A stretch of DNA of 64,000 bases from contig NFUW01000002.1 in the NCBI GenBank assembly GCA_002127285.1, positions 1,833,630 through 1,897,629 of the forward strand, read 5' to 3'. The translations under genes and the position numbers were made by a program. This stretch comes from Chitinophagaceae bacterium IBVUCB1. Its GTDB lineage: Bacteria > Bacteroidota > Bacteroidia > Chitinophagales > Chitinophagaceae. The notes beneath the pieces were generated by a model. That model was not told the origin of the DNA. It searched no databases and saw only the letters and a list, made by a program, of their open reading frames with translations. Below, piece after piece: positions 1 to 64,000 of the stretch (the stretch's first letter is position 1; every line of letters begins with the position of its first letter).

Positions 1-1
1 G

Positions 2-328
2 GGCTTTATGAACAGCTACAAAGCCTATACATTCAGCGCGTTCAGCCTATGCGGTTTTGCATTGATACTGTTATACGTATTGCGCCGCAAATTTCCGAGT
101 TTTCATGCTGCTGCGTTTGTGTTGTGTTACCTTATCAGTTTATTACCATTCCTGATAGTAAACGGTTTCCTGACGGCATTGCCCGTAGTGATATACAACG
201 ATGCCGAAAATCTGGGCATACGCATTTATACCATTCCTTTTGAAGATTGTTTCTACGGTATGCTGCTGATGCTGGGCAACGTATGGGGTATGGAGTGGAT
301 GAGGGGCAGGCGTGCTAAAATAAATTAG
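2..328 (+). CDS. Lycopene cyclase domain protein, C-terminal part (5' end outside window)
   Basis: The frame is open to the left window edge, so this is the C-terminal end of a longer gene. About 108 residues show three hydrophobic segments and end in the stretch IPFEDCFYGMLLMLGNVWG, which resembles the P-[IF]-E-D-x-F-Y signature of heterodimeric (CrtYcd-type) lycopene cyclases. In Bacteroidota these are fused, about 230-residue membrane proteins that cyclise lycopene ends to beta-carotene. The family rests on the motif and topology only. The 3' end overlaps the convergent amidotransferase gene by 14 bases. Carotenoid genes would be expected upstream, outside the window. Confidence 0.75.
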   Translation, partial: GFMNSYKAYTFSAFSLCGFALILLYVLRRKFPSFHAAAFVLCYLISLLPFLIVNGFLTALPVVIYNDAENLGIRIYTIPFEDCFYGMLLMLGNVWGMEWMRGRRAKIN

Positions 329-881
329 CCCAATTCTTCAGTATCTGCAAGCCATCGGGTGTACCCACACTTTCGGGGTGAAACTGGATGCCTATACAAG
401 GCAATGTTTCGTGCGCTAATGCCATGGTGCAACCATCATCGTCTGCCACGGCTATGCTTTGTAAACCTGTACCATCCAATTGATTGATAGCTAGTGAGTG
501 ATAACGCATAACGGTAAGCGGATTGGAAATACCCGCAAATATTGGGTGCGATGTGTGAGTGGTGTTGCTTGTTTTGCCGTGCATAGGGTAGGGAGCATGT
601 ACCAGCTTCGCACCAAAGTGCATGCCCAACGCCTGATGCCCGAGGCATACGCCCAATACGGGTATCTTATCTGCAAAATGCGCTACCGCCTGCATGGTAA
701 TACCTGCCTGCAAAGGCGTTTCGGGGCCGGGCGAAATGATGAGGCGAGATGGGTTGAGGGCTATCAGTTGTTCAAGCGTTATTTCATCATGACGATACAC
801 GGCACATTTACCACCTGCTTGCAACAGGTAGTGATGCAGTATGTAGGTAAACGAATCGTAATTATCTATGAGTACCCACAT
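315..881 (-). CDS. Class I glutamine amidotransferase, PabA/TrpG type
   Basis: This 188-residue protein has the full length of the anthranilate/4-amino-4-deoxychorismate synthase small subunit. The N-terminus DNYDSFTY, the oxyanion motif SPGP (residues 50-53), the nucleophile Cys79 in GVCLGHQ, and His168/Glu170 in HPES are all present. It releases ammonia from glutamine for a chorismate-using partner subunit. No TrpE/PabB partner lies nearby, so folate versus tryptophan use cannot be decided. Its start overlaps the end of cvpA by 20 bases, which suggests translational coupling in the minus-strand housekeeping run. Confidence 0.92.
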   Translation of the reverse strand: MWVLIDNYDSFTYILHHYLLQAGGKCAVYRHDEITLEQLIALNPSRLIISPGPETPLQAGITMQAVAHFADKIPVLGVCLGHQALGMHFGAKLVHAPYPMHGKTSNTTHTSHPIFAGISNPLTVMRYHSLAINQLDGTGLQSIAVADDDGCTMALAHETLPCIGIQFHPESVGTPDGLQILKNWANLF

Positions 882-1407
882 AACTGTTTACTTTATTGAA
901 AAATGTATCGAGGTCTGTAAATACATCTTTGGCAACAGGCAGCAATGCGCCTATGTGTTGCAACACCCAAGGTGCCAGTTTGATGAAATGCGGATAGGTG
1001 ATAGACGAGCTGATAGTAGCCGCACCTATCAATTGCATCTTGCCTGCAATCCACAACAAAGAGCTCCATGCCATAGCAACCATAAAGCTATATAATATTC
1101 CGCCTGCCAGTTTGTTCAGCCAGCCTATCATTACCAGATTGAAAGATGTTTCAATGGCTTTTGCCAATAAGCGCACTAATAACACCACCCCAAGAAAGAT
1201 GGCGATATAACTAACGGGCATAGCCCATGCGGTGGTAACGATGTGCCTGTCGAGCAGGTAAGTGGCCAGTTTTTCAGATAGTCTCAATGCCAAGATAATA
1301 CCCAGCATAACGGATATAACAGCAAACGCGGCTACGATGAAACCCTTCATGTAGCCGCGTACAAAAAATATAATCAGTAGTACGATACCTATTGCATCCA
1401 GTATCAT
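862..1407 (-). CDS. CvpA family inner-membrane protein
   Basis: The protein has 181 residues with four to five hydrophobic helices. It begins with the typical CvpA pattern: a short N-terminal helix (ILDAIGIVLLIIFFVRGYMKG) followed by a Gly-rich second helix. CvpA proteins are inner-membrane proteins linked to colicin V export in E. coli and to envelope stress tolerance; the molecular role is unsettled. It sits between the GatB/YqeY gene (1 base apart) and the amidotransferase gene (overlapping), so the three are probably co-transcribed. Confidence 0.88.
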   Translation of the reverse strand: MILDAIGIVLLIIFFVRGYMKGFIVAAFAVISVMLGIILALRLSEKLATYLLDRHIVTTAWAMPVSYIAIFLGVVLLVRLLAKAIETSFNLVMIGWLNKLAGGILYSFMVAMAWSSLLWIAGKMQLIGAATISSSITYPHFIKLAPWVLQHIGALLPVAKDVFTDLDTFFNKVNSYVGTHR

Positions 1408-1408
1408 C

Positions 1409-1858
1409 TTACTGCGCCAACAGTTGTTTTACCGTTTCAGAAATCAATTTGCCATCGGCCTTGCCTGCCAGTTGTTTGGTAGCCACGCCCATTACCTTGC
1501 CCATATCGGCAGGTGATGATGCGCCTGTTTGCGCAATGATTTCTTTAATCACTTTTTGCAATTCTTCCGCACTCATTTGTGCCGGCAGAAAACGCTCTAT
1601 GATAGCCAGTTCCTCGCGCTCTTTTACGGCAAGGTCTTCGCGGTTTTGCTGCACGAATATATCTAATGAGTCGCGGCGTTGTTTAGCCATTTTTTGCAGC
1701 ATCTTGGTTTCGTCTGCTTCGGTCATCTCTACGCCGCTGCCCGATGTTTTTTCAATCAGTATAGCCGCTTTGATGGCGCGCAAAGTGCGCAGGGCTGCTT
1801 CGTCTTTAGCACGCATAGCAGCTTTCATTTCTTCCATTACTTTTTGTTCGAGTGCCAT
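1409..1858 (-). CDS. GatB/YqeY domain protein
   Basis: The protein has about 149 residues, starting MALEQKVMEEMKAAM. It matches the YqeY family by its helical N-terminal half (AMRAKDEAALRTLRAIKAAI) and the C-terminal half resembling the tRNA-binding tail of GatB (ASSPADMGKVMGVA). It is thought to bind tRNA or an amidotransferase-like partner, but its function is not proven. An in-frame TTG 12 bases upstream would add MGVY, but that stretch is coded by the C-rich intergenic repeat, so the ATG at 1858 is preferred. Confidence 0.9.
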   Translation of the reverse strand: MALEQKVMEEMKAAMRAKDEAALRTLRAIKAAILIEKTSGSGVEMTEADETKMLQKMAKQRRDSLDIFVQQNREDLAVKEREELAIIERFLPAQMSAEELQKVIKEIIAQTGASSPADMGKVMGVATKQLAGKADGKLISETVKQLLAQ

Positions 1859-1955
1859 ATAAACCCCCAAACCCCCTAAAGGGGGCTTTTTATTTTAATT
1901 GTTATTGAAAATTTGTTTGTGCATAATTTATTGTAACGCTCGCCTTAAAGCCCCT

Positions 1956-2306
1956 TTAGGGGTTTGGGGTCTCCTCTTTTTCCAACGCATCACTGGCTTT
2001 CTTTAAAAACTCTTTTGCAAAAGTTTTCAGTTCATTGGCAAGCTCTGCATTTTTTGTAGCGCGTACATAGGTATCTGCCATGCCAAAGAGTGTTTGGTAG
2101 AAGAAGTCGTTCATTTCGTCCACCATCATCTTCTTCGTCCACAAGTCTATGCGCAGTGCCGATTTTTCCTGCCCGTCCCACAAGCCGAGCAATATGGCTT
2201 TTGCCTGCTGCATATCGTCAACCCCGCCGCCGGGGGCGTTCCATTCTATGATGTCAGGCATTTTTTCTTCGTCCAGTTCTACCTGTATGTTTATGTTCGA
2301 TTTCAT
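1956..2306 (-). CDS. gldC: Gliding motility protein GldC
   Basis: This 116-residue soluble protein starts MKSNINIQVELDEEKMP. It contains the GldC pattern of an N-terminal beta strand, IEWNAPGGG, a conserved KAILLGLWDG, and RIDLWTKKMMVDEMNDF. GldC is needed for gliding in Flavobacterium johnsoniae and is confined to Bacteroidota; its biochemical role is unknown. The last residues ETPNP and the stop codon are coded by a copy of the local C/G-rich repeat, so the native C-terminus may have been replaced. A TACTTTTG promoter element lies about 47 bases upstream of the start. Confidence 0.88.
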   Translation of the reverse strand: MKSNINIQVELDEEKMPDIIEWNAPGGGVDDMQQAKAILLGLWDGQEKSALRIDLWTKKMMVDEMNDFFYQTLFGMADTYVRATKNAELANELKTFAKEFLKKASDALEKEETPNP

Positions 2307-2352
2307 ATACCCCAACCCCTAAAGGGCTTTTTATTGTTAAATAATTAAGTTG

Positions 2353-2360
2353 CAAAAGTA
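2353..2360 (-). promoter_or_regulatory. Predicted -7 promoter element of gldC
   Basis: The minus strand reads TACTTTTG, matching the Bacteroidota -7 consensus TAnnTTTG. It lies 46 bases upstream of the gldC start, giving a leader of about 40 bases that includes one copy of the C/G-rich repeat. Confidence 0.5.
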
Positions 2361-2398
2361 TATAATAGAATTCATTGGGCAATCGAGCCATTCAGCCA

Positions 2399-3121
2399 TT
2401 AGCTTTTAGCCCACTTGTTCAATTGATTGACACAGGCTGCCATGTCTTTGGGTATGGGGGCTTGTACATCTACCAATGTGCCGTCTTCCTTGTGCAATAC
2501 CAGCCTGTAAGCGTGGAGTGCAAGCCTGCTAAGCAATGGGCGTTCCGTTTCTTCTTTATCAGACAGCTTGAATTTCTTTTTGATTCCCGATAACAAAAAA
2601 GGTTTGCCATCGCCATATAGCTCGTCGCACACAATGGGGTGGCCTATAGACTGCATGTGTACCCGTATCTGGTGGGTGCGCCCCGTATGTATCTGAAACT
2701 GCACCAGTGAATATAAAGACCACTGCTCGGCTACTTTATAGTCTGTAACCGATAGCTTTCCTTTTTTAGCAACGGTCATTTTGCCCTTCGCGCTTGGGTG
2801 CTCGGTAATGGGTGCTTCTATGCGCCCTTCTTCGGGTATTACCCTGCCAATAACGATGCCCGCATAATACTTGCCAACCTCGTGCGCCTCAAACAGCTTG
2901 GATAGGTAGCGGTGTGTTTGCTCGTTTTTGGCAAAGCATATCACGCCGCTGGTATCGCGGTCCAGACGGTGCACCACCCATATCTGCTGTCCCAGTTTGG
3001 CTTCCAGCATACGGTTCAGGGATGGCAGGTCGTTATTAAAGCGGTCGGGTATAACGAGTACGCCGGCAGGTTTGTTAACCACCACCATATCATCGTCTTG
3101 GTATAATATCTCTATTTGCAT
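2399..3121 (-). CDS. RluA family RNA pseudouridine synthase
   Basis: The protein has 240 residues, with the catalytic loop HRLDRDTSG at residues 51-59 and the expected nucleophile Asp54. The later motifs GRTHQIRVHMQSIGHPI and YG are typical of the family. It converts uridine to pseudouridine in rRNA or tRNA. There is no S4 domain in front, so it resembles the short RluA/TruC forms; the target position cannot be told. It starts two bases after the stop of ybeY, so both are probably translated from one message. Confidence 0.93.
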   Translation of the reverse strand: MQIEILYQDDDMVVVNKPAGVLVIPDRFNNDLPSLNRMLEAKLGQQIWVVHRLDRDTSGVICFAKNEQTHRYLSKLFEAHEVGKYYAGIVIGRVIPEEGRIEAPITEHPSAKGKMTVAKKGKLSVTDYKVAEQWSLYSLVQFQIHTGRTHQIRVHMQSIGHPIVCDELYGDGKPFLLSGIKKKFKLSDKEETERPLLSRLALHAYRLVLHKEDGTLVDVQAPIPKDMAACVNQLNKWAKS

Positions 3122-3123
3122 TC

Positions 3124-3555
3124 CTATCCTTTAAAATATTGTTGCAGGCACTGGTCTTCTTTGCGGCGCATGGCTTCGCGGTCTGTCGTGGTTTTGTCTT
3201 TAAAGCCGCAAAGGTGCAGCGCGCCATGAAATATAACACGGTGCAGTTCGTCTGCATACGCCTTGCCAAACTTGGTTGCATTCTCTGCCACTCGCTCGGT
3301 ACTGATGTATATTTCGCCTGTCAGTATTTCAGGCGTTTCGCTCAGGTCGAAGGTAATTATGTCTGTAAGAGTATGATGATTCAGAAACTGCTGGTTGATT
3401 TGCAGCAGGTACGCATCGTTGCAAAATATATAGGTAAGCTGCGCTTTTTGCAGCTTTTTGCGGTGTTTATGCAGTAATACATCTAAGAAAGCACTCAGTT
3501 TGCGCTTGTCTTTCAGTTTGGCAGTAACTTCCTGTTCGTAAAATCGGGCAGGCAT
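3124..3555 (-). CDS. ybeY: rRNA maturation endoribonuclease YbeY
   Basis: This is a 143-residue UPF0054 protein. The metal-binding signature is HGALHLCGFKD (residues 110-120), giving His110 and His114. The third ligand position holds Asp120 in place of the His of the E. coli motif HGxLHLxGYDH. The Arg-containing strand around TDIITFD and the ILTGEIYIS segment also fit. YbeY takes part in 16S rRNA 3'-end maturation and 70S quality control. It is directly followed by the pseudouridine synthase gene. Confidence 0.93.
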   Translation of the reverse strand: MPARFYEQEVTAKLKDKRKLSAFLDVLLHKHRKKLQKAQLTYIFCNDAYLLQINQQFLNHHTLTDIITFDLSETPEILTGEIYISTERVAENATKFGKAYADELHRVIFHGALHLCGFKDKTTTDREAMRRKEDQCLQQYFKG

Positions 3556-3609
3556 TGGCAGAATTTGTGCAAAGGTGCATATTTTTTAGGTGTAGCTGCT
3601 ACTGTACCG

Positions 3610-3617
3610 TATTTTTG
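3610..3617 (+). promoter_or_regulatory. Predicted -7 promoter element of feoA
   Basis: TATTTTTG matches TAnnTTTG, and only five bases separate it from the ATG at 3623. Transcription should begin at or within a base or two of the start codon, implying a leaderless message. Confidence 0.55.
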
Positions 3618-3622
3618 TGCCG

Positions 3623-3886
3623 ATGAGTGTAGCAGATGCTAAAACAATACGCCTGTCGGAACTGCCTACAGGCACCCGTGCGGTGATAAAAGAACATGAG
3701 CAGACAGACTTCAAACTGACGCTGATGGAGATGGGCTGCATACCCGGCGAGCCTGTATGGATAGAGATGATAGCCCCTATGGGCGACCCGATGGCGATAC
3801 AGATAGCCGGCTACTACCTCAGCATCCGCAAGCAGGATGCGGAAAGTATTTGGGTAGAGGTAACCCCAAACTACCCTAACCCCTAA
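3623..3886 (+). CDS. feoA: FeoA domain protein (ferrous iron transport accessory)
   Basis: The 87-residue SH3-like FeoA domain is recognised by LSELPTGTRAVIKEHE, LTLMEMGCIPGEPV and the closing strands GYYLSIRKQDAESIWVE. FeoA assists the ferrous iron permease FeoB at the inner membrane, but no feoB is adjacent. The start at 3623 is chosen over an in-frame GTG at 3617 because the promoter element ends at 3617. The last residues TPNYPNP are coded by a C-rich intergenic repeat copy, so the original C-terminus may have been overwritten. Confidence 0.82.
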   Translation: MSVADAKTIRLSELPTGTRAVIKEHEQTDFKLTLMEMGCIPGEPVWIEMIAPMGDPMAIQIAGYYLSIRKQDAESIWVEVTPNYPNP

Positions 3887-4071
3887 ATCCCTGAAGGGGA
3901 CTTTCCTTTTGATAGCACAATACTACTAGATTGCAGAGGTAATATTGATATTGTTTCAGTTACACAAGAAGTTCCCTGCAAGGGGATTTAGGGGTGTACT
4001 CGCGAAATGCTTACAACAAATTATTAAAATGATAACAAGTACCCTTTAGGGGTTGGGTTATTCGTTTTGTT

Positions 4072-4079
4072 TACCTTTG
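4072..4079 (+). promoter_or_regulatory. Predicted -7 promoter element of nadD
   Basis: TACCTTTG matches TAnnTTTG and stands five bases before the nadD ATG, the same spacing as in feoA. The transcript is predicted to be leaderless. Confidence 0.55.
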
Positions 4080-4084
4080 CGCCC

Positions 4085-4654
4085 ATGCATATCGGGTTGT
4101 ATTTCGGCAGTTTTAATCCTATTCATATCGGGCACTTAATCGTAGCGAATCATGTTGTTGAAAATGTGGATATAGATAAAATATGGTTTGTGCTATCGCC
4201 ACATAACCCATTAAAAGATGCCGACTCGCTGCTGAACGAATACGACAGGCTGCATCTGGTAGAACTTGCCATCAAAGACAATAATAAATTCCGCGCCAGC
4301 AATGTAGAGTTTCACCTGCCGAAGCCCTCTTATACCATAGATACGCTCACCTACCTGAAAGAGAAATTTCCGTTAGAGCAGTTTTCGGTTATCATGGGTT
4401 CGGATAGTTTCAGCAATATACAACGCTGGAAGAACTACGAAGCATTGCTGGCACAATACAGCATCATTGTGTACGACCGCCCCGGCTTTGATATAACTGG
4501 CACGCATGGCGCAAAGCTCACAAGGCTGCAAGCACCACTGTTAGAAATATCGTCCACATTTATACGCAAGCAGGTGAAAGCAGGCAAAAGCATCCAGTAC
4601 CTTGTGCCCGATGCGGTATGGAAGTATATAGAAGACAACCGCTACTATAAGTAG
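4085..4654 (+). CDS. nadD: Nicotinate-nucleotide adenylyltransferase
   Basis: This 189-residue enzyme joins nicotinate mononucleotide and ATP to deaminated NAD in the NAD pathway. It has the nucleotidyltransferase motif GSFNPIHIGH (residues 8-17) and the phosphate-binding ISSTFIRK (residues 155-162). The segment SPHNPLKD also fits NadD. The in-frame TTG at 4067 is upstream of the promoter element, so the ATG at 4085 is the start. The gene stands alone between FeoA and the convergent AI-2E permease gene. Confidence 0.95.
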   Translation: MHIGLYFGSFNPIHIGHLIVANHVVENVDIDKIWFVLSPHNPLKDADSLLNEYDRLHLVELAIKDNNKFRASNVEFHLPKPSYTIDTLTYLKEKFPLEQFSVIMGSDSFSNIQRWKNYEALLAQYSIIVYDRPGFDITGTHGAKLTRLQAPLLEISSTFIRKQVKAGKSIQYLVPDAVWKYIEDNRYYK

Positions 4655-4678
4655 TTGATTGGTTGACTCGCTGATTTT

Positions 4679-5686
4679 TTATTCTTGTCTTTCGGGAAAT
4701 TCTACCCTGTAAATCTTTACCAGCAACAGCAGGTACGATACCAGCAACGGCCCGAATATTAGCCCCATAAATCCGAATAAGGGCAGGCCCACAATAATGC
4801 CGAGTGTGGTAATAATGGGGTGTACATCACCCAATCTTTTCAGTATAGTGAAGCGTAATACGTTATCAATACCACCTGTAAGTATGAAAGAATACAATGC
4901 CAGCCCGATGGCTGCTGCGGGGTGTGCCGTAGCAAACAGGTAAGCACATAAAGGCCCCCATATCAGCATACAACCCACAACGGGTACTAAGGATGCAACG
5001 CCGGTAAATATACCCCAGAGTATATACTCGTCTATACCGAAGATGGCATAGCCTATCATGGCTATAACAGCCTGACAGGCAGCTAATACGGGTATGCCTA
5101 TAGCGTTTGATACTACCATGGTACGGGTAGCTTCCCATATATTATCTACATTGGTATCTTTCAGCGGCAGGTATTTATTGATAGCCACTTCCATCTTGCG
5201 GCCATCTACCAGCATAAAGTATAAGAGGAAAAATGCCAGCACTGCATTGGTAAGCATATTGGCGGTTGCACCCAGCACATCGGGGATGGCGGCCGTTATT
5301 TTTTGTATAGCCTGTGTTACCTGTTGCTGGTTTATCTGCATATAGGGTGGCAGACTATCCATTTTCCTTGCAAGCCCTTGCAGTGTTTGTGTTACAGCTT
5401 CCTGATTATCTATCACTGTGGTAAACTTTGGCAATATCACTTGCACCATGCCTATGATGGGCAATACACCAATTACCAATGCACCAAGTATAAACAATGC
5501 CGCCGTCAGCCCCTTGCGCCAGCGTTTTATCACCGTCAGTTTGAAGTAGTATTCGCGCATCAGAATGTAGAGCGTAACGGCACCCAGCAAGCCGGGGAAG
5601 AAGGCAAACAACTTAGTGCCGAGCGTATAGGCAAGGGCAAGGATAACGCCTATCAGTAAATATTGCTTTACGTTGGTATTGTTCAT
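4679..5686 (-). CDS. AI-2E family transporter (PerM/YdiK-like)
   Basis: The membrane protein has 335 residues and about eight helices. It shows the family layout: two short N-terminal helices around a basic loop (YYFKLTVIKRWRKG), a soluble central region (residues about 90-150), and a C-terminal block with GIFTGVASLVPVVGCMLIWGP and the ending FGFMGLIFGPLLVSYL. Members export small solutes or autoinducer-2-like compounds, and some act as Na+/H+ antiporters; the substrate cannot be inferred. It converges on nadD. Confidence 0.88.
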   Translation of the reverse strand: MNNTNVKQYLLIGVILALAYTLGTKLFAFFPGLLGAVTLYILMREYYFKLTVIKRWRKGLTAALFILGALVIGVLPIIGMVQVILPKFTTVIDNQEAVTQTLQGLARKMDSLPPYMQINQQQVTQAIQKITAAIPDVLGATANMLTNAVLAFFLLYFMLVDGRKMEVAINKYLPLKDTNVDNIWEATRTMVVSNAIGIPVLAACQAVIAMIGYAIFGIDEYILWGIFTGVASLVPVVGCMLIWGPLCAYLFATAHPAAAIGLALYSFILTGGIDNVLRFTILKRLGDVHPIITTLGIIVGLPLFGFMGLIFGPLLVSYLLLLVKIYRVEFPERQE

Positions 5687-5779
5687 TGCCGTGCTATATA
5701 AAGTGAATGCAAGATGTCAATATTTTATTAAATTATAAAAATCGTGCCATACAATACGCTTTCAGGGGTTGATATTTAG

Positions 5780-5787
5780 TAATTTTG
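5780..5787 (+). promoter_or_regulatory. Predicted -7 promoter element of the ytxH-type gene
   Basis: TAATTTTG matches TAnnTTTG. It leaves a leader of about 33 bases before the ATG at 5827, which carries an AAGGA stretch seven bases upstream of the start, an unusually clear ribosome binding site for this window. Confidence 0.5.
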
Positions 5788-5826
5788 CAGCAGAAACAAT
5801 TTGATAACTCGTATAAACAAGGATTT

Positions 5827-6021
5827 ATGGCAAAAACAGGGAAAACAGTAGCAACATTGCTGATAGGCGCGGCCATCGGTGCGGCAGTTGGCTATTTGCT
5901 GGCTACAGACAAAGACAAGCGTCAGGAAGACATGGCAAAAATCAAAGACCGCTTCAACACGCTGAAGGACAAACTGGCGAAGAAGACCGAAGATTTTGAA
6001 CACGAAATCTATAACAGCTAA
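5827..6021 (+). CDS. YtxH domain protein
   Basis: This 64-residue protein has a single Gly/Ala-rich membrane helix (TVATLLIGAAIGAAVGYLLA), then the basic/acidic sequence TDKDKRQEDM and an amphipathic, probably coiled-coil tail. This is the YtxH pattern, a family of small stress-associated membrane proteins of unknown mechanism. The upstream in-frame start at 5785 lies inside the promoter element and is rejected. It is the first gene of a three-gene plus-strand unit with the next two membrane-associated genes. Confidence 0.82.
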   Translation: MAKTGKTVATLLIGAAIGAAVGYLLATDKDKRQEDMAKIKDRFNTLKDKLAKKTEDFEHEIYNS

Positions 6022-6030
6022 TCATTGCTG

Positions 6031-6402
6031 ATGCTGGGTTTTATCAGTAAGTGGAAAGACAAACTGGCCGACTATGTGGACATGCGGGTGCGCATCGTGA
6101 AGCTGGACTTCATAGAGCGAACATCGCAAGTGCTTAGTTTTTTCACGTTTACCATCGTCTGCTTTTTATTGGTGCTGCCTATACTGTTGTTTATGGGTAT
6201 AGGAGTGGCAGAGTTTTTTGCCGATTTGGTAGGCTCTCGTGCTGGCGGCTATCTCATCATCACCGGCATCTATATGCTGATGCTGGGCTTGTTATTTATA
6301 TACAGAAAGACATTCATTGCTAAGTTTACAGGCCTCTTCATCAGGGTGATGACGGAAAATGAAGATGAAGAAGATGAGGACGAAAAACCTGCCAAAAAAT
6401 AA
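6031..6402 (+). CDS. Phage-holin-family-like (DUF1469 type) membrane protein
   Basis: The protein has 123 residues: an amphipathic N-terminal helix (WKDKLADYVDMRVRIVKLDFIE), two long hydrophobic helices (VLSFFTFTIVCFLLVLPILLF and a GGYLIITGIYMLMLGLLF segment) and a very acidic tail (EDEEDEDE). This fits the DUF1469/holin superfamily III proteins that follow ytxH genes in many Bacteroidota; despite the name they are not phage genes. It begins nine bases after the ytxH-type stop. A TTG two codons earlier is a less likely start. Confidence 0.8.
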   Translation: MLGFISKWKDKLADYVDMRVRIVKLDFIERTSQVLSFFTFTIVCFLLVLPILLFMGIGVAEFFADLVGSRAGGYLIITGIYMLMLGLLFIYRKTFIAKFTGLFIRVMTENEDEEDEDEKPAKK

Positions 6403-6410
6403 CGCACCGC

Positions 6411-6818
6411 ATGAAGCTCTATAATAAACAACTTAACAGTATTGAAGAACTGCGCCGCGAAAAGCAACAGCTAAAAGCCGCGCTGCGACAGTCTGATAAA
6501 GAGGGTTTGTTTTCTGTAGATGATATATTGCCTGCTAAGAAAGATAAAACCAAAGCGGGTAATGATGAAAGCAACGGGATAGATATAGCAGGCATTGCTA
6601 CGGCGCTGCTGTCTTCATTGGGAAACAAGGATACATTGCTATCGGTAGGCTTGCCATTGCTGAAAGTAGCAGGCAGCCAATTAGAAAAAGGTATGGTAAA
6701 GAAAATACTGAAAGAAGTAGGGCTGGGCTATGCCAAATGGAAGGCTATAGAACTGGCTTTCAAAGGTGTAAAGCATCTGGTAGATAAGAAAGTACAGGAA
6801 CGCGCTAAGAACAGATAG
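6411..6818 (+). CDS. Conserved hypothetical protein of the ytxH/holin-like operon
   Basis: No family is recognised with certainty in this 135-residue protein. Residues 1-30 are charged and probably form a coiled coil (SIEELRREKQQLKAALRQ). Residues about 55-110 carry a weakly hydrophobic stretch (IDIAGIATALLSSLGNKDTLLSVGLPLLKVAGS), and the C-terminus is basic. It starts eight bases after the preceding stop, so it belongs to the same transcript and probably works at the inner membrane with its two neighbours. Confidence 0.7.
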   Translation: MKLYNKQLNSIEELRREKQQLKAALRQSDKEGLFSVDDILPAKKDKTKAGNDESNGIDIAGIATALLSSLGNKDTLLSVGLPLLKVAGSQLEKGMVKKILKEVGLGYAKWKAIELAFKGVKHLVDKKVQERAKNR

Positions 6819-6842
6819 CAGTTGCTAAAAAGATATTAAAGT

Positions 6843-6870
6843 AAAACACCCCTCGGCAGAGGGGTGTTTT
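6843..6870. terminator. Bidirectional terminator hairpin
   Basis: AAAACACCCCTC and GAGGGGTGTTTT form a 12-bp stem around the loop GGCA. It lies between the convergent ytxH-type operon and the HTH gene and can serve both. Confidence 0.8.
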
Positions 6871-6888
6871 GGTATCGTACAGTCTGTA

Positions 6889-7329
6889 TTAGATTTTGTA
6901 TTTGATGAGCCTCAGTATCTCCAGCATCATATCGGGGCTGAAGAGTTTCTTTTTGCAGTGCAGTATGCGGCTTAGTATCTGCTGGTCGGTTTTCAGGTGG
7001 TGAGCCAGTTCTGCCTGCGTTACTTTTTTAGCTTCCATATAGTCGGTAAGGCCTTCGGCTATCACCTCGTACATATTCTTTGGTGGCTTTTTGCTGGCAA
7101 TTATTTCGTTGATGCTGCCGGAGCGTGCATACTTCAGAAACTTGTCGAGGAAAGCCTGCGTAAGCGGCGTTTCGCCGTTTATCACTTTAGAATAATAATA
7201 AGGGGTAACCTTTATTTTTTCAGCCATTTCGCCCTTAGTCGTCACACTGCGGCGCTTCATTAAAATGGCAGCAGCTTTTTTCAGTTCTGCAGGCTTTACG
7301 CTTTTGATGTGGTTTGCTTTTGGAGGCAT
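6889..7329 (-). CDS. Predicted DNA-binding protein with two helix-turn-helix regions
   Basis: The protein has 146 basic residues. Two segments look like Cro/C1-type helix-turn-helix units: residues about 33-55 (EMAEKIKVTPYYYSKVINGE) and residues about 103-125 (TQAELAHHLKTDQQILSRIL). No enzymatic or sensory domain is attached. It stands alone, with a terminator downstream and AT-rich DNA upstream, so it may regulate itself. This could also be a domesticated antitoxin-like regulator, though no toxin gene is adjacent. Confidence 0.65.
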   Translation of the reverse strand: MPPKANHIKSVKPAELKKAAAILMKRRSVTTKGEMAEKIKVTPYYYSKVINGETPLTQAFLDKFLKYARSGSINEIIASKKPPKNMYEVIAEGLTDYMEAKKVTQAELAHHLKTDQQILSRILHCKKKLFSPDMMLEILRLIKYKI

Positions 7330-7419
7330 GTTTTTTTAATTGAGCATTAAAGATAATGAAATATTGATGAAAGCAACATTTAATGTAAAATTGATGCTAA
7401 ATGATAAATACGGTTCTTT

Positions 7420-7608
7420 TTACTTCTCGTAGCGTATTTCTGTAGTCTCCACCGTATTCTGCTGCGATGTGTTATTTTGCAGTTGTGCATCTTTTGTCAA
7501 CTCTTTTTCTTGAGTCGGAGGCTGGGCAGCAGATGTCGTTTTTTTATTACCGACACATGCAGACAGTGTAATAATTGTAATTGTGCAAACTAATAAGTTC
7601 TTTATCAT
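7420..7608 (-). CDS. Small predicted lipoprotein
   Basis: This 62-residue protein has a lipoprotein signal peptide ending in the lipobox LSAC (Cys17). The remaining residues are polar and low-complexity (Gln, Thr, Lys, Glu), with no recognisable fold. It overlaps the preceding lipoprotein gene by four bases and is the last gene of a three-lipoprotein unit. No function can be named. Confidence 0.6.
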   Translation of the reverse strand: MIKNLLVCTITIITLSACVGNKKTTSAAQPPTQEKELTKDAQLQNNTSQQNTVETTEIRYEK

Positions 7609-8036
7609 TCTTTCAGTATTTTTTTAGTGTATCCCGTAATTCTGATGTTTGCATTCATGGGTGTTGCGGTTTCCATATTGTGTATGGTCAGTTCTCCAAC
7701 ATCGCCTGTAAGCAGTGTGTATTTCAGCCCCCCACCAAAGGTGTAAGCACTGCCATTTTGCATATGAGGAAGCAGGTGTACCTGTTCTTTGCCATTTGCT
7801 TGTTTCAGTTTGAAGGCAACACCCGGGTTGGCAGCACTATCTATATGTACAACAATTGATTCTACATGATAAGAAATATTGCTGTCCGGTTTTAAGACTA
7901 TCTGCGAGGCCACCGTATCTATAGTAATGCTGTTAAGAACAACTTGGGGTGGCAATGCAGGTATTGCAGATTGTTTTTTCGGAGCCATACAGCTAATCAG
8001 CAAGCAGGCTTGTGCAATATATAGCAGTGTGCGCAT
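7605..8036 (-). CDS. Predicted lipoprotein of unknown function
   Basis: In this 143-residue protein the first 16 residues form a signal peptide with the lipobox LISC (Cys16). The mature part alternates strands and turns and looks like a single beta-sandwich domain (ITIDTVASQIVLKPDSNISYHV onward). No family was recognised. It lies three bases after the upstream lipoprotein gene and overlaps the downstream one, which points to a joint surface or periplasmic role for the trio. Confidence 0.65.
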   Translation of the reverse strand: MRTLLYIAQACLLISCMAPKKQSAIPALPPQVVLNSITIDTVASQIVLKPDSNISYHVESIVVHIDSAANPGVAFKLKQANGKEQVHLLPHMQNGSAYTFGGGLKYTLLTGDVGELTIHNMETATPMNANIRITGYTKKILKE

Positions 8037-8039
8037 CCT

Positions 8040-8810
8040 TTAGTTTCTTACCATCATAAAATAGTAATCGCTTTGCGGAAACAAGGCCATGACGGTGTCT
8101 GTGCTTGCAGAAAAATAGTCGGGTGCCTTGCCAGTAGGCAGCCTGCCGCTTATCATAGAGCCAAGGGTTGTATCGCCTGCCATAAACTGGATGTATGCTT
8201 CGTTTGTGCGCATTACCTTAAAGCTGAGTGTTTGCTGGGCCGGTGTGCCGTTTGTGTTTTTATAATCGTGTGTGGCACTAAAGTTTTTATTAATGGTAAC
8301 CTCGTGCAAGCGTTGTGCATCAGGCAAGCTCGACCAGAAGGACACATAACCTGTGGATGTGCTGAATAAATACGCATTCACTGCACGCCACTTGCTGGAT
8401 GTACCACTGCCAGAAAGGAATACAATGCGCCCATTGCCGGTAAGTCCCTGCTCTATGTAATAGTCATTTTTGCCTGTTCCAGGTGTAAAAGCGACTTGCG
8501 CACCTTGCTGTGGATAGCTATCGTTAAACCAGTTGTTTTGGTAATAGTTATCAGTATGCCAATCCATATAATAGGCTTTGCCGGCAGTAAATGTGTTGCC
8601 TGCGATACGCTCTACCGTATTGGCTTTGATGACTTTGCGCAACATGGCATTGGTTGCTTTGGCATAGTCATCTGCAGATGCATATATAGTCAGTGTTACA
8701 TCTTTGTCAATGCGGTTATTAAAACTTACTTCGTTATTATCTGCGTTTTTCTTTTTGCATGCCGATGCCAGCAACAAAACTGCGATAAAATATGCTAAGC
8801 GGTTTTTCAT
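8040..8810 (-). CDS. Predicted lipoprotein of unknown function
   Basis: The protein has 256 residues with a clear lipobox ASAC (Cys18) followed by Lys residues. The mature part is rich in Tyr, Asn and Thr and probably beta-structured (for example EVSFNNRIDKDVTLTIYAS). It is the first gene of the lipoprotein trio and divergent from the YiiX-like gene. No known family was recognised; it could be a surface-exposed lipoprotein, but no export signal beyond the lipobox is evident. Confidence 0.7.
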   Translation of the reverse strand: MKNRLAYFIAVLLLASACKKKNADNNEVSFNNRIDKDVTLTIYASADDYAKATNAMLRKVIKANTVERIAGNTFTAGKAYYMDWHTDNYYQNNWFNDSYPQQGAQVAFTPGTGKNDYYIEQGLTGNGRIVFLSGSGTSSKWRAVNAYLFSTSTGYVSFWSSLPDAQRLHEVTINKNFSATHDYKNTNGTPAQQTLSFKVMRTNEAYIQFMAGDTTLGSMISGRLPTGKAPDYFSASTDTVMALFPQSDYYFMMVRN

Positions 8811-8899
8811 TATCAGGTATGAATTTTGAATGACTAAAGTACAAAATATTGAGTTGCATTCCTACTTATTGCCATGAGTTAATAAAGAGACAAAGGAGG

Positions 8900-8907
8900 T
8901 ATATTTG
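8900..8907 (+). promoter_or_regulatory. Predicted -7 promoter element of the YiiX-like gene
   Basis: TATATTTG matches TAnnTTTG. Seven bases separate it from the ATG at 8915, so the transcript would begin at the start codon. The AAGGAGG just upstream is outside the predicted transcript and is not a ribosome binding site for this gene. Confidence 0.55.
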
Positions 8908-8914
8908 CAGCTTT

Positions 8915-9547
8915 ATGGCAAGGATATTAATTAGCTTGTGGTTATGTATGTGGCTACAGGCAACACGGGCTCAGGTGGTAGTGGAAGAAGACCTGCAAAC
9001 TGGCGATTTGTTGTTTCAAAACCTGGATTGCGGTCCGCTTTGTGATGCTATTGAAACAGTAACGCATGGTTATAAGGGTATATCTTTTTCGCACATAGGG
9101 CTGGTAATAAAAAGAAATGATAGTCTTTACGTGCTGGAAGCAATAGGCAAAGATGTACATACTACACCATTGCCAATATTTGTGAAGCGCAGTACTCACC
9201 GGGTATATATAGGCAGGGTACGCAGCAAATACCGTTATATGGTAAACGATGCGGTAGCGTATGCAAACACTAAGGCGGGTATAGCGTATGATGATGTGTT
9301 TCTGTACGACAATGATAAATATTATTGTTCTGAACTGATATACGATGCTTTCAAATATGCCAATAGCGGTAAGCCGTTCTTTGCATTGCAGCCTATGACG
9401 TTTTGCAAGCCCGATACCCGCACGTTTTTTCCTGCTTGGGAAGCGTATTATAAAGATTTGGGGGTGCCGGTACCCGAGGGCAAGCCCGGCATTAACCCGG
9501 GAGGTATTTCATCATCGCGTAAAATAAAAATAATAGGCTGTTTGTAA
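8915..9547 (+). CDS. YiiX/YebB-like permuted NlpC/P60 cysteine hydrolase, secreted
   Basis: The protein has 210 residues, with a signal peptide (ARILISLWLCMWLQATRAQ) directly after the chosen start. The permuted papain-like fold is seen from GDLLFQ, then His60 in FSHIGLV and the nucleophile candidate Cys138 in YYCSELIYDAF. The permuted order (His before Cys) is typical of YiiX/LRAT-like hydrolases, which cleave amide or thioester bonds in peptidoglycan-like or lipid substrates. The substrate is not known. A longer in-frame start at 8849 lies upstream of the promoter and would bury the signal peptide. Confidence 0.82.
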   Translation: MARILISLWLCMWLQATRAQVVVEEDLQTGDLLFQNLDCGPLCDAIETVTHGYKGISFSHIGLVIKRNDSLYVLEAIGKDVHTTPLPIFVKRSTHRVYIGRVRSKYRYMVNDAVAYANTKAGIAYDDVFLYDNDKYYCSELIYDAFKYANSGKPFFALQPMTFCKPDTRTFFPAWEAYYKDLGVPVPEGKPGINPGGISSSRKIKIIGCL

Positions 9548-9548
9548 T

Positions 9549-9580
9549 ATTAAAGGGGAGGCTATAGCCTCCCCTTTAAT
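9549..9580. terminator. 32-bp perfect palindrome, bidirectional terminator
   Basis: The two 16-base halves (ATTAAAGGGGAGGCTA and its complement) pair without any mismatch. It separates the convergent YiiX-like and M36 protease genes and ends in A/T runs on both sides. Confidence 0.85.
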
Positions 9581-9602
9581 TAATCTGAGATGTATTGACA
9601 GT

Positions 9603-12581
9603 TTAATGTACAATGACAGTACGCTGCGTGTACGTTGCCTGTTGGTTTTGTACTTGAATCATGTATGTGCCAGGTGCCAAACGCGATGTGTTAAGCGAAT
9701 ACTTTTTCTGCACGTTGTCTGTAACTTGCTGCATCAGCGTGCGGCCGGCAAGGTCTTTCAACAATATTATGCCATTAGCAGCGTTTTGCAGCGATATAGT
9801 TAGCTCATTACTTGCAGGATTTGGATATACGGCAATACCATTATTGGCAGTTACGTTATCAATACCTGTAGCCCATGCATCGTATAAAAAGAAATCGTCT
9901 ACTGCTGCTTCTACTACATTCTCGCCGTTGTTTGGCTGCGATGTAATAATTGCGTCGGTAGCTACAAAACGTACTTGTATGGTATTGCTCGTTTTCAGAT
10001 AGTCGCGTACATTAAATATGCGCCTGCGCCAGTTATAGTCCGATTGGTAAGTAAAGTCCACATTCAGCCATAGCAAAGATGTCGCATCCCTAACCTGCAC
10101 CTGCCACAAATCGCTACGCGGATTAGTGCTTCTGCCTCCCTGGTCATTGCCATACCATCTGTAATATTCTATTATTGGTGTGTTGAGACCGGTAATATCA
10201 ATAATAGGAGAAACGGCAGTAGTTACGCCACCATCCACATCGGCAGATGAGTAGCTTGATGATAAACTGCTGGCATTACCGGTAACAAGACATTTGCCTG
10301 TGCCTGATGTATTATCATTGCCGGGCTGCTGTATGTATGGGCTAACGCCGGATGGTCTCCAGTAAGATGCTACGGGTACTGCATGTGTCCATTTGCCCGA
10401 TGTTGCATTGTCTGACGCTGCCGAAGCAATAGCCCAGTCGGTAGGCGTAGCCTCAAAATCTGTACCGTATACCCTGCGCAGACCAACAGCAAATTGGTAT
10501 GGAATGGTAACCTCTGTACGTGGCCCTATGGTGCTATATCCGTTGGGGAAACTGTATGCAGGGTTATCAAACATATCGTAGGTGAGGAAGAAGTAATCAA
10601 CAACTGAGCCCGATGGTTGAGCTGGTATTTGTCCGCTGAAATCTACGCCGCCTGTAGCACCTGCACCATTGTTGCTCAATACGATTGTATCCCAATTAGT
10701 GGCAGTGCGGTTTTTGTATATCAGCTTCATGTTTTTAAAGTAAGCAGGCTCTGCCAGGCTGATGTTTGCTTTTACCTCAATCGGTTCCGATTCTACTTTT
10801 CTGTTTGCTATTTCTGTATGTGTCAACGCTGCATCCATCATCAGGAATATGCCATGTGCTGCAAATGCTTTGGTTATCTGTTGGAAATGCGGTGTGCCAT
10901 TCGTCAGGTCGTTATCGTCATCATCATTTACAATGGCAGAAATTAATACTTCGTGGTACACCTCGCCTTCTGTACCTTCAGGTCCATCGGGTACATCGTA
11001 CAAGGTTTTGGCAAAGAGTATAGACATACTGTCGGCGCTGCCTACTTCTGTACCATAGTCCCACCATGCACCAGCTACTATTTCGCCATTGGCGTGTACT
11101 TCGCTGTTGCGGTCTCTCGGATATACTTTAGCGGGCGTATTGTAAGTACGGATACTGCCGCCGGATTTGAACGCGCCGCCGCCCAATACCGGATTTTTGG
11201 TAAGACCCAGTGCCCATATATCTGCATAGCCTTCATTCAGCCCGCCATTTATCATACCGCCGCTACCCTTGATGTAGCCATAAAATCTGCCATTGATGCC
11301 GTGCCCGTATTCGTGATACACTACATCGTTTACATTAGCAAAAGAATTGCAAGCAGCATTTTCCTGAAAGAAATTGATAGATGTACCGTTGTAGAATGCA
11401 TTGCAACCCGTAGTACTGGTAACATCTACAATGGTGGGTAATGATACATCCAAACCCGTAAAGCCGCTGCCTGTGGGGTAGAAGAGTTTCATAAAATCGT
11501 GCATACGATTGGTATGGTAGTATGCATTTACAAACTGGTCTCCGGATGGTGCGGTGTTGGGGTATGTGTATGTAGTACCATTGCTGGCAATGTTGTGAGA
11601 AAAAGATGGTATAGTGCCGCTTGCAGACCCGGTACGCACGGTAGACCATCTGCCCTGCAGGCGCAGTGTAGCTGTTTGTGCGGGGTTCAGCGCGTTGTTT
11701 ACATAATAGCCGTTGTTATCTGTATACCCCGTATTGCTGCCTATGGTAACGGCTAAGTTTGCCAACGGCTCTATAGTAGCGGGTGTTGTAATATTAGTTT
11801 TGTAAACGCTGCCATTGATGGTCAGGTTTACTTCTTCTTTTACATTGTTTGTTCTGTACAGCACAGTACCGTCTATGGCATCTATATAACCTTCCAGTTC
11901 TACAGGCATGGCCTCGTCGTGCTTGTCTGTACCGCTGATGGTAAATGGCCAAGACGGACGCAACACATACCCATTTTGCGTAGGTACGGGAAACCATACC
12001 AAATTGGTAGCTATGGTTTTGCTGCTGATGTTAATGTCTTGCAAGCCATCAGTAAACGAAGCTGCATTTTCGGCCTGTGCTGCGGTTAATACGGGCTGTG
12101 TGCCAGGCTGCGGCTGGCCGTATGTTTTCAGCGTCAGGCGTTGCAAGTCGCCCGTTTTTGTATACCGAAAGCTCATTTGAGAGAAGACAACTTCCCTGCC
12201 GTCTATCACCTGCTTGTAGTGTGCAAAAGAGGCATGTGGCGCATTTACCACATTGGTGCGCTGCCATTGTGCGGCTTCTACACCCAATTGCTGCAGTTGG
12301 TTGGCCATCAGGTAGGCCGATTTGTCTGCTGCCGTAGTGCCGGGTACTTGCAGTGTTTTGCCATATATGATGCGTGGGGCACCCGTCAGCTTATCGGTTA
12401 CTACATAGAAACCGGGAAACAATGCTTTGGCACGTTGTTGTGTCTGTGCGGCAACCAGCTTGCCCGCATGTGGCAGGCGGTCGTAACGGTCGTACACAGA
12501 TACCCCAAAGTCGTGCTTGTGAGCAATGGCGGTAGTGGCAATACCCGCCACAATACCTAAACATGCAATAAACTTCTTCAT
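9603..12581 (-). CDS. M36 (fungalysin) family secreted metalloprotease with T9SS sorting domain
   Basis: This 992-residue protein has a signal peptide (CLGIVAGIATTAIA), then a fungalysin/thermolysin-type propeptide (residues about 30-240). The zinc site is HEYGH (His423, His427) with the third ligand Glu450 in NEGYADIW. After the catalytic domain come beta-rich domains, including a jelly-roll-like stretch (residues about 700-900). The C-terminal T9SS domain starts at AVYPNPASNELTISL and ends GTYMIQVQ...TVIVH. It should be exported by Sec and then T9SS and cleave extracellular proteins. Confidence 0.93.
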   Translation of the reverse strand: MKKFIACLGIVAGIATTAIAHKHDFGVSVYDRYDRLPHAGKLVAAQTQQRAKALFPGFYVVTDKLTGAPRIIYGKTLQVPGTTAADKSAYLMANQLQQLGVEAAQWQRTNVVNAPHASFAHYKQVIDGREVVFSQMSFRYTKTGDLQRLTLKTYGQPQPGTQPVLTAAQAENAASFTDGLQDINISSKTIATNLVWFPVPTQNGYVLRPSWPFTISGTDKHDEAMPVELEGYIDAIDGTVLYRTNNVKEEVNLTINGSVYKTNITTPATIEPLANLAVTIGSNTGYTDNNGYYVNNALNPAQTATLRLQGRWSTVRTGSASGTIPSFSHNIASNGTTYTYPNTAPSGDQFVNAYYHTNRMHDFMKLFYPTGSGFTGLDVSLPTIVDVTSTTGCNAFYNGTSINFFQENAACNSFANVNDVVYHEYGHGINGRFYGYIKGSGGMINGGLNEGYADIWALGLTKNPVLGGGAFKSGGSIRTYNTPAKVYPRDRNSEVHANGEIVAGAWWDYGTEVGSADSMSILFAKTLYDVPDGPEGTEGEVYHEVLISAIVNDDDDNDLTNGTPHFQQITKAFAAHGIFLMMDAALTHTEIANRKVESEPIEVKANISLAEPAYFKNMKLIYKNRTATNWDTIVLSNNGAGATGGVDFSGQIPAQPSGSVVDYFFLTYDMFDNPAYSFPNGYSTIGPRTEVTIPYQFAVGLRRVYGTDFEATPTDWAIASAASDNATSGKWTHAVPVASYWRPSGVSPYIQQPGNDNTSGTGKCLVTGNASSLSSSYSSADVDGGVTTAVSPIIDITGLNTPIIEYYRWYGNDQGGRSTNPRSDLWQVQVRDATSLLWLNVDFTYQSDYNWRRRIFNVRDYLKTSNTIQVRFVATDAIITSQPNNGENVVEAAVDDFFLYDAWATGIDNVTANNGIAVYPNPASNELTISLQNAANGIILLKDLAGRTLMQQVTDNVQKKYSLNTSRLAPGTYMIQVQNQQATYTQRTVIVH

Positions 12582-12786
12582 CAGCAGATTTTAAAATTTT
12601 CGTAAAGAAGCAAGATACCTGCATTAAAGTTTAATTAAAAATATTATCTGTCTATATGATGATAATATGACAATAGGGGGATTGACAAAACCAATGGAAA
12701 TGATTAAATAAAAACCTTTTCTATGCATTGATAAGCAGGTGTATAAAGGCTTTGGGGTGCAGGGGCAAAAAAAGCGGTAAAAAGAT

Positions 12787-12816
12787 TTTGCAGAAAAACA
12801 TACTTGTGTATCTTTG
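12787..12816 (+). promoter_or_regulatory. Promoter of tRNA-Lys
   Basis: TTTG at 12787-12790 and TATCTTTG at 12809-12816 are 18 bases apart, close to the Bacteroidota consensus TTTG-N19-TAnnTTTG. The mature tRNA begins 17 bases after the -7 element. Confidence 0.7.
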
Positions 12817-12832
12817 CGCTCCCTTAGGGGAT

Positions 12833-12905
12833 GATCCTGTAGCTCAGTTGGTAGAGCAATACACTTTTAATGTATGGGTCTTGGGTTCGAGTCCCAACGG
12901 GATCA
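12833..12905 (+). tRNA. tRNA-Lys (anticodon TTT)
   Basis: The 73-nt gene folds as a complete cloverleaf. The acceptor stem GATCCTG pairs with CGGGATC, with one G-T pair. The D-arm is GCTCAGTTGGTAGAGC, and the anticodon stem ATACA/TGTAT holds the loop CTTTTAA with TTT at positions 34-36. The T-arm is TTGGGTTCGAGTCCCAA and the discriminator is A. CCA is not encoded. It is followed by its own terminator, and its 3' flank is repeated at 14463. Confidence 0.95.
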
Positions 12906-12945
12906 CTCGAAAGAAACGCCACTCAATTTTAGTGGCGTTTTTATT
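12904..12945 (+). repeat. Direct repeat copy 1: tRNA 3' end plus terminator
   Basis: The 22 bases from TCACTCGAAAG to CGCCACTC recur exactly at 14463. The following hairpin AAACGCCACT...AGTGGCGTTT with a T-run is the tRNA-Lys terminator. The partner copy differs only in a few loop bases. Confidence 0.85.
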
Positions 12946-13117
12946 TTATACATATTTTATAGTATGTACATCGACAAAGGCTACATTTTGATTGCTTGAA
13001 AACATTTGTCAATGACTAACTCACATTCTTTTGAAAATAAAATCAATAAATATAATCGTAGTTATATAATTATCCTGCTTTCTTAAAAAAATAATAATTT
13101 TTATAAATATTTAATTG

Positions 13118-13125
13118 TATCTTTG
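13118..13125 (+). promoter_or_regulatory. Predicted -7 promoter element of the cold-shock gene
   Basis: TATCTTTG matches TAnnTTTG and is 29 bases before the ATG. The leader of about 23 bases is AT-rich, with no Shine-Dalgarno sequence. The long structured leader of E. coli cspA is absent. Confidence 0.6.
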
Positions 13126-13154
13126 TGTTTTAATAACATTTTCAATTTTTTTTA

Positions 13155-13346
13155 ATGCAAGAAGGTACAGTGAAGTTTTTTAATGACACCAAAGGATTTG
13201 GTTTTATTACTCCATCTACAGGTGGTCAAGACATTTTCGTCCATGTTTCAGGTCTTATTGATGAGATTCGTGAGAACGACAAAGTGTCTTATGAAGTACA
13301 AAATGGTCAGAAAGGTTTAAACGCTTTTAATGTAAGAATGGCTTAG
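13155..13346 (+). CDS. Cold-shock domain protein
   Basis: This 63-residue single OB-fold protein has RNP1 as KGFGFI (residues 13-18) and RNP2 as DIFVHV (residues 26-31). It binds single-stranded RNA or DNA and acts as an RNA chaperone. The length and N-terminus (QEGTVKFFN) match Bacteroidota CspA-type proteins. It has its own promoter and a strong terminator. It lies in an AT-rich block bounded by the repeated tRNA flank. Confidence 0.95.
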   Translation: MQEGTVKFFNDTKGFGFITPSTGGQDIFVHVSGLIDEIRENDKVSYEVQNGQKGLNAFNVRMA

Positions 13347-13368
13347 TCATCAACATATTATCATTTCC

Positions 13369-13395
13369 AGCCCTGCAGACTGCAGGGCTTTTTTT
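13369..13395 (+). terminator. Terminator of the cold-shock gene
   Basis: AGCCCTGCA and TGCAGGGCT form a 9-bp stem with the loop GAC, followed by a run of seven T. Confidence 0.9.
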
Positions 13396-13486
13396 GTATC
13401 AAAAATATTGGATTGTCTTTAATAAAAAATATCCCATGACCTATATAAACAAATGGAATGCCTGAATTGGTTTACACTACACTACA

Positions 13487-13750
13487 CTACTCAATATCTA
13501 ACTCTTCATTACGTCTGTCAATTGCATCTGCTTCTTGTACACCATAGTTGGTAAGGCTAACAGATACAATGGGGACTTTATGAATTAGGATAAGCCCTTT
13601 AGTCTGCAACTCGGTAAGAAATACCAGCAGCAGGTCTGATGGTATACATAATCCTTCTGCTATATCGCTTAGTGAAATACGATTCAAGGAGCCGAATGTA
13701 CGTGTATTCAACTCTTTTATCTTTGCAAATACTTCTATACTTGTAATCAT
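13487..13750 (-). CDS. Small hypothetical protein, winged-helix-like
   Basis: No family is recognised with certainty in this 87-residue protein. Residues about 24-55 (RISLSDIAEGLCIPSDLLLVFL and the following LTELQTKGLILIH) have the length and hydrophobic spacing of a winged helix: a helix, a turn, a recognition-like helix, then a strand ending in Gly-Leu-Ile. The tail is acidic (RRNEELDIE). It lies between the cold-shock and fasciclin genes, within the block flanked by the tRNA-end repeat. Confidence 0.55.
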   Translation of the reverse strand: MITSIEVFAKIKELNTRTFGSLNRISLSDIAEGLCIPSDLLLVFLTELQTKGLILIHKVPIVSVSLTNYGVQEADAIDRRNEELDIE

Positions 13751-13800
13751 TATTGTATTTTTTTATGAAATTATCGGGTACTATATATTGTAAGTAGCAT

Positions 13801-13836
13801 TAAAAAAGCCATCATAATACTATGATGGCTTTTTTA
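13801..13836. terminator. Terminator of the fasciclin gene
   Basis: Two perfect 16-base arms (TAAAAAAGCCATCATA and its complement) lie around the loop ATAC. The T-run on the minus strand follows the fasciclin gene; the structure can also work on the plus strand. Confidence 0.85.
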
Positions 13837-13851
13837 GTTGTCATCATACGA

Positions 13852-14262
13852 TTATTTCATCTCAATAACAGTATCGAGCGAATGTACTACGCCATTAGAA
13901 CCTACATTATCTCTAGCTTGAACTGTAGCGCCGTTTATGGTTACTTTGCCATCAGCAACTTTTACATTCAATTCCCGCCCGTTTGCAGTTACAAGTTTCT
14001 GATTGTCTTTCAGGTCGTTGAAGTTAGTCAAGCCCTCTACAACGTGATGGTTCAGCAGTTCTGTAAGTTTATCTTTATTAGCGGCTTGCATCAATTGTTC
14101 CATTTTCCCGGCTACCAATTTGCCAAATGCTATATCTGTAGGGGCAAATATGGTAAACGGGCCTTTTTGAGAAAGCACTGCATCCAATCCTACAGCTTTT
14201 ACACTCCGCGACATAGTGGCTAAATTTTTGTCAGCCACAACAACTTCTACAACATTTGACAT
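13852..14262 (-). CDS. Fasciclin (FAS1) domain protein
   Basis: The single FAS1 domain has 136 residues. The H1 motif is seen as GPFTIFAPTDIAFGKL, and the H2 region as the closing NGVVHSLDTVI. FAS1 domains mediate adhesion or protein-protein contacts outside the cell. Unusually, no signal peptide is visible: the sequence starts MSNVVEVVVADKNLATM. It may therefore be cytoplasmic, or the real start may be missing; no in-frame upstream start with a signal was found. Confidence 0.88.
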   Translation of the reverse strand: MSNVVEVVVADKNLATMSRSVKAVGLDAVLSQKGPFTIFAPTDIAFGKLVAGKMEQLMQAANKDKLTELLNHHVVEGLTNFNDLKDNQKLVTANGRELNVKVADGKVTINGATVQARDNVGSNGVVHSLDTVIEMK

Positions 14263-14560
14263 GATATTTTATTTACCTGCTAATAGAATAATCAGCAGTT
14301 CATGTAATCTAACCTTATTAATCGGATAAAAATTATTTATTATTCAAAGGAGCATAACTTTCCTATTTATACAATATAAGTGATTGCTTATATCAGACTT
14401 TAGTTATTCAGCCAATTGCGTTAAATCTACTAATATCCGGTTCGATATACGTCCAAAGAGGTTCACTCGAAAGAAACGCCACTCCATTTGAGTGGCGTTT
14501 TATTATGTTGCTTACCTTGCAATAAGGACATTGTTTAAAAGCAAGAAATCAGCCATCAAG
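14263..14560. other. AT-rich intergenic region with a decayed tRNA-like 3' end
   Basis: No gene is evident. Around 14436-14465 the sequence keeps GGTTCGA, GTCC and the TCA before the repeat, in the same order as the T-arm and acceptor end of tRNA-Lys at 12833. The stems no longer pair. It is directly followed by the second copy of the tRNA-flank repeat. Confidence 0.5.
14463..14503 (+). repeat. Direct repeat copy 2: tRNA 3' flank plus terminator
   Basis: It matches 12904-12945 exactly over the first 22 bases and again over AGTGGCGTTTT, with small changes in the hairpin loop. The hairpin AAACGCCACT/AGTGGCGTTT still looks functional, but no complete tRNA precedes it. Confidence 0.85.
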
Positions 14561-15283
14561 ATGAAGCCTGTATTACTATCAATATTTTTTGTGGTTTTAT
14601 TATTTAGCCAATCCTCTGCCCAAAATTTTGACTTAGGTAGCTGGAATATCATCAATCTGAAATATAACGCATCCGCAAAATGGAGTGTATTTGGCGAGGC
14701 GCAATTGCGTTCTTTAAAGTTTTACGACCATTTTCACTACTACGAATACAAGGGCGGGTTTAATTACAAAGCCCACAAAAATGTTAAGGTATCGCTTGGT
14801 GCAGGTAGTTACCAAACATACAGGGAAGGCGGCGATTTCGTATTACCCAAAAACAATAATGAATTCAGGATATGGCCGCAAATAGTTTTGTTTCAATCTA
14901 TTGGCAAGCTGAAAGTTGAGCAGCGTTACAGGGCCGAGTTCAGGTTTACCAGTAATGGTTATCGCAATCGTTTCAGGTATCGTCTGGGTTTGTCTTATCC
15001 GTTTGGCAAAGAAAGAAATGACTACAAACCTTTTCAGGTAAGTGCAAGCAACGAGTTGTTTTTTACAGACAAAGAACCATATTTTGAACGCAACAGGATG
15101 CTGATAGCTTTCAATTATAAACCATCTAAATCAACTACTTTGCAAATTGGTTATCTGCACCAGTTCGACTATAAAATAAATGACGAAACAGGGCGCGACT
15201 TTTTACAAGTTGGTTACTTCATAGAATTATTTAAACGACAATCGCCCAGCAGAAACTACGATACAGATCTGAAGGATAATTAG
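14561..15283 (+). CDS. DUF2490 family outer-membrane-like beta protein
   Basis: The protein has 240 residues with a signal peptide (VLLSIFFVVLLFSQSSAQ), then alternating amphipathic strands: SWNIINLKYNASAKWSVFGEAQLR, the Arg/Phe-rich KVEQRYRAEFRF and NRFRYRLGLSYPFG. The DUF2490 signature (Q-R-Y-R-x-E-x-R-F) is visible. Such proteins are predicted small barrels of the outer membrane with no known substrate. The start at 14561 is chosen because it places the signal peptide at the N-terminus; the earlier in-frame start overlaps the repeat terminator. Confidence 0.82.
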   Translation: MKPVLLSIFFVVLLFSQSSAQNFDLGSWNIINLKYNASAKWSVFGEAQLRSLKFYDHFHYYEYKGGFNYKAHKNVKVSLGAGSYQTYREGGDFVLPKNNNEFRIWPQIVLFQSIGKLKVEQRYRAEFRFTSNGYRNRFRYRLGLSYPFGKERNDYKPFQVSASNELFFTDKEPYFERNRMLIAFNYKPSKSTTLQIGYLHQFDYKINDETGRDFLQVGYFIELFKRQSPSRNYDTDLKDN

Positions 15284-15383
15284 ATACTGGGAAGATACTT
15301 TTTTCGCTTCATAAACAATATGCTGACGCACACAATGCACTTTTATAGAACAATCTGCTATTAAAACAGCTCATGCAAAATTC

Positions 15384-15420
15384 ATTAAAAACCCTCCGTC
15401 TCTTAGTAGCGGGTTTTCAT
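15384..15420 (-). terminator. Possible terminator of the paa operon
   Basis: AAAACCC and GGGTTTT can pair over a 16-base loop just downstream of paaD. The stem is short, so this call is tentative. Confidence 0.4.
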
Positions 15421-15434
15421 TTATATTCCATTCA

Positions 15435-15926
15435 TCAGTGGCATTTAAAATACTCAAAGGGCTCTTTGCAGCTATTGCATTTGTAGAGGGCTTTGCAGGC
15501 AGTAGAGCCGTAGCGGCTTACAAGGGTGGTATCTGCAGCGTTGCATATAGGGCAGTTGATGTGCTTCTCGGCATCTGCCACACTGCCGCAAGACGAGCGC
15601 TTCGGCGGTGCTATGCCATAAGCATTCATCTTGGCGCGTGCCGCATCGTTTATCCAGTCGGTCGTCCATGCAGGTGTGTACACCATCGTTACCGTTACGG
15701 GTTCAATTCCATTCTCGTGCAGCAATGCTTTTATATCGGCCTCTATGATGCCCATAGCAGGGCAGCCCGTATAGGTAGGTGTCAGTATCACCTCGCAGCC
15801 TGCATCTGTTATCATCACATCGCGCAGCATCCCTATCTCGCTGATGCTCACAACGGGTATTTCTGGGTCTGCAATAGCAGATAGTAATTGCAGTATTTCT
15901 TCTTTACTGTATGTTGTTGCTACCAT
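15435..15926 (-). CDS. paaD: Phenylacetyl-CoA epoxidase assembly subunit PaaD
   Basis: The protein has 163 residues: an N-terminal MIP18/DUF59 domain (PEIPVVSISEIGMLRDV, and the loop TPTYTGCPAMG) and a C-terminal zinc-ribbon-like tail with CPIC and CNSC pairs. PaaD is needed to mature the di-iron monooxygenase and is thought to deliver metal or an iron-sulfur cluster. It starts inside the end of paaC (7-base overlap), which indicates tight coupling. paaE does not follow; the next gene on this side is on the other strand. Confidence 0.93.
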   Translation of the reverse strand: MVATTYSKEEILQLLSAIADPEIPVVSISEIGMLRDVMITDAGCEVILTPTYTGCPAMGIIEADIKALLHENGIEPVTVTMVYTPAWTTDWINDAARAKMNAYGIAPPKRSSCGSVADAEKHINCPICNAADTTLVSRYGSTACKALYKCNSCKEPFEYFKCH

Positions 15927-16678
15927 ATCGCATCCGGATAAGCACGTTGTAAATATTGCATGTCTGATAGTAAATGCCCCAGATGCTCGGTATGTATGCC
16001 TTTGCGGCTGCCCGTCTGCATATAAGCATCCTGCGGTGTTTTTATCGTTGCCTTACTAAGTATATTCTCTATGTAGTTGCTCCACAATGGTTGCAATGCG
16101 TGCAGGTCTGCAGCAATGCCTTCGGCTATCAGCAGGTTGTCTGTTTCGTCCATTTCAAACTGCTCGCCTGTAAACATCCACAAGTCATTAACTGCCTGCT
16201 GCACCCTGTTGTGGCTTTCTGTAGTGCCATTGCCCAGCCTTATTATCCAGTCTTCTGCATGTGCAAGGTGGTAGCGTACTTCTTTCAATGTTTTGGCAGC
16301 CACGGCTGCAATGGTTGCATCCTTACTTTTTTGCAGTTCTGTAAACAAGTACAACTCAAACGCTGATATAAATAGCTGGCGCACCATTGTGCAGGCAAAG
16401 TCGCCATTGGGTTGTTCGGCAATCTGATTGTTGTAGTATTGCCTTTCCGAGCGGCGGAATGCCAGTATGTCTTCGCTTTTCTCCTTACCTTCTACCTCGC
16501 CGGCATACCTCAGTAATACCTGCGCACGGCCTATCATATCCAGTGCAAAGTTGGTAAGTGCCAGGTCTTCTTCTATAAAAGGTGCGTTGCTGCACCATTC
16601 CGAAAGCCGCTGCGATAGTATCAGCGCGTTATCGCCAAGGCGTAGTGTGTATTTAAATAATGCTTCTTGTTGTGTCAT
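15920..16678 (-). CDS. paaC: Phenylacetyl-CoA epoxidase structural subunit PaaC
   Basis: This 252-residue helical ferritin-like protein has the family motifs LGDNALILSQRLSEWC, LTNFALDMIGRAQ and LKEVRYHLAHAEDWIIRLGNGT. PaaC lacks a functional di-iron site and stabilises the catalytic PaaA in a PaaAC heterotetramer. It begins two bases after the paaB stop and overlaps paaD at its end, so the order paaABCD is intact. Confidence 0.95.
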   Translation of the reverse strand: MTQQEALFKYTLRLGDNALILSQRLSEWCSNAPFIEEDLALTNFALDMIGRAQVLLRYAGEVEGKEKSEDILAFRRSERQYYNNQIAEQPNGDFACTMVRQLFISAFELYLFTELQKSKDATIAAVAAKTLKEVRYHLAHAEDWIIRLGNGTTESHNRVQQAVNDLWMFTGEQFEMDETDNLLIAEGIAADLHALQPLWSNYIENILSKATIKTPQDAYMQTGSRKGIHTEHLGHLLSDMQYLQRAYPDAIW

Positions 16679-16680
16679 GT

Positions 16681-16971
16681 CTATATATTTTTTGCGCCTT
16701 CGGGCATGGTATAAAACGTAGGCATTCTGTAGATTTTATCGTTGGCGGGGTCAAAAAACATATCTGCCTCGTCGGGGCTCGATGCTGCTATCTCGTTTGT
16801 AGGCACCACCCATATACTGGTGCCCTCGCTACGGCGAGAGTAGGTGTCGCGGGCATTCTGCAATGCCATTTTTTTATCGGAAGCGTGTATGCTGCCCTGA
16901 TGTGTAAAGTTGGCACCCGGGCGGCTTTGCATAAATACTTCCCATGAATCGAGTTGTGTATCTGCTGCCAT
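16681..16971 (-). CDS. paaB: Phenylacetyl-CoA epoxidase subunit PaaB
   Basis: The subunit has 96 residues, recognised by SWEVFMQSRPGANFTHQGS, the repeat of Asp/Ala-rich helices (ASDKKMALQNARDTYSRR) and SIWVVPTNEI. PaaB connects PaaAC units into the larger epoxidase complex and may contact the reductase. It lies 22 bases after paaA. Confidence 0.95.
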   Translation of the reverse strand: MAADTQLDSWEVFMQSRPGANFTHQGSIHASDKKMALQNARDTYSRRSEGTSIWVVPTNEIAASSPDEADMFFDPANDKIYRMPTFYTMPEGAKNI

Positions 16972-16993
16972 AAAATAATCAGTTTATGTATGA

Positions 16994-17947
16994 TTAATTG
17001 TTTTTTTGTTTTTGTTTATATGCCTCTGCCGCTTCTCGTACCCATGCACCTTCGTTGTGTACACGTATATGATGGCTGAGGCGTTGCTTGTTGCATGGTC
17101 CGTGTCCGTTGATGACACGGTTAAATTCTTCCCAGTCTATTTTACCATAGTCGTAGCCTTGCTTCGCTTCGTTCCATCGCAGGTCTTTGTCTGGTACGGT
17201 AAGCCCTATCAACTCTGCCTGCTGCACGGTCTTGTCAATAAACTTCTGGCGCAATTCGTCGTTGGTATGGCGTTTTATCTTCCACCTGAATGCATCTGCC
17301 GAATGCGGAGAATCCGTATCGTGCGGGCCAAACATCATGAGCGACGGCCACCACCAGCGGTTCATGGCATCTTGTGCCATTTCTCGCTGCTCTGCAGTAC
17401 CCTTCATCATGGTGGCCATTATCTCATATCCCTGCCGCTGATGAAAGCTCTCTTCTTTGCAGATGCGTACCATAGCACGGCTATATGGCGCGTACGATGT
17501 GCGCTGCAACGATACCTGATTTACAATGGCGGCACCATCTACAAGCCAACCTATGGCTCCGATATCTGCCCACGTTAGCGATGGGTAGTTGAATATATTG
17601 GAATACTTTGCCTTGCCGCTGTGCAGTTGTTGTATCATCTCATCGCGTGTGATGCCCAGTGTTTCTGCCGCGCTGTAGAGGTATAGCCCGTGTCCGCCCT
17701 CGTCTTGTATCTTGGCAAGTAATATCTGCCTAGCACGCAGGCTGGGGGCGCGTGTTACCCAGTTGCCTTCGGGTTGCATACCTATTACTTCAGAGTGCGC
17801 GTGCTGAGACATCTGCCTGATGAGGTGCTTTCTGTATGCTTCGGGCATCCAGTCGCGTGGCTCGATGGCTTCGCCTGCTGCGGTTTTCTCTTCAAACTTT
17901 GCTAAAAGCATTTCTTCTTTCGGCAATGTGCTTTGTGCTGTTTCCAT
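16994..17947 (-). CDS. paaA: Phenylacetyl-CoA epoxidase catalytic subunit PaaA
   Basis: This 317-residue di-iron monooxygenase converts phenylacetyl-CoA to its 1,2-epoxide using oxygen. Visible family motifs include [44 protein letters not shown] (with the EGGH ligand pair) and [15 protein letters not shown] (the second E-x-x-H pair). The C-terminal part ([19 protein letters not shown]-like) also fits. It is 35 bases downstream of the hpd gene and in the same orientation, so it is probably on the same transcript. Confidence 0.96.
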
Positions 17948-17982
17948 ATCAAAATCTATAATGCTGTTGTATTAATAAATAA

Positions 17983-19140
17983 TCAGAGTGTGCCCCTTCT
18001 TGCCTGTTCGGCCTCAATAGATTCAAACAGTGCTTTGAAATTCCCTTTGCCGAAGGACTTTGCACCCTTGCGCTGTATAATTTCAAAAAACAGTGTAGGC
18101 CTGTCTTCTACCGGTTTGGTAAATATCTGCAACAGATAACCTTCTTCGTCACGATCTACCATGATGCCGAGGCTTTTCAGCACATTCAGGTCTTCTGCTA
18201 TTTCGCCCACACGGCCTTGTACGGTATCGTAGTAGTCGCCTGGTACATGCAGAAATTCAACGCCCCGCTTGCGCATTTCGGATACGGTAAATACGATATC
18301 ATCTGTTGCAACGGCTATGTGCTGACAACCCGGGCCTTCATAAAAATCAAGGTATTCCTCTATCTGCGATTTTTTAATGCCATTCGCCGGCTCATTAATA
18401 GGAAATTTGATGCGGCCGTTTCCGTTGGTCATTACCTTGCTCATCAGCGCGGTGTATTGTGTCGAAATGTCTTTGTCATCAAATGTTACCAGATTGGCAA
18501 AGCCCATTACATTAGCGTAGAATTCGGCCCATTTATTCATGCCGCCCAGTTCTACATTGCCTACCATGTGGTCTATGTATTTCAGCCCTGTCCACCCGGG
18601 ATTGTAGTCTGATGCCCATGCTGTAAAGCCCGGCATAAACAGGCCTTTATAGTTTTTACGCTCTACAAAAATGTGTACCGTATCGCCATAGGTGTGTATG
18701 CCGGCGCGCACTATCTCTCCGTGTTCGTCTTTTTCCATCATCGGTTCAAAATAGGATGTTGCGCCCCGCCTGATGGTTTCTTCGTAAGACTTGCGCGCGT
18801 CATCTACCCACAGGGCTATTACTTTAATGCCATCACCGTGCTTTCTGATATGCTCCGATACGGGGCTGGAAGATTTGAGCGGTGTAGTAAGCACAAGGCG
18901 TATCTTGTCTTGTTGCAGCACATACGATACCCTGTCGCGCAGCCCTGTTTCAAGACCCGCGTATGCCAGCGATTGAAAGCCGAATGCCGTTTTGTAAAAA
19001 TGCGCTGCCTGCTTGGCGTTGCCCACGTACAGCTCTACATAGTCTGTGCCGTTGATGGGCAGAAAATCCTGCGCTTTGTCAAATATTTTTTCGAGCCCGT
19101 AGTTGTAATTCGTTACTTCTTTTAAAGTTTCTGTTGACAT
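17983..19140 (-). CDS. hpd: 4-hydroxyphenylpyruvate dioxygenase
   Basis: The enzyme has 385 residues in two vicinal-oxygen-chelate halves. The iron ligands are visible as His191 (IDHMVGN), His274 (GCQHIAVAT) and Glu353 (FFEIIQR). It turns 4-hydroxyphenylpyruvate, the transamination product of tyrosine, into homogentisate. The product is the substrate of the enzyme encoded just upstream, hmgA, 41 bases away. The length and C-terminal helix (GNFKALFESIEAEQARRG) match complete bacterial HPPDs. Confidence 0.96.
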   Translation of the reverse strand: MSTETLKEVTNYNYGLEKIFDKAQDFLPINGTDYVELYVGNAKQAAHFYKTAFGFQSLAYAGLETGLRDRVSYVLQQDKIRLVLTTPLKSSSPVSEHIRKHGDGIKVIALWVDDARKSYEETIRRGATSYFEPMMEKDEHGEIVRAGIHTYGDTVHIFVERKNYKGLFMPGFTAWASDYNPGWTGLKYIDHMVGNVELGGMNKWAEFYANVMGFANLVTFDDKDISTQYTALMSKVMTNGNGRIKFPINEPANGIKKSQIEEYLDFYEGPGCQHIAVATDDIVFTVSEMRKRGVEFLHVPGDYYDTVQGRVGEIAEDLNVLKSLGIMVDRDEEGYLLQIFTKPVEDRPTLFFEIIQRKGAKSFGKGNFKALFESIEAEQARRGTL

Positions 19141-19181
19141 ATATTGTAGCTTTTTTTGTTATCAATAAATAGCCCTGTCAA

Positions 19182-20351
19182 TTACACTGCCATTTCATTG
19201 GGCAGCCACGACTTGAAATAGTCTTTCACTTCTATCTTCAATGCTTCCTGTGTTATCATCATAGGGGCAAAGGGGTCTATCATTACGGCAAGCTCTTGTG
19301 TTTCCTTTTGCCCTATGCTACGCTCTATAGCGCCGGGGTGCGGACCATGCGGTATACCGCCGGGATGCAGTGTCAGTTGCCCCTTCTGTATATTGTTACG
19401 GCTCATAAAATCGCCATCTACATAATACAATATCTCGTCAGAGTCTATGTTGCTGTGGTGGTATGGCGCGGGTATCGCATCGGGGTGATAATCGTAGAGG
19501 CGTGGCACGAACGAGCATACCACAAAGCCCGCGCTCTCAAAACACTGGTGTATGGGTGGCGGCATATGTATTCTGCCCGTCAGCGGCTCGAAGTTGAAGA
19601 TGGAGAACGTGTACGGATAATGATAACCGTCCCAGCCTACAACATCAAAGGGGTGGTATAGGTACACATACGGAAAGATGTTGCCTTTCTTTTTTATCAG
19701 TATGTCAAACTCGCCCTGCTCATCGAATGTTTCCAGATTTTGCGGGCGTTTGATGTCTCTTTCGCAAAATGGGGAATGCTCCTGCATCTGCCCGAATTCG
19801 TTACGATAGCGTTTGGGCGTATAAACAGGGCTGAAAGATTCTACATACAGCAGGCGATTATCCGTACCGTCAAATTCTATTTTATATACCGTGCCGCGTG
19901 GTATCAGTATATAGTCGCCGTATGTAAAAGGCAACTGCCCGAACATAGTATGCACTATGCCGCTGCCTTTGTGCACAAACAACAGTTCATCGGCATCTGC
20001 ATTTTTGAAAAAATAGGGTGTGGACGTAGTGGGCGCTGCAAGCCCGATGTGCAGCGAGCTGTTTACAAACAGCGTTTTGCGGCTTTCCAGATAATCGGCA
20101 GTAGGCTGTATATCAAAGCCTTTGAAGCTGAGAGCGTTCAGGCTGTTTTCTATGGCTATATCGGGGGCTACGGAGTAGGGCAGCCCTTTTTGCCGCACAC
20201 AGGTGGGCGGGTGCAGATGATATACTAAAGATGACAGGCTGCTGAAGCCCTGTGTGCCAACCAGTTCTTCCTGATACAAATGCCCCGCGGGGCTGCGAAA
20301 TACTACGTGGCGCTTATCGGGTATATTACCTAAAGAATGATAAAATGGCAT
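19182..20351 (-). CDS. hmgA: Homogentisate 1,2-dioxygenase
   Basis: This 389-residue cupin-fold enzyme opens the homogentisate ring to maleylacetoacetate. The active-site stretch is recognised by PYHHSNIDSDEILYYVDG (His and Glu ligands near residues 295-305) and HPGGIPHGPHPG (His ligand near residue 335). It is shorter than the roughly 440-residue proteobacterial and eukaryotic form. It is the first gene of the aromatic operon and divergent from a Crp/Fnr-type regulator. Confidence 0.95.
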   Translation of the reverse strand: MPFYHSLGNIPDKRHVVFRSPAGHLYQEELVGTQGFSSLSSLVYHLHPPTCVRQKGLPYSVAPDIAIENSLNALSFKGFDIQPTADYLESRKTLFVNSSLHIGLAAPTTSTPYFFKNADADELLFVHKGSGIVHTMFGQLPFTYGDYILIPRGTVYKIEFDGTDNRLLYVESFSPVYTPKRYRNEFGQMQEHSPFCERDIKRPQNLETFDEQGEFDILIKKKGNIFPYVYLYHPFDVVGWDGYHYPYTFSIFNFEPLTGRIHMPPPIHQCFESAGFVVCSFVPRLYDYHPDAIPAPYHHSNIDSDEILYYVDGDFMSRNNIQKGQLTLHPGGIPHGPHPGAIERSIGQKETQELAVMIDPFAPMMITQEALKIEVKDYFKSWLPNEMAV

Positions 20352-20393
20352 CTATTATTTTTTTATGAAAACAATAGTACCAACATTAAAAAC

Positions 20394-20438
20394 CAAAGAA
20401 TATGATTTTTATCAGTCCCGTTCCTGACTGATATCAGG
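20394..20438 (-). promoter_or_regulatory. hmgA promoter region with overlapping palindromes
   Basis: On the minus strand, TATTCTTTG at about 20394-20402 is a near match to the -7 consensus (one extra spacer base). Directly upstream, 20411-20438 holds ATCAGTC-N8-GACTGAT, CCTGA-N6-TCAGG and the perfect 10-base palindrome CTGATATCAG. The 5-6-5 geometry resembles Crp/Fnr operators, although the half-site differs from TGTGA. It is a candidate operator for the adjacent regulator. Confidence 0.5.
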
Positions 20439-20535
20439 GTGTAGTGGCGGGTATTTTTCTTTCTATAATTCTATTTGCTAAGACCTTATTCTATTATATA
20501 GTGCCTACTTGGTTAGGTTTACAGCATTTACAATA

Positions 20536-20543
20536 TATATTTG
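20536..20543 (+). promoter_or_regulatory. Predicted -7 promoter element of the Crp/Fnr-type gene
   Basis: TATATTTG matches TAnnTTTG and leaves about 25 bases of leader before the ATG at 20575. The in-frame start at 20509 is upstream of it and is rejected. Confidence 0.5.
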
Positions 20544-20574
20544 TACATACACATTATTTTGTATTGGATGCTAC

Positions 20575-21222
20575 ATGGCACTGAATTATGAAATTAGTAT
20601 TGCCAACAAACTACAGTCTTTTTTTGAGCCGTATATAAAAGCAGACGCGACGGTATGGTCTGCTCTTGCAGAACGTATGTCTGTAAAAAGGTTTAATAAA
20701 AATGAACTCATAAAGGCAGCCAATAAAAAAGAATCACATTTATACCTCGTTACACAAGGTTCTGCAGGGCTTTTTGTTTCTAAAGACGGACACGATATTT
20801 GTATAGACCTTTGTTACGTTGGCCACTTTACCGGTGATTACTATAGTTTGCTGCAACAACAAATTCCTCAACAGCAAGATATAACTAATGAAGTTGCTGC
20901 ACTGCTACTGCAAAATAGCCCTATATACGTTATGGCATTAGAAGCAACGGAAACACTTGCCATTACCAAAGCTGATTTATTCAGCTTGTATAACGAATCA
21001 GATATTGGAAGAATAATTGCAGGCAAAATAGCTGAACTTCTGTATATGCAGAAACAAAGTCAGCAAATTGAAATACTGACAATGACTGCCGAGCAACGAT
21101 ATATACAGATGCTGGCACAATATCCGGATATGCTGCAAAAAACAGCTGGCAAACATATCGCTTCCTATTTAGGTATATCGCCTGAAAGCCTTAGCAGAAT
21201 AAAAAAGAAACTCGCTTCTTAG
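20575..21222 (+). CDS. Crp/Fnr family transcriptional regulator
   Basis: The protein has 215 residues: an N-terminal cyclic-nucleotide-binding-like beta roll (SHLYLVTQGSAGLFVSKDGHDICIDLCYVGHFTGDYYSLL), a dimerisation helix, and a C-terminal HTH (KHIASYLGISPESLSRIKKKL). The ligand cannot be inferred; the typical cAMP-binding R-S/T-A-x motif is not seen. It is divergent from the hmgA-hpd-paaABCD operon across a 223-base gap containing palindromes, so control of that operon is plausible but inferred. Confidence 0.88.
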   Translation: MALNYEISIANKLQSFFEPYIKADATVWSALAERMSVKRFNKNELIKAANKKESHLYLVTQGSAGLFVSKDGHDICIDLCYVGHFTGDYYSLLQQQIPQQQDITNEVAALLLQNSPIYVMALEATETLAITKADLFSLYNESDIGRIIAGKIAELLYMQKQSQQIEILTMTAEQRYIQMLAQYPDMLQKTAGKHIASYLGISPESLSRIKKKLAS

Positions 21223-21292
21223 TTTATTACCGTACATCAAGTTTTTTGTCAACACCTTCAGAGAAATTTGCATTTCAATATTCTTATTTGAG

Positions 21293-21985
21293 ATGCGAAT
21301 ACGTATAATCATCGGTATTGCTCTGCCCGCTATACTAATAATAATGTATCTGTTAGGTAGTTTTGGGATTAAAGAGCTTAATTGGATATGGATTGAAAAT
21401 GCCTCTATCAATAGTATGCTGCAATTTCAGGTATATGGTTTATTACTAAGTGCCATATCTATTCTTATAACAGTTGCCGTATCGCGAAACAGTATCGCTT
21501 TGCTACGGGTAGGTAATTTATCATCACCTGCCAAGCCTGTTAAACTTTTGCTGATACGAGAAGGCGATAATTGGTATAAAACAGGGTTTTCATATTTAGT
21601 TGGTATTACAATCGTAACAACCTTGTTTATGTATGGCGGCTTGGCAGATAAGCTACAGTGGCATTTATTGACCGACATGTTGCCTTGGGTAATCTTGTTT
21701 TCTGTAACCAATTCATTCAACGAAGAAATAATTACAAGGTTTTCTACAGTAGGTATGTTGGACGGGGTATTGAAACCGTTGCACATTATTTGGATATCTG
21801 CAAGTGTGTTTGGATTGGTTCACTACTTCGGCAGTCCGGGCGGGCCGATTGGGGTATTAATGGCTGGCTTTTTGGGATGGTTGCTTGCCAAGTCTGTTGT
21901 AGAAACCAGAGGGATAGGCGTTGCATGGTTTATTCACTTTGTACAAGACATCGTTATTTTCGGGATGATACTGATAATGAAGTAA
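21293..21985 (+). CDS. CPBP family intramembrane protease
   Basis: The protein has 230 residues with six or seven helices. The catalytic motifs are present: EE-x3-R in NEEIITRF (Glu144, Glu145, Arg149), His177 in GLVHYFG, and His215 in WFIHFVQD. CPBP (Abi/Rce1-like) proteases cleave in the membrane; in bacteria some give bacteriocin immunity or process signals. The partner is unknown. The gene is convergent with, and four bases from, the PAP2-like gene. Confidence 0.88.
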   Translation: MRIRIIIGIALPAILIIMYLLGSFGIKELNWIWIENASINSMLQFQVYGLLLSAISILITVAVSRNSIALLRVGNLSSPAKPVKLLLIREGDNWYKTGFSYLVGITIVTTLFMYGGLADKLQWHLLTDMLPWVILFSVTNSFNEEIITRFSTVGMLDGVLKPLHIIWISASVFGLVHYFGSPGGPIGVLMAGFLGWLLAKSVVETRGIGVAWFIHFVQDIVIFGMILIMK

Positions 21986-21988
21986 CCC

Positions 21989-22681
21989 TTACTTCGTAAA
22001 CAACAATTGCTCCTTTACTTTGGTGTAGTAAGGGCGCACTCTGGAGGGTGCAAAGTAGAGCAGGGTAGTGAAGAAGAGCGCGCCATACACATCGTATGTA
22101 TAGTGTATGCGCATACTCAACACCATAAAGCTCATAACGAATGTTGCAGCAAACATCCATGCCTTCAGGTATCTGTGCTGCGCGCACAAAAAGTATATCC
22201 AGATGCTGGCCACATGCCCGCTGAAAAACAAGTCTTTTGTAAGGGGCGAGTTGTGCGGATAAACTGTGTTTTCAAGAAACACATCGCGTAGTACAATGAT
22301 GCCTGTTGGTGGTTCTAATGCTATCAGCAATATACATACCTGCCTTACGATGGCTACCATAAAGTGCATCTCTATCAGCCGCATGATGGTTTTGGGCTTG
22401 TGCAGGTGCGTCAGTATCAGCGCGAAGAGTGAGGTGTATAAGAGAATGAAAATAATGGTAGAAAAATCGTAACTGGGAAAGAATGACAGCAATTTGTCTT
22501 CCAGCCTTACCCCTTTGCGTGTTTCTATATAGTTGCCCAAATGCTGGGTGATAGCCGAATAGATAAGAAACAGCCCCGGCACTACCAGCAGTTTCCATCT
22601 GAATACTTTATTCAGCAGTTCTGCCCGCCATGCCTGCACTATCTTTCCTATGTATGTTTGTAAGCCCCCGTATTGTTGCAT
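21989..22681 (-). CDS. PAP2 / sphingomyelin-synthase-like membrane phosphatase
   Basis: The protein has about 230 residues and six helices. The catalytic motifs are the SGH motif in LFFSGHVASIWIY and the later RIHYTYDVYGA, matching the H...H-x3-D pattern of PAP2_C and sphingomyelin-synthase-related enzymes. It likely acts on a lipid phosphate or transfers a phospho-headgroup; the substrate is unknown. The ATG at 22681 gives a leader of about 28 bases. A TTG at 22708 sits exactly at the predicted transcription start and would add nine residues. Confidence 0.82.
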   Translation of the reverse strand: MQQYGGLQTYIGKIVQAWRAELLNKVFRWKLLVVPGLFLIYSAITQHLGNYIETRKGVRLEDKLLSFFPSYDFSTIIFILLYTSLFALILTHLHKPKTIMRLIEMHFMVAIVRQVCILLIALEPPTGIIVLRDVFLENTVYPHNSPLTKDLFFSGHVASIWIYFLCAQHRYLKAWMFAATFVMSFMVLSMRIHYTYDVYGALFFTTLLYFAPSRVRPYYTKVKEQLLFTK

Positions 22682-22715
22682 ATAGGTTTTCAAAAAATAA
22701 AGCCCCAAAGTAACG

Positions 22716-22723
22716 CAAATTTA
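22716..22723 (-). promoter_or_regulatory. Predicted -7 promoter element of the PAP2-like gene
   Basis: The minus strand reads TAAATTTG, matching TAnnTTTG. It predicts a transcription start near 22709. Confidence 0.45.
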
Positions 22724-22939
22724 ATGTTGTGGTAATAAAATATTCACATTGGCTTAAGATTTTCTCTATACATGGCAGTATATGTCAGATTATTAAATGT
22801 AAATAGTCGCCATGCAATCAGATTGCAGTAGCGAGTTTAGCGGTATGACGCCCCTATATACTTAGCAATTAGTTAATGCTAACATAACACGTTACTAATC
22901 AACCGCAATGCCCTGTTATCTATTTTGGGTACTCTAAGC

Positions 22940-23908
22940 ATGGCAAGTATGACAGAAGTAGTATTGGTATTAATAGCCGGATTGGTATTGTTTCTGTATG
23001 CAGTCAACAACCTGTCGGAAACGATTAAAAACGTATTGGGAGAGAATGCCAAAAAGTGGATATTGAGGTTTACGTCAAACACCTTTTCAGCCATCATCAC
23101 AGGTACAGTAGTTACTACCCTGCTCGATTCTTCTTCGGCCGTTATCATCATCACCATCGTATTTGTCAATTCGGGGTTTTTAACCTTCAGGCAGGCTATG
23201 GGTATTGTACTGGGTGCCAACATCGGTACAACAGTCAGCAGCCAGATTATAGCAATGGACATCGGTAAGTATTCGCCCGTATTATTGCTGGCAGGCTTTG
23301 TTATGTTACTAATATCAAAATCGGGCAAGGTGAATAATACGGGTAAGGTATTGCTCTATTTCGGTGTCTTGTTTTTCGGGCTCTTTACTATGGAGAAGGC
23401 AGTAGAGCCACTGCGTAATTCGCCTGCTTTTACCAATGTATTGCTTTATACACAAACGCCGCTTGGCGGTGCAGCCATAGGTGCATTGGCTACGTTGATA
23501 ATACAATCGTCATCGGCCACGGTAGGTATGGCCATCATACTTACCAAAAAAGGTATGCTGACGATTGGTGGTGCCATAGCGGTAATGCTGGGTGCAGAGT
23601 TGGGTACTTGCAGCGATACCTTACTGGCAACCATCAGGGGCAGCAGGCAGGCTTTAAAAACAGGTTTGTTTCATTTGTCTTTCAACCTGTTGTCTATTAT
23701 TTTGGGGTTGATATTTTTTAAACCGTTCGCAGCACTGGTAACATACATCAGCCATGGCAGCAGCCCGCAGCGTGTGGTTGCCAACGCGCATATGTTATTC
23801 AATATTGGCGGGGTATTTTTTTTCGTATTTTCTCTTCCATTGTTTGAACTGGTATTGAACCGGTTATTGCCGGATAAGCCTATGCAGGCTGTAGATACCG
23901 GCAAATAA
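22940..23908 (+). CDS. Na+/phosphate cotransporter family protein (NptA-like)
   Basis: The protein has 322 residues in two inverted hydrophobic repeats, each with the signature Ser-rich motif: LLDSSSAVIII (first half) and IIQSSSATVGMAI (second half), plus GANIGTTVSSQ and GAELGTCSDT. Such proteins take up phosphate with sodium. The C-terminal PhoU domain of many bacterial members is missing, so this is the short form. The start at 22940 follows an A/T-rich region; an in-frame TTG at 22925 is less likely. Confidence 0.9.
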   Translation: MASMTEVVLVLIAGLVLFLYAVNNLSETIKNVLGENAKKWILRFTSNTFSAIITGTVVTTLLDSSSAVIIITIVFVNSGFLTFRQAMGIVLGANIGTTVSSQIIAMDIGKYSPVLLLAGFVMLLISKSGKVNNTGKVLLYFGVLFFGLFTMEKAVEPLRNSPAFTNVLLYTQTPLGGAAIGALATLIIQSSSATVGMAIILTKKGMLTIGGAIAVMLGAELGTCSDTLLATIRGSRQALKTGLFHLSFNLLSIILGLIFFKPFAALVTYISHGSSPQRVVANAHMLFNIGGVFFFVFSLPLFELVLNRLLPDKPMQAVDTGK

Positions 23909-23938
23909 AAACAGGCAGCATAGCGCCGCCTGTTTTAT
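23905..23938. terminator. Bidirectional terminator
   Basis: AAAACAGGC and GCCTGTTTT pair around a 12-base loop between the convergent Na/Pi symporter and OmpA-family genes. Confidence 0.7.
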
Positions 23939-23956
23939 TAAATTATATCAATACCC

Positions 23957-24808
23957 TTACTTTTTCTCAGGGGCTTTTTCTATCAGGTCCATAAACTGAT
24001 CCAGCTTAGGTGTTACGATTATTTCGGTACGGCGGTTGCGGGTACGTCCTACTTCGTTGCTGTTATCTGCAATGGGGTTAAACTCGCCACGTCCACCAGC
24101 CGTCAGGCGTTTGGGGTCTATGCCATAGTTGTATTGCAATGCCTGCACTACCGATGATGCCCGCAGTGTACTCAGGTCCCAGTTGTTGCGTATGTTGGGT
24201 TTTGATATGGGTACATCGTCTGTATTGCCTTCTACCAGCACTTCATAGTCTTGATAGTCTTTGATGATTTTAGCGATTTTAGATAGTGTTTCGCCTGCAC
24301 GTTCAGAAATCTGGTAGTCGCCAGATTTATATAGCATATTGTCTGACAGAGAAATATACACTACACCTTTCAGTACTTTCACGTCCACGTCTTTCAATTC
24401 CTCGCGGCTTAGTGAGCGTGTCAGGTTGTTGGTTAGTACCACATTCAGCGAGTCGCTCTTGTTTTTCAGGTTTACGAGGTGCTGTATGTATTTGTTAGAT
24501 GCATTGATTTCGTCCACCAGTTTCGATATGTTGACATTGCCCTGACTACTGGATGTAAGACATTTATCCAGCGCGGCTTGCAACGATGCCAGGTTGGCGC
24601 GCTCTGCCAGCAGTTGTTCTTCCAACCCCGTAATACGAGTGCGGCTCGATGACAGTTCAGATTGGCAAGTATTGTTTTTGCTATTCAACTCATCATACCT
24701 CGACTGCGCACTATTGTATTTTGCCTGCAGGTCTTTGTATTTTTTAGAGCTTACACAACTTGTAAGCAGTGTAGCAAATGCTAAAGAAACGGTTAATATC
24801 AATTTCAT
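23957..24808 (-). CDS. OmpA family lipoprotein with coiled coil
   Basis: The protein has 283 residues. It starts with a lipobox (LLTSC, Cys18), followed by a long coiled coil (residues about 22-110) and a C-terminal OmpA/MotB domain. This domain is recognised by LVEGNTDDVPI, NWDLSTLRASSVVQAL and the peptidoglycan-binding NRRTEIIV. It probably tethers the outer membrane to peptidoglycan. The gene lies alone between the Na/Pi symporter and the DUF6157 gene. Confidence 0.9.
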   Translation of the reverse strand: MKLILTVSLAFATLLTSCVSSKKYKDLQAKYNSAQSRYDELNSKNNTCQSELSSSRTRITGLEEQLLAERANLASLQAALDKCLTSSSQGNVNISKLVDEINASNKYIQHLVNLKNKSDSLNVVLTNNLTRSLSREELKDVDVKVLKGVVYISLSDNMLYKSGDYQISERAGETLSKIAKIIKDYQDYEVLVEGNTDDVPISKPNIRNNWDLSTLRASSVVQALQYNYGIDPKRLTAGGRGEFNPIADNSNEVGRTRNRRTEIIVTPKLDQFMDLIEKAPEKK

Positions 24809-24919
24809 GCCCGATGTTTTATGTTGAAACGAAATTAGCTTAATAATATTTTGTATAGTTTATAGAGATGTTAAAAATTGTGTTGCTATATCAAAGCTGG
24901 AAAATACGGAAAAAGAACC

Positions 24920-25330
24920 TCAAGCTTTCTTAGAGCGCATGGCTTTGGTATGTGCTAATTTTTTATCTGCCGATAGCTTTTTGTACTCTTTGCTATCTAC
25001 CGCGTAGATGGCAACCCTGCCCTCGGCATCGCTATGCACACCCCAGCCATAGCGCTTGGTAAGCGGCGATGAGCGCAGGCATGGCTGCCCTTTACTAAAC
25101 AATTTTTTGCGCTCTGCTTTTTGAGCTGCTGCTCCTATACCATTACGCAATGCATGTACTTTGAATATTACATCATCAGATGTGTATTTGTATGGGTTGT
25201 CAGCTATCATTTCAAACTGCAGGTTGGCTACCGTTTTGTTATCGCCTTTCACTGGTGGTACTTCGGCAGTTGTTACAGGGCAGTCTTCTGCTATGGCTAT
25301 GAATGAATTGAAATAATTGGTAGTGTGCAT
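24920..25330 (-). CDS. DUF6157 family protein
   Basis: The protein has 136 residues, starting MHTTNYFNSFIAIAEDCPV, the typical N-terminus of DUF6157. The middle shows LQFEMIADNPYKYTSDDVIFKVHALR, and the end KRYGWGVHSDAEGRVAIYAVDS fits the family. The function is unknown. The reading frame is open for another 33 codons upstream (to 25429), but that part is polar low-complexity sequence not typical of the family. Confidence 0.78.
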   Translation of the reverse strand: MHTTNYFNSFIAIAEDCPVTTAEVPPVKGDNKTVANLQFEMIADNPYKYTSDDVIFKVHALRNGIGAAAQKAERKKLFSKGQPCLRSSPLTKRYGWGVHSDAEGRVAIYAVDSKEYKKLSADKKLAHTKAMRSKKA

Positions 25331-25722
25331 GGTAGAGTGCTTATTGCTAAGTGATTGATTATCAGCGAAACCTGTTTCAGATTGTTGCGTTTTGTTGCGT
25401 TTTTTCATGTTTGCTTGTTTTTGCAACATTTTGCAACAACTTTTGTTTCTTTTTATTAGTACAAATATACGTTATTTATTTGTATTTTCACTTACAAATA
25501 AAAATTCTGAAAAATACTGTTATTACTCATATTTTTTGTTTGGCGCAACCTCTGACTACGTCATTGTAGTTGCAAATCTCATGATTTGCGTATTCAAGTA
25601 TTCACGTAAAGACAGTATATTTATGTTGCTCGCAAATCGGGAGATTTTCTGTCGGTGCGACGTAGTCGGAGACTACACCGAGCGATATATAGCATTTTAT
25701 TCAACTAAAAGGTATAAAAACA
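25331..25722. other. Non-coding region with an inverted-repeat element
   Basis: Apart from the possible N-terminal extension of the DUF6157 gene, this region codes for nothing convincing. It contains the 122-base inverted-repeat element at 25550-25671, described separately. Confidence 0.6.
25550..25671. repeat. Short element with terminal inverted repeats and internal hairpins
   Basis: CTCTGACTACGTC at 25550 and GACGTAGTCGGAG at 25659 are inverted copies with one mismatch. Between them lie GCAAATC/GATTTGC and AAATC/GATTT hairpins. No open reading frame is present. The structure resembles a small non-autonomous repeat (MITE- or REP-like). Confidence 0.65.
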
Positions 25723-25947
25723 ATGTTGTACGGCGGATGGATTGTTGGTGCAATTCTTGTAGGATTTGCTGGGGTTAATAAAAAAGGTGGATTTATTAAG
25801 GCGTTTATTTTGTCTTTATTACTAAGTCCTTTTGTCGGATTGTTATTAACGTTAGGTGCAGCTAAGAAAAATCCTATTGGTTGTAAGCATTGTGGCAATA
25901 AGGATAATGAGGCGGAGTATTGTGGCGTTTGCGGCAAAAATGAATAA
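25723..25947 (+). CDS. Small membrane protein with C-terminal zinc ribbon
   Basis: This 74-residue protein has two hydrophobic segments (GGWIVGAILVGFAGV and FIKAFILSLLLSPFVGLLLTLG) followed by a short rubredoxin-like zinc ribbon, CKHCGNKDNEAEYCGVCGKN, with four Cys in two C-x2-C pairs. Similar membrane-plus-ribbon proteins are widespread and uncharacterised. It begins after the inverted-repeat element and may use a promoter within it. Confidence 0.65.
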   Translation: MLYGGWIVGAILVGFAGVNKKGGFIKAFILSLLLSPFVGLLLTLGAAKKNPIGCKHCGNKDNEAEYCGVCGKNE

Positions 25948-26451
25948 GGCGATTTGCGTGAAGGGTGGGTAGAAAGAATGAAAAAAAATTAAGTGCCGCT
26001 GTTCAAAATGTTTTATAGGACATTCCAACCTGCTCCATAGGAGCAAAAGCTTTGTAGCAGAAATGTAATCCTCACCCATACCGTCCTGTAGAGACGGAAC
26101 AAGATACGTACCATGTTTAGCCCCTACAGAGCTATGTGTGTTTTGTTGTATTTTTGGCTACAAAGCTTTCACCCTGATGGGGTTGTCCGCTTTTGTCGTG
26201 CTGAACGTAATATAGTGAAGTGAAGCATCTGCATCATCGGTGGTGCAAATGTTCAGGAGATACCTCTCTGCGTTCGGTATGACTGCAATGGTTGGAACTG
26301 AGTATGTTTAAGATGCCTTATGGAGCATATTAACACTCATTCCGCGAGATTGCTTCGTACGTGTTTACATTCGTAAATACTACCTCGCAAAGACGCGATG
26401 AATAATAATTTCACATAACACTCACCTCCCATCGGGGGAGGATGGGAGGGG
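25948..26451. repeat. 504-base non-coding region built of degenerate inverted repeats
   Basis: No gene is seen. AAAGCTTTGTAGC at 26046 recurs inverted at 26157-26169. GTCGTGCTGAACG at 26195 recurs inverted with three changes at 26271-26283. Around 26342-26400 a third pattern (GCGAGATTGCTTCG ... CCTCGCAAAGACGCG) appears. All three resemble intergenic repeats commonly found in Bacteroidota; here they are side by side. Confidence 0.6.
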
Positions 26452-28119
26452 CTAACTCAATCCATCAATCTCACCATTCACTAATTTGATGCGGAATGCT
26501 TGCGGGTCTTCAGGCAAGCCGGGCATACGCATGATGTCTCCGGCTACTGCTACGATAAAGCCTGCGCCTGCATTGATAACCAAATCGCGGATGTTGATGG
26601 TAAAACCTTCGGGGGCATTGATGCGGCTCTGGTCGTCTGTAAACGAGTATTGTGTTTTGGCAATGCAGATGGGCAGCTTGTCCCAACCGCGTTTGGCAAA
26701 CGATTTCAATTTTGTTTCGGCAGCAGAGCCGAATGTTACGGCTGATGCACGGTATATTTTAGTGGCTATCTTCTCTATTTTGGTTTGGATGCTGTCTTCA
26801 ATGTCGTACGTAAAGTTGATGTCTTTGGACGGATTGTTTTCTATGATGTCAACCAGTTTCTCTGCCAGTTCTGCAGCGCCCTCGCCACCTTTTGTAAAGG
26901 CATTGTTGATGGCAAAAGCCACACCTTGTTCGCCACACCAGTTGCGCAGGTAGCTTATTTCTTCTTCAGTATCAAAATGGAATTTGTTGAAAGACACCAC
27001 CACACTCTGCCCGAAGTTTTTCATGTTTTGTATATGGCGTTGCAGGTTGGGTAGCCCTGCTATCATGGCTTGCAGGTTGGGTTTCGATATGTCTGCCGCA
27101 GGTACGCCGCCGTGCAGTTTCAATGCTTGTGTGGTTACTACAATGATGGTAGCCTTGGGGCGCAGCCCGCTTATACGGCATTTGATGTCGAGAAACTTCT
27201 CCGCACCCAAATCGCTGCCAAAACCACTTTCGGTTACCACATAATCATTACAACTCATAGCCATTTTGGTAGCCAGTATAGAGTTGCAGCCATGTGCTAT
27301 ATTGGCAAACGGGCCGCCGTGTATAAAGGCAGGTGTGTTCTCCGTTGTCTGCACCAGATTGGGCAGTACGGCATCTTTCAGCAATACAGTGATGGCCTCT
27401 GCCACGCCGAGGTCTTTGACGGTAAATGGTGTCTTGTCGTAACGGAAGCCGAGTACGATGCGCTCTATACGTGCCTGCAAATCGTCGAGGCTGGTAGCAA
27501 GGCATAGCAGTGCCATGATTTCGGATGCGGGTGTGATGTCGAAGCCAGCTTCTTGCGGTATGCCATTGGCATTGCCGCCAAGACCCGTTACTACATTGCG
27601 CAGCGAGCGGTCGTTTACATCCAGCACACGCCGCCACACTATGCGGTCAAGCACTTTGTCCGTACCACTGTTTTGAAACTGATAGTTGTCGAGCAGGGCA
27701 CTTATCATATTATTGGCACAAGTAATGGCGTGGAAATCGCCCGTAAAGTGCAGGTTGATGTCTTCCATCGGCAGTACTTGTGCATAGCCACCACCTGCCG
27801 CGCCGCCCTTCATGCCGAAGCAGGGGCCGAGGCTTGGTTCGCGCAGGGCTACGGCTGCTTTTTTGCCTATATAATTAAGCCCCAGCGATGCTGATACGCT
27901 GGTAACCGTTTTGCCCACACCTGCTTTGTTGGGCGTGATGGCGGTAACCAATATCAGATGGCTTTTTTTTATTTTTTCTTCGTCGAGATAGGTGAGGGGT
28001 ACTTTTGCTTTGGTACGTCCGTAGGGTATAATATCATCGGGGTTGATGCCGAGGTTGTTGGCAATCTCACTGATTGGTTTCAATTTGGCAGCCCTTGAAA
28101 TTTCGATGTCCGAAAGCAT
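26452..28119 (-). CDS. fhs: Formate-tetrahydrofolate ligase
   Basis: This 555-residue enzyme uses ATP to join formate to tetrahydrofolate, supplying 10-formyl-THF for purine and formyl-Met synthesis. The ATP-binding loop is [10 protein letters not shown] (residues 62-71), followed by the expected [31 protein letters not shown] and the C-terminal [17 protein letters not shown]. The length and motif order are complete. It is monocistronic, with repeat-rich DNA downstream. Confidence 0.96.
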
Positions 28120-28184
28120 AAACGTTTATTTTTTAGATACTTGAAGATAGAAAAATCTATCCGAAACATCTTATCGTTGGCGGA

Positions 28185-28214
28185 TAAAAAAAGCCGCCCC
28201 GTATTCGGGGCGGC
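28185..28214 (-). terminator. Terminator of the SBBP-repeat protein gene
   Basis: GCCGCCCC and GGGGCGGC pair over a 5-base loop, followed on the minus strand by a run of T. Confidence 0.85.
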
Positions 28215-28238
28215 GATATGCTTGTAACGGGCAATGTA

Positions 28239-31200
28239 TTATTGTATAGATACCGATGTGGTATGCATCTTGCCTGAAATCTGCACTTTTATTCTGTACA
28301 CACCCGATGCCAGTTTGTTGCCAAGGTTTATCACATGTTCCAGTTTTTTATTAACTGGCTTGGCAGACTCTGTATGTACCAGCTTGCCATCTGAGCCAAA
28401 GATGTAGATGGGTACTTCCATATCGTCGTCTGTACCTGCTATCAGCGTGAATTTGCCCTTGTTGGGGTTGGGGTAGGTGTAGACGGTTTTGCCCGTTTGC
28501 TCGGGTTTTTCCTGAATATCTATTTTGATGCTGCTGGTAGCTTTGCAATCGGCAATGCTGGCAGTCACGCTGTATATGCCTGCCATGTTCAGCACTGTAC
28601 CTGTAAGCACGGGCGATACAAAATCTGACAGGTAATTGTTTGGGCCACTCCATAAATAAGATACGCCTGTTTGCGGGTTTGTTATTTGCAGCCTTAGTAT
28701 TTCGCCTACATACAGTGGCGTGTTGGCTGTCAATACAGGTGTATCGGGGCTTTGGTTTACAGTAACATTCGTTATGCCTTGTTTGGTGCAGCCATTCAGC
28801 GTTGCAGTTACCGTATATAAACCTGCTGCCTGTGTTGGTGTATTGCTCAGCAGCGGGTTTTGCTGTGTGCTGTTGAAGCCCGCAGGGCCTGCCCATGTAT
28901 AGGTAGTGCCGGGCAGATTGTTGGTAGCCGTCAGTTGCAGGTTGCTTTTGCTGCACACGGGGCTGTTGTTGGACGCAAATACTGAGTCGGGCGATTGCTT
29001 GATGGTGATGGCGATGGTAGTATCTTCCGTGCAGCCAAACACATTGGTATTGGTTACGGTATAATTACCCGCATTAGATAGTTGTACTTTACTGATAACA
29101 GGCGATTTGGCATTGCTGCTAAAGCCTGTGGGGCCTATCCATTGGTAAGATGTAACGGTTGCCGTATCTGTTACATTCAGCTTCAGCGAATCGCCGGTGC
29201 AGAGTGCAGGTACGTCTGTAATAACAGGGCGAGGCAGCGGCCTGATGTGTACTATTACGGTATCTTCTTCGCCAGGGCAATTGGCCAACGTAGTAATGGC
29301 TGTAACCCTGTATCTGCCACGGTAGGACGTATCTACCGGTGCGGCAAAGAAAGTGTCGTTTTGCGGTACGGTCAGTTTGGGGTCTATCCATTGATAGAAT
29401 ATACCAGGGGTAACACAAGCCGCGGTAAGCAACAATGTATCGCCCGTACATACGGATGTATCGCCCGATATGAAAGTTTTGGCGGGGCTTTGCACCACAC
29501 GCACATTCACGGTATCTTTTGCTTTGCAGCCAAAGTTGTCGCACTCCAGTATATAGTCGCCTGCTTTTGCCAGCGTAGCGGTGGTTACTACCGTATTGGG
29601 GAAGATGGCACTAAAGCCCGCAGGCCCCGTCCATGTAAAATTGCCGATAGACGGAAAGACGGCATCGCCGAGTGTGATGTTGGTGTTTTCGCATACAGGC
29701 TCTATAGCATATGCCTGTGGCTTGCGATATTGCGATATACGAATAGGTACATCGTAATTATAAAATGTATCTCTTGGCGCAGAACTTATGATGCGTATGC
29801 GGTAGCCAATACCATTGACAGTAGAGAGGGGCAGGTAACAAGCAATAGCGCCGCCCTGAGCCGCACTGACAGAACCTATATTTACAGGCGATGCAAAGCT
29901 GCCAGATATATTGGATAGCTGAACAGTAAATGTATTGCCGGTAGCAAACTTGTTAGTGGTATTATATTTTACATGCAACGTATCGCCCGCGCATAACATG
30001 GTGTCTGTGTACGGAAAATTGATGAATACATTGGTATCTGCCTGAAATTGTGCTAAATACCCTCTCAGCTCCACCGGCCCGCTCATTGTAGGTATAAAGC
30101 CATTAAGCGTACCGATGTCGGTTGTACTGTTGGTAGTACCGCCCAAATATATTTTTCCTTTGGTGTATGCGCCTGCTGCTGCATATTCTACACCGCCACC
30201 TCCAAAGTATGTGCCCCATTTGCGCTTGCCTTGCTGGTCGAAACGCATGAGGAAGCCATCACTTTCAAAGTACTGAACAGGAACAGGAACCGGGCTTGGT
30301 AAAGGGCCTGAGTTGAATGTTTTAAAATTGCCGGGGGTTGCGATTTTGTTATAGCTACCAGTGCGGCCAGAGCAATAGAGTGCACCGTCGGGTCCAAAGA
30401 AAATATGAGTTACACGGTCAGCGCCCAGCGAGTCGCCCAAATAAGTACCCCATTGGCGCACACCTGCTTTATTGAATTTTGCTATAAACGCATCCTGTGC
30501 AGCAGGTGGGTTGGGGCCGCTATATGTACTTTGGAAAGCGCCTGTAGTGGCTATGCCTGTTTGACTAAGCGTGATGCCACCGAGGTACACATTTCTAAAA
30601 GAGTCTGTAGATATGGTAAAAGCCTCTTCGTAGCCTATGCCGCCATAGTATGTACCCCACAAGCGAGTGCCTGCGGTATCGAACTTAGCAATAAATGCAT
30701 CGCTGGCACCACCTGCAAATGAGGTAAGATGCGCACCTGTGCTGGCAATGCCTGCTGTAGCAGATGTGTAACCTGCAATCAACACATTGTTATCACCATC
30801 GCAAGTAACGGTATTGATGGCAGCAGGATAGTATGTACCCCACAAACGTGTACCAGAGGGGTTGAACTTGGTAAGAAACCCTATAGCAGGCGTTGTAAGC
30901 CACGCACCTGTAGTGCTGATGTTGTTGCTGCTGTTTGTATTGCCGCCTACATATACATTGCCACGTGCATCGCAGGCAATACCGTAGCCTTCGTCGTAAT
31001 AATTACCGCCATAAAATGTACCCCATTGCAGTACGCCATTCATGTTGAATTTGGCAATGAAGGCATCAAAATCGTATCCGCCAGTAAGCAGGAAACTGCC
31101 ATTATAAAATTGGTGGCTACCAGTAGATGCCAGCCCGAAATAACTGGTTGAGTGACCTGTTACAAATACATTGCCATCCCTATCGCAAGCAACAGCATTT

Positions 31201-32195
31201 ATCTGGTCATTGCCAAGGCCGCCATAATAAGTAGCCCATGCGCGAGAACCATCTTCGAGCATACGAAGCACATAGCCATCATACAAGCCGCCACCATACA
31301 GTGGCTGATGCACTGTGGCAGTAGATGCTATAGCCGTTGAAGGCTCTGTATATCCGCATAGTACGGCATTGCCCAAGCTATCTGTAGCTACGCTGGTGCC
31401 AAGTGTTTTGAAAGGGTTGCCATAGTAAGTTCCCCAATTCAGTACAGGGTCTATAACCAGTGTTCCATCGTATGCGGGTGTTTCAAAACCAAAACCTTCA
31501 GCATTTTTTTTGAACTGTACCTTAACTGCTTGCTTTGTTTCGCCCACATAGCTATATGGTTTTTGTTCGGTAATGTTTCCCATTTCCGTACTTGCGCACA
31601 GCATGCCGCTTTTAAGCATGGCATTATCTGCACCTTCGTAAGTAAAGCGTATATCTGCCGGGTTGCCGCCCGGGTGTACCACAAAATCGTATTTAATGCT
31701 TTTATTGTTGTTAGTAGTATATATTACCCAGTCTATATTGTTGTAAATATTTCGGTAGGTAATTTTCTTGTAGCTCTCTGCACTAATACCTTGCGGGCAA
31801 TGCTGCAAATAATATCTCTCTGTATATACCTGTTTGTTTTCGGCTATCAGTTCGGCATTGTTGTTTATATGCAGCAACCTCATGCGCATAGCACGATAAG
31901 ATATGCTTGCAGCTATGGGTATACCTTGTTTATCAAGTTTATCGGACGCAGTTGTTTTCTTCCATTGGTATTGGATAAAGCCGTTGCCAATAAATATGTC
32001 TATATCATCTGCCGCCAGCCTGAAGTTGATATCATTACGCTTATTGTGGTTTTCATCCAGCAATTGACCCTTATTTTCTACAAAATACAGGGTTGTATTT
32101 GTTGGTTTTGAAGCAAGTGTTTTTGCAGTTGGGTTGGCAAAGGCTATCGTATGCAGCCATGCCAGCAGACAAGCTGTGTATAAGTGTTTCTTCAC
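28239..32195 (-). CDS. Large secreted SBBP/DUF7948 beta-propeller protein with Ig-like repeats and T9SS domain
   Basis: The protein has 1318 residues with a signal peptide. An N-terminal DUF7948-like domain (FVENKGQLLDENHNKRNDINF) is followed by about eight SBBP repeats (residues about 255-720), each with a WGTYYGG-like core. Then come about five Ig/PKD-like repeats of roughly 80-90 residues with WxGPxGF motifs (residues about 800-1230), and a T9SS sorting domain from TYPNPNKGKFTL to the end. It is likely a cell-surface or secreted adhesin-like protein; its ligand is unknown. Confidence 0.92.
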   Translation of the reverse strand: MKKHLYTACLLAWLHTIAFANPTAKTLASKPTNTTLYFVENKGQLLDENHNKRNDINFRLAADDIDIFIGNGFIQYQWKKTTASDKLDKQGIPIAASISYRAMRMRLLHINNNAELIAENKQVYTERYYLQHCPQGISAESYKKITYRNIYNNIDWVIYTTNNNKSIKYDFVVHPGGNPADIRFTYEGADNAMLKSGMLCASTEMGNITEQKPYSYVGETKQAVKVQFKKNAEGFGFETPAYDGTLVIDPVLNWGTYYGNPFKTLGTSVATDSLGNAVLCGYTEPSTAIASTATVHQPLYGGGLYDGYVLRMLEDGSRAWATYYGGLGNDQINAVACDRDGNVFVTGHSTSYFGLASTGSHQFYNGSFLLTGGYDFDAFIAKFNMNGVLQWGTFYGGNYYDEGYGIACDARGNVYVGGNTNSSNNISTTGAWLTTPAIGFLTKFNPSGTRLWGTYYPAAINTVTCDGDNNVLIAGYTSATAGIASTGAHLTSFAGGASDAFIAKFDTAGTRLWGTYYGGIGYEEAFTISTDSFRNVYLGGITLSQTGIATTGAFQSTYSGPNPPAAQDAFIAKFNKAGVRQWGTYLGDSLGADRVTHIFFGPDGALYCSGRTGSYNKIATPGNFKTFNSGPLPSPVPVPVQYFESDGFLMRFDQQGKRKWGTYFGGGGVEYAAAGAYTKGKIYLGGTTNSTTDIGTLNGFIPTMSGPVELRGYLAQFQADTNVFINFPYTDTMLCAGDTLHVKYNTTNKFATGNTFTVQLSNISGSFASPVNIGSVSAAQGGAIACYLPLSTVNGIGYRIRIISSAPRDTFYNYDVPIRISQYRKPQAYAIEPVCENTNITLGDAVFPSIGNFTWTGPAGFSAIFPNTVVTTATLAKAGDYILECDNFGCKAKDTVNVRVVQSPAKTFISGDTSVCTGDTLLLTAACVTPGIFYQWIDPKLTVPQNDTFFAAPVDTSYRGRYRVTAITTLANCPGEEDTVIVHIRPLPRPVITDVPALCTGDSLKLNVTDTATVTSYQWIGPTGFSSNAKSPVISKVQLSNAGNYTVTNTNVFGCTEDTTIAITIKQSPDSVFASNNSPVCSKSNLQLTATNNLPGTTYTWAGPAGFNSTQQNPLLSNTPTQAAGLYTVTATLNGCTKQGITNVTVNQSPDTPVLTANTPLYVGEILRLQITNPQTGVSYLWSGPNNYLSDFVSPVLTGTVLNMAGIYSVTASIADCKATSSIKIDIQEKPEQTGKTVYTYPNPNKGKFTLIAGTDDDMEVPIYIFGSDGKLVHTESAKPVNKKLEHVINLGNKLASGVYRIKVQISGKMHTTSVSIQ

Positions 32196-32307
32196 GAAGC
32201 AGAACTTTTATATAAATATAATGTAAACATGCCTTCTAAATGCATGTAACAGTAGAGATTATCTCATTAAAAAGCTATTAAAGCAGTTTTGGGGGTATGT
32301 GTAGTTT

Positions 32308-32391
32308 GTTAATAACCGGTTAACGGGTTGCAAAACAGGGGTTAACAGGGTGCGAAAATCATGTGTAAGACTCTATACCATTGCATATTTG
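32308..32391 (+). promoter_or_regulatory. GTTAAC-box promoter module, copy A
   Basis: GTTAAT at 32308, GTTAAC at 32319-32324, GTTAAC at 32341-32346 and GCATATTTG at 32383-32391. The spacing between the two full boxes is 16 bases, and from the second box to the -7 element 36 bases. The transcript would start near ATCATCAAAC, giving a C/A-rich leader before the ATG at 32432. Confidence 0.75.
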
Positions 32392-32431
32392 TATCATCAA
32401 ACAACGCAAACAAGCATCAAACAAACAACAA

Positions 32432-32974
32432 ATGAAAAAGGTATTCATCGCATTGTTCATATTGGCTGCAGGGCTTAGTGCCCGGGCACAAGAGCCAAAC
32501 AGTGCAGCAAACCAAACAGCTAACCTGAATTTGACAAATGCAATTGACATAACATTTGCAGCCAACACCAGTGCAACGGGAGCAGCAATCAATTTCAGCT
32601 TTAATACTGTAAATGATTACGCTAACGGGTTGGAAAGTGCCCCTGTAGAGGTAAAAGTAAGGTCGAACAGAAGGTTCAATGTATCTGTAAAATCGAGCAG
32701 TGCATATTTTACATATTCCGGCGCTACCAGCCCTGCACCGCAAATGTATGTGGGTAATGTGCTCTACTTCAAAATGACACAAAACAATACGGGCGGATGG
32801 TCTTGGGTAAATAACAGGTATGACTATATAGACCATTATAACTGGACATTTTTGTATAACGGTGTGAACGGCGGCAACCAAAACTTTACGATAGTATATA
32901 GGGTAACGCCAGGGTTTACATTCCCCGCAGGTACATATACTACTGATGTGGTGTACACTGCAACCCAGCAATAA
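32432..32974 (+). CDS. Small secreted beta-rich protein, paralogue A
   Basis: The protein has 180 residues with a signal peptide (FIALFILAAGLSARAQ). The mature part is a predicted beta-sandwich with conserved stretches shared with the protein at 40664: FNTVNDYANG, VRSNRRF, NGGNQ, and the ending PAGTYT-DVVYTATQ. The last strand pattern recalls fimbrial or DUF4402-like secreted domains, but no family was recognised with certainty. Expression is predicted from the GTTAAC-box module upstream. A strong terminator follows, so it is monocistronic. Confidence 0.85.
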   Translation: MKKVFIALFILAAGLSARAQEPNSAANQTANLNLTNAIDITFAANTSATGAAINFSFNTVNDYANGLESAPVEVKVRSNRRFNVSVKSSSAYFTYSGATSPAPQMYVGNVLYFKMTQNNTGGWSWVNNRYDYIDHYNWTFLYNGVNGGNQNFTIVYRVTPGFTFPAGTYTTDVVYTATQQ

Positions 32975-32995
32975 TAAGTATGGCATAAGATATTG

Positions 32996-33030
32996 CGGTG
33001 CAGGCTTTGGAAGCCTGCACCGTTTTTTTT
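32996..33030 (+). terminator. Terminator of paralogue A
   Basis: CGGTGCAGGCTT and AAGCCTGCACCG form a 12-bp perfect stem with the loop TGG, then eight T. Confidence 0.92.
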
Positions 33031-33118
33031 AACATATATTATAGCAAAGCAATGCACGAAAACGATAGTATGACGAGTGGATTATTTATATTCGTACACT
33101 CAAAAAAATGGGCATACT

Positions 33119-34627
33119 ATGCTGAATAGGGTTATCTTATCAATTGTAGCTGTGCTGTTTGCTGTGAATGCGAATAGTCAGGTAGTAAGAATAGATTCTT
33201 TTGAATCTGCGGCTGCTAATACGGCATTATCTACCAACGGCATGATGGCATATGCATATAATATTTCTGAAAATGGTAGAGGCAAATCGGCTGTGCTTGA
33301 AATTTTGTTTTGCTACGCAGACTATTCTAATGTAAAAAAGCTGAAAATAGACATCAATAAGGGGTCAAAAGTATTGGCAAGCCAGTTTGGCGATGAGGGT
33401 TTTGCATTTTTACTGGGCGATGCTGCTCGTCAGACACGCAGTTTGTTGATGATAAACGCAGAAGGAGCCATATATCAACAATATACCGAGCAACAGGTAG
33501 CGGCGGCAGACCTTGCAAATAGTGATAATTATTACCTGTATAGTGGTATGGGTACTACTTATATGATTGCGCCTGTATATTCAAAAAATGGCTATCGTGC
33601 GGTGATATTTGACGGCGAACTGAAACCGTTGCAAGACAAAACTTATACCGGTAAAGCTGGCATGGAGGTGTTATCCGTTAAGCTAATGATGGATAGGCTG
33701 CTGATACTGCGAAAAGAAACACTGAATACTAAAGACAGAAAATATGAATATACTATACAACAACTACTGGGTAATATGCCCGAAATGGCAAGTATAACTG
33801 AGTTGAAAGATGAGCAAGACTATTGCTTCCCGATGTTTATAAACGGTAAAGATGGTATGGTATTTACTGCCGGGCTGTTTTATAAAAACGGAAAATATGA
33901 AGAAGGCAAGGCAGGAGGTATTATGGTGTTTCAGCTATCGCCCGACGGGAATATACAGCGTAAGATAAAGTTGCCTATGAGCAGGATAAACCAGTTTTTG
34001 CCGGATGCAACGATTGCTGCACTAACTAAAAATGCGCACCTTGCCGTTCAGGATGCATATTATGGTATGGGTGGTGGTAGTGTTGTGGTTGCTGAACTGT
34101 TGCATAAAACGCAGAAAGGGAAAGATGCCGTATTAAAAGTAGCCGATATGATGGTGCTGCATACTAATATGGAAGATGACTTGGCTAAACTACAGTTTGT
34201 AGAAAGAGCGCCCGAAACGAGTATTGCCATGAGCGGCACAGGTGCCGCCAATAATATACTGAACAACAGCGAGTGGCTGATGACACACAATTTGTATAAT
34301 TACAGATTTTCGATGATGCTGGTGGGACAACAACATATTTGTTATCAGGCTTCGGATACAAATCAGGTATCATCGAGCGTATGGCTGATACCTGCAGATA
34401 GTGCTATTGAGGCATTGGGGACAAGAATGCTGGTAAGTATGCTGCCAGACCCTAAGCGCCAAATGATGCGTAAGGCGCGTGTATCTGTAAATACCGAATC
34501 GCCAGATGATGCACGGAAAGCATTTTACCGATACTATGGTTTTTTACCAACACCTACCATGCAAATGTTTGTATACAATTACTCGACATCGGTACTGCAA
34601 TGGTCTATAGAACCGATAAGAAAGTGA
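33119..34627 (+). CDS. Secreted protein of unknown function
   Basis: This 502-residue protein has a signal peptide (LNRVILSIVAVLFAVNANSQ). No family is recognised. The mature part reads like a chain of beta strands with repeated G-[YF]-x-V-[IVL]-F patterns, which could be a propeller. The C-terminus ends without a T9SS sorting domain (MQMFVYNYSTSVLQWSIEPIRK). The start at 33119 places the signal peptide first. It has a terminator of its own and follows the paralogue A gene in the same direction. Confidence 0.7.
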   Translation: MLNRVILSIVAVLFAVNANSQVVRIDSFESAAANTALSTNGMMAYAYNISENGRGKSAVLEILFCYADYSNVKKLKIDINKGSKVLASQFGDEGFAFLLGDAARQTRSLLMINAEGAIYQQYTEQQVAAADLANSDNYYLYSGMGTTYMIAPVYSKNGYRAVIFDGELKPLQDKTYTGKAGMEVLSVKLMMDRLLILRKETLNTKDRKYEYTIQQLLGNMPEMASITELKDEQDYCFPMFINGKDGMVFTAGLFYKNGKYEEGKAGGIMVFQLSPDGNIQRKIKLPMSRINQFLPDATIAALTKNAHLAVQDAYYGMGGGSVVVAELLHKTQKGKDAVLKVADMMVLHTNMEDDLAKLQFVERAPETSIAMSGTGAANNILNNSEWLMTHNLYNYRFSMMLVGQQHICYQASDTNQVSSSVWLIPADSAIEALGTRMLVSMLPDPKRQMMRKARVSVNTESPDDARKAFYRYYGFLPTPTMQMFVYNYSTSVLQWSIEPIRK

Positions 34628-34640
34628 TATAAAAAGCAAG

Positions 34641-34670
34641 AAGCCACCAGGAATGGTGGCATTCTTTTTT
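34641..34670 (+). terminator. Terminator downstream of the 502-residue secreted protein
   Basis: GCCACC and GGTGGC pair over AGGAAT, followed by ATTCTTTTTT. Confidence 0.75.
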
Positions 34671-34830
34671 ATCAAACAAAACAAACGAGGTGGTTATATA
34701 TACCAGTAATTATATTGCGGTTGTAAACGGTATAAAATTAAGTATTGATAGCATACAATACAAAGATTGTATAAAAAAAGGAAGTATCGATTGTTGTATA
34801 TACAGTGATGGGTAGCGGTGATGATGAGCG

Positions 34831-35337
34831 TCACCTGTTTCTGAAGGTAAGTACCCAGTAACCTGCTTCATAATCGTCTGGTAATAAGGTGTATTCAAAG
34901 TTTTTTCCGGCAAAGCTGACGGGGCTACCCATGGTACTCGATGTCATTATGCGCTCTGGTGTAAGGGATGAACTGAATAAGAAGTTATAAATATTGGTAA
35001 CGACAGAAAGCTCTCCACTGATGCTTTGGTAGTTGACAACGGCTCTCTTGCCTCTACCTTCTTCATCGCCATCAGTCATATAAAAGCCATAGTCAACGCG
35101 CAGTGTTTCGTTTTTTTCGTTTTTATAGACATACCTCACAAAGTGGCGTTTTTCATTATCTACAAATGCCAATTTGTACCCCGGGGCAAATTCAACTATC
35201 TTTTCGGAAAAACGCTTTGCAATAATAACACTTGTATCCAACGCCAATACCCTGACAACCAGTGTCTCCTCTTCGGCCTGGCAGTATGCATTAGTGGCCA
35301 AACACATAGCTATAAGGAATACAAAAAGTTGCTTCAA
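34831..35337 (-). CDS. Small secreted protein of unknown function
   Basis: The protein has 168 residues with a signal peptide (KQLFVFLIAMCLATNAYCQ). The remainder has mixed strands and helices; no family is recognised and there is no sorting domain or lipobox. A stretch LAFVDNEKRHFVRYVYKNEKNETLRV suggests a compact beta-sheet. It lies alone between two secreted-protein genes. Confidence 0.6.
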   Translation of the reverse strand: MKQLFVFLIAMCLATNAYCQAEEETLVVRVLALDTSVIIAKRFSEKIVEFAPGYKLAFVDNEKRHFVRYVYKNEKNETLRVDYGFYMTDGDEEGRGKRAVVNYQSISGELSVVTNIYNFLFSSSLTPERIMTSSTMGSPVSFAGKNFEYTLLPDDYEAGYWVLTFRNR

Positions 35338-35391
35338 AATACGCTGTTGTTTAATGCTAAAGTATAAAAAAACTCATAAATGCACATCATT

Positions 35392-35422
35392 CAAAAGGGC
35401 TGGGATACTATCTGCCCTTTTG
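35392..35422 (-). terminator. Terminator of the 456-residue T9SS protein gene
   Basis: CAAAAGGGC and GCCCTTTTG form a 9-bp stem over a 13-base loop. Confidence 0.6.
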
Positions 35423-35448
35423 TAATCAATTGATAATTAATTGATTGG

Positions 35449-36819
35449 CTATTTCGAAATGCTGAATTGGCGTACCATTGACTGTCCGCTTGCTGTATTG
35501 GCGACAACCGTATAGTTGCCAGAAGCTATACCATCCAGCTGAACGGTGGCTTGTAATTGAGAACCACTCTGCTGCCATTGCCTGATGACAGCACCACTCA
35601 TACTACGGATGGTAAACATGACGGGCGATGTTTGTTGTTGGTTCAGATTGATATTGAGCACATTGGTAGCGGGTACAGGGTATAGTTGCATGCCAAAAGC
35701 ATCGTGCTGTGCATATGCAATGGATGTAGGTGCAAAGTATTCGTAGTAAAAACGCATTTGTGTATTACCGCTTTGAAGTGCCCATGACGCGGTGGCATTG
35801 TTCCAACTGCGGATGGTAATACTTTCTATGAGGTCTGCAGCATTGTATGTGCAGGTTTCAAATGTATGATTGATATAAGCGTTACCAGTCCATAATTGCA
35901 GTATTTCCGATGTTTTTTTATTCAGGCTATTGTATGCGTAGGTATGTTTTCCGTACAGTTTCCAACTACCTGCATCCCAATAATACTCTAGACTTTCGTC
36001 AATGTTTTTTTGATAATAAGTGTACTCAAACTTGCGGATGAAAACCCATCGGCTATTTATATTGTCCCATTGCTCCAATGTATAAGAGTCTACTTCATTG
36101 TCTGTATTGTAGGTATATGTTTTGCGTTCGTTATTATACAAATTGCCAGTACCGTGCTGAGATATCTGGTCTGTGATAGAGATGATATTGTTATTGGCAT
36201 CGTACATATATGTAGCACTATATGCGTTGGAACTGATGCTTACAACATTATTGCCTACATAGCTGAGGGTAGATGGCACGTTGTGAGACCATGTACCGCC
36301 AACCCATAGCTGAAAAAGAGATTCTTCAATTTTTTTAGTGCCAGCCATGTACTTGTACAAGTAACGGGCTGAGTCTTTCCATGCTTGTGTAGGAAGATGC
36401 CATATTGCATAGCGCAACGATGTTATTTTATTTTCAGCATCAAAAGTTTGCTTTCTGAAAAGCTTGTTATCGTAGATGGCTGATGAGTTGTTGTAGTAAT
36501 ATGTTACAGCATCATCAAACAAAAAAAGTTCGTCATAATTTGGTCTGTCAATATTAATCAAACCACTTCTGCCACCGCTGTATGCATACCTTACAGAGTC
36601 TGACGGGATGAACACGCCATTGCTAAACTTCAGGGCTACTTTTGCCACTACTCTATAGTTATTTACCGAGCCTGGTTTTTCGTTGCCGAATGTAGGGTCG
36701 AAATGCGGGAACCCACCACCACCTATTACCACGCCGGTAGTAAGGCCTTGCGGACCTTCGGCAGTATAAGCTGCTTTTGTAGTGCATAATGCTATTATGA
36801 AGAGTAATGCTTTTTTCAT
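35449..36819 (-). CDS. Secreted T9SS protein with Tyr/Asn-rich repeats
   Basis: The protein has 456 residues with a signal peptide (ALLFIIALCTTKAAYT). The middle contains repeats of a roughly 30-residue unit of the kind FEYTYYQKNID / YTYNTDNEVDSYTLEQW, reminiscent of the YD/RHS-like or DUF3836-type strand repeats of secreted Bacteroidota proteins. The C-terminus (LYPVPATNVLNINL to MVRQFSISK) is a T9SS type A sorting domain. Its role is probably extracellular; the ligand is unknown. Confidence 0.82.
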   Translation of the reverse strand: MKKALLFIIALCTTKAAYTAEGPQGLTTGVVIGGGGFPHFDPTFGNEKPGSVNNYRVVAKVALKFSNGVFIPSDSVRYAYSGGRSGLINIDRPNYDELFLFDDAVTYYYNNSSAIYDNKLFRKQTFDAENKITSLRYAIWHLPTQAWKDSARYLYKYMAGTKKIEESLFQLWVGGTWSHNVPSTLSYVGNNVVSISSNAYSATYMYDANNNIISITDQISQHGTGNLYNNERKTYTYNTDNEVDSYTLEQWDNINSRWVFIRKFEYTYYQKNIDESLEYYWDAGSWKLYGKHTYAYNSLNKKTSEILQLWTGNAYINHTFETCTYNAADLIESITIRSWNNATASWALQSGNTQMRFYYEYFAPTSIAYAQHDAFGMQLYPVPATNVLNINLNQQQTSPVMFTIRSMSGAVIRQWQQSGSQLQATVQLDGIASGNYTVVANTASGQSMVRQFSISK

Positions 36820-36897
36820 ATTAAATAGCTTTATGAATGGTTAATGTTTTTAATGTAGCCTCAAGTTCTGTAATAAATTTACACATATTATTTTATA

Positions 36898-36973
36898 AGA
36901 ATTGTCATATTTATATAGCGTGACAGATTTTTGACATATCTGTTACAATTACCACCATTTTTATGACAATTCT
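36898..36973. promoter_or_regulatory. Long inverted repeat, 12-base perfect arms
   Basis: AGAATTGTCATA at 36898-36909 and TATGACAATTCT at 36962-36973 are exact inverted copies 52 bases apart. Between them an 8-bp hairpin (TGACAGAT/ATCTGTTA, including one G-T pair) is nested. TGACA or its complement TGTCA occurs four times. It lies upstream of the 456-residue T9SS protein gene and just after the end of the next minus-strand gene. Confidence 0.6.
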
Positions 36974-36987
36974 GTCGTCAGACTATG

Positions 36988-37344
36988 CTATCTGTTTACC
37001 GTCAGTACTTCTTCCATCAAGCTATTCCCTTTGATGGTTATTTTGTATTTGCCGTTAGGCAGTTGAGTTACATCAAGGGCATATTGGTAGCTTTTTCGCG
37101 TGCCTACTTTTATCTCAGTCAGTTGTGTATTGTATTGCATATCGTAAACGATAATGCTGAATGGCTGTGCCTGTACCCAATCTACATATATGTTGGTGTA
37201 TGTTTTGGCCGGGTTGGGGTATAGCTTCAGGCTATTGGCTGTAGCCTGTTTGGTAGTTTTTATATTTTCTTTGGCTGCGGGTTGTGCCATTCCAATATGT
37301 GCCGCGAGCAATACCATGCATAATATGAGTAGGTGCTTGTACAT
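36988..37344 (-). CDS. Small secreted protein consisting of little more than a T9SS sorting domain
   Basis: The protein has 118 residues: a signal peptide (LLILCMVLLAAHIGMAQ), about 20 polar residues (PAAKENIKTTKQATANS), then a complete type A sorting domain from LKLYPNPAKTYTNIYV to LMEEVLTVNR. Normally this domain is attached to an enzyme or adhesin. Either the passenger was lost or this is a free sorting-domain peptide. No frameshifted remainder is visible upstream. Confidence 0.82.
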   Translation of the reverse strand: MYKHLLILCMVLLAAHIGMAQPAAKENIKTTKQATANSLKLYPNPAKTYTNIYVDWVQAQPFSIIVYDMQYNTQLTEIKVGTRKSYQYALDVTQLPNGKYKITIKGNSLMEEVLTVNR

Positions 37345-37448
37345 GTCTTTCTAAGTTTTAGTATTATAAATATACTAAGAAAAAGATAAGTACATGAAGA
37401 AGTAAGAATAGCCTCGAAATCCTTTGCTGTATTGGTTTTTATTACTCG

Positions 37449-37570
37449 GTTAACAAATGCTTTGTAAACAGGTGGTTAACCGTTTACAGTTTTTTTCGTT
37501 AACTGATTTTAAAGCTGCCGTTAACTGCACCTTATTATTTGGTAAAGGGTGTGCGCGCGATGCATCTTTG
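37449..37570 (+). promoter_or_regulatory. GTTAAC-box promoter module, copy C
   Basis: Four GTTAAC boxes at 37449, 37475, 37498 and 37520, and GCATCTTTG at 37562-37570. The last two boxes are 16 bases apart, and 36 bases separate the last box from the -7 element, exactly as in copies A and B. Confidence 0.75.
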
Positions 37571-37603
37571 TTTCATCAAAGCAAAAAATAAAAACACACA
37601 AAA

Positions 37604-37702
37604 ATGAAAAACACTGCACGCATCAATCAAGCTGAAGTTTCAAAGAAAATCATGTTGTTTGTATCTATCATCACCTGTGTGGTGTTGGCAGTGAATTTCT
37701 AA
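37604..37702 (+). CDS. 32-residue membrane peptide driven by the GTTAAC-box module
   Basis: This is a very short reading frame: an N-terminal polar part (KNTARINQAEVSKK) and one hydrophobic helix (IMLFVSIITCVVLAVNF). Support comes from its place: a conserved promoter module, an A/C-rich leader like those of the two secreted paralogues, an ATG at the same relative position, and a strong terminator right after the stop. No homologous peptide was recognised. It could instead be a small RNA whose coding frame is coincidental. Confidence 0.6.
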   Translation: MKNTARINQAEVSKKIMLFVSIITCVVLAVNF

Positions 37703-37755
37703 AAAAACAGAAAGTACCACCTTTGCGATTACAGGTTTGGTACTTTCTGTTTTTC
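37703..37755 (+). terminator. Terminator with 17-bp perfect stem after the micro-gene
   Basis: AAAAACAGAAAGTACCA (37703-37719) pairs without mismatch with its complement at 37738-37754. An inner CCT/AGG pairing can extend the stem. The T-run is part of the right arm. Confidence 0.85.
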
Positions 37756-37787
37756 AATCACGCTCTCTCTTATTCTTTATATGTAGC

Positions 37788-37809
37788 AAAGCCCCTGAAT
37801 AGGGGCTTT
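37788..37809. terminator. Hairpin downstream of terC
   Basis: AAAGCCCCT and AGGGGCTTT pair over GAAT. It lies nine bases past the TerC gene stop; the T-run is weak. Confidence 0.55.
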
Positions 37810-37817
37810 GTTATTGT

Positions 37818-38612
37818 TTATATACCATCTTTATAGTCCAGTTTGTCGGGGTCGGGTTCGTTCAGGGTAACGGTTTTTGATTTTTTGCCACGGCGCATAC
37901 GCATATTCAGCAACTCTACAGTAAATGAGAATGCCATAGCGAAGTACACATAGTTTTTCAGGTGCAGTTCGTGTGCGCGTTCGCTATCCCATCCTTCAAT
38001 TATCAGCACCACACCCACCAGTACGAGGAATGATAATGCCAGCATCTTGAGCGTAGGGTGCTTATGTATGAACGCTGCTATTTTGTGGCTGAACAGGAAC
38101 ATGATTATCATGGCTATGATAACGGCAATAATCATTACCTCTACATGCTTGGCAATACCAACGGCGGTTATCATACTATCGAAAGAGAAAATCATATCTA
38201 CCAGTATCATCTCGCCAATGGCGGCAGCAAAGCCTATTGATACACCATTCTTTTTGCCGTTCAGTTCTTCTTCTTCACCTTCCAGCTTGGCGTGTATTTC
38301 TTTCACGGTTTTGTATAGCAGAAACAAGCCACCACCCAGCATTACAAGGCTTGCGAGGTCGAAGCCCTTATCGAACAGTGTAAATAATGGTTTGCCTTTT
38401 TGCTGTACCAGCCAGCTAAGCCCCATCAGCAAAATGACACGAACGGATATACCGGTCAGCATCCATATACGGCGTGCAGCCAATTGTTTTTCTTTGGGCA
38501 GCCTGCCCATGATGATGGATACGAAAATCACATTGTCTATACCCAAAATCACTTCGAGTATGGCCAGTGTCAGCAGGCTGATAAGCCCATCTACGGTTAA
38601 TAATTCTTGCAT
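37818..38612 (-). CDS. TerC family integral membrane protein
   Basis: The protein has 264 residues and about seven helices. The family motifs are clear: LAILEVILGIDNVIFVSIIMGRLP (residues about 16-40) with the conserved Glu/Asp pair, and GEMILVDMIFSFDSMITAVGIAKH in the second half. TerC proteins are linked to metal (Mn2+) homeostasis, tellurite resistance and metalation of exported proteins. No yybP-ykoY type riboswitch is seen upstream. The C-terminus is short and lacks CBS domains. Confidence 0.93.
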   Translation of the reverse strand: MQELLTVDGLISLLTLAILEVILGIDNVIFVSIIMGRLPKEKQLAARRIWMLTGISVRVILLMGLSWLVQQKGKPLFTLFDKGFDLASLVMLGGGLFLLYKTVKEIHAKLEGEEEELNGKKNGVSIGFAAAIGEMILVDMIFSFDSMITAVGIAKHVEVMIIAVIIAMIIMFLFSHKIAAFIHKHPTLKMLALSFLVLVGVVLIIEGWDSERAHELHLKNYVYFAMAFSFTVELLNMRMRRGKKSKTVTLNEPDPDKLDYKDGI

Positions 38613-38617
38613 TGTAT

Positions 38618-39643
38618 TTATGAGATAAGTCCTTTACAAATATTAGATGCAGTAGCGGGGCCTTCGTACACAAAGCCTGTATATACCTGTACCAGTGATG
38701 CGCCTGCATCCAGTTTTTCTTTGGCATCGGCAGCGGTAAAAATGCCACCTACTGCTATAATGGGTATAGTGCCATTGCTCTTTTGGGTAATATAGCTAAT
38801 CACTTCAGTAGCCCTGCAACGCACAGGTGCGCCGCTAAGGCCCCCTGCGCCAATAGCTTCTACCGCAGCTTTATCGGTTGTAAGATTGCTGCGGTCTATA
38901 GTGGTATTGGTAGCTACCAAGCCCTGTATCTCCGTTTCCTTCACAATGTTGATGATGTCATCCAGTTGTTCATTGGTCAGGTCGGGGGCTATTTTTAGTA
39001 GCAATGGTTTGGGCGTGCCGAGCGATTTGTTGAGTTGCGTGAGCGTATGCAGTATATGCATCAGTGGTTCTTTGTCTTGCAGGGCACGCAGGCCAGGGGT
39101 GTTGGGGCTGCTCACGTTTACCACAAAATAATCTACAACATCGTACAGGTGTCGGAAACTGGCTTCGTAGTCTTTAATGGCATCTTCATTAGGGGTATCC
39201 TTGTTCTTGCCTATGTTGCCGCCTATTATCAGTTTTTCCTTACGGTGTTTCAGCCTTTCGGCAGCTATTTCAGAGCCTTCGTTGTTAAAGCCCATACGGT
39301 TGATGAGTGCCCTGTCGGCAGGCAGACGAAACAGACGTGGTTTGGGGTTGCCCGATTGGGGGCGGGGTGTAAGTGTGCCAATTTCTACAAAGCCAAAGCC
39401 TAGAGCAGCCAATGCATCGGTGTATTTGGCATCTTTATCGAAACCAGCCGCCAGCCCTACCGGATTGGGGAAAGTGATGCCCCAAAGTGTACGTTGCAGG
39501 CTTGGATGCTTAAAATGGTACATATTCTTCAGCAAGGCGCGCAGCGGGGTTATGTTATAAGCCCATTGCAGGCGTTTCATCACCATATAATGCACCTTTT
39601 CGGGGTCGATGCTAAATAGAATTTTGCGAATAATACCGTACAT
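38618..39643 (-). CDS. pyrD: Dihydroorotate dehydrogenase (quinone), class 2
   Basis: This 341-residue enzyme oxidises dihydroorotate to orotate in pyrimidine synthesis, passing electrons to quinone. The N-terminal membrane-associated helix (IIRKILFSIDPEKVHYMVMKRLQW) marks class 2. The core shows NPVGLAAGFDKDAKY, FVEIGTLTPRPQ, NVSSPNTPGLR with the catalytic Ser, and GAGGLSG. The start at 39643 is chosen because the promoter element TATCTTTG ends seven bases upstream; a longer frame to 39706 would lie outside the transcript. The next minus-strand gene, terC, follows after only five bases. Confidence 0.95.
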   Translation of the reverse strand: MYGIIRKILFSIDPEKVHYMVMKRLQWAYNITPLRALLKNMYHFKHPSLQRTLWGITFPNPVGLAAGFDKDAKYTDALAALGFGFVEIGTLTPRPQSGNPKPRLFRLPADRALINRMGFNNEGSEIAAERLKHRKEKLIIGGNIGKNKDTPNEDAIKDYEASFRHLYDVVDYFVVNVSSPNTPGLRALQDKEPLMHILHTLTQLNKSLGTPKPLLLKIAPDLTNEQLDDIINIVKETEIQGLVATNTTIDRSNLTTDKAAVEAIGAGGLSGAPVRCRATEVISYITQKSNGTIPIIAVGGIFTAADAKEKLDAGASLVQVYTGFVYEGPATASNICKGLIS

Positions 39644-39650
39644 GCGGGTG

Positions 39651-39658
39651 CAAAGATA
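39651..39658 (-). promoter_or_regulatory. Predicted -7 promoter element of pyrD
   Basis: The minus strand reads TATCTTTG, a full match, seven bases before the pyrD ATG. The transcript, probably pyrD-terC, is predicted to be leaderless. Confidence 0.55.
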
Positions 39659-39732
39659 CATTATGCCTGTTGTATGTTTTTTAACATTTTGTAACAATCC
39701 CCGCAACCTGCTGTGGCGTATCTTAGCGCATA

Positions 39733-40464
39733 ATGGGCCGTATTTTTACTCAGCTAAGTGTAGCAGGCATTTTGTTTGTCTGGATAGCCAGTAGTGTGGC
39801 ATACGGCCAGACCATGCAGGGGCAGCTTACTGACTATGAAGGAAATAAGGCCGTACCCGAAGTTATCATTACCAATATACATACCAACGAAATTACTACC
39901 AGCGACAAGGATGGCAAGTTTTCGATAGCTGCAAACAGCGGGCAATTGCTGGAGTTTAAAAAAGACGGTTATAAAGTAGTACGCTTCAGAGTGCCGCAAG
40001 GGAATATGGCATCTTTTTATAAAGTAGGGATGCAACGCTACAATCCATCCGTACCGCAATTTGAAAACATGGCATCGCCCGATTATAAAACCGATAGCCT
40101 GAAGTATGCCATGCTGTATAAAAAAGAACTGGAGTTTCAGCAAATGACTACACTGCAAGCCATACAGCATCCGTTCTCTGCGCTCAGCAAACGCAGCAGG
40201 CAGATATGGGCCTTCCAGCAGGAGTATGCCATGTTTCAGGAGCAGAAGTATATTGACTATACCTTTAACGACAACCTGATAACATCGCTGACGGGACTTG
40301 CAGGCGATAGCCTGCGCGTGTATAAGCAAATCTTCCGCCCATCGTACACACAATTGCGCAGTATGGATGAGTATAACTACTTTAACTACATCAAACGCAC
40401 AGTAGCCGCATACAGAAAGCGTGGTACTAAAGCGCGTACATCTCCTGTTCGTATTTCGCACTAA
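39733..40464 (+). CDS. Secreted protein with carboxypeptidase-regulatory-like domain
   Basis: The protein has 243 residues. After a signal peptide (GRIFTQLSVAGILFVWIASSVAYGQ) comes a CarboxypepD_reg-like beta-sandwich (residues about 27-105: MQGQLTDYEGNKAVPEVIITNI ... TSDKDGKFSIAANSGQ, LLEFKKDGYKVVRF). The rest is an Arg/Tyr-rich helical tail of unknown function. This module often begins TonB-dependent receptors, but no receptor follows here. A near-consensus promoter (TATCTTAG) stands six bases before the ATG. Confidence 0.75.
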   Translation: MGRIFTQLSVAGILFVWIASSVAYGQTMQGQLTDYEGNKAVPEVIITNIHTNEITTSDKDGKFSIAANSGQLLEFKKDGYKVVRFRVPQGNMASFYKVGMQRYNPSVPQFENMASPDYKTDSLKYAMLYKKELEFQQMTTLQAIQHPFSALSKRSRQIWAFQQEYAMFQEQKYIDYTFNDNLITSLTGLAGDSLRVYKQIFRPSYTQLRSMDEYNYFNYIKRTVAAYRKRGTKARTSPVRISH

Positions 40465-40520
40465 TTATTGATTTCCAATAGTTTAATAGCCAATTCCTTT
40501 GCTACGGGCATTTTATGCTT

Positions 40521-40604
40521 GTTAATCCGTCGTTAACCGCTTGCTAAAACGGGGTTAACAAGCCCCGATTTTTTGGCTATCGGGGGCTGATGATAGCATC
40601 TTTG
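40521..40604 (+). promoter_or_regulatory. GTTAAC-box promoter module, copy B
   Basis: GTTAAT at 40521, GTTAAC at 40532-40537, GTTAAC at 40554-40559 and GCATCTTTG at 40596-40604. Spacings (16 and 36 bases) are identical to copies A and C. The upstream GTTAAT is five bases before the first box, as in copy A. Confidence 0.78.
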
Positions 40605-40663
40605 TGTCATCAAACAAACGAACAAGCAAAAACAAACATCAACAAACAAACAAAAATTTAAAA

Positions 40664-41218
40664 ATGAAAAAGATCGTATTATTCGCCGTTATCCTTACTT
40701 GCATCAATGTAGCTGTTAAGGCACAAGCTCCTTCTTCTACTGCTACACAGACAGTTAATCTGAACCTTAGCAACGCAATCGAATTGACATTCACTGGGTC
40801 TGGTACTGCTACAGGTGCTGCTGTTAACTTAGCTTTCAATACAGTAAACGACTACGCTAACGGTGTAGCATCATCTGAACAAACACTGCGTGTGCGTTCT
40901 AACCGCCGTTTCGGTGTAACGGTTCGTACCAACAACGCTAACTTTACTTATACAGGTGCTGTAACTCCTGCTCCGGTAATGCCTGTAAGCGGTGTATTGA
41001 GCCTAAGGGTTGGTGGTAACACAACAGGTGGAACTATCGCTTCACCATTCAGCAATACTGCATATAGCGGCCTTAGTGCTACAGCAGCTAATCTGATAAC
41101 GAATGCTGCAAATGGTGGCAACCAAACATTCGGTGTGCTTTATCAAGCTACTCCCGGCTTTGCTTACCCCGCTGGTACTTATACGGTAGATGTGGTTTAT
41201 ACCGCTACACAGCTGTAA
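40664..41218 (+). CDS. Small secreted beta-rich protein, paralogue B
   Basis: The protein has 184 residues with a signal peptide (IVLFAVILTCINVAVKAQ). It shares with the protein at 32432 the motifs NLNL-NAI, ATGAA, FNTVNDYANG, VRSNRRF, FTY-GA, PAP-M, NGGNQ-F and PAGTYT-DVVYTATQ. Codon use is unlike its neighbours: many GCT, ACT and CGT codons suggest strong expression. It is probably a structural surface or secreted protein in large amounts. The terminator that follows has 18-bp perfect arms. The family is unknown. Confidence 0.88.
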   Translation: MKKIVLFAVILTCINVAVKAQAPSSTATQTVNLNLSNAIELTFTGSGTATGAAVNLAFNTVNDYANGVASSEQTLRVRSNRRFGVTVRTNNANFTYTGAVTPAPVMPVSGVLSLRVGGNTTGGTIASPFSNTAYSGLSATAANLITNAANGGNQTFGVLYQATPGFAYPAGTYTVDVVYTATQL

Positions 41219-41239
41219 TAAAATAACAGATATTATTAT

Positions 41240-41280
41240 AAATAAGGAAGGTGTACTACTTAGTACACCTTCCTTATTTT
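41240..41280. terminator. Terminator with 18-bp perfect arms
   Basis: AATAAGGAAGGTGTACTA and its exact complement pair over two bases (CT) at 41241-41278. It separates the convergent paralogue B and mlaE genes. Confidence 0.9.
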
Positions 41281-41298
41281 ATGTGTTTCGTTTGTGCT

Positions 41299-42042
41299 TT
41301 ACAGTAGTAATACTGACAGTACATAGTCGCCTAATAATATCAGTATGCAGCTTACCACAACCGATGTGGTAGATGCACGGCCAATTTCCAACGCACCACC
41401 TTTTACATAATAACCGTAGTAGGCAGGTATGATGGATATGATGAGCGAGAAAGTAAAAGCCTTTGCCATAGCAAAAAACAGATTGTACGGCAGAAAGCCT
41501 TGTGTTAGCCCCTGTACAAATTGCTCTTCGGTGATGATGCTGGAGAACATACCCGCTATATAGCCGCCCCATATACAAATGGCGATGGATAGTACGATGA
41601 GGCTGGGAACCATTATCATGGCAGCTACTATTTTGGGCAGTATCAGATAGGTTTTGGTATTGATGCCCATAATTTCAAGCGCGTCTATCTGTTCGCTTAC
41701 ACGCATATTGCCTAGTTCTGATGCTATTTTAGAGCCCACCACGCCTGCCAGTACGATGCATATAACGGTAGGGGATAGTTCCAGTATGGTAGAGTCGCGG
41801 ATGATTTGTGCTATTACCGGCTTGGCTACTAATGGGCTGATGAGCTGATAAGCCGTTTGTATTGTAAGTACTGCACCGAGGAAGAAGGATATAACCACAA
41901 CGATGGGTAGGGAACGTATGCCAATGTCGTTGCATTGCTCCATAAACTCCTTCCAGTAAACCCTTGTATTCTCAGGCCTGCCAATAGACTCCTTCAGCAT
42001 AATGGTGATGCGCCCGAGGTGTTCTAAAAATTGTTTCAGCAT
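41299..42042 (-). CDS. mlaE: MlaE family ABC transporter permease
   Basis: The permease has 247 residues and five or six helices. The family core is clear: GVVGSKIASELGNMRVSEQIDALEIMGINTKTYLILPKIVAAMIMVPSL, including the coupling loop. MlaE proteins move phospholipids or other lipids between the membranes. The ATPase (MlaF) and the MCE-domain protein (MlaD) that usually follow are absent; the next gene is on the other strand. The ATG is 10 bases after a TATCTTTG-like element (TACATTTG), so the leader is very short. Confidence 0.92.
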   Translation of the reverse strand: MLKQFLEHLGRITIMLKESIGRPENTRVYWKEFMEQCNDIGIRSLPIVVVISFFLGAVLTIQTAYQLISPLVAKPVIAQIIRDSTILELSPTVICIVLAGVVGSKIASELGNMRVSEQIDALEIMGINTKTYLILPKIVAAMIMVPSLIVLSIAICIWGGYIAGMFSSIITEEQFVQGLTQGFLPYNLFFAMAKAFTFSLIISIIPAYYGYYVKGGALEIGRASTTSVVVSCILILLGDYVLSVLLL

Positions 42043-42052
42043 AGATACAGCA

Positions 42053-42060
42053 CAAATGTA
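42053..42060 (-). promoter_or_regulatory. Predicted -7 promoter element of mlaE
   Basis: The minus strand reads TACATTTG, matching TAnnTTTG, 10 bases before the ATG. The predicted leader is only a few bases. Confidence 0.5.
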
Positions 42061-42120
42061 TAGTAATAATAGGTGAATTGCTAAGTAGCGGTATAGCAGG
42101 TAAATTGTTTTTTAACAAAA

Positions 42121-42150
42121 AAAATCCCGCTCTGTAATGAGCGGGATTTT
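42121..42150 (-). terminator. Terminator of secDF
   Basis: AAAATCCCGCTC and GAGCGGGATTTT form a 12-bp stem over TGTAAT, followed on the minus strand by a T-run. Confidence 0.9.
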
Positions 42151-42171
42151 GTATCGTTTACAGAAATGGCA

Positions 42172-45100
42172 TTATGCCAGTTTCTTCAATTCTTCAATTT
42201 GTGCTTCCCTGTCTATTTCTTGCGACAGTTTTTCGCTCTTATCCATATCTACCAGGATAGGTGCGGCAACGAAGATAGAAGAGTAAGTACCTGTAATAAC
42301 ACCTATCAGCATAGCGAATGCGAAACCGCGTGTTACTTCTCCACCAAAGATAAAGAGTATCAGTACGGACAAGAATACAGTGAGCGACGTCATGATAGTA
42401 CGGCTCAGCGTATCGTTGATGGCACGGTTGATAACACTATGTTTGCCCTCTTTAGGATTCTTGCGGAAGTATTCTCGAATACGGTCGAACACGATAACGG
42501 TATCGTTCATTGAGAAACCGATAACGGTAAGTACCGCAGCAATGAAGTGCTGGTCAATTTCTAATGCGAATGGTACTACGCCACGGAAGAAAGAGAACAC
42601 GGCAAGCGTTACGCAAACGTCGTGCAACAAGGCTACGATAGTACCCAATGAATACTGCCATTTGCGGAAGCGTATCAGTATGTATATAAAGATAGCTATC
42701 AGAGAGAAGATAGTTGCTTTAACGGCACCTGCCTTCAAGTCGTCTGATATGGTTGGCAATACTGTTTGAGAGCTTTGTATGTATTTTGAAACAAACGTAG
42801 CTTCATCTACAGTTGCCGGAATAAAGCCACCTGACTTCAGACCTTCGTACAGTTTGTTTTGTACTTGGGCTTCTACTGCTTGTCCCGGTTCTTTAATGAG
42901 GTAAGCTGTAGTAATGTTCAGTTGGTTGTCTTGTCCTATTGTTTTTACTACAGGGTATTCACCATTAAAGCTGCCTTTCAGTTTTTCACGTATTTCACCT
43001 ACTGTATATTTCTTATCGAACTTTACTGTATAGCTGCGTCCACCATCAAATTCCACACCGTAATCAAATCCATTCAAGAAAGAACCGATACCTGCCAGCA
43101 ATACCAATACTGATATACCATAGGCTATCTTGCGCGCGCCAACGAAATTGAAATGCGCTTTGCGGAAGATGGCTTTTGAAAGACCAGTAAAGTATTTGAA
43201 GTGGCGTTCGCGCTTAGTATATATATCCGTTACCAAACGAGATACCAGAATACCGCAATATAAAGACAGCAGAATACTGATGATTTGCGTAGTAGCGAAA
43301 CCAAGCACAGGGCCTAAACCGAATGCGAAAAGGATAATAGAAGTAATAAGGATTGTTACGTGACCGTCTAATACGGGTGCCAGTGAATTGTTATAACCCT
43401 TGCGTATGGCATCGTCGTAGGTGCTGCCACCAGCCAGTTCTTCTTTGATACGCTCAAAGATGATAACGTTGGTATCTACCGCCATACCAATACCCAGTAC
43501 CAAACCTGCAATACCCGGCATAGTAAGCGTAGCGCCTAATGCAGACAGGAAGCCAATGGTAAAGAAGATATTCAGTATCAGCGATATGTTGGCTACAATA
43601 CCACCTGTATTGTAGTAAACCAGCATCAGTACGAATATTACGAGGAAAGAGATAATCAACGAGTTCATACCTGCATCAATAGACTCTGCACCCAGTGTAG
43701 GGCCTACTACCTGCTCTTGTACTATACGTGCAGGTGCAGGTAACTTACCCGACTTCAGGATATTGGCAAGGTCGGTTGCATCTTCAACTGTAAAGTTGCC
43801 GCTGATAGAAGTATTACCGTTAGGTATTTCCCCGTTCACCAATGGAGCAGAATAAACTTTATCGTCGAGCACTACCGCTACGAATTTGCCTTTATTATCT
43901 CCTGTCATCTTCTTCCAGATACGTGAGCCAGTAATGTCCATGCTCATGGTTACTTCGGGCTTGCCTGTAAGCTGGTTATAATCCATACGTGCATCCGTAA
44001 CATGATCGCCTTCCAGTTTCGATTCGCTTTCGCCAACTGCCGTTTTCAGTGCATACAGCATCAATGGAGCATTCGGGTTTTTGCTCTCTTTTTTATCTTG
44101 CGCACCGTATACGAATTTCACATTGTTAGGGAACTTATTCCTTACAGCATCCAATGCCAGATAACGGTTTAGCTTAGCAGTATCTTTTTTGGCAACGATA
44201 CCTACTACCGGTCCTTGATTAATGTTGCCCTGCTGCGTGATGTTGGGATACCAAACGGCAAACAAAGGATTTTTCTTAACAGCATCTTTTTGTGCCAATG
44301 CAGTAGAGTCACCAATAGTTCCTGCTTTACTACTATCGGTTTTGCCACCAGCTAACAATGAAGACAGGCTTGCAGTATCTGATGCACTGTTGGCGGCATT
44401 GTTGCTAGCTACATCAGCAGTGGTGTCTGCAGCAGTAGTATCTTCTTTTGAGCCGGACAGGTATGCTGCCAATGCATCGTTAGCAGGTTGTATGCTGTTG
44501 ATGATTTCTTCGTTGCTGTAAGTTTCAAAGAATTGCAGCTTGGCAGTAGATTGCAGGTAAGCACGTACACGCTCAGGGTCGCGAACACCTGCCAGTTCTA
44601 CGGTAATGATACCTTTATTATCATCGAGATTGATATTTGGAGAAGCCACGCCGAATTTATCAATACGTGTCAGCAATACATTGTATGTACGCTTGATGGC
44701 ATCTTTGGCTTCCTTATTTATTTTTTTCAGTACTTCTTCGTTGGTAGAGGTAATGGTTATCTCTTTTTCAGAAGGTTTAGAAAACAGAAAAGCTAATTTG
44801 CCACTTGGGTTGGCTTTGGCATATTCTTCGCCGAAGAGTGTAACGAAATTGGCCTGGCTGTTTGCTTTTGCTTTGTTGGCATCTGCAATAGCTTTGTTCA
44901 GCGCAGGGTCTTTCGGGTTGTTCGACATAGAGCGAACAAGCTCATCAAGGCTTACTTCCAGCGTTACGTTCATACCACCTTGCAGGTCAAGACCCAAATT
45001 GAGTTCTTGTTCTTTAGCTTCAAGCAGTGTGAATTTTTTCACCAGTGGTACACTCATTACGGTAGTACCTTGCATGCTATCAGTTATTTCCTGAAAGCGA

Positions 45101-45282
45101 GCATCTACCAATTTTTCCAGTTCTTGTCCTGTGGCAGATGGGTTAGCCAGTTTTACTTGTTTTTCAGCCTTAGCCCGTGCTTTCTTCTCTACATTGCGTA
45201 CCACATACGTAAACGATAGCTGGTACAGAGAGATAAGGATAAGCGCTACGGTAAAAAATTTTACCAAACCTTTTAATTGCAT
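42172..45282 (-). CDS. secDF: Fused protein translocase subunit SecDF
   Basis: This 1036-residue membrane protein joins SecD (residues about 1-640) and SecF (about 690-1036). SecD shows LGLDLQGGMNVTLEV, the large periplasmic part with Ser/Ala/Asp-rich insertion (about residues 280-350), and GMAVDTNVIIFERIKEEL. SecF shows GVEFDGGRSYTVKF and GFSMNDTVIVFDRIREYF. It uses the proton gradient to pull exported proteins across the inner membrane. The single fused gene is typical of Bacteroidota. The promoter is at 45329. Confidence 0.96.
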   Translation of the reverse strand: MQLKGLVKFFTVALILISLYQLSFTYVVRNVEKKARAKAEKQVKLANPSATGQELEKLVDARFQEITDSMQGTTVMSVPLVKKFTLLEAKEQELNLGLDLQGGMNVTLEVSLDELVRSMSNNPKDPALNKAIADANKAKANSQANFVTLFGEEYAKANPSGKLAFLFSKPSEKEITITSTNEEVLKKINKEAKDAIKRTYNVLLTRIDKFGVASPNINLDDNKGIITVELAGVRDPERVRAYLQSTAKLQFFETYSNEEIINSIQPANDALAAYLSGSKEDTTAADTTADVASNNAANSASDTASLSSLLAGGKTDSSKAGTIGDSTALAQKDAVKKNPLFAVWYPNITQQGNINQGPVVGIVAKKDTAKLNRYLALDAVRNKFPNNVKFVYGAQDKKESKNPNAPLMLYALKTAVGESESKLEGDHVTDARMDYNQLTGKPEVTMSMDITGSRIWKKMTGDNKGKFVAVVLDDKVYSAPLVNGEIPNGNTSISGNFTVEDATDLANILKSGKLPAPARIVQEQVVGPTLGAESIDAGMNSLIISFLVIFVLMLVYYNTGGIVANISLILNIFFTIGFLSALGATLTMPGIAGLVLGIGMAVDTNVIIFERIKEELAGGSTYDDAIRKGYNNSLAPVLDGHVTILITSIILFAFGLGPVLGFATTQIISILLSLYCGILVSRLVTDIYTKRERHFKYFTGLSKAIFRKAHFNFVGARKIAYGISVLVLLAGIGSFLNGFDYGVEFDGGRSYTVKFDKKYTVGEIREKLKGSFNGEYPVVKTIGQDNQLNITTAYLIKEPGQAVEAQVQNKLYEGLKSGGFIPATVDEATFVSKYIQSSQTVLPTISDDLKAGAVKATIFSLIAIFIYILIRFRKWQYSLGTIVALLHDVCVTLAVFSFFRGVVPFALEIDQHFIAAVLTVIGFSMNDTVIVFDRIREYFRKNPKEGKHSVINRAINDTLSRTIMTSLTVFLSVLILFIFGGEVTRGFAFAMLIGVITGTYSSIFVAAPILVDMDKSEKLSQEIDREAQIEELKKLA

Positions 45283-45328
45283 AGGTTTTGTTGATTGATT
45301 CTTATTATAATTTTTAAAACAGAGTGGG

Positions 45329-45336
45329 CAAAGATA
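45329..45336 (-). promoter_or_regulatory. Predicted -7 promoter element of secDF
   Basis: The minus strand reads TATCTTTG, a full match. It lies 46 bases upstream of the start codon. Confidence 0.55.
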
Positions 45337-45498
45337 GGATTTAATACAAATAATAAAAGTGCCATTAACTGTATGTTAAAACCTATATGTATAGCGCTAA
45401 AATTTAATCTGTTATTTTGAAAATCTTTTAGTTTTTTATTAACGAAAATGTTATTTTTACCCATACAGTATTAGATATATAATAAAACACAGCAACAG

Positions 45499-48400
45499 AT
45501 GATACGAAAAATTACGCTGTTATTCTTAGCGTTTCTGTTCATTAACCAATTTGCACAGGCTCAAAGAAGTTGTGGCTCGGATGTAGTGCATCAGCGCCAA
45601 ATGGCTACTAACCCTGATTATGTGCAGGAGCAGGCAGCCCTCAGGGCAAAGTACCAGGCTTTTCTGGCAGCTAACTCCAGTATGCCACAAGCATTGAAAA
45701 CGCTCGTGGGTAGTGGTCCTGATACGGTGTTTGAGATACCGGTAGTGGTTCACATCATTCACACGGGCGGTGCACCCGGTACTCAATACAACCCAAGCGA
45801 TGCGATGGTGCAAGCTTATATCAATTATACCAATCAGGCGTTTGCAGCATCTTATACTGGCTATCCGGGCCCAACAACGGGCGGTACAAGGGTACCCTTG
45901 AGGTTTGTATTGGCAAGGAGAGATACCAACTGTAATGCTGCTACGGGTATAGTGCGTGTAAATGGTAACTCGCTGGCGGGTTATGGCTCAGATGGCATCA
46001 ACTTGTCTGCATCGGGTGGTGCATCAGAAGCTGCTGTGAAAAACCTGAGCAGGTGGAACCCAACAGTTTACTATAACATATGGATAGTAAACAGAATAGA
46101 CGCTGCTGATGGTTATGCCGGCGGTGGGCCTTTTACTGCTGGTTATGCATACTATCCCGGTTCAAGTGCTGCGGTAGATGGTACCGTTATATTAGCATCT
46201 AGGGTATATACAGGAACAGGTGCTACTGGTGGTGGCCCCGGCGATATTACATTGCCGCACGAATTAGGCCATGCTTTTAACCTGAAGCACGTTTTTGACC
46301 CATTCCCAGCTACGTCTGGTTGCCCATCTGCAACTAACTGCGCTACTACGGGCGATGAGGTGTGCGATACACAGCCTATAGCATCATCTGCATTTGGTTG
46401 CCCGGGTCCTCCTACACTTACTTGTAACGGCGTTGCTTATGATACCATGACATCTAAAAACTTCATGGATTATTCAAACTGCCAGGATAGGTTTACACCC
46501 GGGCAGAACGTGCGCATGATGTTTGCATTGAAGTCGGCAGTATCGCGCTCTACTTTTATTACTTCTCTTGGTGCTACAGTACCGCCAAGTTCAGCATTAC
46601 CGGGTACATGTTCTATTACTGCGGCACCCAATGCCTTTAATATAGGTGTAAGGAATGTTGTGGTATCTACTAATAACGCCCCTTCGCCTGGTGCAGATAC
46701 TTTGATGCATGTAACATCAGACGGTTATCAGGGCGATGGCAATCGTGGTTATATAGATTTTACTTGCCGCCACAGGGTAACACTTGTTGCAGGTCAAACA
46801 TATAAGCTGGCTGTAAACGTAGGTCCAGGTACTACTACTTCTCGTGCTAAGGTTTTCCTTGATTACAACAACAACGGCGTATTTACATCTACTGAAATGA
46901 TTATGCCAAGGACTGCGGCAGGCCCTGGTTACAAAACTGTTTCATTTACCGTACCTACTACTGGTGTCAGCTATTGTGTACCATTGCGTATGCGTGTAAT
47001 AGTGGACGGTGGTAATGGTGTAAATGTAGATTCTTGCGGTACACTGCAATTTGGCCAGGCAGAAGACTACACGGCATACATAATAGGAAGCGGTGGTAGT
47101 ACGGCATCTACAGTAGCTATCAGTAATCCGCCAATAGGCGGCAACCCGTCTTGTATTGGTACGGGATTGAAGTTTTATGCAGTACCAAGTAGCGGCACTA
47201 CGGTGCTTACATACAGGTGGTTGCGCAATGGTACTATCATGTCTGGTTTTACTACAGATACGCTTTCTTCAAACATATTTGTAAATAACGACCAAGTAAA
47301 AGTGCGTATGCTGTTTACCAGCCCATGCGGTACGGATAGTGCAGAATCGAGCGTGGTAATAGTGAACAGGCAAATAACGATACCGCCTACTGTAACGATA
47401 GGCATACAGAGCGGTACTATACCTGGCTGTATTGATGATACTGTAACCTTCAACATAGCAGGTAATGTAAACCCGGGTGGAGCCCCTACATACAGATGGC
47501 AACAACGCATACCACCCGCAATTGTATTCTCAGACATACCCGGCGCAACAGGTACTACATTCAAATGTTTCAGCAAACCGGTTAATACACAGATAAGGGC
47601 TATCATGAGGTCTTCTGCAGGTGCACCTTGCGCAATACCCGATTCTGCCATATCCAATGCATTCACCCTTACATACAATAACCAAACGCCAACTGTCAGC
47701 ATCGCATTAACAACAGGTACTAACCCGGGTTGCGCAGGGCAAACACTTACATTTACAGCTACCCCAACTATTGGTGGTACTGCCCCAACCTATGTATGGC
47801 GCGTAAACGGTGTAGTACAAACAGGTGTTACAGGGCCAACATTATCGGGTGTGCGTGCAAACGGAGATGTGGTGAATTGTACAATGACATCTAACTCTCC
47901 TTGCGCTGTGCCTAATACTGCTACTTCAAATAACATTACTATTATACATACGCAGATTACTGCAGATGTAAGCATCGGTCAGATAACGCCCAGCCCTTCT
48001 TGTAATGGTAAAAACATCAGTTTCTCTGCTACTACCATCAATAGCGGTACAGGGCCATTGTATCAGTGGTTTGTAAATGGCAGTGCTGTAGGCACCCCAA
48101 TCGGGCCTAACTTTACTACTCCATTGGTAAACAATGATAAAGTAAGAGCAGTATTTATAGCTACAGACCCTTGCGTATTGAATGCAACAGATACATCAAA
48201 TGAATTGACAGTATCAACAATTAAGAGCGATACGCCAACTGTGTCTGTAAAAATAACTAAGGGCAAAGACCCCGGTTGTATAGACTCATTGATTGAGTTT
48301 ACTGCCAACCCTGTAAATATCGGCAACAGCCCGCAGATAGATTGGTTTGTAAATGGCTTCCCTGCTGCTACAGGAACTATATTTACTTCTACTGCTTTAT

Positions 48401-48972
48401 TAACAGGCGATATAGTACAGGTAAGGGTACACCAAACAGATGGCAGGTGCTATTTGCCTGATACAGTATTCTCTGCTCCTGATACGATGCTGCGCTCTAT
48501 CGTGTTAGACCCGCCAATCATACACCTGATAGGCAGTATGATAACAGTAGACAGGCCGGGTTCGTTTGTATGGTTCGGGCCAAGTGGCCAATTGAGTGGT
48601 GGTACGAATGGTCAGTACTATCCTAAAGTGATAGGGCCTTATTATGCTGTTACAGATAATAAAGGTTGCTGGTCTAGACCATCAAATATCCTTATTATTA
48701 CTTTGTTGGATATCAATACAATTGACCTTGATGGTATGAAATTGTATCCGAACCCTAACAGCGGCAAACTGACGATAGACTGGGGAAGCAAAGTAGTAGA
48801 TATGGAAATAGGCATCTACAATCCGTTAGGTCAGCAAGTGATGAAAGACGAAATGCGCAATGCTACTCGTAAAGTGATGAACCTTGAGTCTTTGCCCAAT
48901 GGCGTATACTACCTGATGATAAAAGATAGTGAAGGGCATAGCGGTACAGTGAAAATACAAGTGCAGCGATAA
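45499..48972 (+). CDS. M43 (pappalysin-type) secreted metalloprotease with GEVED, Ig-like repeats and T9SS domain
   Basis: The protein has 1157 residues with a signal peptide (ITLLFLAFLFINQFAQAQ). The M43 zinc site is HELGHAFNLKH (His254, His258, His264) and the Met-turn is in KNFMDYSN. A GEVED-like domain follows (residues about 370-535; FLDYNNNGVFTSTEM, FGQAEDYTAYI). Then come about six repeats of roughly 85 residues with Y-x-W and V-N-G motifs (about 545-1060), and a T9SS sorting domain from LYPNPNSGKLTIDW to the end. It cuts extracellular proteins; its substrate is unknown. Confidence 0.93.
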   Translation: MIRKITLLFLAFLFINQFAQAQRSCGSDVVHQRQMATNPDYVQEQAALRAKYQAFLAANSSMPQALKTLVGSGPDTVFEIPVVVHIIHTGGAPGTQYNPSDAMVQAYINYTNQAFAASYTGYPGPTTGGTRVPLRFVLARRDTNCNAATGIVRVNGNSLAGYGSDGINLSASGGASEAAVKNLSRWNPTVYYNIWIVNRIDAADGYAGGGPFTAGYAYYPGSSAAVDGTVILASRVYTGTGATGGGPGDITLPHELGHAFNLKHVFDPFPATSGCPSATNCATTGDEVCDTQPIASSAFGCPGPPTLTCNGVAYDTMTSKNFMDYSNCQDRFTPGQNVRMMFALKSAVSRSTFITSLGATVPPSSALPGTCSITAAPNAFNIGVRNVVVSTNNAPSPGADTLMHVTSDGYQGDGNRGYIDFTCRHRVTLVAGQTYKLAVNVGPGTTTSRAKVFLDYNNNGVFTSTEMIMPRTAAGPGYKTVSFTVPTTGVSYCVPLRMRVIVDGGNGVNVDSCGTLQFGQAEDYTAYIIGSGGSTASTVAISNPPIGGNPSCIGTGLKFYAVPSSGTTVLTYRWLRNGTIMSGFTTDTLSSNIFVNNDQVKVRMLFTSPCGTDSAESSVVIVNRQITIPPTVTIGIQSGTIPGCIDDTVTFNIAGNVNPGGAPTYRWQQRIPPAIVFSDIPGATGTTFKCFSKPVNTQIRAIMRSSAGAPCAIPDSAISNAFTLTYNNQTPTVSIALTTGTNPGCAGQTLTFTATPTIGGTAPTYVWRVNGVVQTGVTGPTLSGVRANGDVVNCTMTSNSPCAVPNTATSNNITIIHTQITADVSIGQITPSPSCNGKNISFSATTINSGTGPLYQWFVNGSAVGTPIGPNFTTPLVNNDKVRAVFIATDPCVLNATDTSNELTVSTIKSDTPTVSVKITKGKDPGCIDSLIEFTANPVNIGNSPQIDWFVNGFPAATGTIFTSTALLTGDIVQVRVHQTDGRCYLPDTVFSAPDTMLRSIVLDPPIIHLIGSMITVDRPGSFVWFGPSGQLSGGTNGQYYPKVIGPYYAVTDNKGCWSRPSNILIITLLDINTIDLDGMKLYPNPNSGKLTIDWGSKVVDMEIGIYNPLGQQVMKDEMRNATRKVMNLESLPNGVYYLMIKDSEGHSGTVKIQVQR

Positions 48973-48995
48973 TCTGCACCAACTATAAGAAGAAT

Positions 48996-49025
48996 AATAA
49001 AGGGGCTATTAAGCCCCTTTATTAT
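48996..49025. terminator. Bidirectional terminator
   Basis: AATAAAGGGGCT and AGCCCCTTTATT form a 12-bp stem between the M43 protease and the convergent GT39-like gene. Confidence 0.88.
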
Positions 49026-49040
49026 TTGCACTATATCATC

Positions 49041-50522
49041 TTATCTATTGAACAGATAGGCGTGACTACCATTATTTGAAAGACTGTCTGCAAGTGTAAG
49101 GTGTTGTTTTATTTGATTTACTTTTTGGACTAATTCATCTTCTGCAATGCTTGTAAAGATAAAAGCACAAGGAACAGGTGCAGCCGTAGCAATGCTGTTA
49201 TAGTCACTATCCCAGTTTAGCTTATTAGCATTTTTCAAGTTGTTCCACTCTTGTTGTTTGGGGTGGATGGTGGTGTAATAAATATACGCCGGTATTGCAC
49301 CGTTGTGCAGGTACAGGTTTTTGCCGTTCATGTTGTTTTTATTGCAAAGTGCCATCGCATCGGTAATCTGCTCGCTATGCAGTGGCACTATAAAAAAGCG
49401 CAATGCGCTGAAGTTGATGATGCATACGGAACACGCAGCAACTACCATGGCTTTGAAATACTTGTTTCGCGCCAGCATCAGTTGGTTGAGCCCATGTGCT
49501 ATGAGTATCAGCAGTATCGGCATCATAAACAGGACTACACGTGGTATAAGAGAAAATGAATGAATGGCAGATGCAATAACTGTAAGTATTAACGGAACTA
49601 TAAGTAGAAAAAAATGAGGTTTATTACGCTTCAGCAATATGATACAAGCACCCACGATTAGGAGTGCGTGGAGGGCTTTGGCTAAAAAAGTAAAACCGCC
49701 TGCTTCGCCCAATAAATGCCCCAATAAATCAATGTTTTTATTCCAATCGTTAAGGGTAGTAGGGGTGGGATTGATAAAATATACTGAATGGAAATTTTGT
49801 AAGTAGTCTGAATTAGCTTGAGCTTTGAGTATCAGCCAGTAGTAAGCCGCAAATTGTGCCACCCAGCAAACAGCTGCGGCCATAATGGGAAGCGATTTAT
49901 TTATCCTTCCTTGCTGCCAATGCAACAGCAGATAGTATGCGCCAACACCTGCCAACACAAATACAGATGGCATACTAAGCCATATAGCCACACTACCTGC
50001 TGCAAGCCATAATAAGAAAAAGCGAAAGGGCTTTGTCTTTTGGTTATCGGTACGAAGTGCCAGAAGAATAAGTGCGAGAGCTACGGTGGCATCCATCATG
50101 TATTGTTTCAACTCTGTACTATACCTGATGAAGATATAACCAGATGCCAATAGTATCAGCGCATACCAAGCAGACCTCAGTAAGTTTAATTGCTTTAGTA
50201 TGGCATAGAGTAAGAATAGCGATGCTATGCCAGACAGGAAAGTAGGCAGCTTCAATGCCTGCTCGCCCATTCCAAATAGTGTGGATGAAGCCTTGACGAG
50301 CCATAGCCATAAGGGTGGGGCGTATTGCTCGTAGCTAAGGGGCAGCAATAATTGAAAGAAACCACGTTCAAAGATATTGCGTGCTACATTGGCCTCGTCT
50401 ATCATCAGGTTGCGGTTTTGCAGATGCACCACTATGCGTATAGCAATACCTATACCAATGGCTGCATAAGCCAGCCATGCATATATCTTACCTTTATTGG
50501 TAGGCGGGTGGACAGATTGCAT
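49041..50522 (-). CDS. GT39-like (ArnT/PMT type) membrane glycosyltransferase, copy 1
   Basis: This 493-residue protein has about 11-12 helices. The catalytic-site candidate follows the first helix: IDEANVARNIFERG with Asp42 and Glu43, then YEQYAPPLWLWLVK. Such enzymes transfer a sugar from a polyprenyl-phosphate donor to a protein, lipid A or polysaccharide on the outer side of the inner membrane. The acceptor is unknown. The next gene is a close relative in the same orientation, 41 bases away. Confidence 0.85.
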   Translation of the reverse strand: MQSVHPPTNKGKIYAWLAYAAIGIGIAIRIVVHLQNRNLMIDEANVARNIFERGFFQLLLPLSYEQYAPPLWLWLVKASSTLFGMGEQALKLPTFLSGIASLFLLYAILKQLNLLRSAWYALILLASGYIFIRYSTELKQYMMDATVALALILLALRTDNQKTKPFRFFLLWLAAGSVAIWLSMPSVFVLAGVGAYYLLLHWQQGRINKSLPIMAAAVCWVAQFAAYYWLILKAQANSDYLQNFHSVYFINPTPTTLNDWNKNIDLLGHLLGEAGGFTFLAKALHALLIVGACIILLKRNKPHFFLLIVPLILTVIASAIHSFSLIPRVVLFMMPILLILIAHGLNQLMLARNKYFKAMVVAACSVCIINFSALRFFIVPLHSEQITDAMALCNKNNMNGKNLYLHNGAIPAYIYYTTIHPKQQEWNNLKNANKLNWDSDYNSIATAAPVPCAFIFTSIAEDELVQKVNQIKQHLTLADSLSNNGSHAYLFNR

Positions 50523-50563
50523 GTTCTACAAGATAATTACTTACACTCTATTAACGTACAAAA

Positions 50564-52036
50564 TCATTTCTTGGTACATATGTAGAGTTTGATTCCGTGT
50601 ATATAGTTTGTATCTACTTTGCAATATTTTGTGTATGCGTCATTATCTCTTTTTAATAAATCATCGGGGTACCATGCATATATAACGGCGTCTCTTGTAA
50701 AAGTTTGAGCTAATGAATCGTAATTGCCCCATATGGGTGCTATATGTGCATCTTTCAGGCTTGCCCATTCGTCTTTATTGGGGTGTATGTTTGTGTAATA
50801 CATAAACACATTTTCGATTAAGCCGTTTACGTGAAAATGTTTGCCGTTAATTCCATTTTTTTGCACTAACCGCATACCATCTTTAAATTCTTCATGCAAA
50901 AGGGGTTGAGAAAAATAACGTACATATGCTGCGTTGTAGACAGATACGAGCATAATAGCTAATAGCGCTATTCTTATGGTTTTGTATTTCAGTTGCCATA
51001 GTGTGCTCAAACCAGCAGTCATGATAATGAGAGCTACTGGCATAATAAACAGGCTAACACGAGGTAACAGTGTGTACATCTGTAATCCGGAAGCTATGTG
51101 TAGCAATAAGATTGGTAGTAATAGAACTATCCCTTTTGAAGTATGTTTATACAGAAGGTATATTGTACCTGTTGCCAATAGTGTTAAATGAAATACAATT
51201 GCTAACGTAGTGTTACCACCAAGCTGCAATAGAAGGTCACCCCATAGATTTCCATTGTGTAGCCAGTCATCCTTACTTAATGGCACTAATATTGAAAAAA
51301 AGCGCTGATGGAAATCTTGCAGATATGGTGAATGTATTTGTGCATTCAGCATCAAAAAATAATAAGCACCAAACATGCCAAGCCATACTCCGCAAATACC
51401 AAGCAATGGCCAAAGCCTGCTGTAATTTTTAGAACACCATATAGTATATATAAAACTTAGCCCTATGCCCGCTAATATAAATACTGCAGGCATTGAGAAA
51501 TAGATGGAAAATCCTGCAAGCATCCATCCAAGATAGAAACGCTTTGGGCTGGAAGGGTTTATTACATCAGCGCATAACCCAGCAATTATTAGTGCTATAG
51601 TGATGAGTATATCTGTACTATACTGTTTTACTGCTGTGCCATAATAAAGAAAAATATCGCCGGCAGCAAAGAGCGCCAAAGAATACCATGCAACAGTGTT
51701 TGCAGCAAATACCCTGTTGCTGTGGTATAACAACAATAATGATACTATGCCTGCCAGTAAGGCTACTATGCGAAATCCATACTCACTATATCCGAAAAAT
51801 GTAGTGCTGCCTTTTAGTAACCATAAATAACCTGGTGGGGCAAACTGCTCGTAATCTAATGCGGAAAGCAATGAAAGGTATCCTTTGCTATGAATATTAA
51901 GTGCAAGATTAGCTTCGTCTAGTATCAGGCTACGGTTATCTGTAAAGACATTAATACGTAATACTATGCCTGCAAGAATAACGAAGTAGGGCAACCATTT
52001 GGTATTGGCTTTAATATATTTATAAACGACGCGCAA
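50564..52036 (-). CDS. GT39-like membrane glycosyltransferase, copy 2
   Basis: This 490-residue protein is collinear with copy 1: LDEANLALNIHSKGYLSLLSALDYEQFAPPGYLWLLK with Asp40 and Glu41, and a matching C-terminal soluble part (LYNRAV... replaced by IHPNKDEWASLKDA, as in copy 1 IHPKQQEWNNLKNA). They arose by tandem duplication and have diverged well. The two may act on different acceptors or as a heterodimer. The start sits after A/T-rich DNA without a clear promoter. Confidence 0.85.
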   Translation of the reverse strand: MRVVYKYIKANTKWLPYFVILAGIVLRINVFTDNRSLILDEANLALNIHSKGYLSLLSALDYEQFAPPGYLWLLKGSTTFFGYSEYGFRIVALLAGIVSLLLLYHSNRVFAANTVAWYSLALFAAGDIFLYYGTAVKQYSTDILITIALIIAGLCADVINPSSPKRFYLGWMLAGFSIYFSMPAVFILAGIGLSFIYTIWCSKNYSRLWPLLGICGVWLGMFGAYYFLMLNAQIHSPYLQDFHQRFFSILVPLSKDDWLHNGNLWGDLLLQLGGNTTLAIVFHLTLLATGTIYLLYKHTSKGIVLLLPILLLHIASGLQMYTLLPRVSLFIMPVALIIMTAGLSTLWQLKYKTIRIALLAIMLVSVYNAAYVRYFSQPLLHEEFKDGMRLVQKNGINGKHFHVNGLIENVFMYYTNIHPNKDEWASLKDAHIAPIWGNYDSLAQTFTRDAVIYAWYPDDLLKRDNDAYTKYCKVDTNYIHGIKLYICTKK

Positions 52037-52065
52037 GTTGGGTTTTGAAAAGGATGGGGTAGAGA

Positions 52066-52902
52066 TTATTCGTAAACAAGTTTATTTATGAAAGATACGT
52101 TATGTAGATTATCTTTTATGCTATAAAAGTACAAACCACTTTGTGGTAATTCTCCTATTGCAATACTTGATTGGTATTGTATGGGTTTGTTGATAATAAC
52201 TTTGCCCAATATATTGCAGATGGTGAATGAGCCGGATTGTATAGTGGTTGGAAAAGTTATTACGGAATGTTGATTGGCAGGGTGGGGGGCTATTGAAAAT
52301 TGCTTGATTTCAGTATTTGAATTTGATACGGATAGCTTACAGGTGTTGGCATTGATGTATTGACCTGCATTAATAGGATTATTGTTATTGCTGAAGCAAA
52401 TAATACTTGTACTTGCACCGCCTTTAAAAAGTTTGAACATACGTTCTGTACCACTCATACAACCAATACTTTCAATGTAGTCAACCGAGACACCACTTTT
52501 TTGTTTTACTGTCCATACTTTATAGTAATAAGGATTAATAAATACAGAGTCAATGTTGGTGATATATGTCAAGATAGAATCTCCCTTGATTCGTTGGTTT
52601 AATAACGTATCACCTACTTTTGCTTTAAAATCGTATAAGAGAACATCTGAGGAGTCTAAGTATATATTAACCTTGTCACCAGCTCCCGTTGTATCTTCCC
52701 TTACAAGTAAGTTTCTCAACTTTTTGTATGTATGCCCTTTAAGAACTGTATCCCCGATGTAATAATCGTAACTAACACTGTATAGGTCCCAATAGGTAGT
52801 AAGGAGTGTCCATTTATTACTCGTATCAGTAAACCTTATCTTCTGCCCATAGGTTATTTGGGCGAAGAGAATAATAAAAATTAAGAGTAGCAGTTTTTTC
52901 AT
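52066..52902 (-). CDS. Secreted protein with T9SS sorting domain
   Basis: The protein has 278 residues with a signal peptide (KLLLLIFIILFAQITYGQ). The middle (residues about 20-195) has no recognised family; it contains repeated polar strands such as WTLLTTYWDLYSVSYDYYIGD. The C-terminus (FSIAPHPANQHSVITF to FINKLVYE) is a T9SS domain with the core replaced by APHPAN, a less common form of the usual YPNP motif. It is the last gene before the GT39 pair in this orientation, 29 bases apart, so all three may be co-transcribed. Confidence 0.75.
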   Translation of the reverse strand: MKKLLLLIFIILFAQITYGQKIRFTDTSNKWTLLTTYWDLYSVSYDYYIGDTVLKGHTYKKLRNLLVREDTTGAGDKVNIYLDSSDVLLYDFKAKVGDTLLNQRIKGDSILTYITNIDSVFINPYYYKVWTVKQKSGVSVDYIESIGCMSGTERMFKLFKGGASTSIICFSNNNNPINAGQYINANTCKLSVSNSNTEIKQFSIAPHPANQHSVITFPTTIQSGSFTICNILGKVIINKPIQYQSSIAIGELPQSGLYFYSIKDNLHNVSFINKLVYE

Positions 52903-52991
52903 AGCAGTACCATAAAGTTAAGGAAACAATTAATGTGTAGAGCTGCAAAAAGAACTGATTATTGATAACGAACCCGGTGTATTGAGTATTA

Positions 52992-54026
52992 TTACATAAC
53001 CAGTTTTACAATGGTTAATTTTCCTGTTTTGTGATTTATTTTCAAACGACAAAATGTTTTGTTGAGAATAGATGCAGTAGCACCCGCAAACATTCCTCCC
53101 ATATAATAAGCCATGTAGGCTTTATCCTTTTCTTCCTTAAAGATGTTTTCAATTGGAACTTTTATGTAATAGTCATTATTTATAAGTTGTGCTTCATAAA
53201 AGGCATTAAATGTATATACCCACCACCCATCATCGTACAAAGCATATATGCTATCTTTATTAATCAGGTCTCCGAGTTCGCCATCCGGCATCACTTGGTA
53301 TATATCTATCTTTTTTTCAATAAAACGGCTCCATATTTCGGGTTTAAAATCTTTGATAGAAGGATTCAGTGTTGTCATCTGTTGGTAATTGAAATAGATA
53401 CCTTTCGAGTGATTCGTAATGTTATATAATGGCAATGTTGATTTTTCAATACTTGGTAAGCTTACAGCATCATCCTTACTGTATATTTTTAAAGCCGCGC
53501 TATATAATGAGTCTTTTAGCGCAAGGTTGGATAGATAAGATATTTGTTCATTTATGGTAATGAACAGGCTTTTGGGTAGATTGTAAGGTAGTATATGAAG
53601 CGAATCTGCTTGAAAAACTAATTTGTATTGATTGTTTTTGCCCCTAAAGAAATCAATATTAATATATACAGTTCCTGCATCATTATTAGTAGGTCTTTGG
53701 TCTGCGTATAAGTCTCTGACAATACATAATACTGTATCACTACCGTTAGCATTGCTTATGAAATGTTTATTCATAAACAAAGCCAAAGATGTATCAAGTG
53801 AGCTTTCCGTTACAAGCTTGCATTTTCTGGTGCTGTAATCGTACACATAACCAATATCAGCTTTGTGGATGCGGACATCTATTACCCTGATATAGCCAAT
53901 GCTATCGTTGGTTATTACACTTTTGTTTCGGAGCTTAAATTCGTGAATAGTTTTGTTTTGGGCGTTGCTAAGAGCAGGTATAAGAAATGCTATTAGGGTT
54001 AGCAGGTGTTTCGATAAGTGTTTCAT
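52992..54026 (-). CDS. Secreted protein of unknown function
   Basis: The protein has 344 residues with a signal peptide (HLLTLIAFLIPALSNAQ). No family is recognised. The mature part is a mixed alpha/beta sequence with a small hydrophobic, Gly/Met-rich segment near the end (AYMAYYMGGMFAGATASIL). There is no sorting domain or lipobox. It lies upstream of the T9SS protein gene in the same direction and divergent from paaZ. Confidence 0.65.
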   Translation of the reverse strand: MKHLSKHLLTLIAFLIPALSNAQNKTIHEFKLRNKSVITNDSIGYIRVIDVRIHKADIGYVYDYSTRKCKLVTESSLDTSLALFMNKHFISNANGSDTVLCIVRDLYADQRPTNNDAGTVYINIDFFRGKNNQYKLVFQADSLHILPYNLPKSLFITINEQISYLSNLALKDSLYSAALKIYSKDDAVSLPSIEKSTLPLYNITNHSKGIYFNYQQMTTLNPSIKDFKPEIWSRFIEKKIDIYQVMPDGELGDLINKDSIYALYDDGWWVYTFNAFYEAQLINNDYYIKVPIENIFKEEKDKAYMAYYMGGMFAGATASILNKTFCRLKINHKTGKLTIVKLVM

Positions 54027-54082
54027 AAATATACTTCAATACAAATATCGTAAATTACAGCCTCAAAACGCAGGATAATTAT

Positions 54083-56134
54083 ATGTCGGTAACACAACTG
54101 AAAAACTATGCCGAGGGCAAATGGGTAGCTGCAAAAGATGGTGATGCGCTCTACAATGCCGTAACGGGCGAAGCACTCTATACAGCCAGTAGCGAGGGCC
54201 TCGATTTCGGAGCCATGATGCACTATGCCCGCACGGTAGGTGGCCCTGCCTTGCGCAAGCTCACTTTTCATCAGCGTGGGCGTATGCTGAAGGCGTTGGC
54301 TTTTCATTTGCTGGAAAAGAAAGAATACTTCTATCAAATAAGCTCCTACACGGGTGCAACTCGCGTTGATAGTTGGGTGGACATTGAAGGCGGTATCGGC
54401 AACCTGTTTGCCAACGCCAGCCTGCGCCGCCAGTTTCCCGACGAGCGTTTTTATGTAGATGGCGATGCTGCCAAGCTGTCTAAAAACGGTACGTTCATAG
54501 GCCACCACATCATGGTGCCGAGAGAGGGTGTTGCCATACATATCAATGCGTTCAACTTTCCTGTATGGGGTATGCTGGAAAAGATAGCAGTCAACCTGCT
54601 GGCTGGTGTGCCAGCTATCGTAAAGCCCGCCACGCTAACATCCTTCCTTACCGAAGCTGTGTTTGAAGAAATCATCAAGTCGAACATATTGCCGGAAGGC
54701 TCGCTGCAACTGATATGTGGTAGCGCGCGTGGCATATTGGATACGATAGAAACGCAAGACGTAGTAACTTTTACGGGCAGTGCCTATACAGGGCAGCAAC
54801 TGAAATCTCATCCGCGTATTGTATCAGAAGCGGTGCCTTTCAATCTGGAAGCCGACTCACTGAACTGTTGTGTGCTGGGTCCTGATGTCAAAACTACGAT
54901 GCCCGAGTTTGACATCTTCATCAAAGAAGTAGTGCGCGAGATAACTACCAAAGCCGGGCAAAAATGTACAGCAGTGCGCCGCATTATGGTGCCTGCCAAT
55001 ATGGTAGAAGATGTGCAGATAGCGTTGGGCAAACGTTTGCAAAGCACCACCATCGGCGACCCGAGTGTAGAGGGGGTACGTATGGGTCCGTTAGCAGGTC
55101 AGTCGCAACGCAAAGAAGTGCGCGAAAAAGTAGCGCAACTTGCACAAAGCCAGCAAATCATCATTGGCGACTTAGAGAAATTTGAAGTAGTAGGTGCAGA
55201 TAAAGAAAAGGGTGCATTTATATCGCCCATCGTATTCTTCAACGATAATCCTTTTACAAAAACCGACTGTCATAATATAGAAGCTTTCGGCCCTGTAAGC
55301 ACCATCATGCCATACAATAGCATTGATGATGCCATCGCATTGGCGAGGATGGGCAAGGGATCGCTGGTGTGTTCCGTAGTAACTGCCGATGATGATGTGG
55401 CTACGGAATTTGTGTTGGGTGCTGCGAGTATGCACGGACGTATATTGGTGCTGAACGCAGACTGCGCCAAAGAAAGTACAGGGCACGGGTCGCCCATGCC
55501 ACTGCTGGTGCATGGCGGGCCGGGGCGTGCAGGTGGTGGCGAGGAAATGGGTGGTAAGCGTGGTGTGTTGCATTATCTGCAACGTACGGCTATACAAGGT
55601 TCACCCACTACCATCAGCCGTATAACGAATGTGTATCAGCAAGGTGGTAAGCAAAACGAATCGGTGGTGCATCCGTTTCGCCAGCATTTCGAAGACCTGA
55701 AAGTGGGCGATACGCTGATAACGGCAAAGCATACGGTAAGCGAAACCGACATCACCAATTTTGCCAATGTAAGCGGAGATAATTTTTACGCCCACATGGA
55801 TGCTACCTCTCTGGAAGGAACCATCTTTACAGGGCGTGTGGCGCATGGCTATTTTGTGCTATCGAAAGCGGCAGGTTTGTTTGTAGATGCCAAGAAAGGC
55901 CCTGTATTGCTGAACTATGGTATAGATGAAGCACGTTTTACCAAGCCCGTGTACCCAGGGATGACGATAGGTGTAAAGCTGACCGTAAAAGAAAAAGTAG
56001 ATCAGGAAAAACGCGATGCGGAAGATATAGCCAAAGGCATAGTAAAATGGCTGGTAGATGTATATGACGAAACCGGCGAAACAGTAGCCATAGCAACGAT
56101 ACTGACGATGGTGAAGAAAAGGAATCAGGAGTAA
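54083..56134 (+). CDS. paaZ: Bifunctional oxepin-CoA hydrolase / 3-oxo-5,6-didehydrosuberyl-CoA semialdehyde dehydrogenase
   Basis: This 683-residue enzyme acts after the PaaABC epoxidase: it opens the oxepin-CoA ring and oxidises the aldehyde. The N-terminal aldehyde dehydrogenase (residues about 1-520) has Glu256 in FNLEADSLN and the nucleophile Cys295 in AGQKCTAVRR. The C-terminal MaoC-type hydratase (about 530-680) shows SGDNFYAHMD and GRVAHGYFVLS. Length and domain order match complete PaaZ. It is 36 kb from paaABCD. Confidence 0.96.
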   Translation: MSVTQLKNYAEGKWVAAKDGDALYNAVTGEALYTASSEGLDFGAMMHYARTVGGPALRKLTFHQRGRMLKALAFHLLEKKEYFYQISSYTGATRVDSWVDIEGGIGNLFANASLRRQFPDERFYVDGDAAKLSKNGTFIGHHIMVPREGVAIHINAFNFPVWGMLEKIAVNLLAGVPAIVKPATLTSFLTEAVFEEIIKSNILPEGSLQLICGSARGILDTIETQDVVTFTGSAYTGQQLKSHPRIVSEAVPFNLEADSLNCCVLGPDVKTTMPEFDIFIKEVVREITTKAGQKCTAVRRIMVPANMVEDVQIALGKRLQSTTIGDPSVEGVRMGPLAGQSQRKEVREKVAQLAQSQQIIIGDLEKFEVVGADKEKGAFISPIVFFNDNPFTKTDCHNIEAFGPVSTIMPYNSIDDAIALARMGKGSLVCSVVTADDDVATEFVLGAASMHGRILVLNADCAKESTGHGSPMPLLVHGGPGRAGGGEEMGGKRGVLHYLQRTAIQGSPTTISRITNVYQQGGKQNESVVHPFRQHFEDLKVGDTLITAKHTVSETDITNFANVSGDNFYAHMDATSLEGTIFTGRVAHGYFVLSKAAGLFVDAKKGPVLLNYGIDEARFTKPVYPGMTIGVKLTVKEKVDQEKRDAEDIAKGIVKWLVDVYDETGETVAIATILTMVKKRNQE

Positions 56135-56136
56135 TA

Positions 56137-56163
56137 TTAAAGGCAACAAAACGTTGCCTTTAA
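56137..56163. terminator. Bidirectional terminator
   Basis: TTAAAGGCAAC and GTTGCCTTTAA pair over AAAAC between paaZ and the convergent higA. Confidence 0.82.
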
Positions 56164-56166
56164 TGT

Positions 56167-56478
56167 TTATGCGCTTTTAGCAAGTTTCTTTCTTGCTTTT
56201 ATTAAATCATAACCGTTTTGTACGCGTAGCCAAAACTCTGCATCAATACTAAATAAGGCTTCAAGTTTCAAAGCAAGTAGGGCGCTAACGTGGCGTTTCT
56301 CTTTCAATAATTCAGAAAGGTGTCCGGGTAATATGCCTAGCTGTTTAGCTACATTTTGCTTTTTCAAGCCTCTTGCCTCAATTTCCATTTCAATAACATT
56401 GCCGGGATGTAGCGGAAATTCTTCATTTCGTACAACCTCACCATTTTTGCCAATAACTATGTAATTGTTTTTTGTCAT
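56167..56478 (-). CDS. higA: HigA-type antitoxin
   Basis: The 103-residue antitoxin has the typical N-terminal HPGNVIEMEIEARGL followed by a Cro/C1-type HTH (residues 41-60; NVAKQLGILPGHLSELLKE) and the FWLRVQNGYDL ending of the HigA family. It would neutralise the toxin encoded just upstream and bind the promoter. The genes overlap by four bases, with the toxin gene first, the usual HigBA order. Confidence 0.92.
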   Translation of the reverse strand: MTKNNYIVIGKNGEVVRNEEFPLHPGNVIEMEIEARGLKKQNVAKQLGILPGHLSELLKEKRHVSALLALKLEALFSIDAEFWLRVQNGYDLIKARKKLAKSA

Positions 56479-56783
56479 TCGTAATGTTTGCTTAATTCAA
56501 GAATTAAAATTGCAATGCTGCCATTTTTCAATTCTTTAAAAATTATTCTATATTGCTTGTTCACTCTTATTGAAAAACAATCTTGATAAACTCTACCTTT
56601 TAATTTTTCAAAATTAAGTCCAGAGAACTTTTTTAAATCATTAATGTGGGCGACATATTTCATTATGTCAATTTTCTTTTTGAATTGTAAGACGACTTCT
56701 TTCGAATAAGCTGTTTTCCCTAATTCATCAAAAGGTAAAGCATACAAGTTTGTAAGCTTTACAGTTTTAAAATGGATTTCCAT
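56475..56783 (-). CDS. higB: HigB/RelE-superfamily toxin
   Basis: The 102-residue toxin has a RelE-like core: FKKKIDIMKYVAHINDLKKF, GLNFEKLKGRVYQDCFSIRVNKQYRIIFKE and ILELSKHYE. The Arg/Lys-rich strand before the C-terminus and the end in His-Tyr fit a ribosome-dependent mRNA endonuclease. It is the first gene of the pair. Three related palindromes lie directly upstream. Confidence 0.9.
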   Translation of the reverse strand: MEIHFKTVKLTNLYALPFDELGKTAYSKEVVLQFKKKIDIMKYVAHINDLKKFSGLNFEKLKGRVYQDCFSIRVNKQYRIIFKELKNGSIAILILELSKHYE

Positions 56784-56836
56784 TAAGCTGATTTTAAATC
56801 GTGTGGTACCATGCTGTGTATTTTGTTAGTGTTGAC

Positions 56837-56907
56837 AAATACCAATATGGTATTTATCTTATAATTACCAAAAATAGGTAATAAATATTAAATAACCAAA
56901 ATTTGGT
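56837..56907. promoter_or_regulatory. Three related palindromes between higBA and the crotonase gene
   Basis: AAATACCA-ATA-TGGTATTT at 56837-56855, ATTACC-N7-GGTAAT at 56864-56882 and ACCAAA-A-TTTGGT at 56895-56907. All share the core ACCAa...tGGT. The first overlaps the probable higBA promoter; the third lies 34 bases before the -7 element of the crotonase gene. Confidence 0.6.
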
Positions 56908-56941
56908 AATTATTATTGATGGGTATAATGTTAATGATTTT

Positions 56942-56949
56942 TATCTTTG
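56942..56949 (+). promoter_or_regulatory. Predicted -7 promoter element of the crotonase gene
   Basis: TATCTTTG matches TAnnTTTG exactly. The transcript would start near 56956, downstream of several in-frame ATGs (56916 onward), so the ATG at 56973 is used. Confidence 0.65.
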
Positions 56950-56972
56950 CAGCCTTACCAGTTAAAAATAAT

Positions 56973-57752
56973 ATGCAGCACGCAGACGGTTATGTACGCA
57001 GTGAGATAGATCACGGTATTGCTACGATAGAGTTTTTTCACCCAAGCAGCAATTCTTTGCCGGGGGCTATTCTTAATGATTTAGCAAAGACGATTAACGA
57101 CATTGGTATAGACCAAAACGTAAAAGTCATCATCCTGAAAAGTGCGGGCGAAAAAGCATTTTGCGCAGGTGCGTCTTTCGACGAATTAGTTGCCATCAGC
57201 AACGAGGCGCAGGGCAAGGAGTTTTTTAGTGGTTTTGCCAAGGTGATAAATGCCATGCGCAAGTGCCATAAGTTTATTATTGGCCGCATACATGGCAAGG
57301 CTGTTGGCGGTGGTGTAGGGCTGGCATCTGCTGTAGATTACGCAATAGCTACCGAAGAAGCATCTGTAAAATTGAGCGAGTTGGCAGTAGGCATTGGCCC
57401 ATTTGTTGTAGGCCCTGCGGTAGAGCGTAAAGTTGGTTTGTCTTGTTTCAGCCAACTGGCTATTGATGCCAGTGAGTGGCGCAGTGCAGAATGGGCAAAG
57501 AAACATGGCTTGTACGCAGAGTTATATAGTAATACATCTGAAATGGATGATGCCATACAGGCATTGGCAGAAAGGTTGGCTCAAAGCAGCCCAGAAGCGA
57601 TGGCTCAACTGAAGAAAATCTTTTGGCAGGGAACGGAGCATTGGGATACACTGCTGATGGAACGTGCAGGCATCAGCGGCAGATTGGTGCTGAGCGATTT
57701 TACACGTAATGCCATCAATAAATTCAAAGCTAAGAACGCGGCTGGTAAATAA
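56973..57752 (+). CDS. Enoyl-CoA hydratase/isomerase family protein (crotonase)
   Basis: This 259-residue protein has the crotonase fold. The oxyanion-hole motifs are visible: AFCAGASFDEL and GKAVGGGVGLASAVDYAIATEEASVKLSELAVGIG. The Glu in SELAVGIG corresponds to the first catalytic Glu of enoyl-CoA hydratases. The second (Glu in the MEM-type helix) appears to be Gln in SQLAIDA, so classical hydration may not be its reaction; an isomerase role is possible. It is close to paaZ and may serve the phenylacetate pathway (PaaF/PaaG role), which is inferred. Confidence 0.88.
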   Translation: MQHADGYVRSEIDHGIATIEFFHPSSNSLPGAILNDLAKTINDIGIDQNVKVIILKSAGEKAFCAGASFDELVAISNEAQGKEFFSGFAKVINAMRKCHKFIIGRIHGKAVGGGVGLASAVDYAIATEEASVKLSELAVGIGPFVVGPAVERKVGLSCFSQLAIDASEWRSAEWAKKHGLYAELYSNTSEMDDAIQALAERLAQSSPEAMAQLKKIFWQGTEHWDTLLMERAGISGRLVLSDFTRNAINKFKAKNAAGK

Positions 57753-57754
57753 TC

Positions 57755-58858
57755 TTACCTGACTGCATCGAGCAATACCTGCTCATACAAATCTGTAATA
57801 CGCGCCCAGCTATATTGGGTGCGTATTTTGTTTAGGTTGTTTTCTATCAACAAACTATATGCTGCCTTGTTACTATGCTTGCGGATGATGGTTGCTACAT
57901 CTGCAGGGGTAGAGAAATAAAACGCATCTGTTTCCAATATTGCTTTATTAAAAACATTGTCGTGCGCGGCTATCAGGGCATGGCTGCTCATAGCCTCGAG
58001 CAACGACGGATTGGTGCCGCCAACCGAATGCCCGTGAAAATACATACTTGAATAATAGCGCAGGTTGTTTACAGCTTTGATGTCGTAAATACCACCTAAG
58101 AAACGTATGCCATTGTGCTGCCCGTAGCGGTTTACAAGCAAGGTGCCGAATTCATTATCCGTTTTGCCTACAATCAGCAACGAGTTTTCTGCCCCGCTTT
58201 CTATATAACCTTGTATGATGAGTTCAATATTATTTTCAGGTTCCATGCGCGCCATCAGCATATAGTATTGATGGGGTAGTATATTGTATGGTTGTATAAG
58301 GTTCGTATCCGGCGCATCAAACACATCGGCACCATAGGCTATGTAGTGAGATGGTTTGTTGTATGTTGCCATCAGGTGTTGTTGTATGCCCTTGCTATCA
58401 GCTATCAATACATCGCCGTGTTTGGCTGCCCATTTTTCGGCGTGTTTCAGAAACCACTGTACTTTTTTGCTGTATTTGCTGCGCTTCCATTCCAGCCCAT
58501 CCATATTTACCACATTGGGGCAGTAAGATGGCCAGCGCCAATACCATATACTATTGCTGGTATAGCCCAGTTGCAACAGCACATCAAAGCCCCGCTTGCG
58601 TGCATCGTTTATGCAGTTTAGGTCGTACAGAAACTGCCCTGCAGTGCCTATTTTATCTTCAGGGTCGTTGCAATGAATAATCTGCACGCCATTCCATTCG
58701 CTGCCTTGGTATTCGTGTGTGTGAGAATTGTACACCCATACTTTGTGCCCTCGCTCTGTAAGCCCCAATGCAAGGTATTCGGCACATTGCTCAAAGCCGC
58801 CATAGCGGTTGGGTATGCCGCGCGTACCAAGTATGCCTATTTTCAGCGATTGCTTCAT
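57755..58858 (-). CDS. DUF1972-type glycosyltransferase (GT4-like)
   Basis: The protein has 367 residues. The N-terminus IGILGTRGIPNRYGGFEQCAEYLALGL is diagnostic of DUF1972 enzymes such as rhamnosyltransferases of capsule loci. The C-terminal half has GT4-like elements (SSMYFHGHSVGGTNPSLLEAMSSHALI). It uses a nucleotide sugar to extend a surface polysaccharide. It is the last gene of the minus-strand polysaccharide cluster, 18 bases after the next GT4 gene. Confidence 0.9.
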   Translation of the reverse strand: MKQSLKIGILGTRGIPNRYGGFEQCAEYLALGLTERGHKVWVYNSHTHEYQGSEWNGVQIIHCNDPEDKIGTAGQFLYDLNCINDARKRGFDVLLQLGYTSNSIWYWRWPSYCPNVVNMDGLEWKRSKYSKKVQWFLKHAEKWAAKHGDVLIADSKGIQQHLMATYNKPSHYIAYGADVFDAPDTNLIQPYNILPHQYYMLMARMEPENNIELIIQGYIESGAENSLLIVGKTDNEFGTLLVNRYGQHNGIRFLGGIYDIKAVNNLRYYSSMYFHGHSVGGTNPSLLEAMSSHALIAAHDNVFNKAILETDAFYFSTPADVATIIRKHSNKAAYSLLIENNLNKIRTQYSWARITDLYEQVLLDAVR

Positions 58859-58876
58859 TCAGTGTGCAAAAGTGCA

Positions 58877-59959
58877 TCAAAGTTTTAAAACATTCATATA
58901 GGCTTCGTAAGTTTCTTGTGCAGCGCGTTGCCAAGTATATCTATCCAATATTCGTTTTTTGAACTGTTGGCTATATGGAGCTTCAAAAGCCTTGTCTATT
59001 GCCTGTTTGATAGAGGCTACATCATCGGGTTCGCAATACCATGCATCGTCTTTAAAATAGTCGCGTGTATCGCCCTTGTCGGTTACAACAATATTGCAGC
59101 CCATCACTGCCGCTTCCAAAGATGACAAGCCCGTGGTTTCAAAATAGCTGGGCAATACATGCACTTTGGCATTGCTATAAGCAGTATATAGCATATCTTC
59201 ATCTAAATGCCCGCCGATGTGTACGTTGGGTGCGGCCTCTTGCCGGCACTGTTCGTAATAAGCCATATTATTGGGCGATGGCTTGCCGTGTATGTATAGT
59301 TTGTATTGCGTATTGTTTAAAGCGCGTATCAGGTTCAGTTGGTTTTTGCGGCTTTCAATACGCCCCATACTGATGATGGCATTTTTGTAATCGGCGTTTT
59401 CGGGGTATTTTTTTTCAAGGTTTTTGGTGTTGATGCCATTGGGTACTACATGGTATGGTGTGCTGACGGGATATTTGGCTACAAACCTGCGGTATTCGCT
59501 TTCGGAGTTGGGTAGCAGCATTTTTGCATTACGGGCTACATACAGGGTAGATTTTGTATGCCCCCATAGCAGGTATTCTTTGCTTACTATCTGCTCGCCG
59601 TTTTTTACAGCGCGTGCTATGGTCTTAATGTATTCAAAACTGCTTTCGGGTATTAGCTTTTTGATAGTGCCAACTATGCCGCCACGCCCTTCTTCCTTTA
59701 CACTGCCATACTCTACAAATATGGTAGAAATAACACAAGGCTTGCGCGAACGGCGCATGTGCGATATAACATCTGCTGGGCGAATGATATTGAAAAAATG
59801 CAACAGGTCGTATTGTGCATAATCTATAGCCTGATTAGCGAGGTACACATCTACCACTACACCCATACTACGCAAGCCTGCAGCAGTTTCTTCCAGTTGC
59901 TTGGTATCGCCACCCGGAGATGTATATAATGTAGCCCTAGAGATGTATGCAATTTTCAT
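58877..59959 (-). CDS. GT4 family glycosyltransferase
   Basis: The protein has 360 residues in two Rossmann-like halves. The typical GT4 elements are the glycine-rich N-terminus (SRATLYTSPGGDTKQLEETAAGLRSMG), VPNGINTKNL, ISMGRIESRKNQLNLIRAL, and the C-terminal PSYFETTGLSSLEAAVMGCNIVVTDKGDTRDYF with the conserved Glu. Donor and acceptor are unknown. Neighbours on both sides are also glycosyltransferases. Confidence 0.92.
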   Translation of the reverse strand: MKIAYISRATLYTSPGGDTKQLEETAAGLRSMGVVVDVYLANQAIDYAQYDLLHFFNIIRPADVISHMRRSRKPCVISTIFVEYGSVKEEGRGGIVGTIKKLIPESSFEYIKTIARAVKNGEQIVSKEYLLWGHTKSTLYVARNAKMLLPNSESEYRRFVAKYPVSTPYHVVPNGINTKNLEKKYPENADYKNAIISMGRIESRKNQLNLIRALNNTQYKLYIHGKPSPNNMAYYEQCRQEAAPNVHIGGHLDEDMLYTAYSNAKVHVLPSYFETTGLSSLEAAVMGCNIVVTDKGDTRDYFKDDAWYCEPDDVASIKQAIDKAFEAPYSQQFKKRILDRYTWQRAAQETYEAYMNVLKL

Positions 59960-59967
59960 ACTACGGA

Positions 59968-60924
59968 TTAATGTTTTTTCAGTGCATTATATATAGCTAC
60001 ACGCAATGCGGAAGGCATAAAAGAAAACAGGTAGAGTATGTAAGGCTCTATATGCTTTGGGTAATGTTTGATGGCTTGGGCAAAATGCCAGCGCGCTTTA
60101 GCCCCATCGGGATTATTCCACAAATATTTTTTGCCTACCATAGCGTAGTAAGATGCGTTTTTATAGCTGCTCAGGTTTTGGCTGCTGATGAGTTCTTTTA
60201 GCTTTACAGCATCTTCATCGCTCACAAAACCTTGTTGCAAGGCTTTTTTGCGTATCTGAATAAACAATTCGCCACGCCATTTCTCGTCAATGGTTACAGA
60301 CTCGGGGTTGAAGCGTGCTTTTAGTAGAGGGATATTAAGGTTGCAAACTTTGCCTTGTGCTAAGAGTTTTTTCCATAATAAATGGTCTTCAAATGTCAGT
60401 GCGTTTTTAGGATACATGCCCGCATTGATAACTGCATTTTTCCTAAACATAACCAAGGGGTGTATAAAAGGACACTTTAGGTCTATTCTATCCGTTATTT
60501 CCTGATGTGTATGCCCGATGGGTATCAAGCCCATCAAATAGTTGCCGTCCTTGTCTATCACGTCTGCCTCTGCACCTACTAATACATAGTCAGGGTTGTT
60601 CATCAGAAAATCGTATTCAATTTGCAATCTGTCGGGGAAACAAATATCGTCCGCATCCATACGCGCTATGATATCTGATTTTGCAATCTTAATTGCATCA
60701 TTCAGCGTATCAATCAGTCCTTTATTAGGTTGGTCTATCAGCTTTATTCTATAGTCTGTATATTGTTTTATTACTTCTAAAGTGCCGTCTTTAGAACCAT
60801 CGTTAATAATAATAAATTCAAAGTCTGTAAAACTTTGTTGCAATACGCTATCTATTGCTTCCTTTATATACGCTTCTGCATTGTATGCAGGCATTATGAT
60901 GGATATTTTATGCGCCTGCATCAT
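59968..60924 (-). CDS. GT2 family glycosyltransferase
   Basis: The protein has 318 residues. The GT-A fold is seen in ISIIMPAYNAEAYIKEAIDSVLQQS, EFIIINDGSKDGT and the metal-binding MDADDI (near residue 92). It has no membrane helices except a possible short one at the C-terminus. It transfers a sugar to the growing polysaccharide repeat unit. Its start overlaps the end of the preceding polymerase-type gene by 17 bases. Confidence 0.93.
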   Translation of the reverse strand: MMQAHKISIIMPAYNAEAYIKEAIDSVLQQSFTDFEFIIINDGSKDGTLEVIKQYTDYRIKLIDQPNKGLIDTLNDAIKIAKSDIIARMDADDICFPDRLQIEYDFLMNNPDYVLVGAEADVIDKDGNYLMGLIPIGHTHQEITDRIDLKCPFIHPLVMFRKNAVINAGMYPKNALTFEDHLLWKKLLAQGKVCNLNIPLLKARFNPESVTIDEKWRGELFIQIRKKALQQGFVSDEDAVKLKELISSQNLSSYKNASYYAMVGKKYLWNNPDGAKARWHFAQAIKHYPKHIEPYILYLFSFMPSALRVAIYNALKKH

Positions 60925-62497
60925 TTTCTTTTTTATTAATGTCTAATAATACTAACAGTTCGAATAAGATAGTTAGCGATAAAAACTCAAACCAATATTC
61001 AAAACCAAGATAGATGAAAAAGAACGGTGCTATAAACCAAGTGTAACTAAGTTTTTTATAGTTTTTCAATATGAACCCGATATAGAAAAGCATAAATAAA
61101 ATCAGTCCGATGCCACCATATTCACCGGCAATTTGATTGTAGGTACTATTAGGCATATTGATGACTGAATGCTCTGATATAGGTAATGAGAATACATACA
61201 ATAAAGTATATAGATGATACTTTAAAAAATCATCGCTAATGTATATGTATTTAATAGGATAGGAACCCTGCAAGCCAAGTCCAGTAGATTTGATGGCTTG
61301 TTTTGATGAAAAATTGCCAATGCCTGCACCAAAAAACAGCCTTTTCTTTGTTGACTTCAGATATGCAAGCGTTTGCTTGTAAGAATATATTTTGATAATA
61401 CCGTGTTGCTTTGATAAAGGTGTTTCGCTTGGCTGTAACCCATACCAACGAATTAATAAGTTACTCAATTTATAAGGTTCCATCTTCAGATTACTGTTAG
61501 ATTGAGACTTTAGCAGGTTGAGTTTCTGTATATATTTCAGGTCGTCTTTATAGCTAATAAGTAGTGTGTCATTTTTCTGTACATAATAATTGCTTTTAGA
61601 AAGCTGTGATTTATCAGTCTGTGCTAATTGAGAGTAGTCAAGATAATCGCGATTAGCACTTATTAATGGCTCAGTTTCCAACGCTTTTTCTTTTTTATCA
61701 GCTACTCCCGTATCGTACACGTTTTGTACATATTTTATGTTATTGTAGCTAAGAAACGGATAAACAATACCTATAGTCAACAATACGCCGGTAACATGAA
61801 GCCTAACCTGCTTTTTGTGTATCAGTAATAGCATGGCAAGCAAAAAAACAATCAATATTATGAGTGTAAGATTGCTGGTGCACAATAACAGTACGATAGT
61901 GCAAAGCAATGCTGGTTTAAGTTGTTTATTATACAAAAAGTATATCGCGCCGATAGCATTAATCCCGGCATTGTTGATAGATATATTTCCTGTTATGCCT
62001 TTGATATGGTCTCCTGTTGAGCCGCCATAATACTCTGTTGGCTCCCAATACCAATATGGTATTAGTTGGCCCGATTCAATTATCATGATCAGCAGCTCAG
62101 CGAAACTGACTAATGCATTACAAACAAAAAAAACTTTGATGGTATTTAGCAATGCTTGGTATGGTAATGCAGATATTGTCATGCCAACCATCTGTACCGA
62201 GAGTGCAGCTAATAACCATGTAAATATGGCCATGCTATACCCAAACCAATATCCATCAGTTCCGAAAGAATTGTATAATAAAGCAGCAATAGTGCCTGCA
62301 ATTGGCATTAATAAATAGAATTTCGTAAAACCGTTAATAGAAGTAGACTTGTATCTTTTGTGTACTACATATATTGCATACATCGCTATTGTCAGTACTT
62401 TAACATATAGCTTTACGTTAGTTGCACCAATTAAAAATAACAGCAACGGTATGTCTGCATTGCCAAAGCTGCTTTTCTTATATTGGGTATCAATCAT
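60908..62497 (-). CDS. O-antigen polymerase/ligase-like membrane protein (Wzy or WaaL type)
   Basis: This 529-residue protein has about ten helices and one large hydrophilic loop (residues about 255-390), the usual layout of O-antigen ligases and polymerases. The loop has several basic residues and a tract rich in Ser/Asn/Lys. There is no diagnostic motif to tell polymerase from ligase. It shares one base with the flippase gene upstream and overlaps the GT2 gene downstream, so it belongs in this cluster. Confidence 0.8.
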   Translation of the reverse strand: MIDTQYKKSSFGNADIPLLLFLIGATNVKLYVKVLTIAMYAIYVVHKRYKSTSINGFTKFYLLMPIAGTIAALLYNSFGTDGYWFGYSMAIFTWLLAALSVQMVGMTISALPYQALLNTIKVFFVCNALVSFAELLIMIIESGQLIPYWYWEPTEYYGGSTGDHIKGITGNISINNAGINAIGAIYFLYNKQLKPALLCTIVLLLCTSNLTLIILIVFLLAMLLLIHKKQVRLHVTGVLLTIGIVYPFLSYNNIKYVQNVYDTGVADKKEKALETEPLISANRDYLDYSQLAQTDKSQLSKSNYYVQKNDTLLISYKDDLKYIQKLNLLKSQSNSNLKMEPYKLSNLLIRWYGLQPSETPLSKQHGIIKIYSYKQTLAYLKSTKKRLFFGAGIGNFSSKQAIKSTGLGLQGSYPIKYIYISDDFLKYHLYTLLYVFSLPISEHSVINMPNSTYNQIAGEYGGIGLILFMLFYIGFILKNYKKLSYTWFIAPFFFIYLGFEYWFEFLSLTILFELLVLLDINKKENDAGA

Positions 62498-63954
62498 TAA
62501 GATTGTTTGTTTTTTAATAGCAGTATTGTTTGTAAAATATGTTGTTTACTTATCATTTTAGTAAGTAAGCACACGCTAACATATATTGCCACCGAAATTA
62601 CAATTTGCAGTAAATAACTTCCGGTAATATATCTGGCTATCAAATAGCTAATTGCTGCAATGATAGTAAACTTAGCAATGGTAATAATATTCAAACGAGC
62701 TACATATTTTGCAGCCAATATTTGGTAGGCTATCAGCTGGGCAACTACTGTAATAAAAAATGCTATAGCTGCACCTGTCCCTTGCCAAATGGGTATGAAT
62801 GCCAAGTTCAGCAATATATTCAGTACTGCTGTGGCTCCGATAATCGTACTTATTTGCCGGTATTTTCTGGCAGAGAAACACATGGTCCATAACAGGTTAA
62901 TGTAAAACTGCAATGGAATACAAATAGAGAGAATTAAAAAAACCTGTGCATTTACAGTGCCGAATTTTTTGTCAAACATGCTGTCCAACAGGGGCGACCA
63001 TAATATATTAAGCACTAATGGAATCATTGTAGACAGAAAACCTTCTAGCATTAGTATGTGTTGCAACTTAGCTTTAGTTTCCGTATCAGCAGTACTACTT
63101 AATGCAAACCTTCTTGACAATCTTGCTAACAATATAGGGCCAATTACCGTTAGTGGCAATTTAGTGATTTCATATGCTCTATAAGCCAATGTATATTCTG
63201 CAGTAATAGCATTGGTTGTGATAATGCCAATAAGTATCACATCTGCCCGTGCATGGATTGCATCGAATAATACGGCAATAAATTGCGCAGATGATTCTTT
63301 AATTAATTTTGTATATGCAATCCACTTAAATGCAAAGCTGAATTTTCGTTTAATGATTATATATAGCAATAGTGCTAAAAGCTCAAATAGGGAGCAAGCT
63401 ATTAATGTTATGATGGCATTAGCGGTTGTCAAATTGCTGTAGTATATCAGTAATAAGCCAATAAACAATTTTGCTGTATTACTGATGATGGCTATGATAG
63501 CGTATGGTTTGAATTGTTGTTTCGCATTGAAGAAAAATTTTAATGGAGCAGCTATATATAGTAGTCCTTGCACTAAGAACATCCATGGAAGTAAGTTCAT
63601 TCCACTGCCAAGGTTATTGGAGGCTACCAAGCTAATGCTGCTTAGTATGGCAAACGATATTATGTTAAGTATTAATAAATGAAAAAAATAGGCAGGTGCA
63701 GCCCAGTCCGACCTGTCTGATGCTGCTATTCTTCGTACTACAACCTGGTCCATGCCGAAACTTAGCGCCATTGTTAATACCAAAGCAACATTATTTGCCC
63801 ATGCAATTGCACCAGACTCATCTTTTGGTAGAAATAATAATATGAGAATAAAGAATATGCCACCTAACACCTGTACTGCAATGGCCTGCAAGCCAGATGA
63901 GAATACTTTGCTGAGGAGGCTTTTTTTCACTAAGGTGTTAAATATATATTGCAA
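62497..63954 (-). CDS. Polysaccharide flippase (Wzx-like, MOP superfamily)
   Basis: The protein has 485 residues and 12-14 hydrophobic helices. The N-terminal helix pair (LSKVFSSGLQAIAVQVLGGIFFILILLF) followed by FGMDQVVVRRIAAS is typical of oligosaccharide flippases. It moves lipid-linked repeat units across the inner membrane for polymerisation. It is the first gene of the cluster within the window; the run may continue beyond the right edge. Confidence 0.88.
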   Translation of the reverse strand: MQYIFNTLVKKSLLSKVFSSGLQAIAVQVLGGIFFILILLFLPKDESGAIAWANNVALVLTMALSFGMDQVVVRRIAASDRSDWAAPAYFFHLLILNIISFAILSSISLVASNNLGSGMNLLPWMFLVQGLLYIAAPLKFFFNAKQQFKPYAIIAIISNTAKLFIGLLLIYYSNLTTANAIITLIACSLFELLALLLYIIIKRKFSFAFKWIAYTKLIKESSAQFIAVLFDAIHARADVILIGIITTNAITAEYTLAYRAYEITKLPLTVIGPILLARLSRRFALSSTADTETKAKLQHILMLEGFLSTMIPLVLNILWSPLLDSMFDKKFGTVNAQVFLILSICIPLQFYINLLWTMCFSARKYRQISTIIGATAVLNILLNLAFIPIWQGTGAAIAFFITVVAQLIAYQILAAKYVARLNIITIAKFTIIAAISYLIARYITGSYLLQIVISVAIYVSVCLLTKMISKQHILQTILLLKNKQS

Positions 63955-64000
63955 GCGTAAAAGTAGTGTTTAATCAGCTACTTTTGTAATCTATGCAATG

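Follow-up and report, generated by a model that had tools for sequence, protein, structure and literature searches.

To our knowledge, defined upstream activator arrays are known for few regulons of Bacteroidota other than those of Bacteroides and Flavobacterium. The promoter module analysed here is compared with known types of binding site. The PHO boxes of PhoB/PhoP, TTAACA-N5-TTAACA in Bacillus, comprise several units that share a TTAAC core and repeat directly every 11 bp, the ArcA unit is GTTA-rich, as is that of the module, and LytTR sites consist of two direct repeats 21–22 bp apart with a 9-bp half-site consensus. The genes driven by the module are unlike a phosphate set, and a literature search on the likeness to PHO boxes returned no matching paper. 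For ArcA of Escherichia coli, a member of the OmpR/PhoB family, the sites are described as direct repeats 11 bp apart, most of them with one to three further elements that usually follow at about 11 or 22 bp (PMC3798270), while CtrA of alphaproteobacteria has the consensus TTAA-N7-TTAA (PMC9437464) and is reported to activate the pilin gene pilA (PMC11264516). The consensus given for Bacteroidota promoters is TTTG / TAnnTTTG (PMC7366714, PMC2483708, PMC9723704), in which the -33 TTTG is described as non-essential.

Within the 64-kb window (the whole stretch of DNA that was analysed), the initial annotation had claimed one rigid module common to three promoters, and the sequence bears this out letter for letter: GTTAAC-N16-GTTAAC-N36-GCAT[A/C]TTTG is exact at 32319, 37498 and 40532, which we call copies A, B and C, all on the forward strand. 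Copy A comprises 11-bp units GTTAAT at 32308, GTTAAC at 32319, a degenerate GCAAAA at 32330 and GTTAAC at 32341 (32308–32346), followed by the -7 element GCATATTTG (32383–32391), with TCAT in place of TTTG at -33, and by the gene of a 180-aa secreted protein with a predicted pilin-like beta-sandwich (32432–32974). Copy B has GTTAAC boxes at 37449, 37475, 37498 and 37520 and a degenerate TTAAAG at 37509 (37449–37525), without a -11 unit, then a -33 TTTG (37538–37541), the -7 element GCATCTTTG (37562–37570) and the gene of a 32-residue membrane peptide (37604–37702), which belongs to a family of 20–32-residue peptides with C-terminal AVN[F/L/I]. Copy C combines GTTAAT at 40521, GTTAAC at 40532, a degenerate GCTAAA at 40543 and GTTAAC at 40554 (40521–40559) with a -33 TTTG (40572–40575), the -7 element GCATCTTTG (40596–40604) and the gene of a 184-aa secreted protein of a 17-copy family, again a predicted pilin-like beta-sandwich (40664–41218). 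The genes named as driven, two paralogous secreted proteins and a 32-residue membrane peptide, are thus as first proposed. The copy labels, in contrast, had been exchanged: the extra GTTAAT (32308, 40521) lies in the copies at 32319 and 40532, and the two further GTTAAC boxes (37449, 37475) belong to the copy at 37498, not to copy C. The degenerate unit at +11 between both boxes, which makes them part of an 11-bp tandem array, had been overlooked, and the shared promoter layout stands for the boxes and the -7 element of all three copies, but not for the -33 TTTG of B and C, which A lacks. The window holds just these 3 exact box pairs, and 6 matches vs 3.5 expected if up to two mismatches are allowed.

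Genome-wide, the module is well above chance, both by direct count and by profile, which settles the check on whether it is no commoner than expected. The 3.41-Mb genome contains 17 copies of GTTAAC-N16-GTTAAC against an expectation of 0.3, and a profile search found 33 sites at E ≤ 0.01. Pairs of GTTAAC separated by 0–30 bases number 30, with a start-to-start spacing of 22 bp in 17, 11 bp in six and 33 bp in one, that is 11, 22 or 33 bp in 24 of the 30, and of 23 bp in three, 26 bp in two and 24 bp in one; a reversed-pattern control gave 19 places, as a total without spacing breakdown. For 15 of these 17 pairs with 22-bp spacing, the distance from the first base of the distal box to the first base of AnnTTTG is 65 or 66 bases (one orientation), the two exceptions being C2:330479, with TACATTCG there, and C2:1187675. 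These two counts, of pair spacing and of box-to-AnnTTTG distance, are the unbiased tests of spacing, since the element distances in the 70-site alignment described below were picked as best within a few bases and lean to the expected value.

All 20 own sites from which the profile (R1) was made possessed both boxes beforehand; the multi-genome scan used stricter filters. Out of 74 inspected sites, 70 were aligned (29/30 own and 41/44 from 15 relatives), L087, L160, L164 and L173 being left out because the -7 part is missing; L088, L091, L093 and L094 stand in a different register and blur units 1–3. In this alignment four direct repeats of 11 bp stand in tandem, and the two reported boxes are units 2 and 4 among them. 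The units have the approximate consensus TTGTTAACCGC and lie at -11, 0, +11 and +22 when counted from the first GTTAAC of the initial annotation. Of these, the +11 unit has decayed to TTGC[A/T]AA, units 1 and 2 are variable, and the membrane-peptide promoters have no unit 1. The pattern is retained in 38 of the 70 sites, from 16 genomes, that are less than 75% alike across the 51-bp array region, and in these 38 non-redundant sites the lag-11 similarity was reached in none of 5,000 column permutations, whereas lag 10 gave p = 0.11. Part of the lag-22 signal comes from the search pattern itself; the seed pattern did not include lag 11, although the profile that fetched later sites does cover units 1 and 3. 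Since GTTAAC is a palindrome, units 2 and 4 are uninformative on orientation, and the order of the units has to be judged on units 1 and 3, which share the same orientation (TT before the unit in 27/38 and 29/38, AA inside it in 30/38 and 38/38, respectively): head to tail, not inverted. Among the own sites, the 16 of 30 outside the secreted family keep the boxes, their spacing and the -7 element more than the intervening letters.

The downstream part of the module resembles the Bacteroidota sigma-A promoter. The -7 octamer is CAT[A/C]TTTG in 58 of the 70 sites and TATATTTG in one, matching TAnnTTTG except for the first letter, which is C instead of T at most sites, and the -33 TTTG is found at many module sites (at least 90% in the 20-site alignment). 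GCATmTTTG, presented initially as part of the module, is not specific to it and differs little from the -7 element found in ordinary promoters of Bacteroidota. Judging from the letters, the C as first -7 base may render the promoter weak and activator-dependent.

Which genes are placed behind the module was inspected for the best 30 of the 33 own sites at E ≤ 0.01 (45 at E ≤ 1). Paralogous secreted proteins follow in 14 cases, membrane peptides of 20–32 residues in 5, PID-CTERM loci in 3 (two with an exosortase) and other units in 8, amounting, by eye and family searches, to at least eight kinds of seemingly unrelated genes, so that gene duplication alone is an insufficient explanation of the modules. 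The secreted family has 17 members, of which 14 carry the module and three have a different upstream sequence (16 of the 17 places are listed, and the 17th is taken to be the L094 gene). Neither Pfam nor NCBIfam contains a family above cut-off for these proteins, and searching solved structures by sequence yielded no convincing match. In the two structure models, residues 1–21 and 1–23 have pLDDT < 50, and the next stretch is also low, corresponding to the signal peptide and the following residues, the region in which a pilin of the chaperone-usher type would carry its free donor strand. Most of the 50 listed fold matches are solved structures of pilins or of other fibre subunits, with TLP-1a (9ikj) at the top for the copy C protein, although the same 50 also include glycoside hydrolase 123 and adaptin domains, TM-scores do not exceed 0.56, and just 5 and 1 matches for the two models reach E ≤ 0.001. 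From these models we infer that the secreted proteins may form fibres. Among the PID-CTERM loci both parts of the system, sorting signal and exosortase, occur: of 4 small proteins, 2 score above the NF046080 cut-off, one reaches 24.2 bits vs 26 and one is weak, PF09721 is above cut-off in both exosortases, and XrtX is the top NCBIfam match of both, below cut-off. The C2:333728 locus has the sorting protein, with no exosortase gene behind it.

Across the genus, the number of modules tracks the size of the secreted family. Of 14 congeners, 11 have 24–32 profile sites each and the remainder 9, 6 and 1; copies of the secreted family against modules are 13–28 against 24–33 in 12 genus members other than G003 (0 against 1), G013 (4 against 9) and G001 (4 against 6). 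The single match in G003 has no gene of the module-driven families behind it. Outside the genus, among 44 genomes, 43 have 0–1 profile sites and one, G034, has 19, with 21 family copies; its array keeps the periodicity with different letters, e.g. CTTAACGACTTGTTACGCGCTTACAAAACCCGTGTTAAG in L395, and the module stands directly upstream of just 4 genes among nine loci tested. In G030, from another genus with several family members, no module was found in the 1.5-kb flanks of four distant copies. Elsewhere in that genome there is one weak profile match (E 0.0013).

The repeats are arranged as in sites of the OmpR/PhoB family, and they fit LytTR sites poorly. With ArcA sites the array shares the 11-bp centre-to-centre direct repeats and the extra units, but it is almost fixed relative to the promoter, whereas for ArcA the number, spacing and place of the sites are described as variable, and repression is reported for ArcA (PMC3798270), while the module probably activates. 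Likewise, the TTAA-N7-TTAA of CtrA boxes is contained in GTTAAC-N5-GTTAAC (PMC9437464), although the module has up to four units rather than two, occurs in another phylum and has a different promoter type downstream. Both are likenesses of site layout. The earlier statement that no described regulon has this layout thus holds, in the literature searched, for the combination, but not for the repeat layout, which is described for ArcA and CtrA. The proposal made at the outset, a LytTR-family regulator using the two strong boxes as a direct repeat 22 bp apart, has the eight LytTR genes of the own genome in its favour, one of them about 6 kb from a module-driven exosortase locus (C2:35261), and units 2 and 4 indeed have the spacing of LytTR direct repeats, about two turns apart and upstream of the promoter. 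The letters misfit, however, with at least 8 of 9 positions of the half-site consensus matched in only 1, 0, 0 and 3 of the 38 sites at units 1–4, and LytTR binding would not lead one to expect a third unit that is conserved and in phase with 11 bp. Although the promoter-proximal repeats of AgrA are described as centred at about -60, much as in the module (PMC4227749), no LytTR gene compared follows the module, each reaching at least 61% in module-poor G003 or at most 39% in G034 (50 of 65 matches, less one fragment, were compared; the 15 others include 3 from G003 and 1 from G034), and we rejected this reading as quite improbable.

That another cooperative direct-repeat binder uses the array, be it BldC-like, AraC-type or a silencer repressing the set, we consider unlikely: BldC is reported to bind direct repeats as cooperative multimers (PMC5859096), and sequence alone cannot separate activation from repression, but the 11-bp spacing is that of ArcA (PMC3798270) and TTAA-N7-TTAA that of CtrA (PMC9437464), both of the OmpR/PhoB class, and the units lie upstream of -33, where activators commonly bind. 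One could also speculate that there is no regulon and that one gene-plus-promoter cassette was duplicated many times, given that 14 of 30 own sites precede one paralogous family, several of whose promoters are near-identical across 100 bp. The other 16 sites precede unrelated-looking genes, sequence divergence in the 38 non-redundant sites has left the pattern in place, and G034 carries the same periodicity in another genus, all of which largely refutes the cassette and makes it very improbable. A transposed repeat or iteron array was likewise rejected, as the sites are scattered, gene-oriented and coupled to a -7 element.

With the architecture, spacing, number and distribution of the module and its adjoining genes read directly from the genomes, we think it somewhat probable that the module serves as the control region of about 30 promoters that form a surface-structure regulon at the genus level, with an OmpR/PhoB-type regulator above a sigma-A promoter, a regulon that we read as undescribed so far. 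We infer that one regulator of this family binds, that it activates rather than represses, and that the genes are co-expressed. An ordinary sigma-A promoter (-33 TTTG, -7 [C/T]AnnTTTG) would be joined to as many as four 11-bp units arrayed head to tail upstream of it, which an OmpR/PhoB-class response regulator would occupy side by side on one DNA face, probably as two tandem dimers, contacting RNA polymerase 12 bp upstream of -33. Binding would jointly switch on 14 of the 17 pilin-like secreted proteins, five tiny membrane peptides, several other small genes and three PID-CTERM loci, of which two contain an XrtX-like exosortase. The initial view that direct repeats suit one common regulator agrees with their place upstream of -33, and its dimeric activator would be compatible with four 11-bp units as two dimers, the binding itself being putative. 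More tentatively, and with some doubt, one response regulator might act through the four-unit array on up to 28 scattered donor-strand fibre subunits, the peptides and the PID-CTERM exosortase loci, constituting a new Chitinophagaceae fibre system; if so, its genes would be united by a promoter module, not by an operon. One motif links a scattered secreted fibre-like family, tiny membrane peptides and exosortase loci, all without clear function from family searches, and provides them with a testable context, such as a surface coat or attachment.

The rigid, easily mutated promoter also offers a handle for finding the regulator. The own genome has 14 regulator genes of the two types, six OmpR-type and eight LytTR, and none of them lies within 2 kb of the listed module sites, so that no autoregulation singles out one candidate. 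Comparison of the OmpR-type genes covered 70 of 75 matches, the five left out all being from G015. Three of the six are matched by a counterpart in each of the six module-bearing relatives that were compared, among them C1:1035489 and C1:741624, which are also present in G003 and in module-free genomes. Two of the six are without an orthologue in module-poor G003, namely C2:490741 (43%), which almost every module-rich genome lacks as well (91%, in G004 alone), and C1:504447-505139 (at most 49%). The recognition helix was rejected as a discriminator because the same or a similar helix occurs in module-free genomes (the helix tree was drawn without the G034 sequence), and, against C1:504447-505139, relatives at 58–68% with such a helix are found in six module-free genomes. 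By its distribution, this OmpR-type gene with a kinase behind it (G000:C1:504447-505139) is nevertheless the best candidate regulator, with matches of at least 74% in all 13 other congeners and a copy at 61% in G034.

The initial annotation had proposed a shared GTTAAC-N16-GTTAAC module at three promoters, and we found all three exactly in place, at window positions 32319 (copy A), 37498 (copy B) and 40532 (copy C). The genome search it had suggested, conducted over the 3.41 Mb in two contigs, C1 and C2, with the window at C2:1833630-1897629, returned 53 strand matches of GTTAA-N17-GTTAA against 9 for the reversed pattern; the expected number of the exact GTTAAC pair at N16 is 0.32. Pairs of GTTAAC boxes 0-30 bases apart occurred at 30 places (19 in the reversed control), with a start-to-start spacing of 22 in 17 pairs, 11 in six, 33 in one and 23, 24 or 26 in six. 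Assuming uniform spacing and ignoring promoter duplicates, p is ~1.5e-19 for at least 24 of 30 pairs falling at multiples of 11. In 15 of the 17 22-bp pairs, which were picked without regard to promoters, AnnTTTG begins 65 or 66 bases past the start of the distal box, and a [C/T]AN[A/C]TTTG octamer would arise by chance at a rate of about 0.0004 per position. These results bear out the shared module and widen it beyond the three promoters; we read it as a new regulon element with an architecture of an already known kind. The open-access papers searched yielded no description of GTTAAC direct repeats in Bacteroidetes, no 'PhoP box' with TTAACA direct repeats and, among the listed papers that mention Flavipsychrobacter, none on regulation as judged by title. 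Judged by its nearest relatives, the genome is that of a Chitinophagaceae member close to records under that label and 'Chitinophagaceae bacterium LGM1'; one of its regulators has its best match, at 94%, in CP075895.1 (LGM1).

With the sites in register, the module reads as an array of 11-bp units, about TTTGTTAAYNG-CTCGTTAACCG-CTTGCAAANCG-GGGTTAAC, followed by 12 bases, a -33 TTTG, 21 bases and a -7 CAT[A/C]TTTG; the two GTTAAC boxes originally described are units 2 and 4. Among 38 non-redundant sites, drawn from 70 in this genome and 15 relatives, column similarity at lag 11 was 0.18 versus -0.004 +/- 0.028 for permuted columns, and was reached by 0 of 5,000 permutations; for the same sites, lag 10 gave no significant signal (p 0.11) and lag 12 only a weak one (p 0.02). 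Unit 3 keeps AA in 38/38 sites and the preceding TT in 29/38. From the start of the proximal box to the C of CATnTTTG the distance is 43 bases in 51 of the 70 sites, 42 in 18 and 44 in one. This layout fits an activator-dependent promoter of the sigma-A type: the -7 element has C as its first base, and the putative regulator array stops 12 bp before the -33 element. In copy C, the -33 element sits within an inverted repeat, CCCCGAT-N9-ATCGGGG (window 40563-40585).

The 11-bp direct repeats resemble the layouts described for two regulators of the OmpR/PhoB class: the account of ArcA in PMC3798270 has 11-bp direct repeats to which further units are added at 11 or 22 bp, and that of CtrA in PMC9437464 a TTAA-N7-TTAA site. 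Since ArcA and CtrA sites have such repeats, an OmpR/PhoB-type response regulator most likely acts on the module. The LytTR-type protein originally considered is disfavoured. The assignment to the OmpR/PhoB class draws on the array, not on the candidate gene named below. Six OmpR/PhoB-type genes are present. Two have no orthologue in G003, a module-poor congener, where the best match to C1:504447-505139 is 49% and that to C2:490741 is 43%. The latter, present only in G004 among ten relatives compared, cannot therefore run the regulon. The former has a match of at least 74% in each of the 13 other congeners and of 61% in G034, a module-bearing genome outside the genus; a sensor kinase gene follows it, and its resemblance to metal-responsive regulators stays below the family cut-off. 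We propose it only weakly as a candidate, because module-free genomes have relatives of up to 68% whose recognition helix is the same or similar. Relatives of the query Bacteroidota regulator also appeared on contigs labelled Azovibrio (L291, JANLJF010000112.1; 84%) and Beijerinckiaceae (L363, CAJCIQ010000088.1; 57%), both probably misbinned.

The genes downstream of the best 30 sites (E 4.7e-24 to 4.6e-4) give the regulon a coherent surface theme, under a putative common regulator. Fourteen sites precede members of one secreted family, five precede peptides of 20-32 residues, three lie at PID-CTERM loci, of which C2:28906 and C2:337795 are followed by an exosortase gene and C2:333728 is not, and two precede similar 94-95-residue proteins. 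The others, one each, precede a protein of 1040 residues that has a type IX sorting tail, one of 89 residues whose R3H match is below threshold, a membrane protein of 57 residues, a lipoprotein-like protein, a reading frame of 28 residues and an RNA-like series of tandem hairpins. At this last site (C2:1408248) no clear reading frame follows; instead there is a row of about nine repeats that resemble hairpins, for example CCAACCCCGTAAGGTTGG, spaced mostly 31-33 bases (L077:1663-2051, G000:C2 about 1408410-1408800), after which come another module and a gene of the secreted family. Other leaders (L084, L036) have similar copies singly. Divergent from the module of the 57-residue protein is, by eye, an ECF sigma factor-like reading frame (L085, G000:C2:1502522).

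The peptides of 20-32 residues are probably translated, because six distinct copies (three from this genome, three from G014, a congener; those at L081 and L088 left out) differ by codon position 70, 0 and 120 times over the last 17 codons, with 88 synonymous codon differences and 53 not. Downstream of the tiny peptides, also in another species, lies a similar stretch (TCTCTCTTATCCTCTATATGTAA or close) and then a terminator-like hairpin (window 37755-37840, L076, L082, L088 and L172, the last a G014 locus with three peptide genes).

The secreted family has 17 members here and no Pfam or NCBIfam family above cut-off. Modelled with AlphaFold2, the proteins of copies C and A (mean pLDDT 85.6 and 84.0, respectively) are both beta-sandwiches with an unordered N-terminus. 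Their top Foldseek matches include CFA/I, CS17, type 1, P and Csu pilus subunits, TLP-1a (from a cryo-EM structure title), the TasA fibre and Pyrodictium cannulae, and lower ones glycoside hydrolase 123 and adaptin domains. Because these matches are mixed, with E<=0.001 in only five and one for the two models and TM-scores all <=0.56, the predicted folds allow 'pilin-like' and no more. Three members (C2:1474649, 1475403 and 1476157) lack the module and have another upstream sequence in common, a block of about ACTACTAACATTAGTGAT...GTATGTTTGCACTATCA (L036:4480-6160, G000:C2:1474480-1476160), which suggests a further class of promoter containing a CTAACATTAG palindrome. The neighbours C2:1473894 and C2:1474649 (L071) encode proteins identical past about the first 23 residues, with differing signal peptides; by sequence, this looks like recent gene conversion.

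At E<=0.01 the module matches 33 times in this genome, 31, 32, 27, 31, 29, 31, 26, 27, 24, 27 and 27 times in 11 congeners, 9, 6 (in a genome 84% complete) and 1 in the remaining three, and 19 times in G034, of another genus in the same family; the 43 further genomes have either no match (38) or a single one (five). Each of the 12 module-rich members of the genus has 13-28 secreted-family copies, the congeners G013 and G001 have four each and G003 has none. Outside the genus, G034 has 21 matches, several of them fragments at contig ends, G030 has four, G015 and G032 one each and the remaining genomes none. By profile, a module lies directly upstream of 3/4 family genes tested in G013 and of 4/9 in G034 (nine loci, other fragments left out), and of none tested in G030 (0/4), G015 or G032. 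The family is therefore wider than the module, and within the genus both go together. In congeners, module sites also recur every 0.4 to 3.1 kb (G014:C10:278746-279650, G002:C12:122490-127545 and G008:C26:117716-122793).
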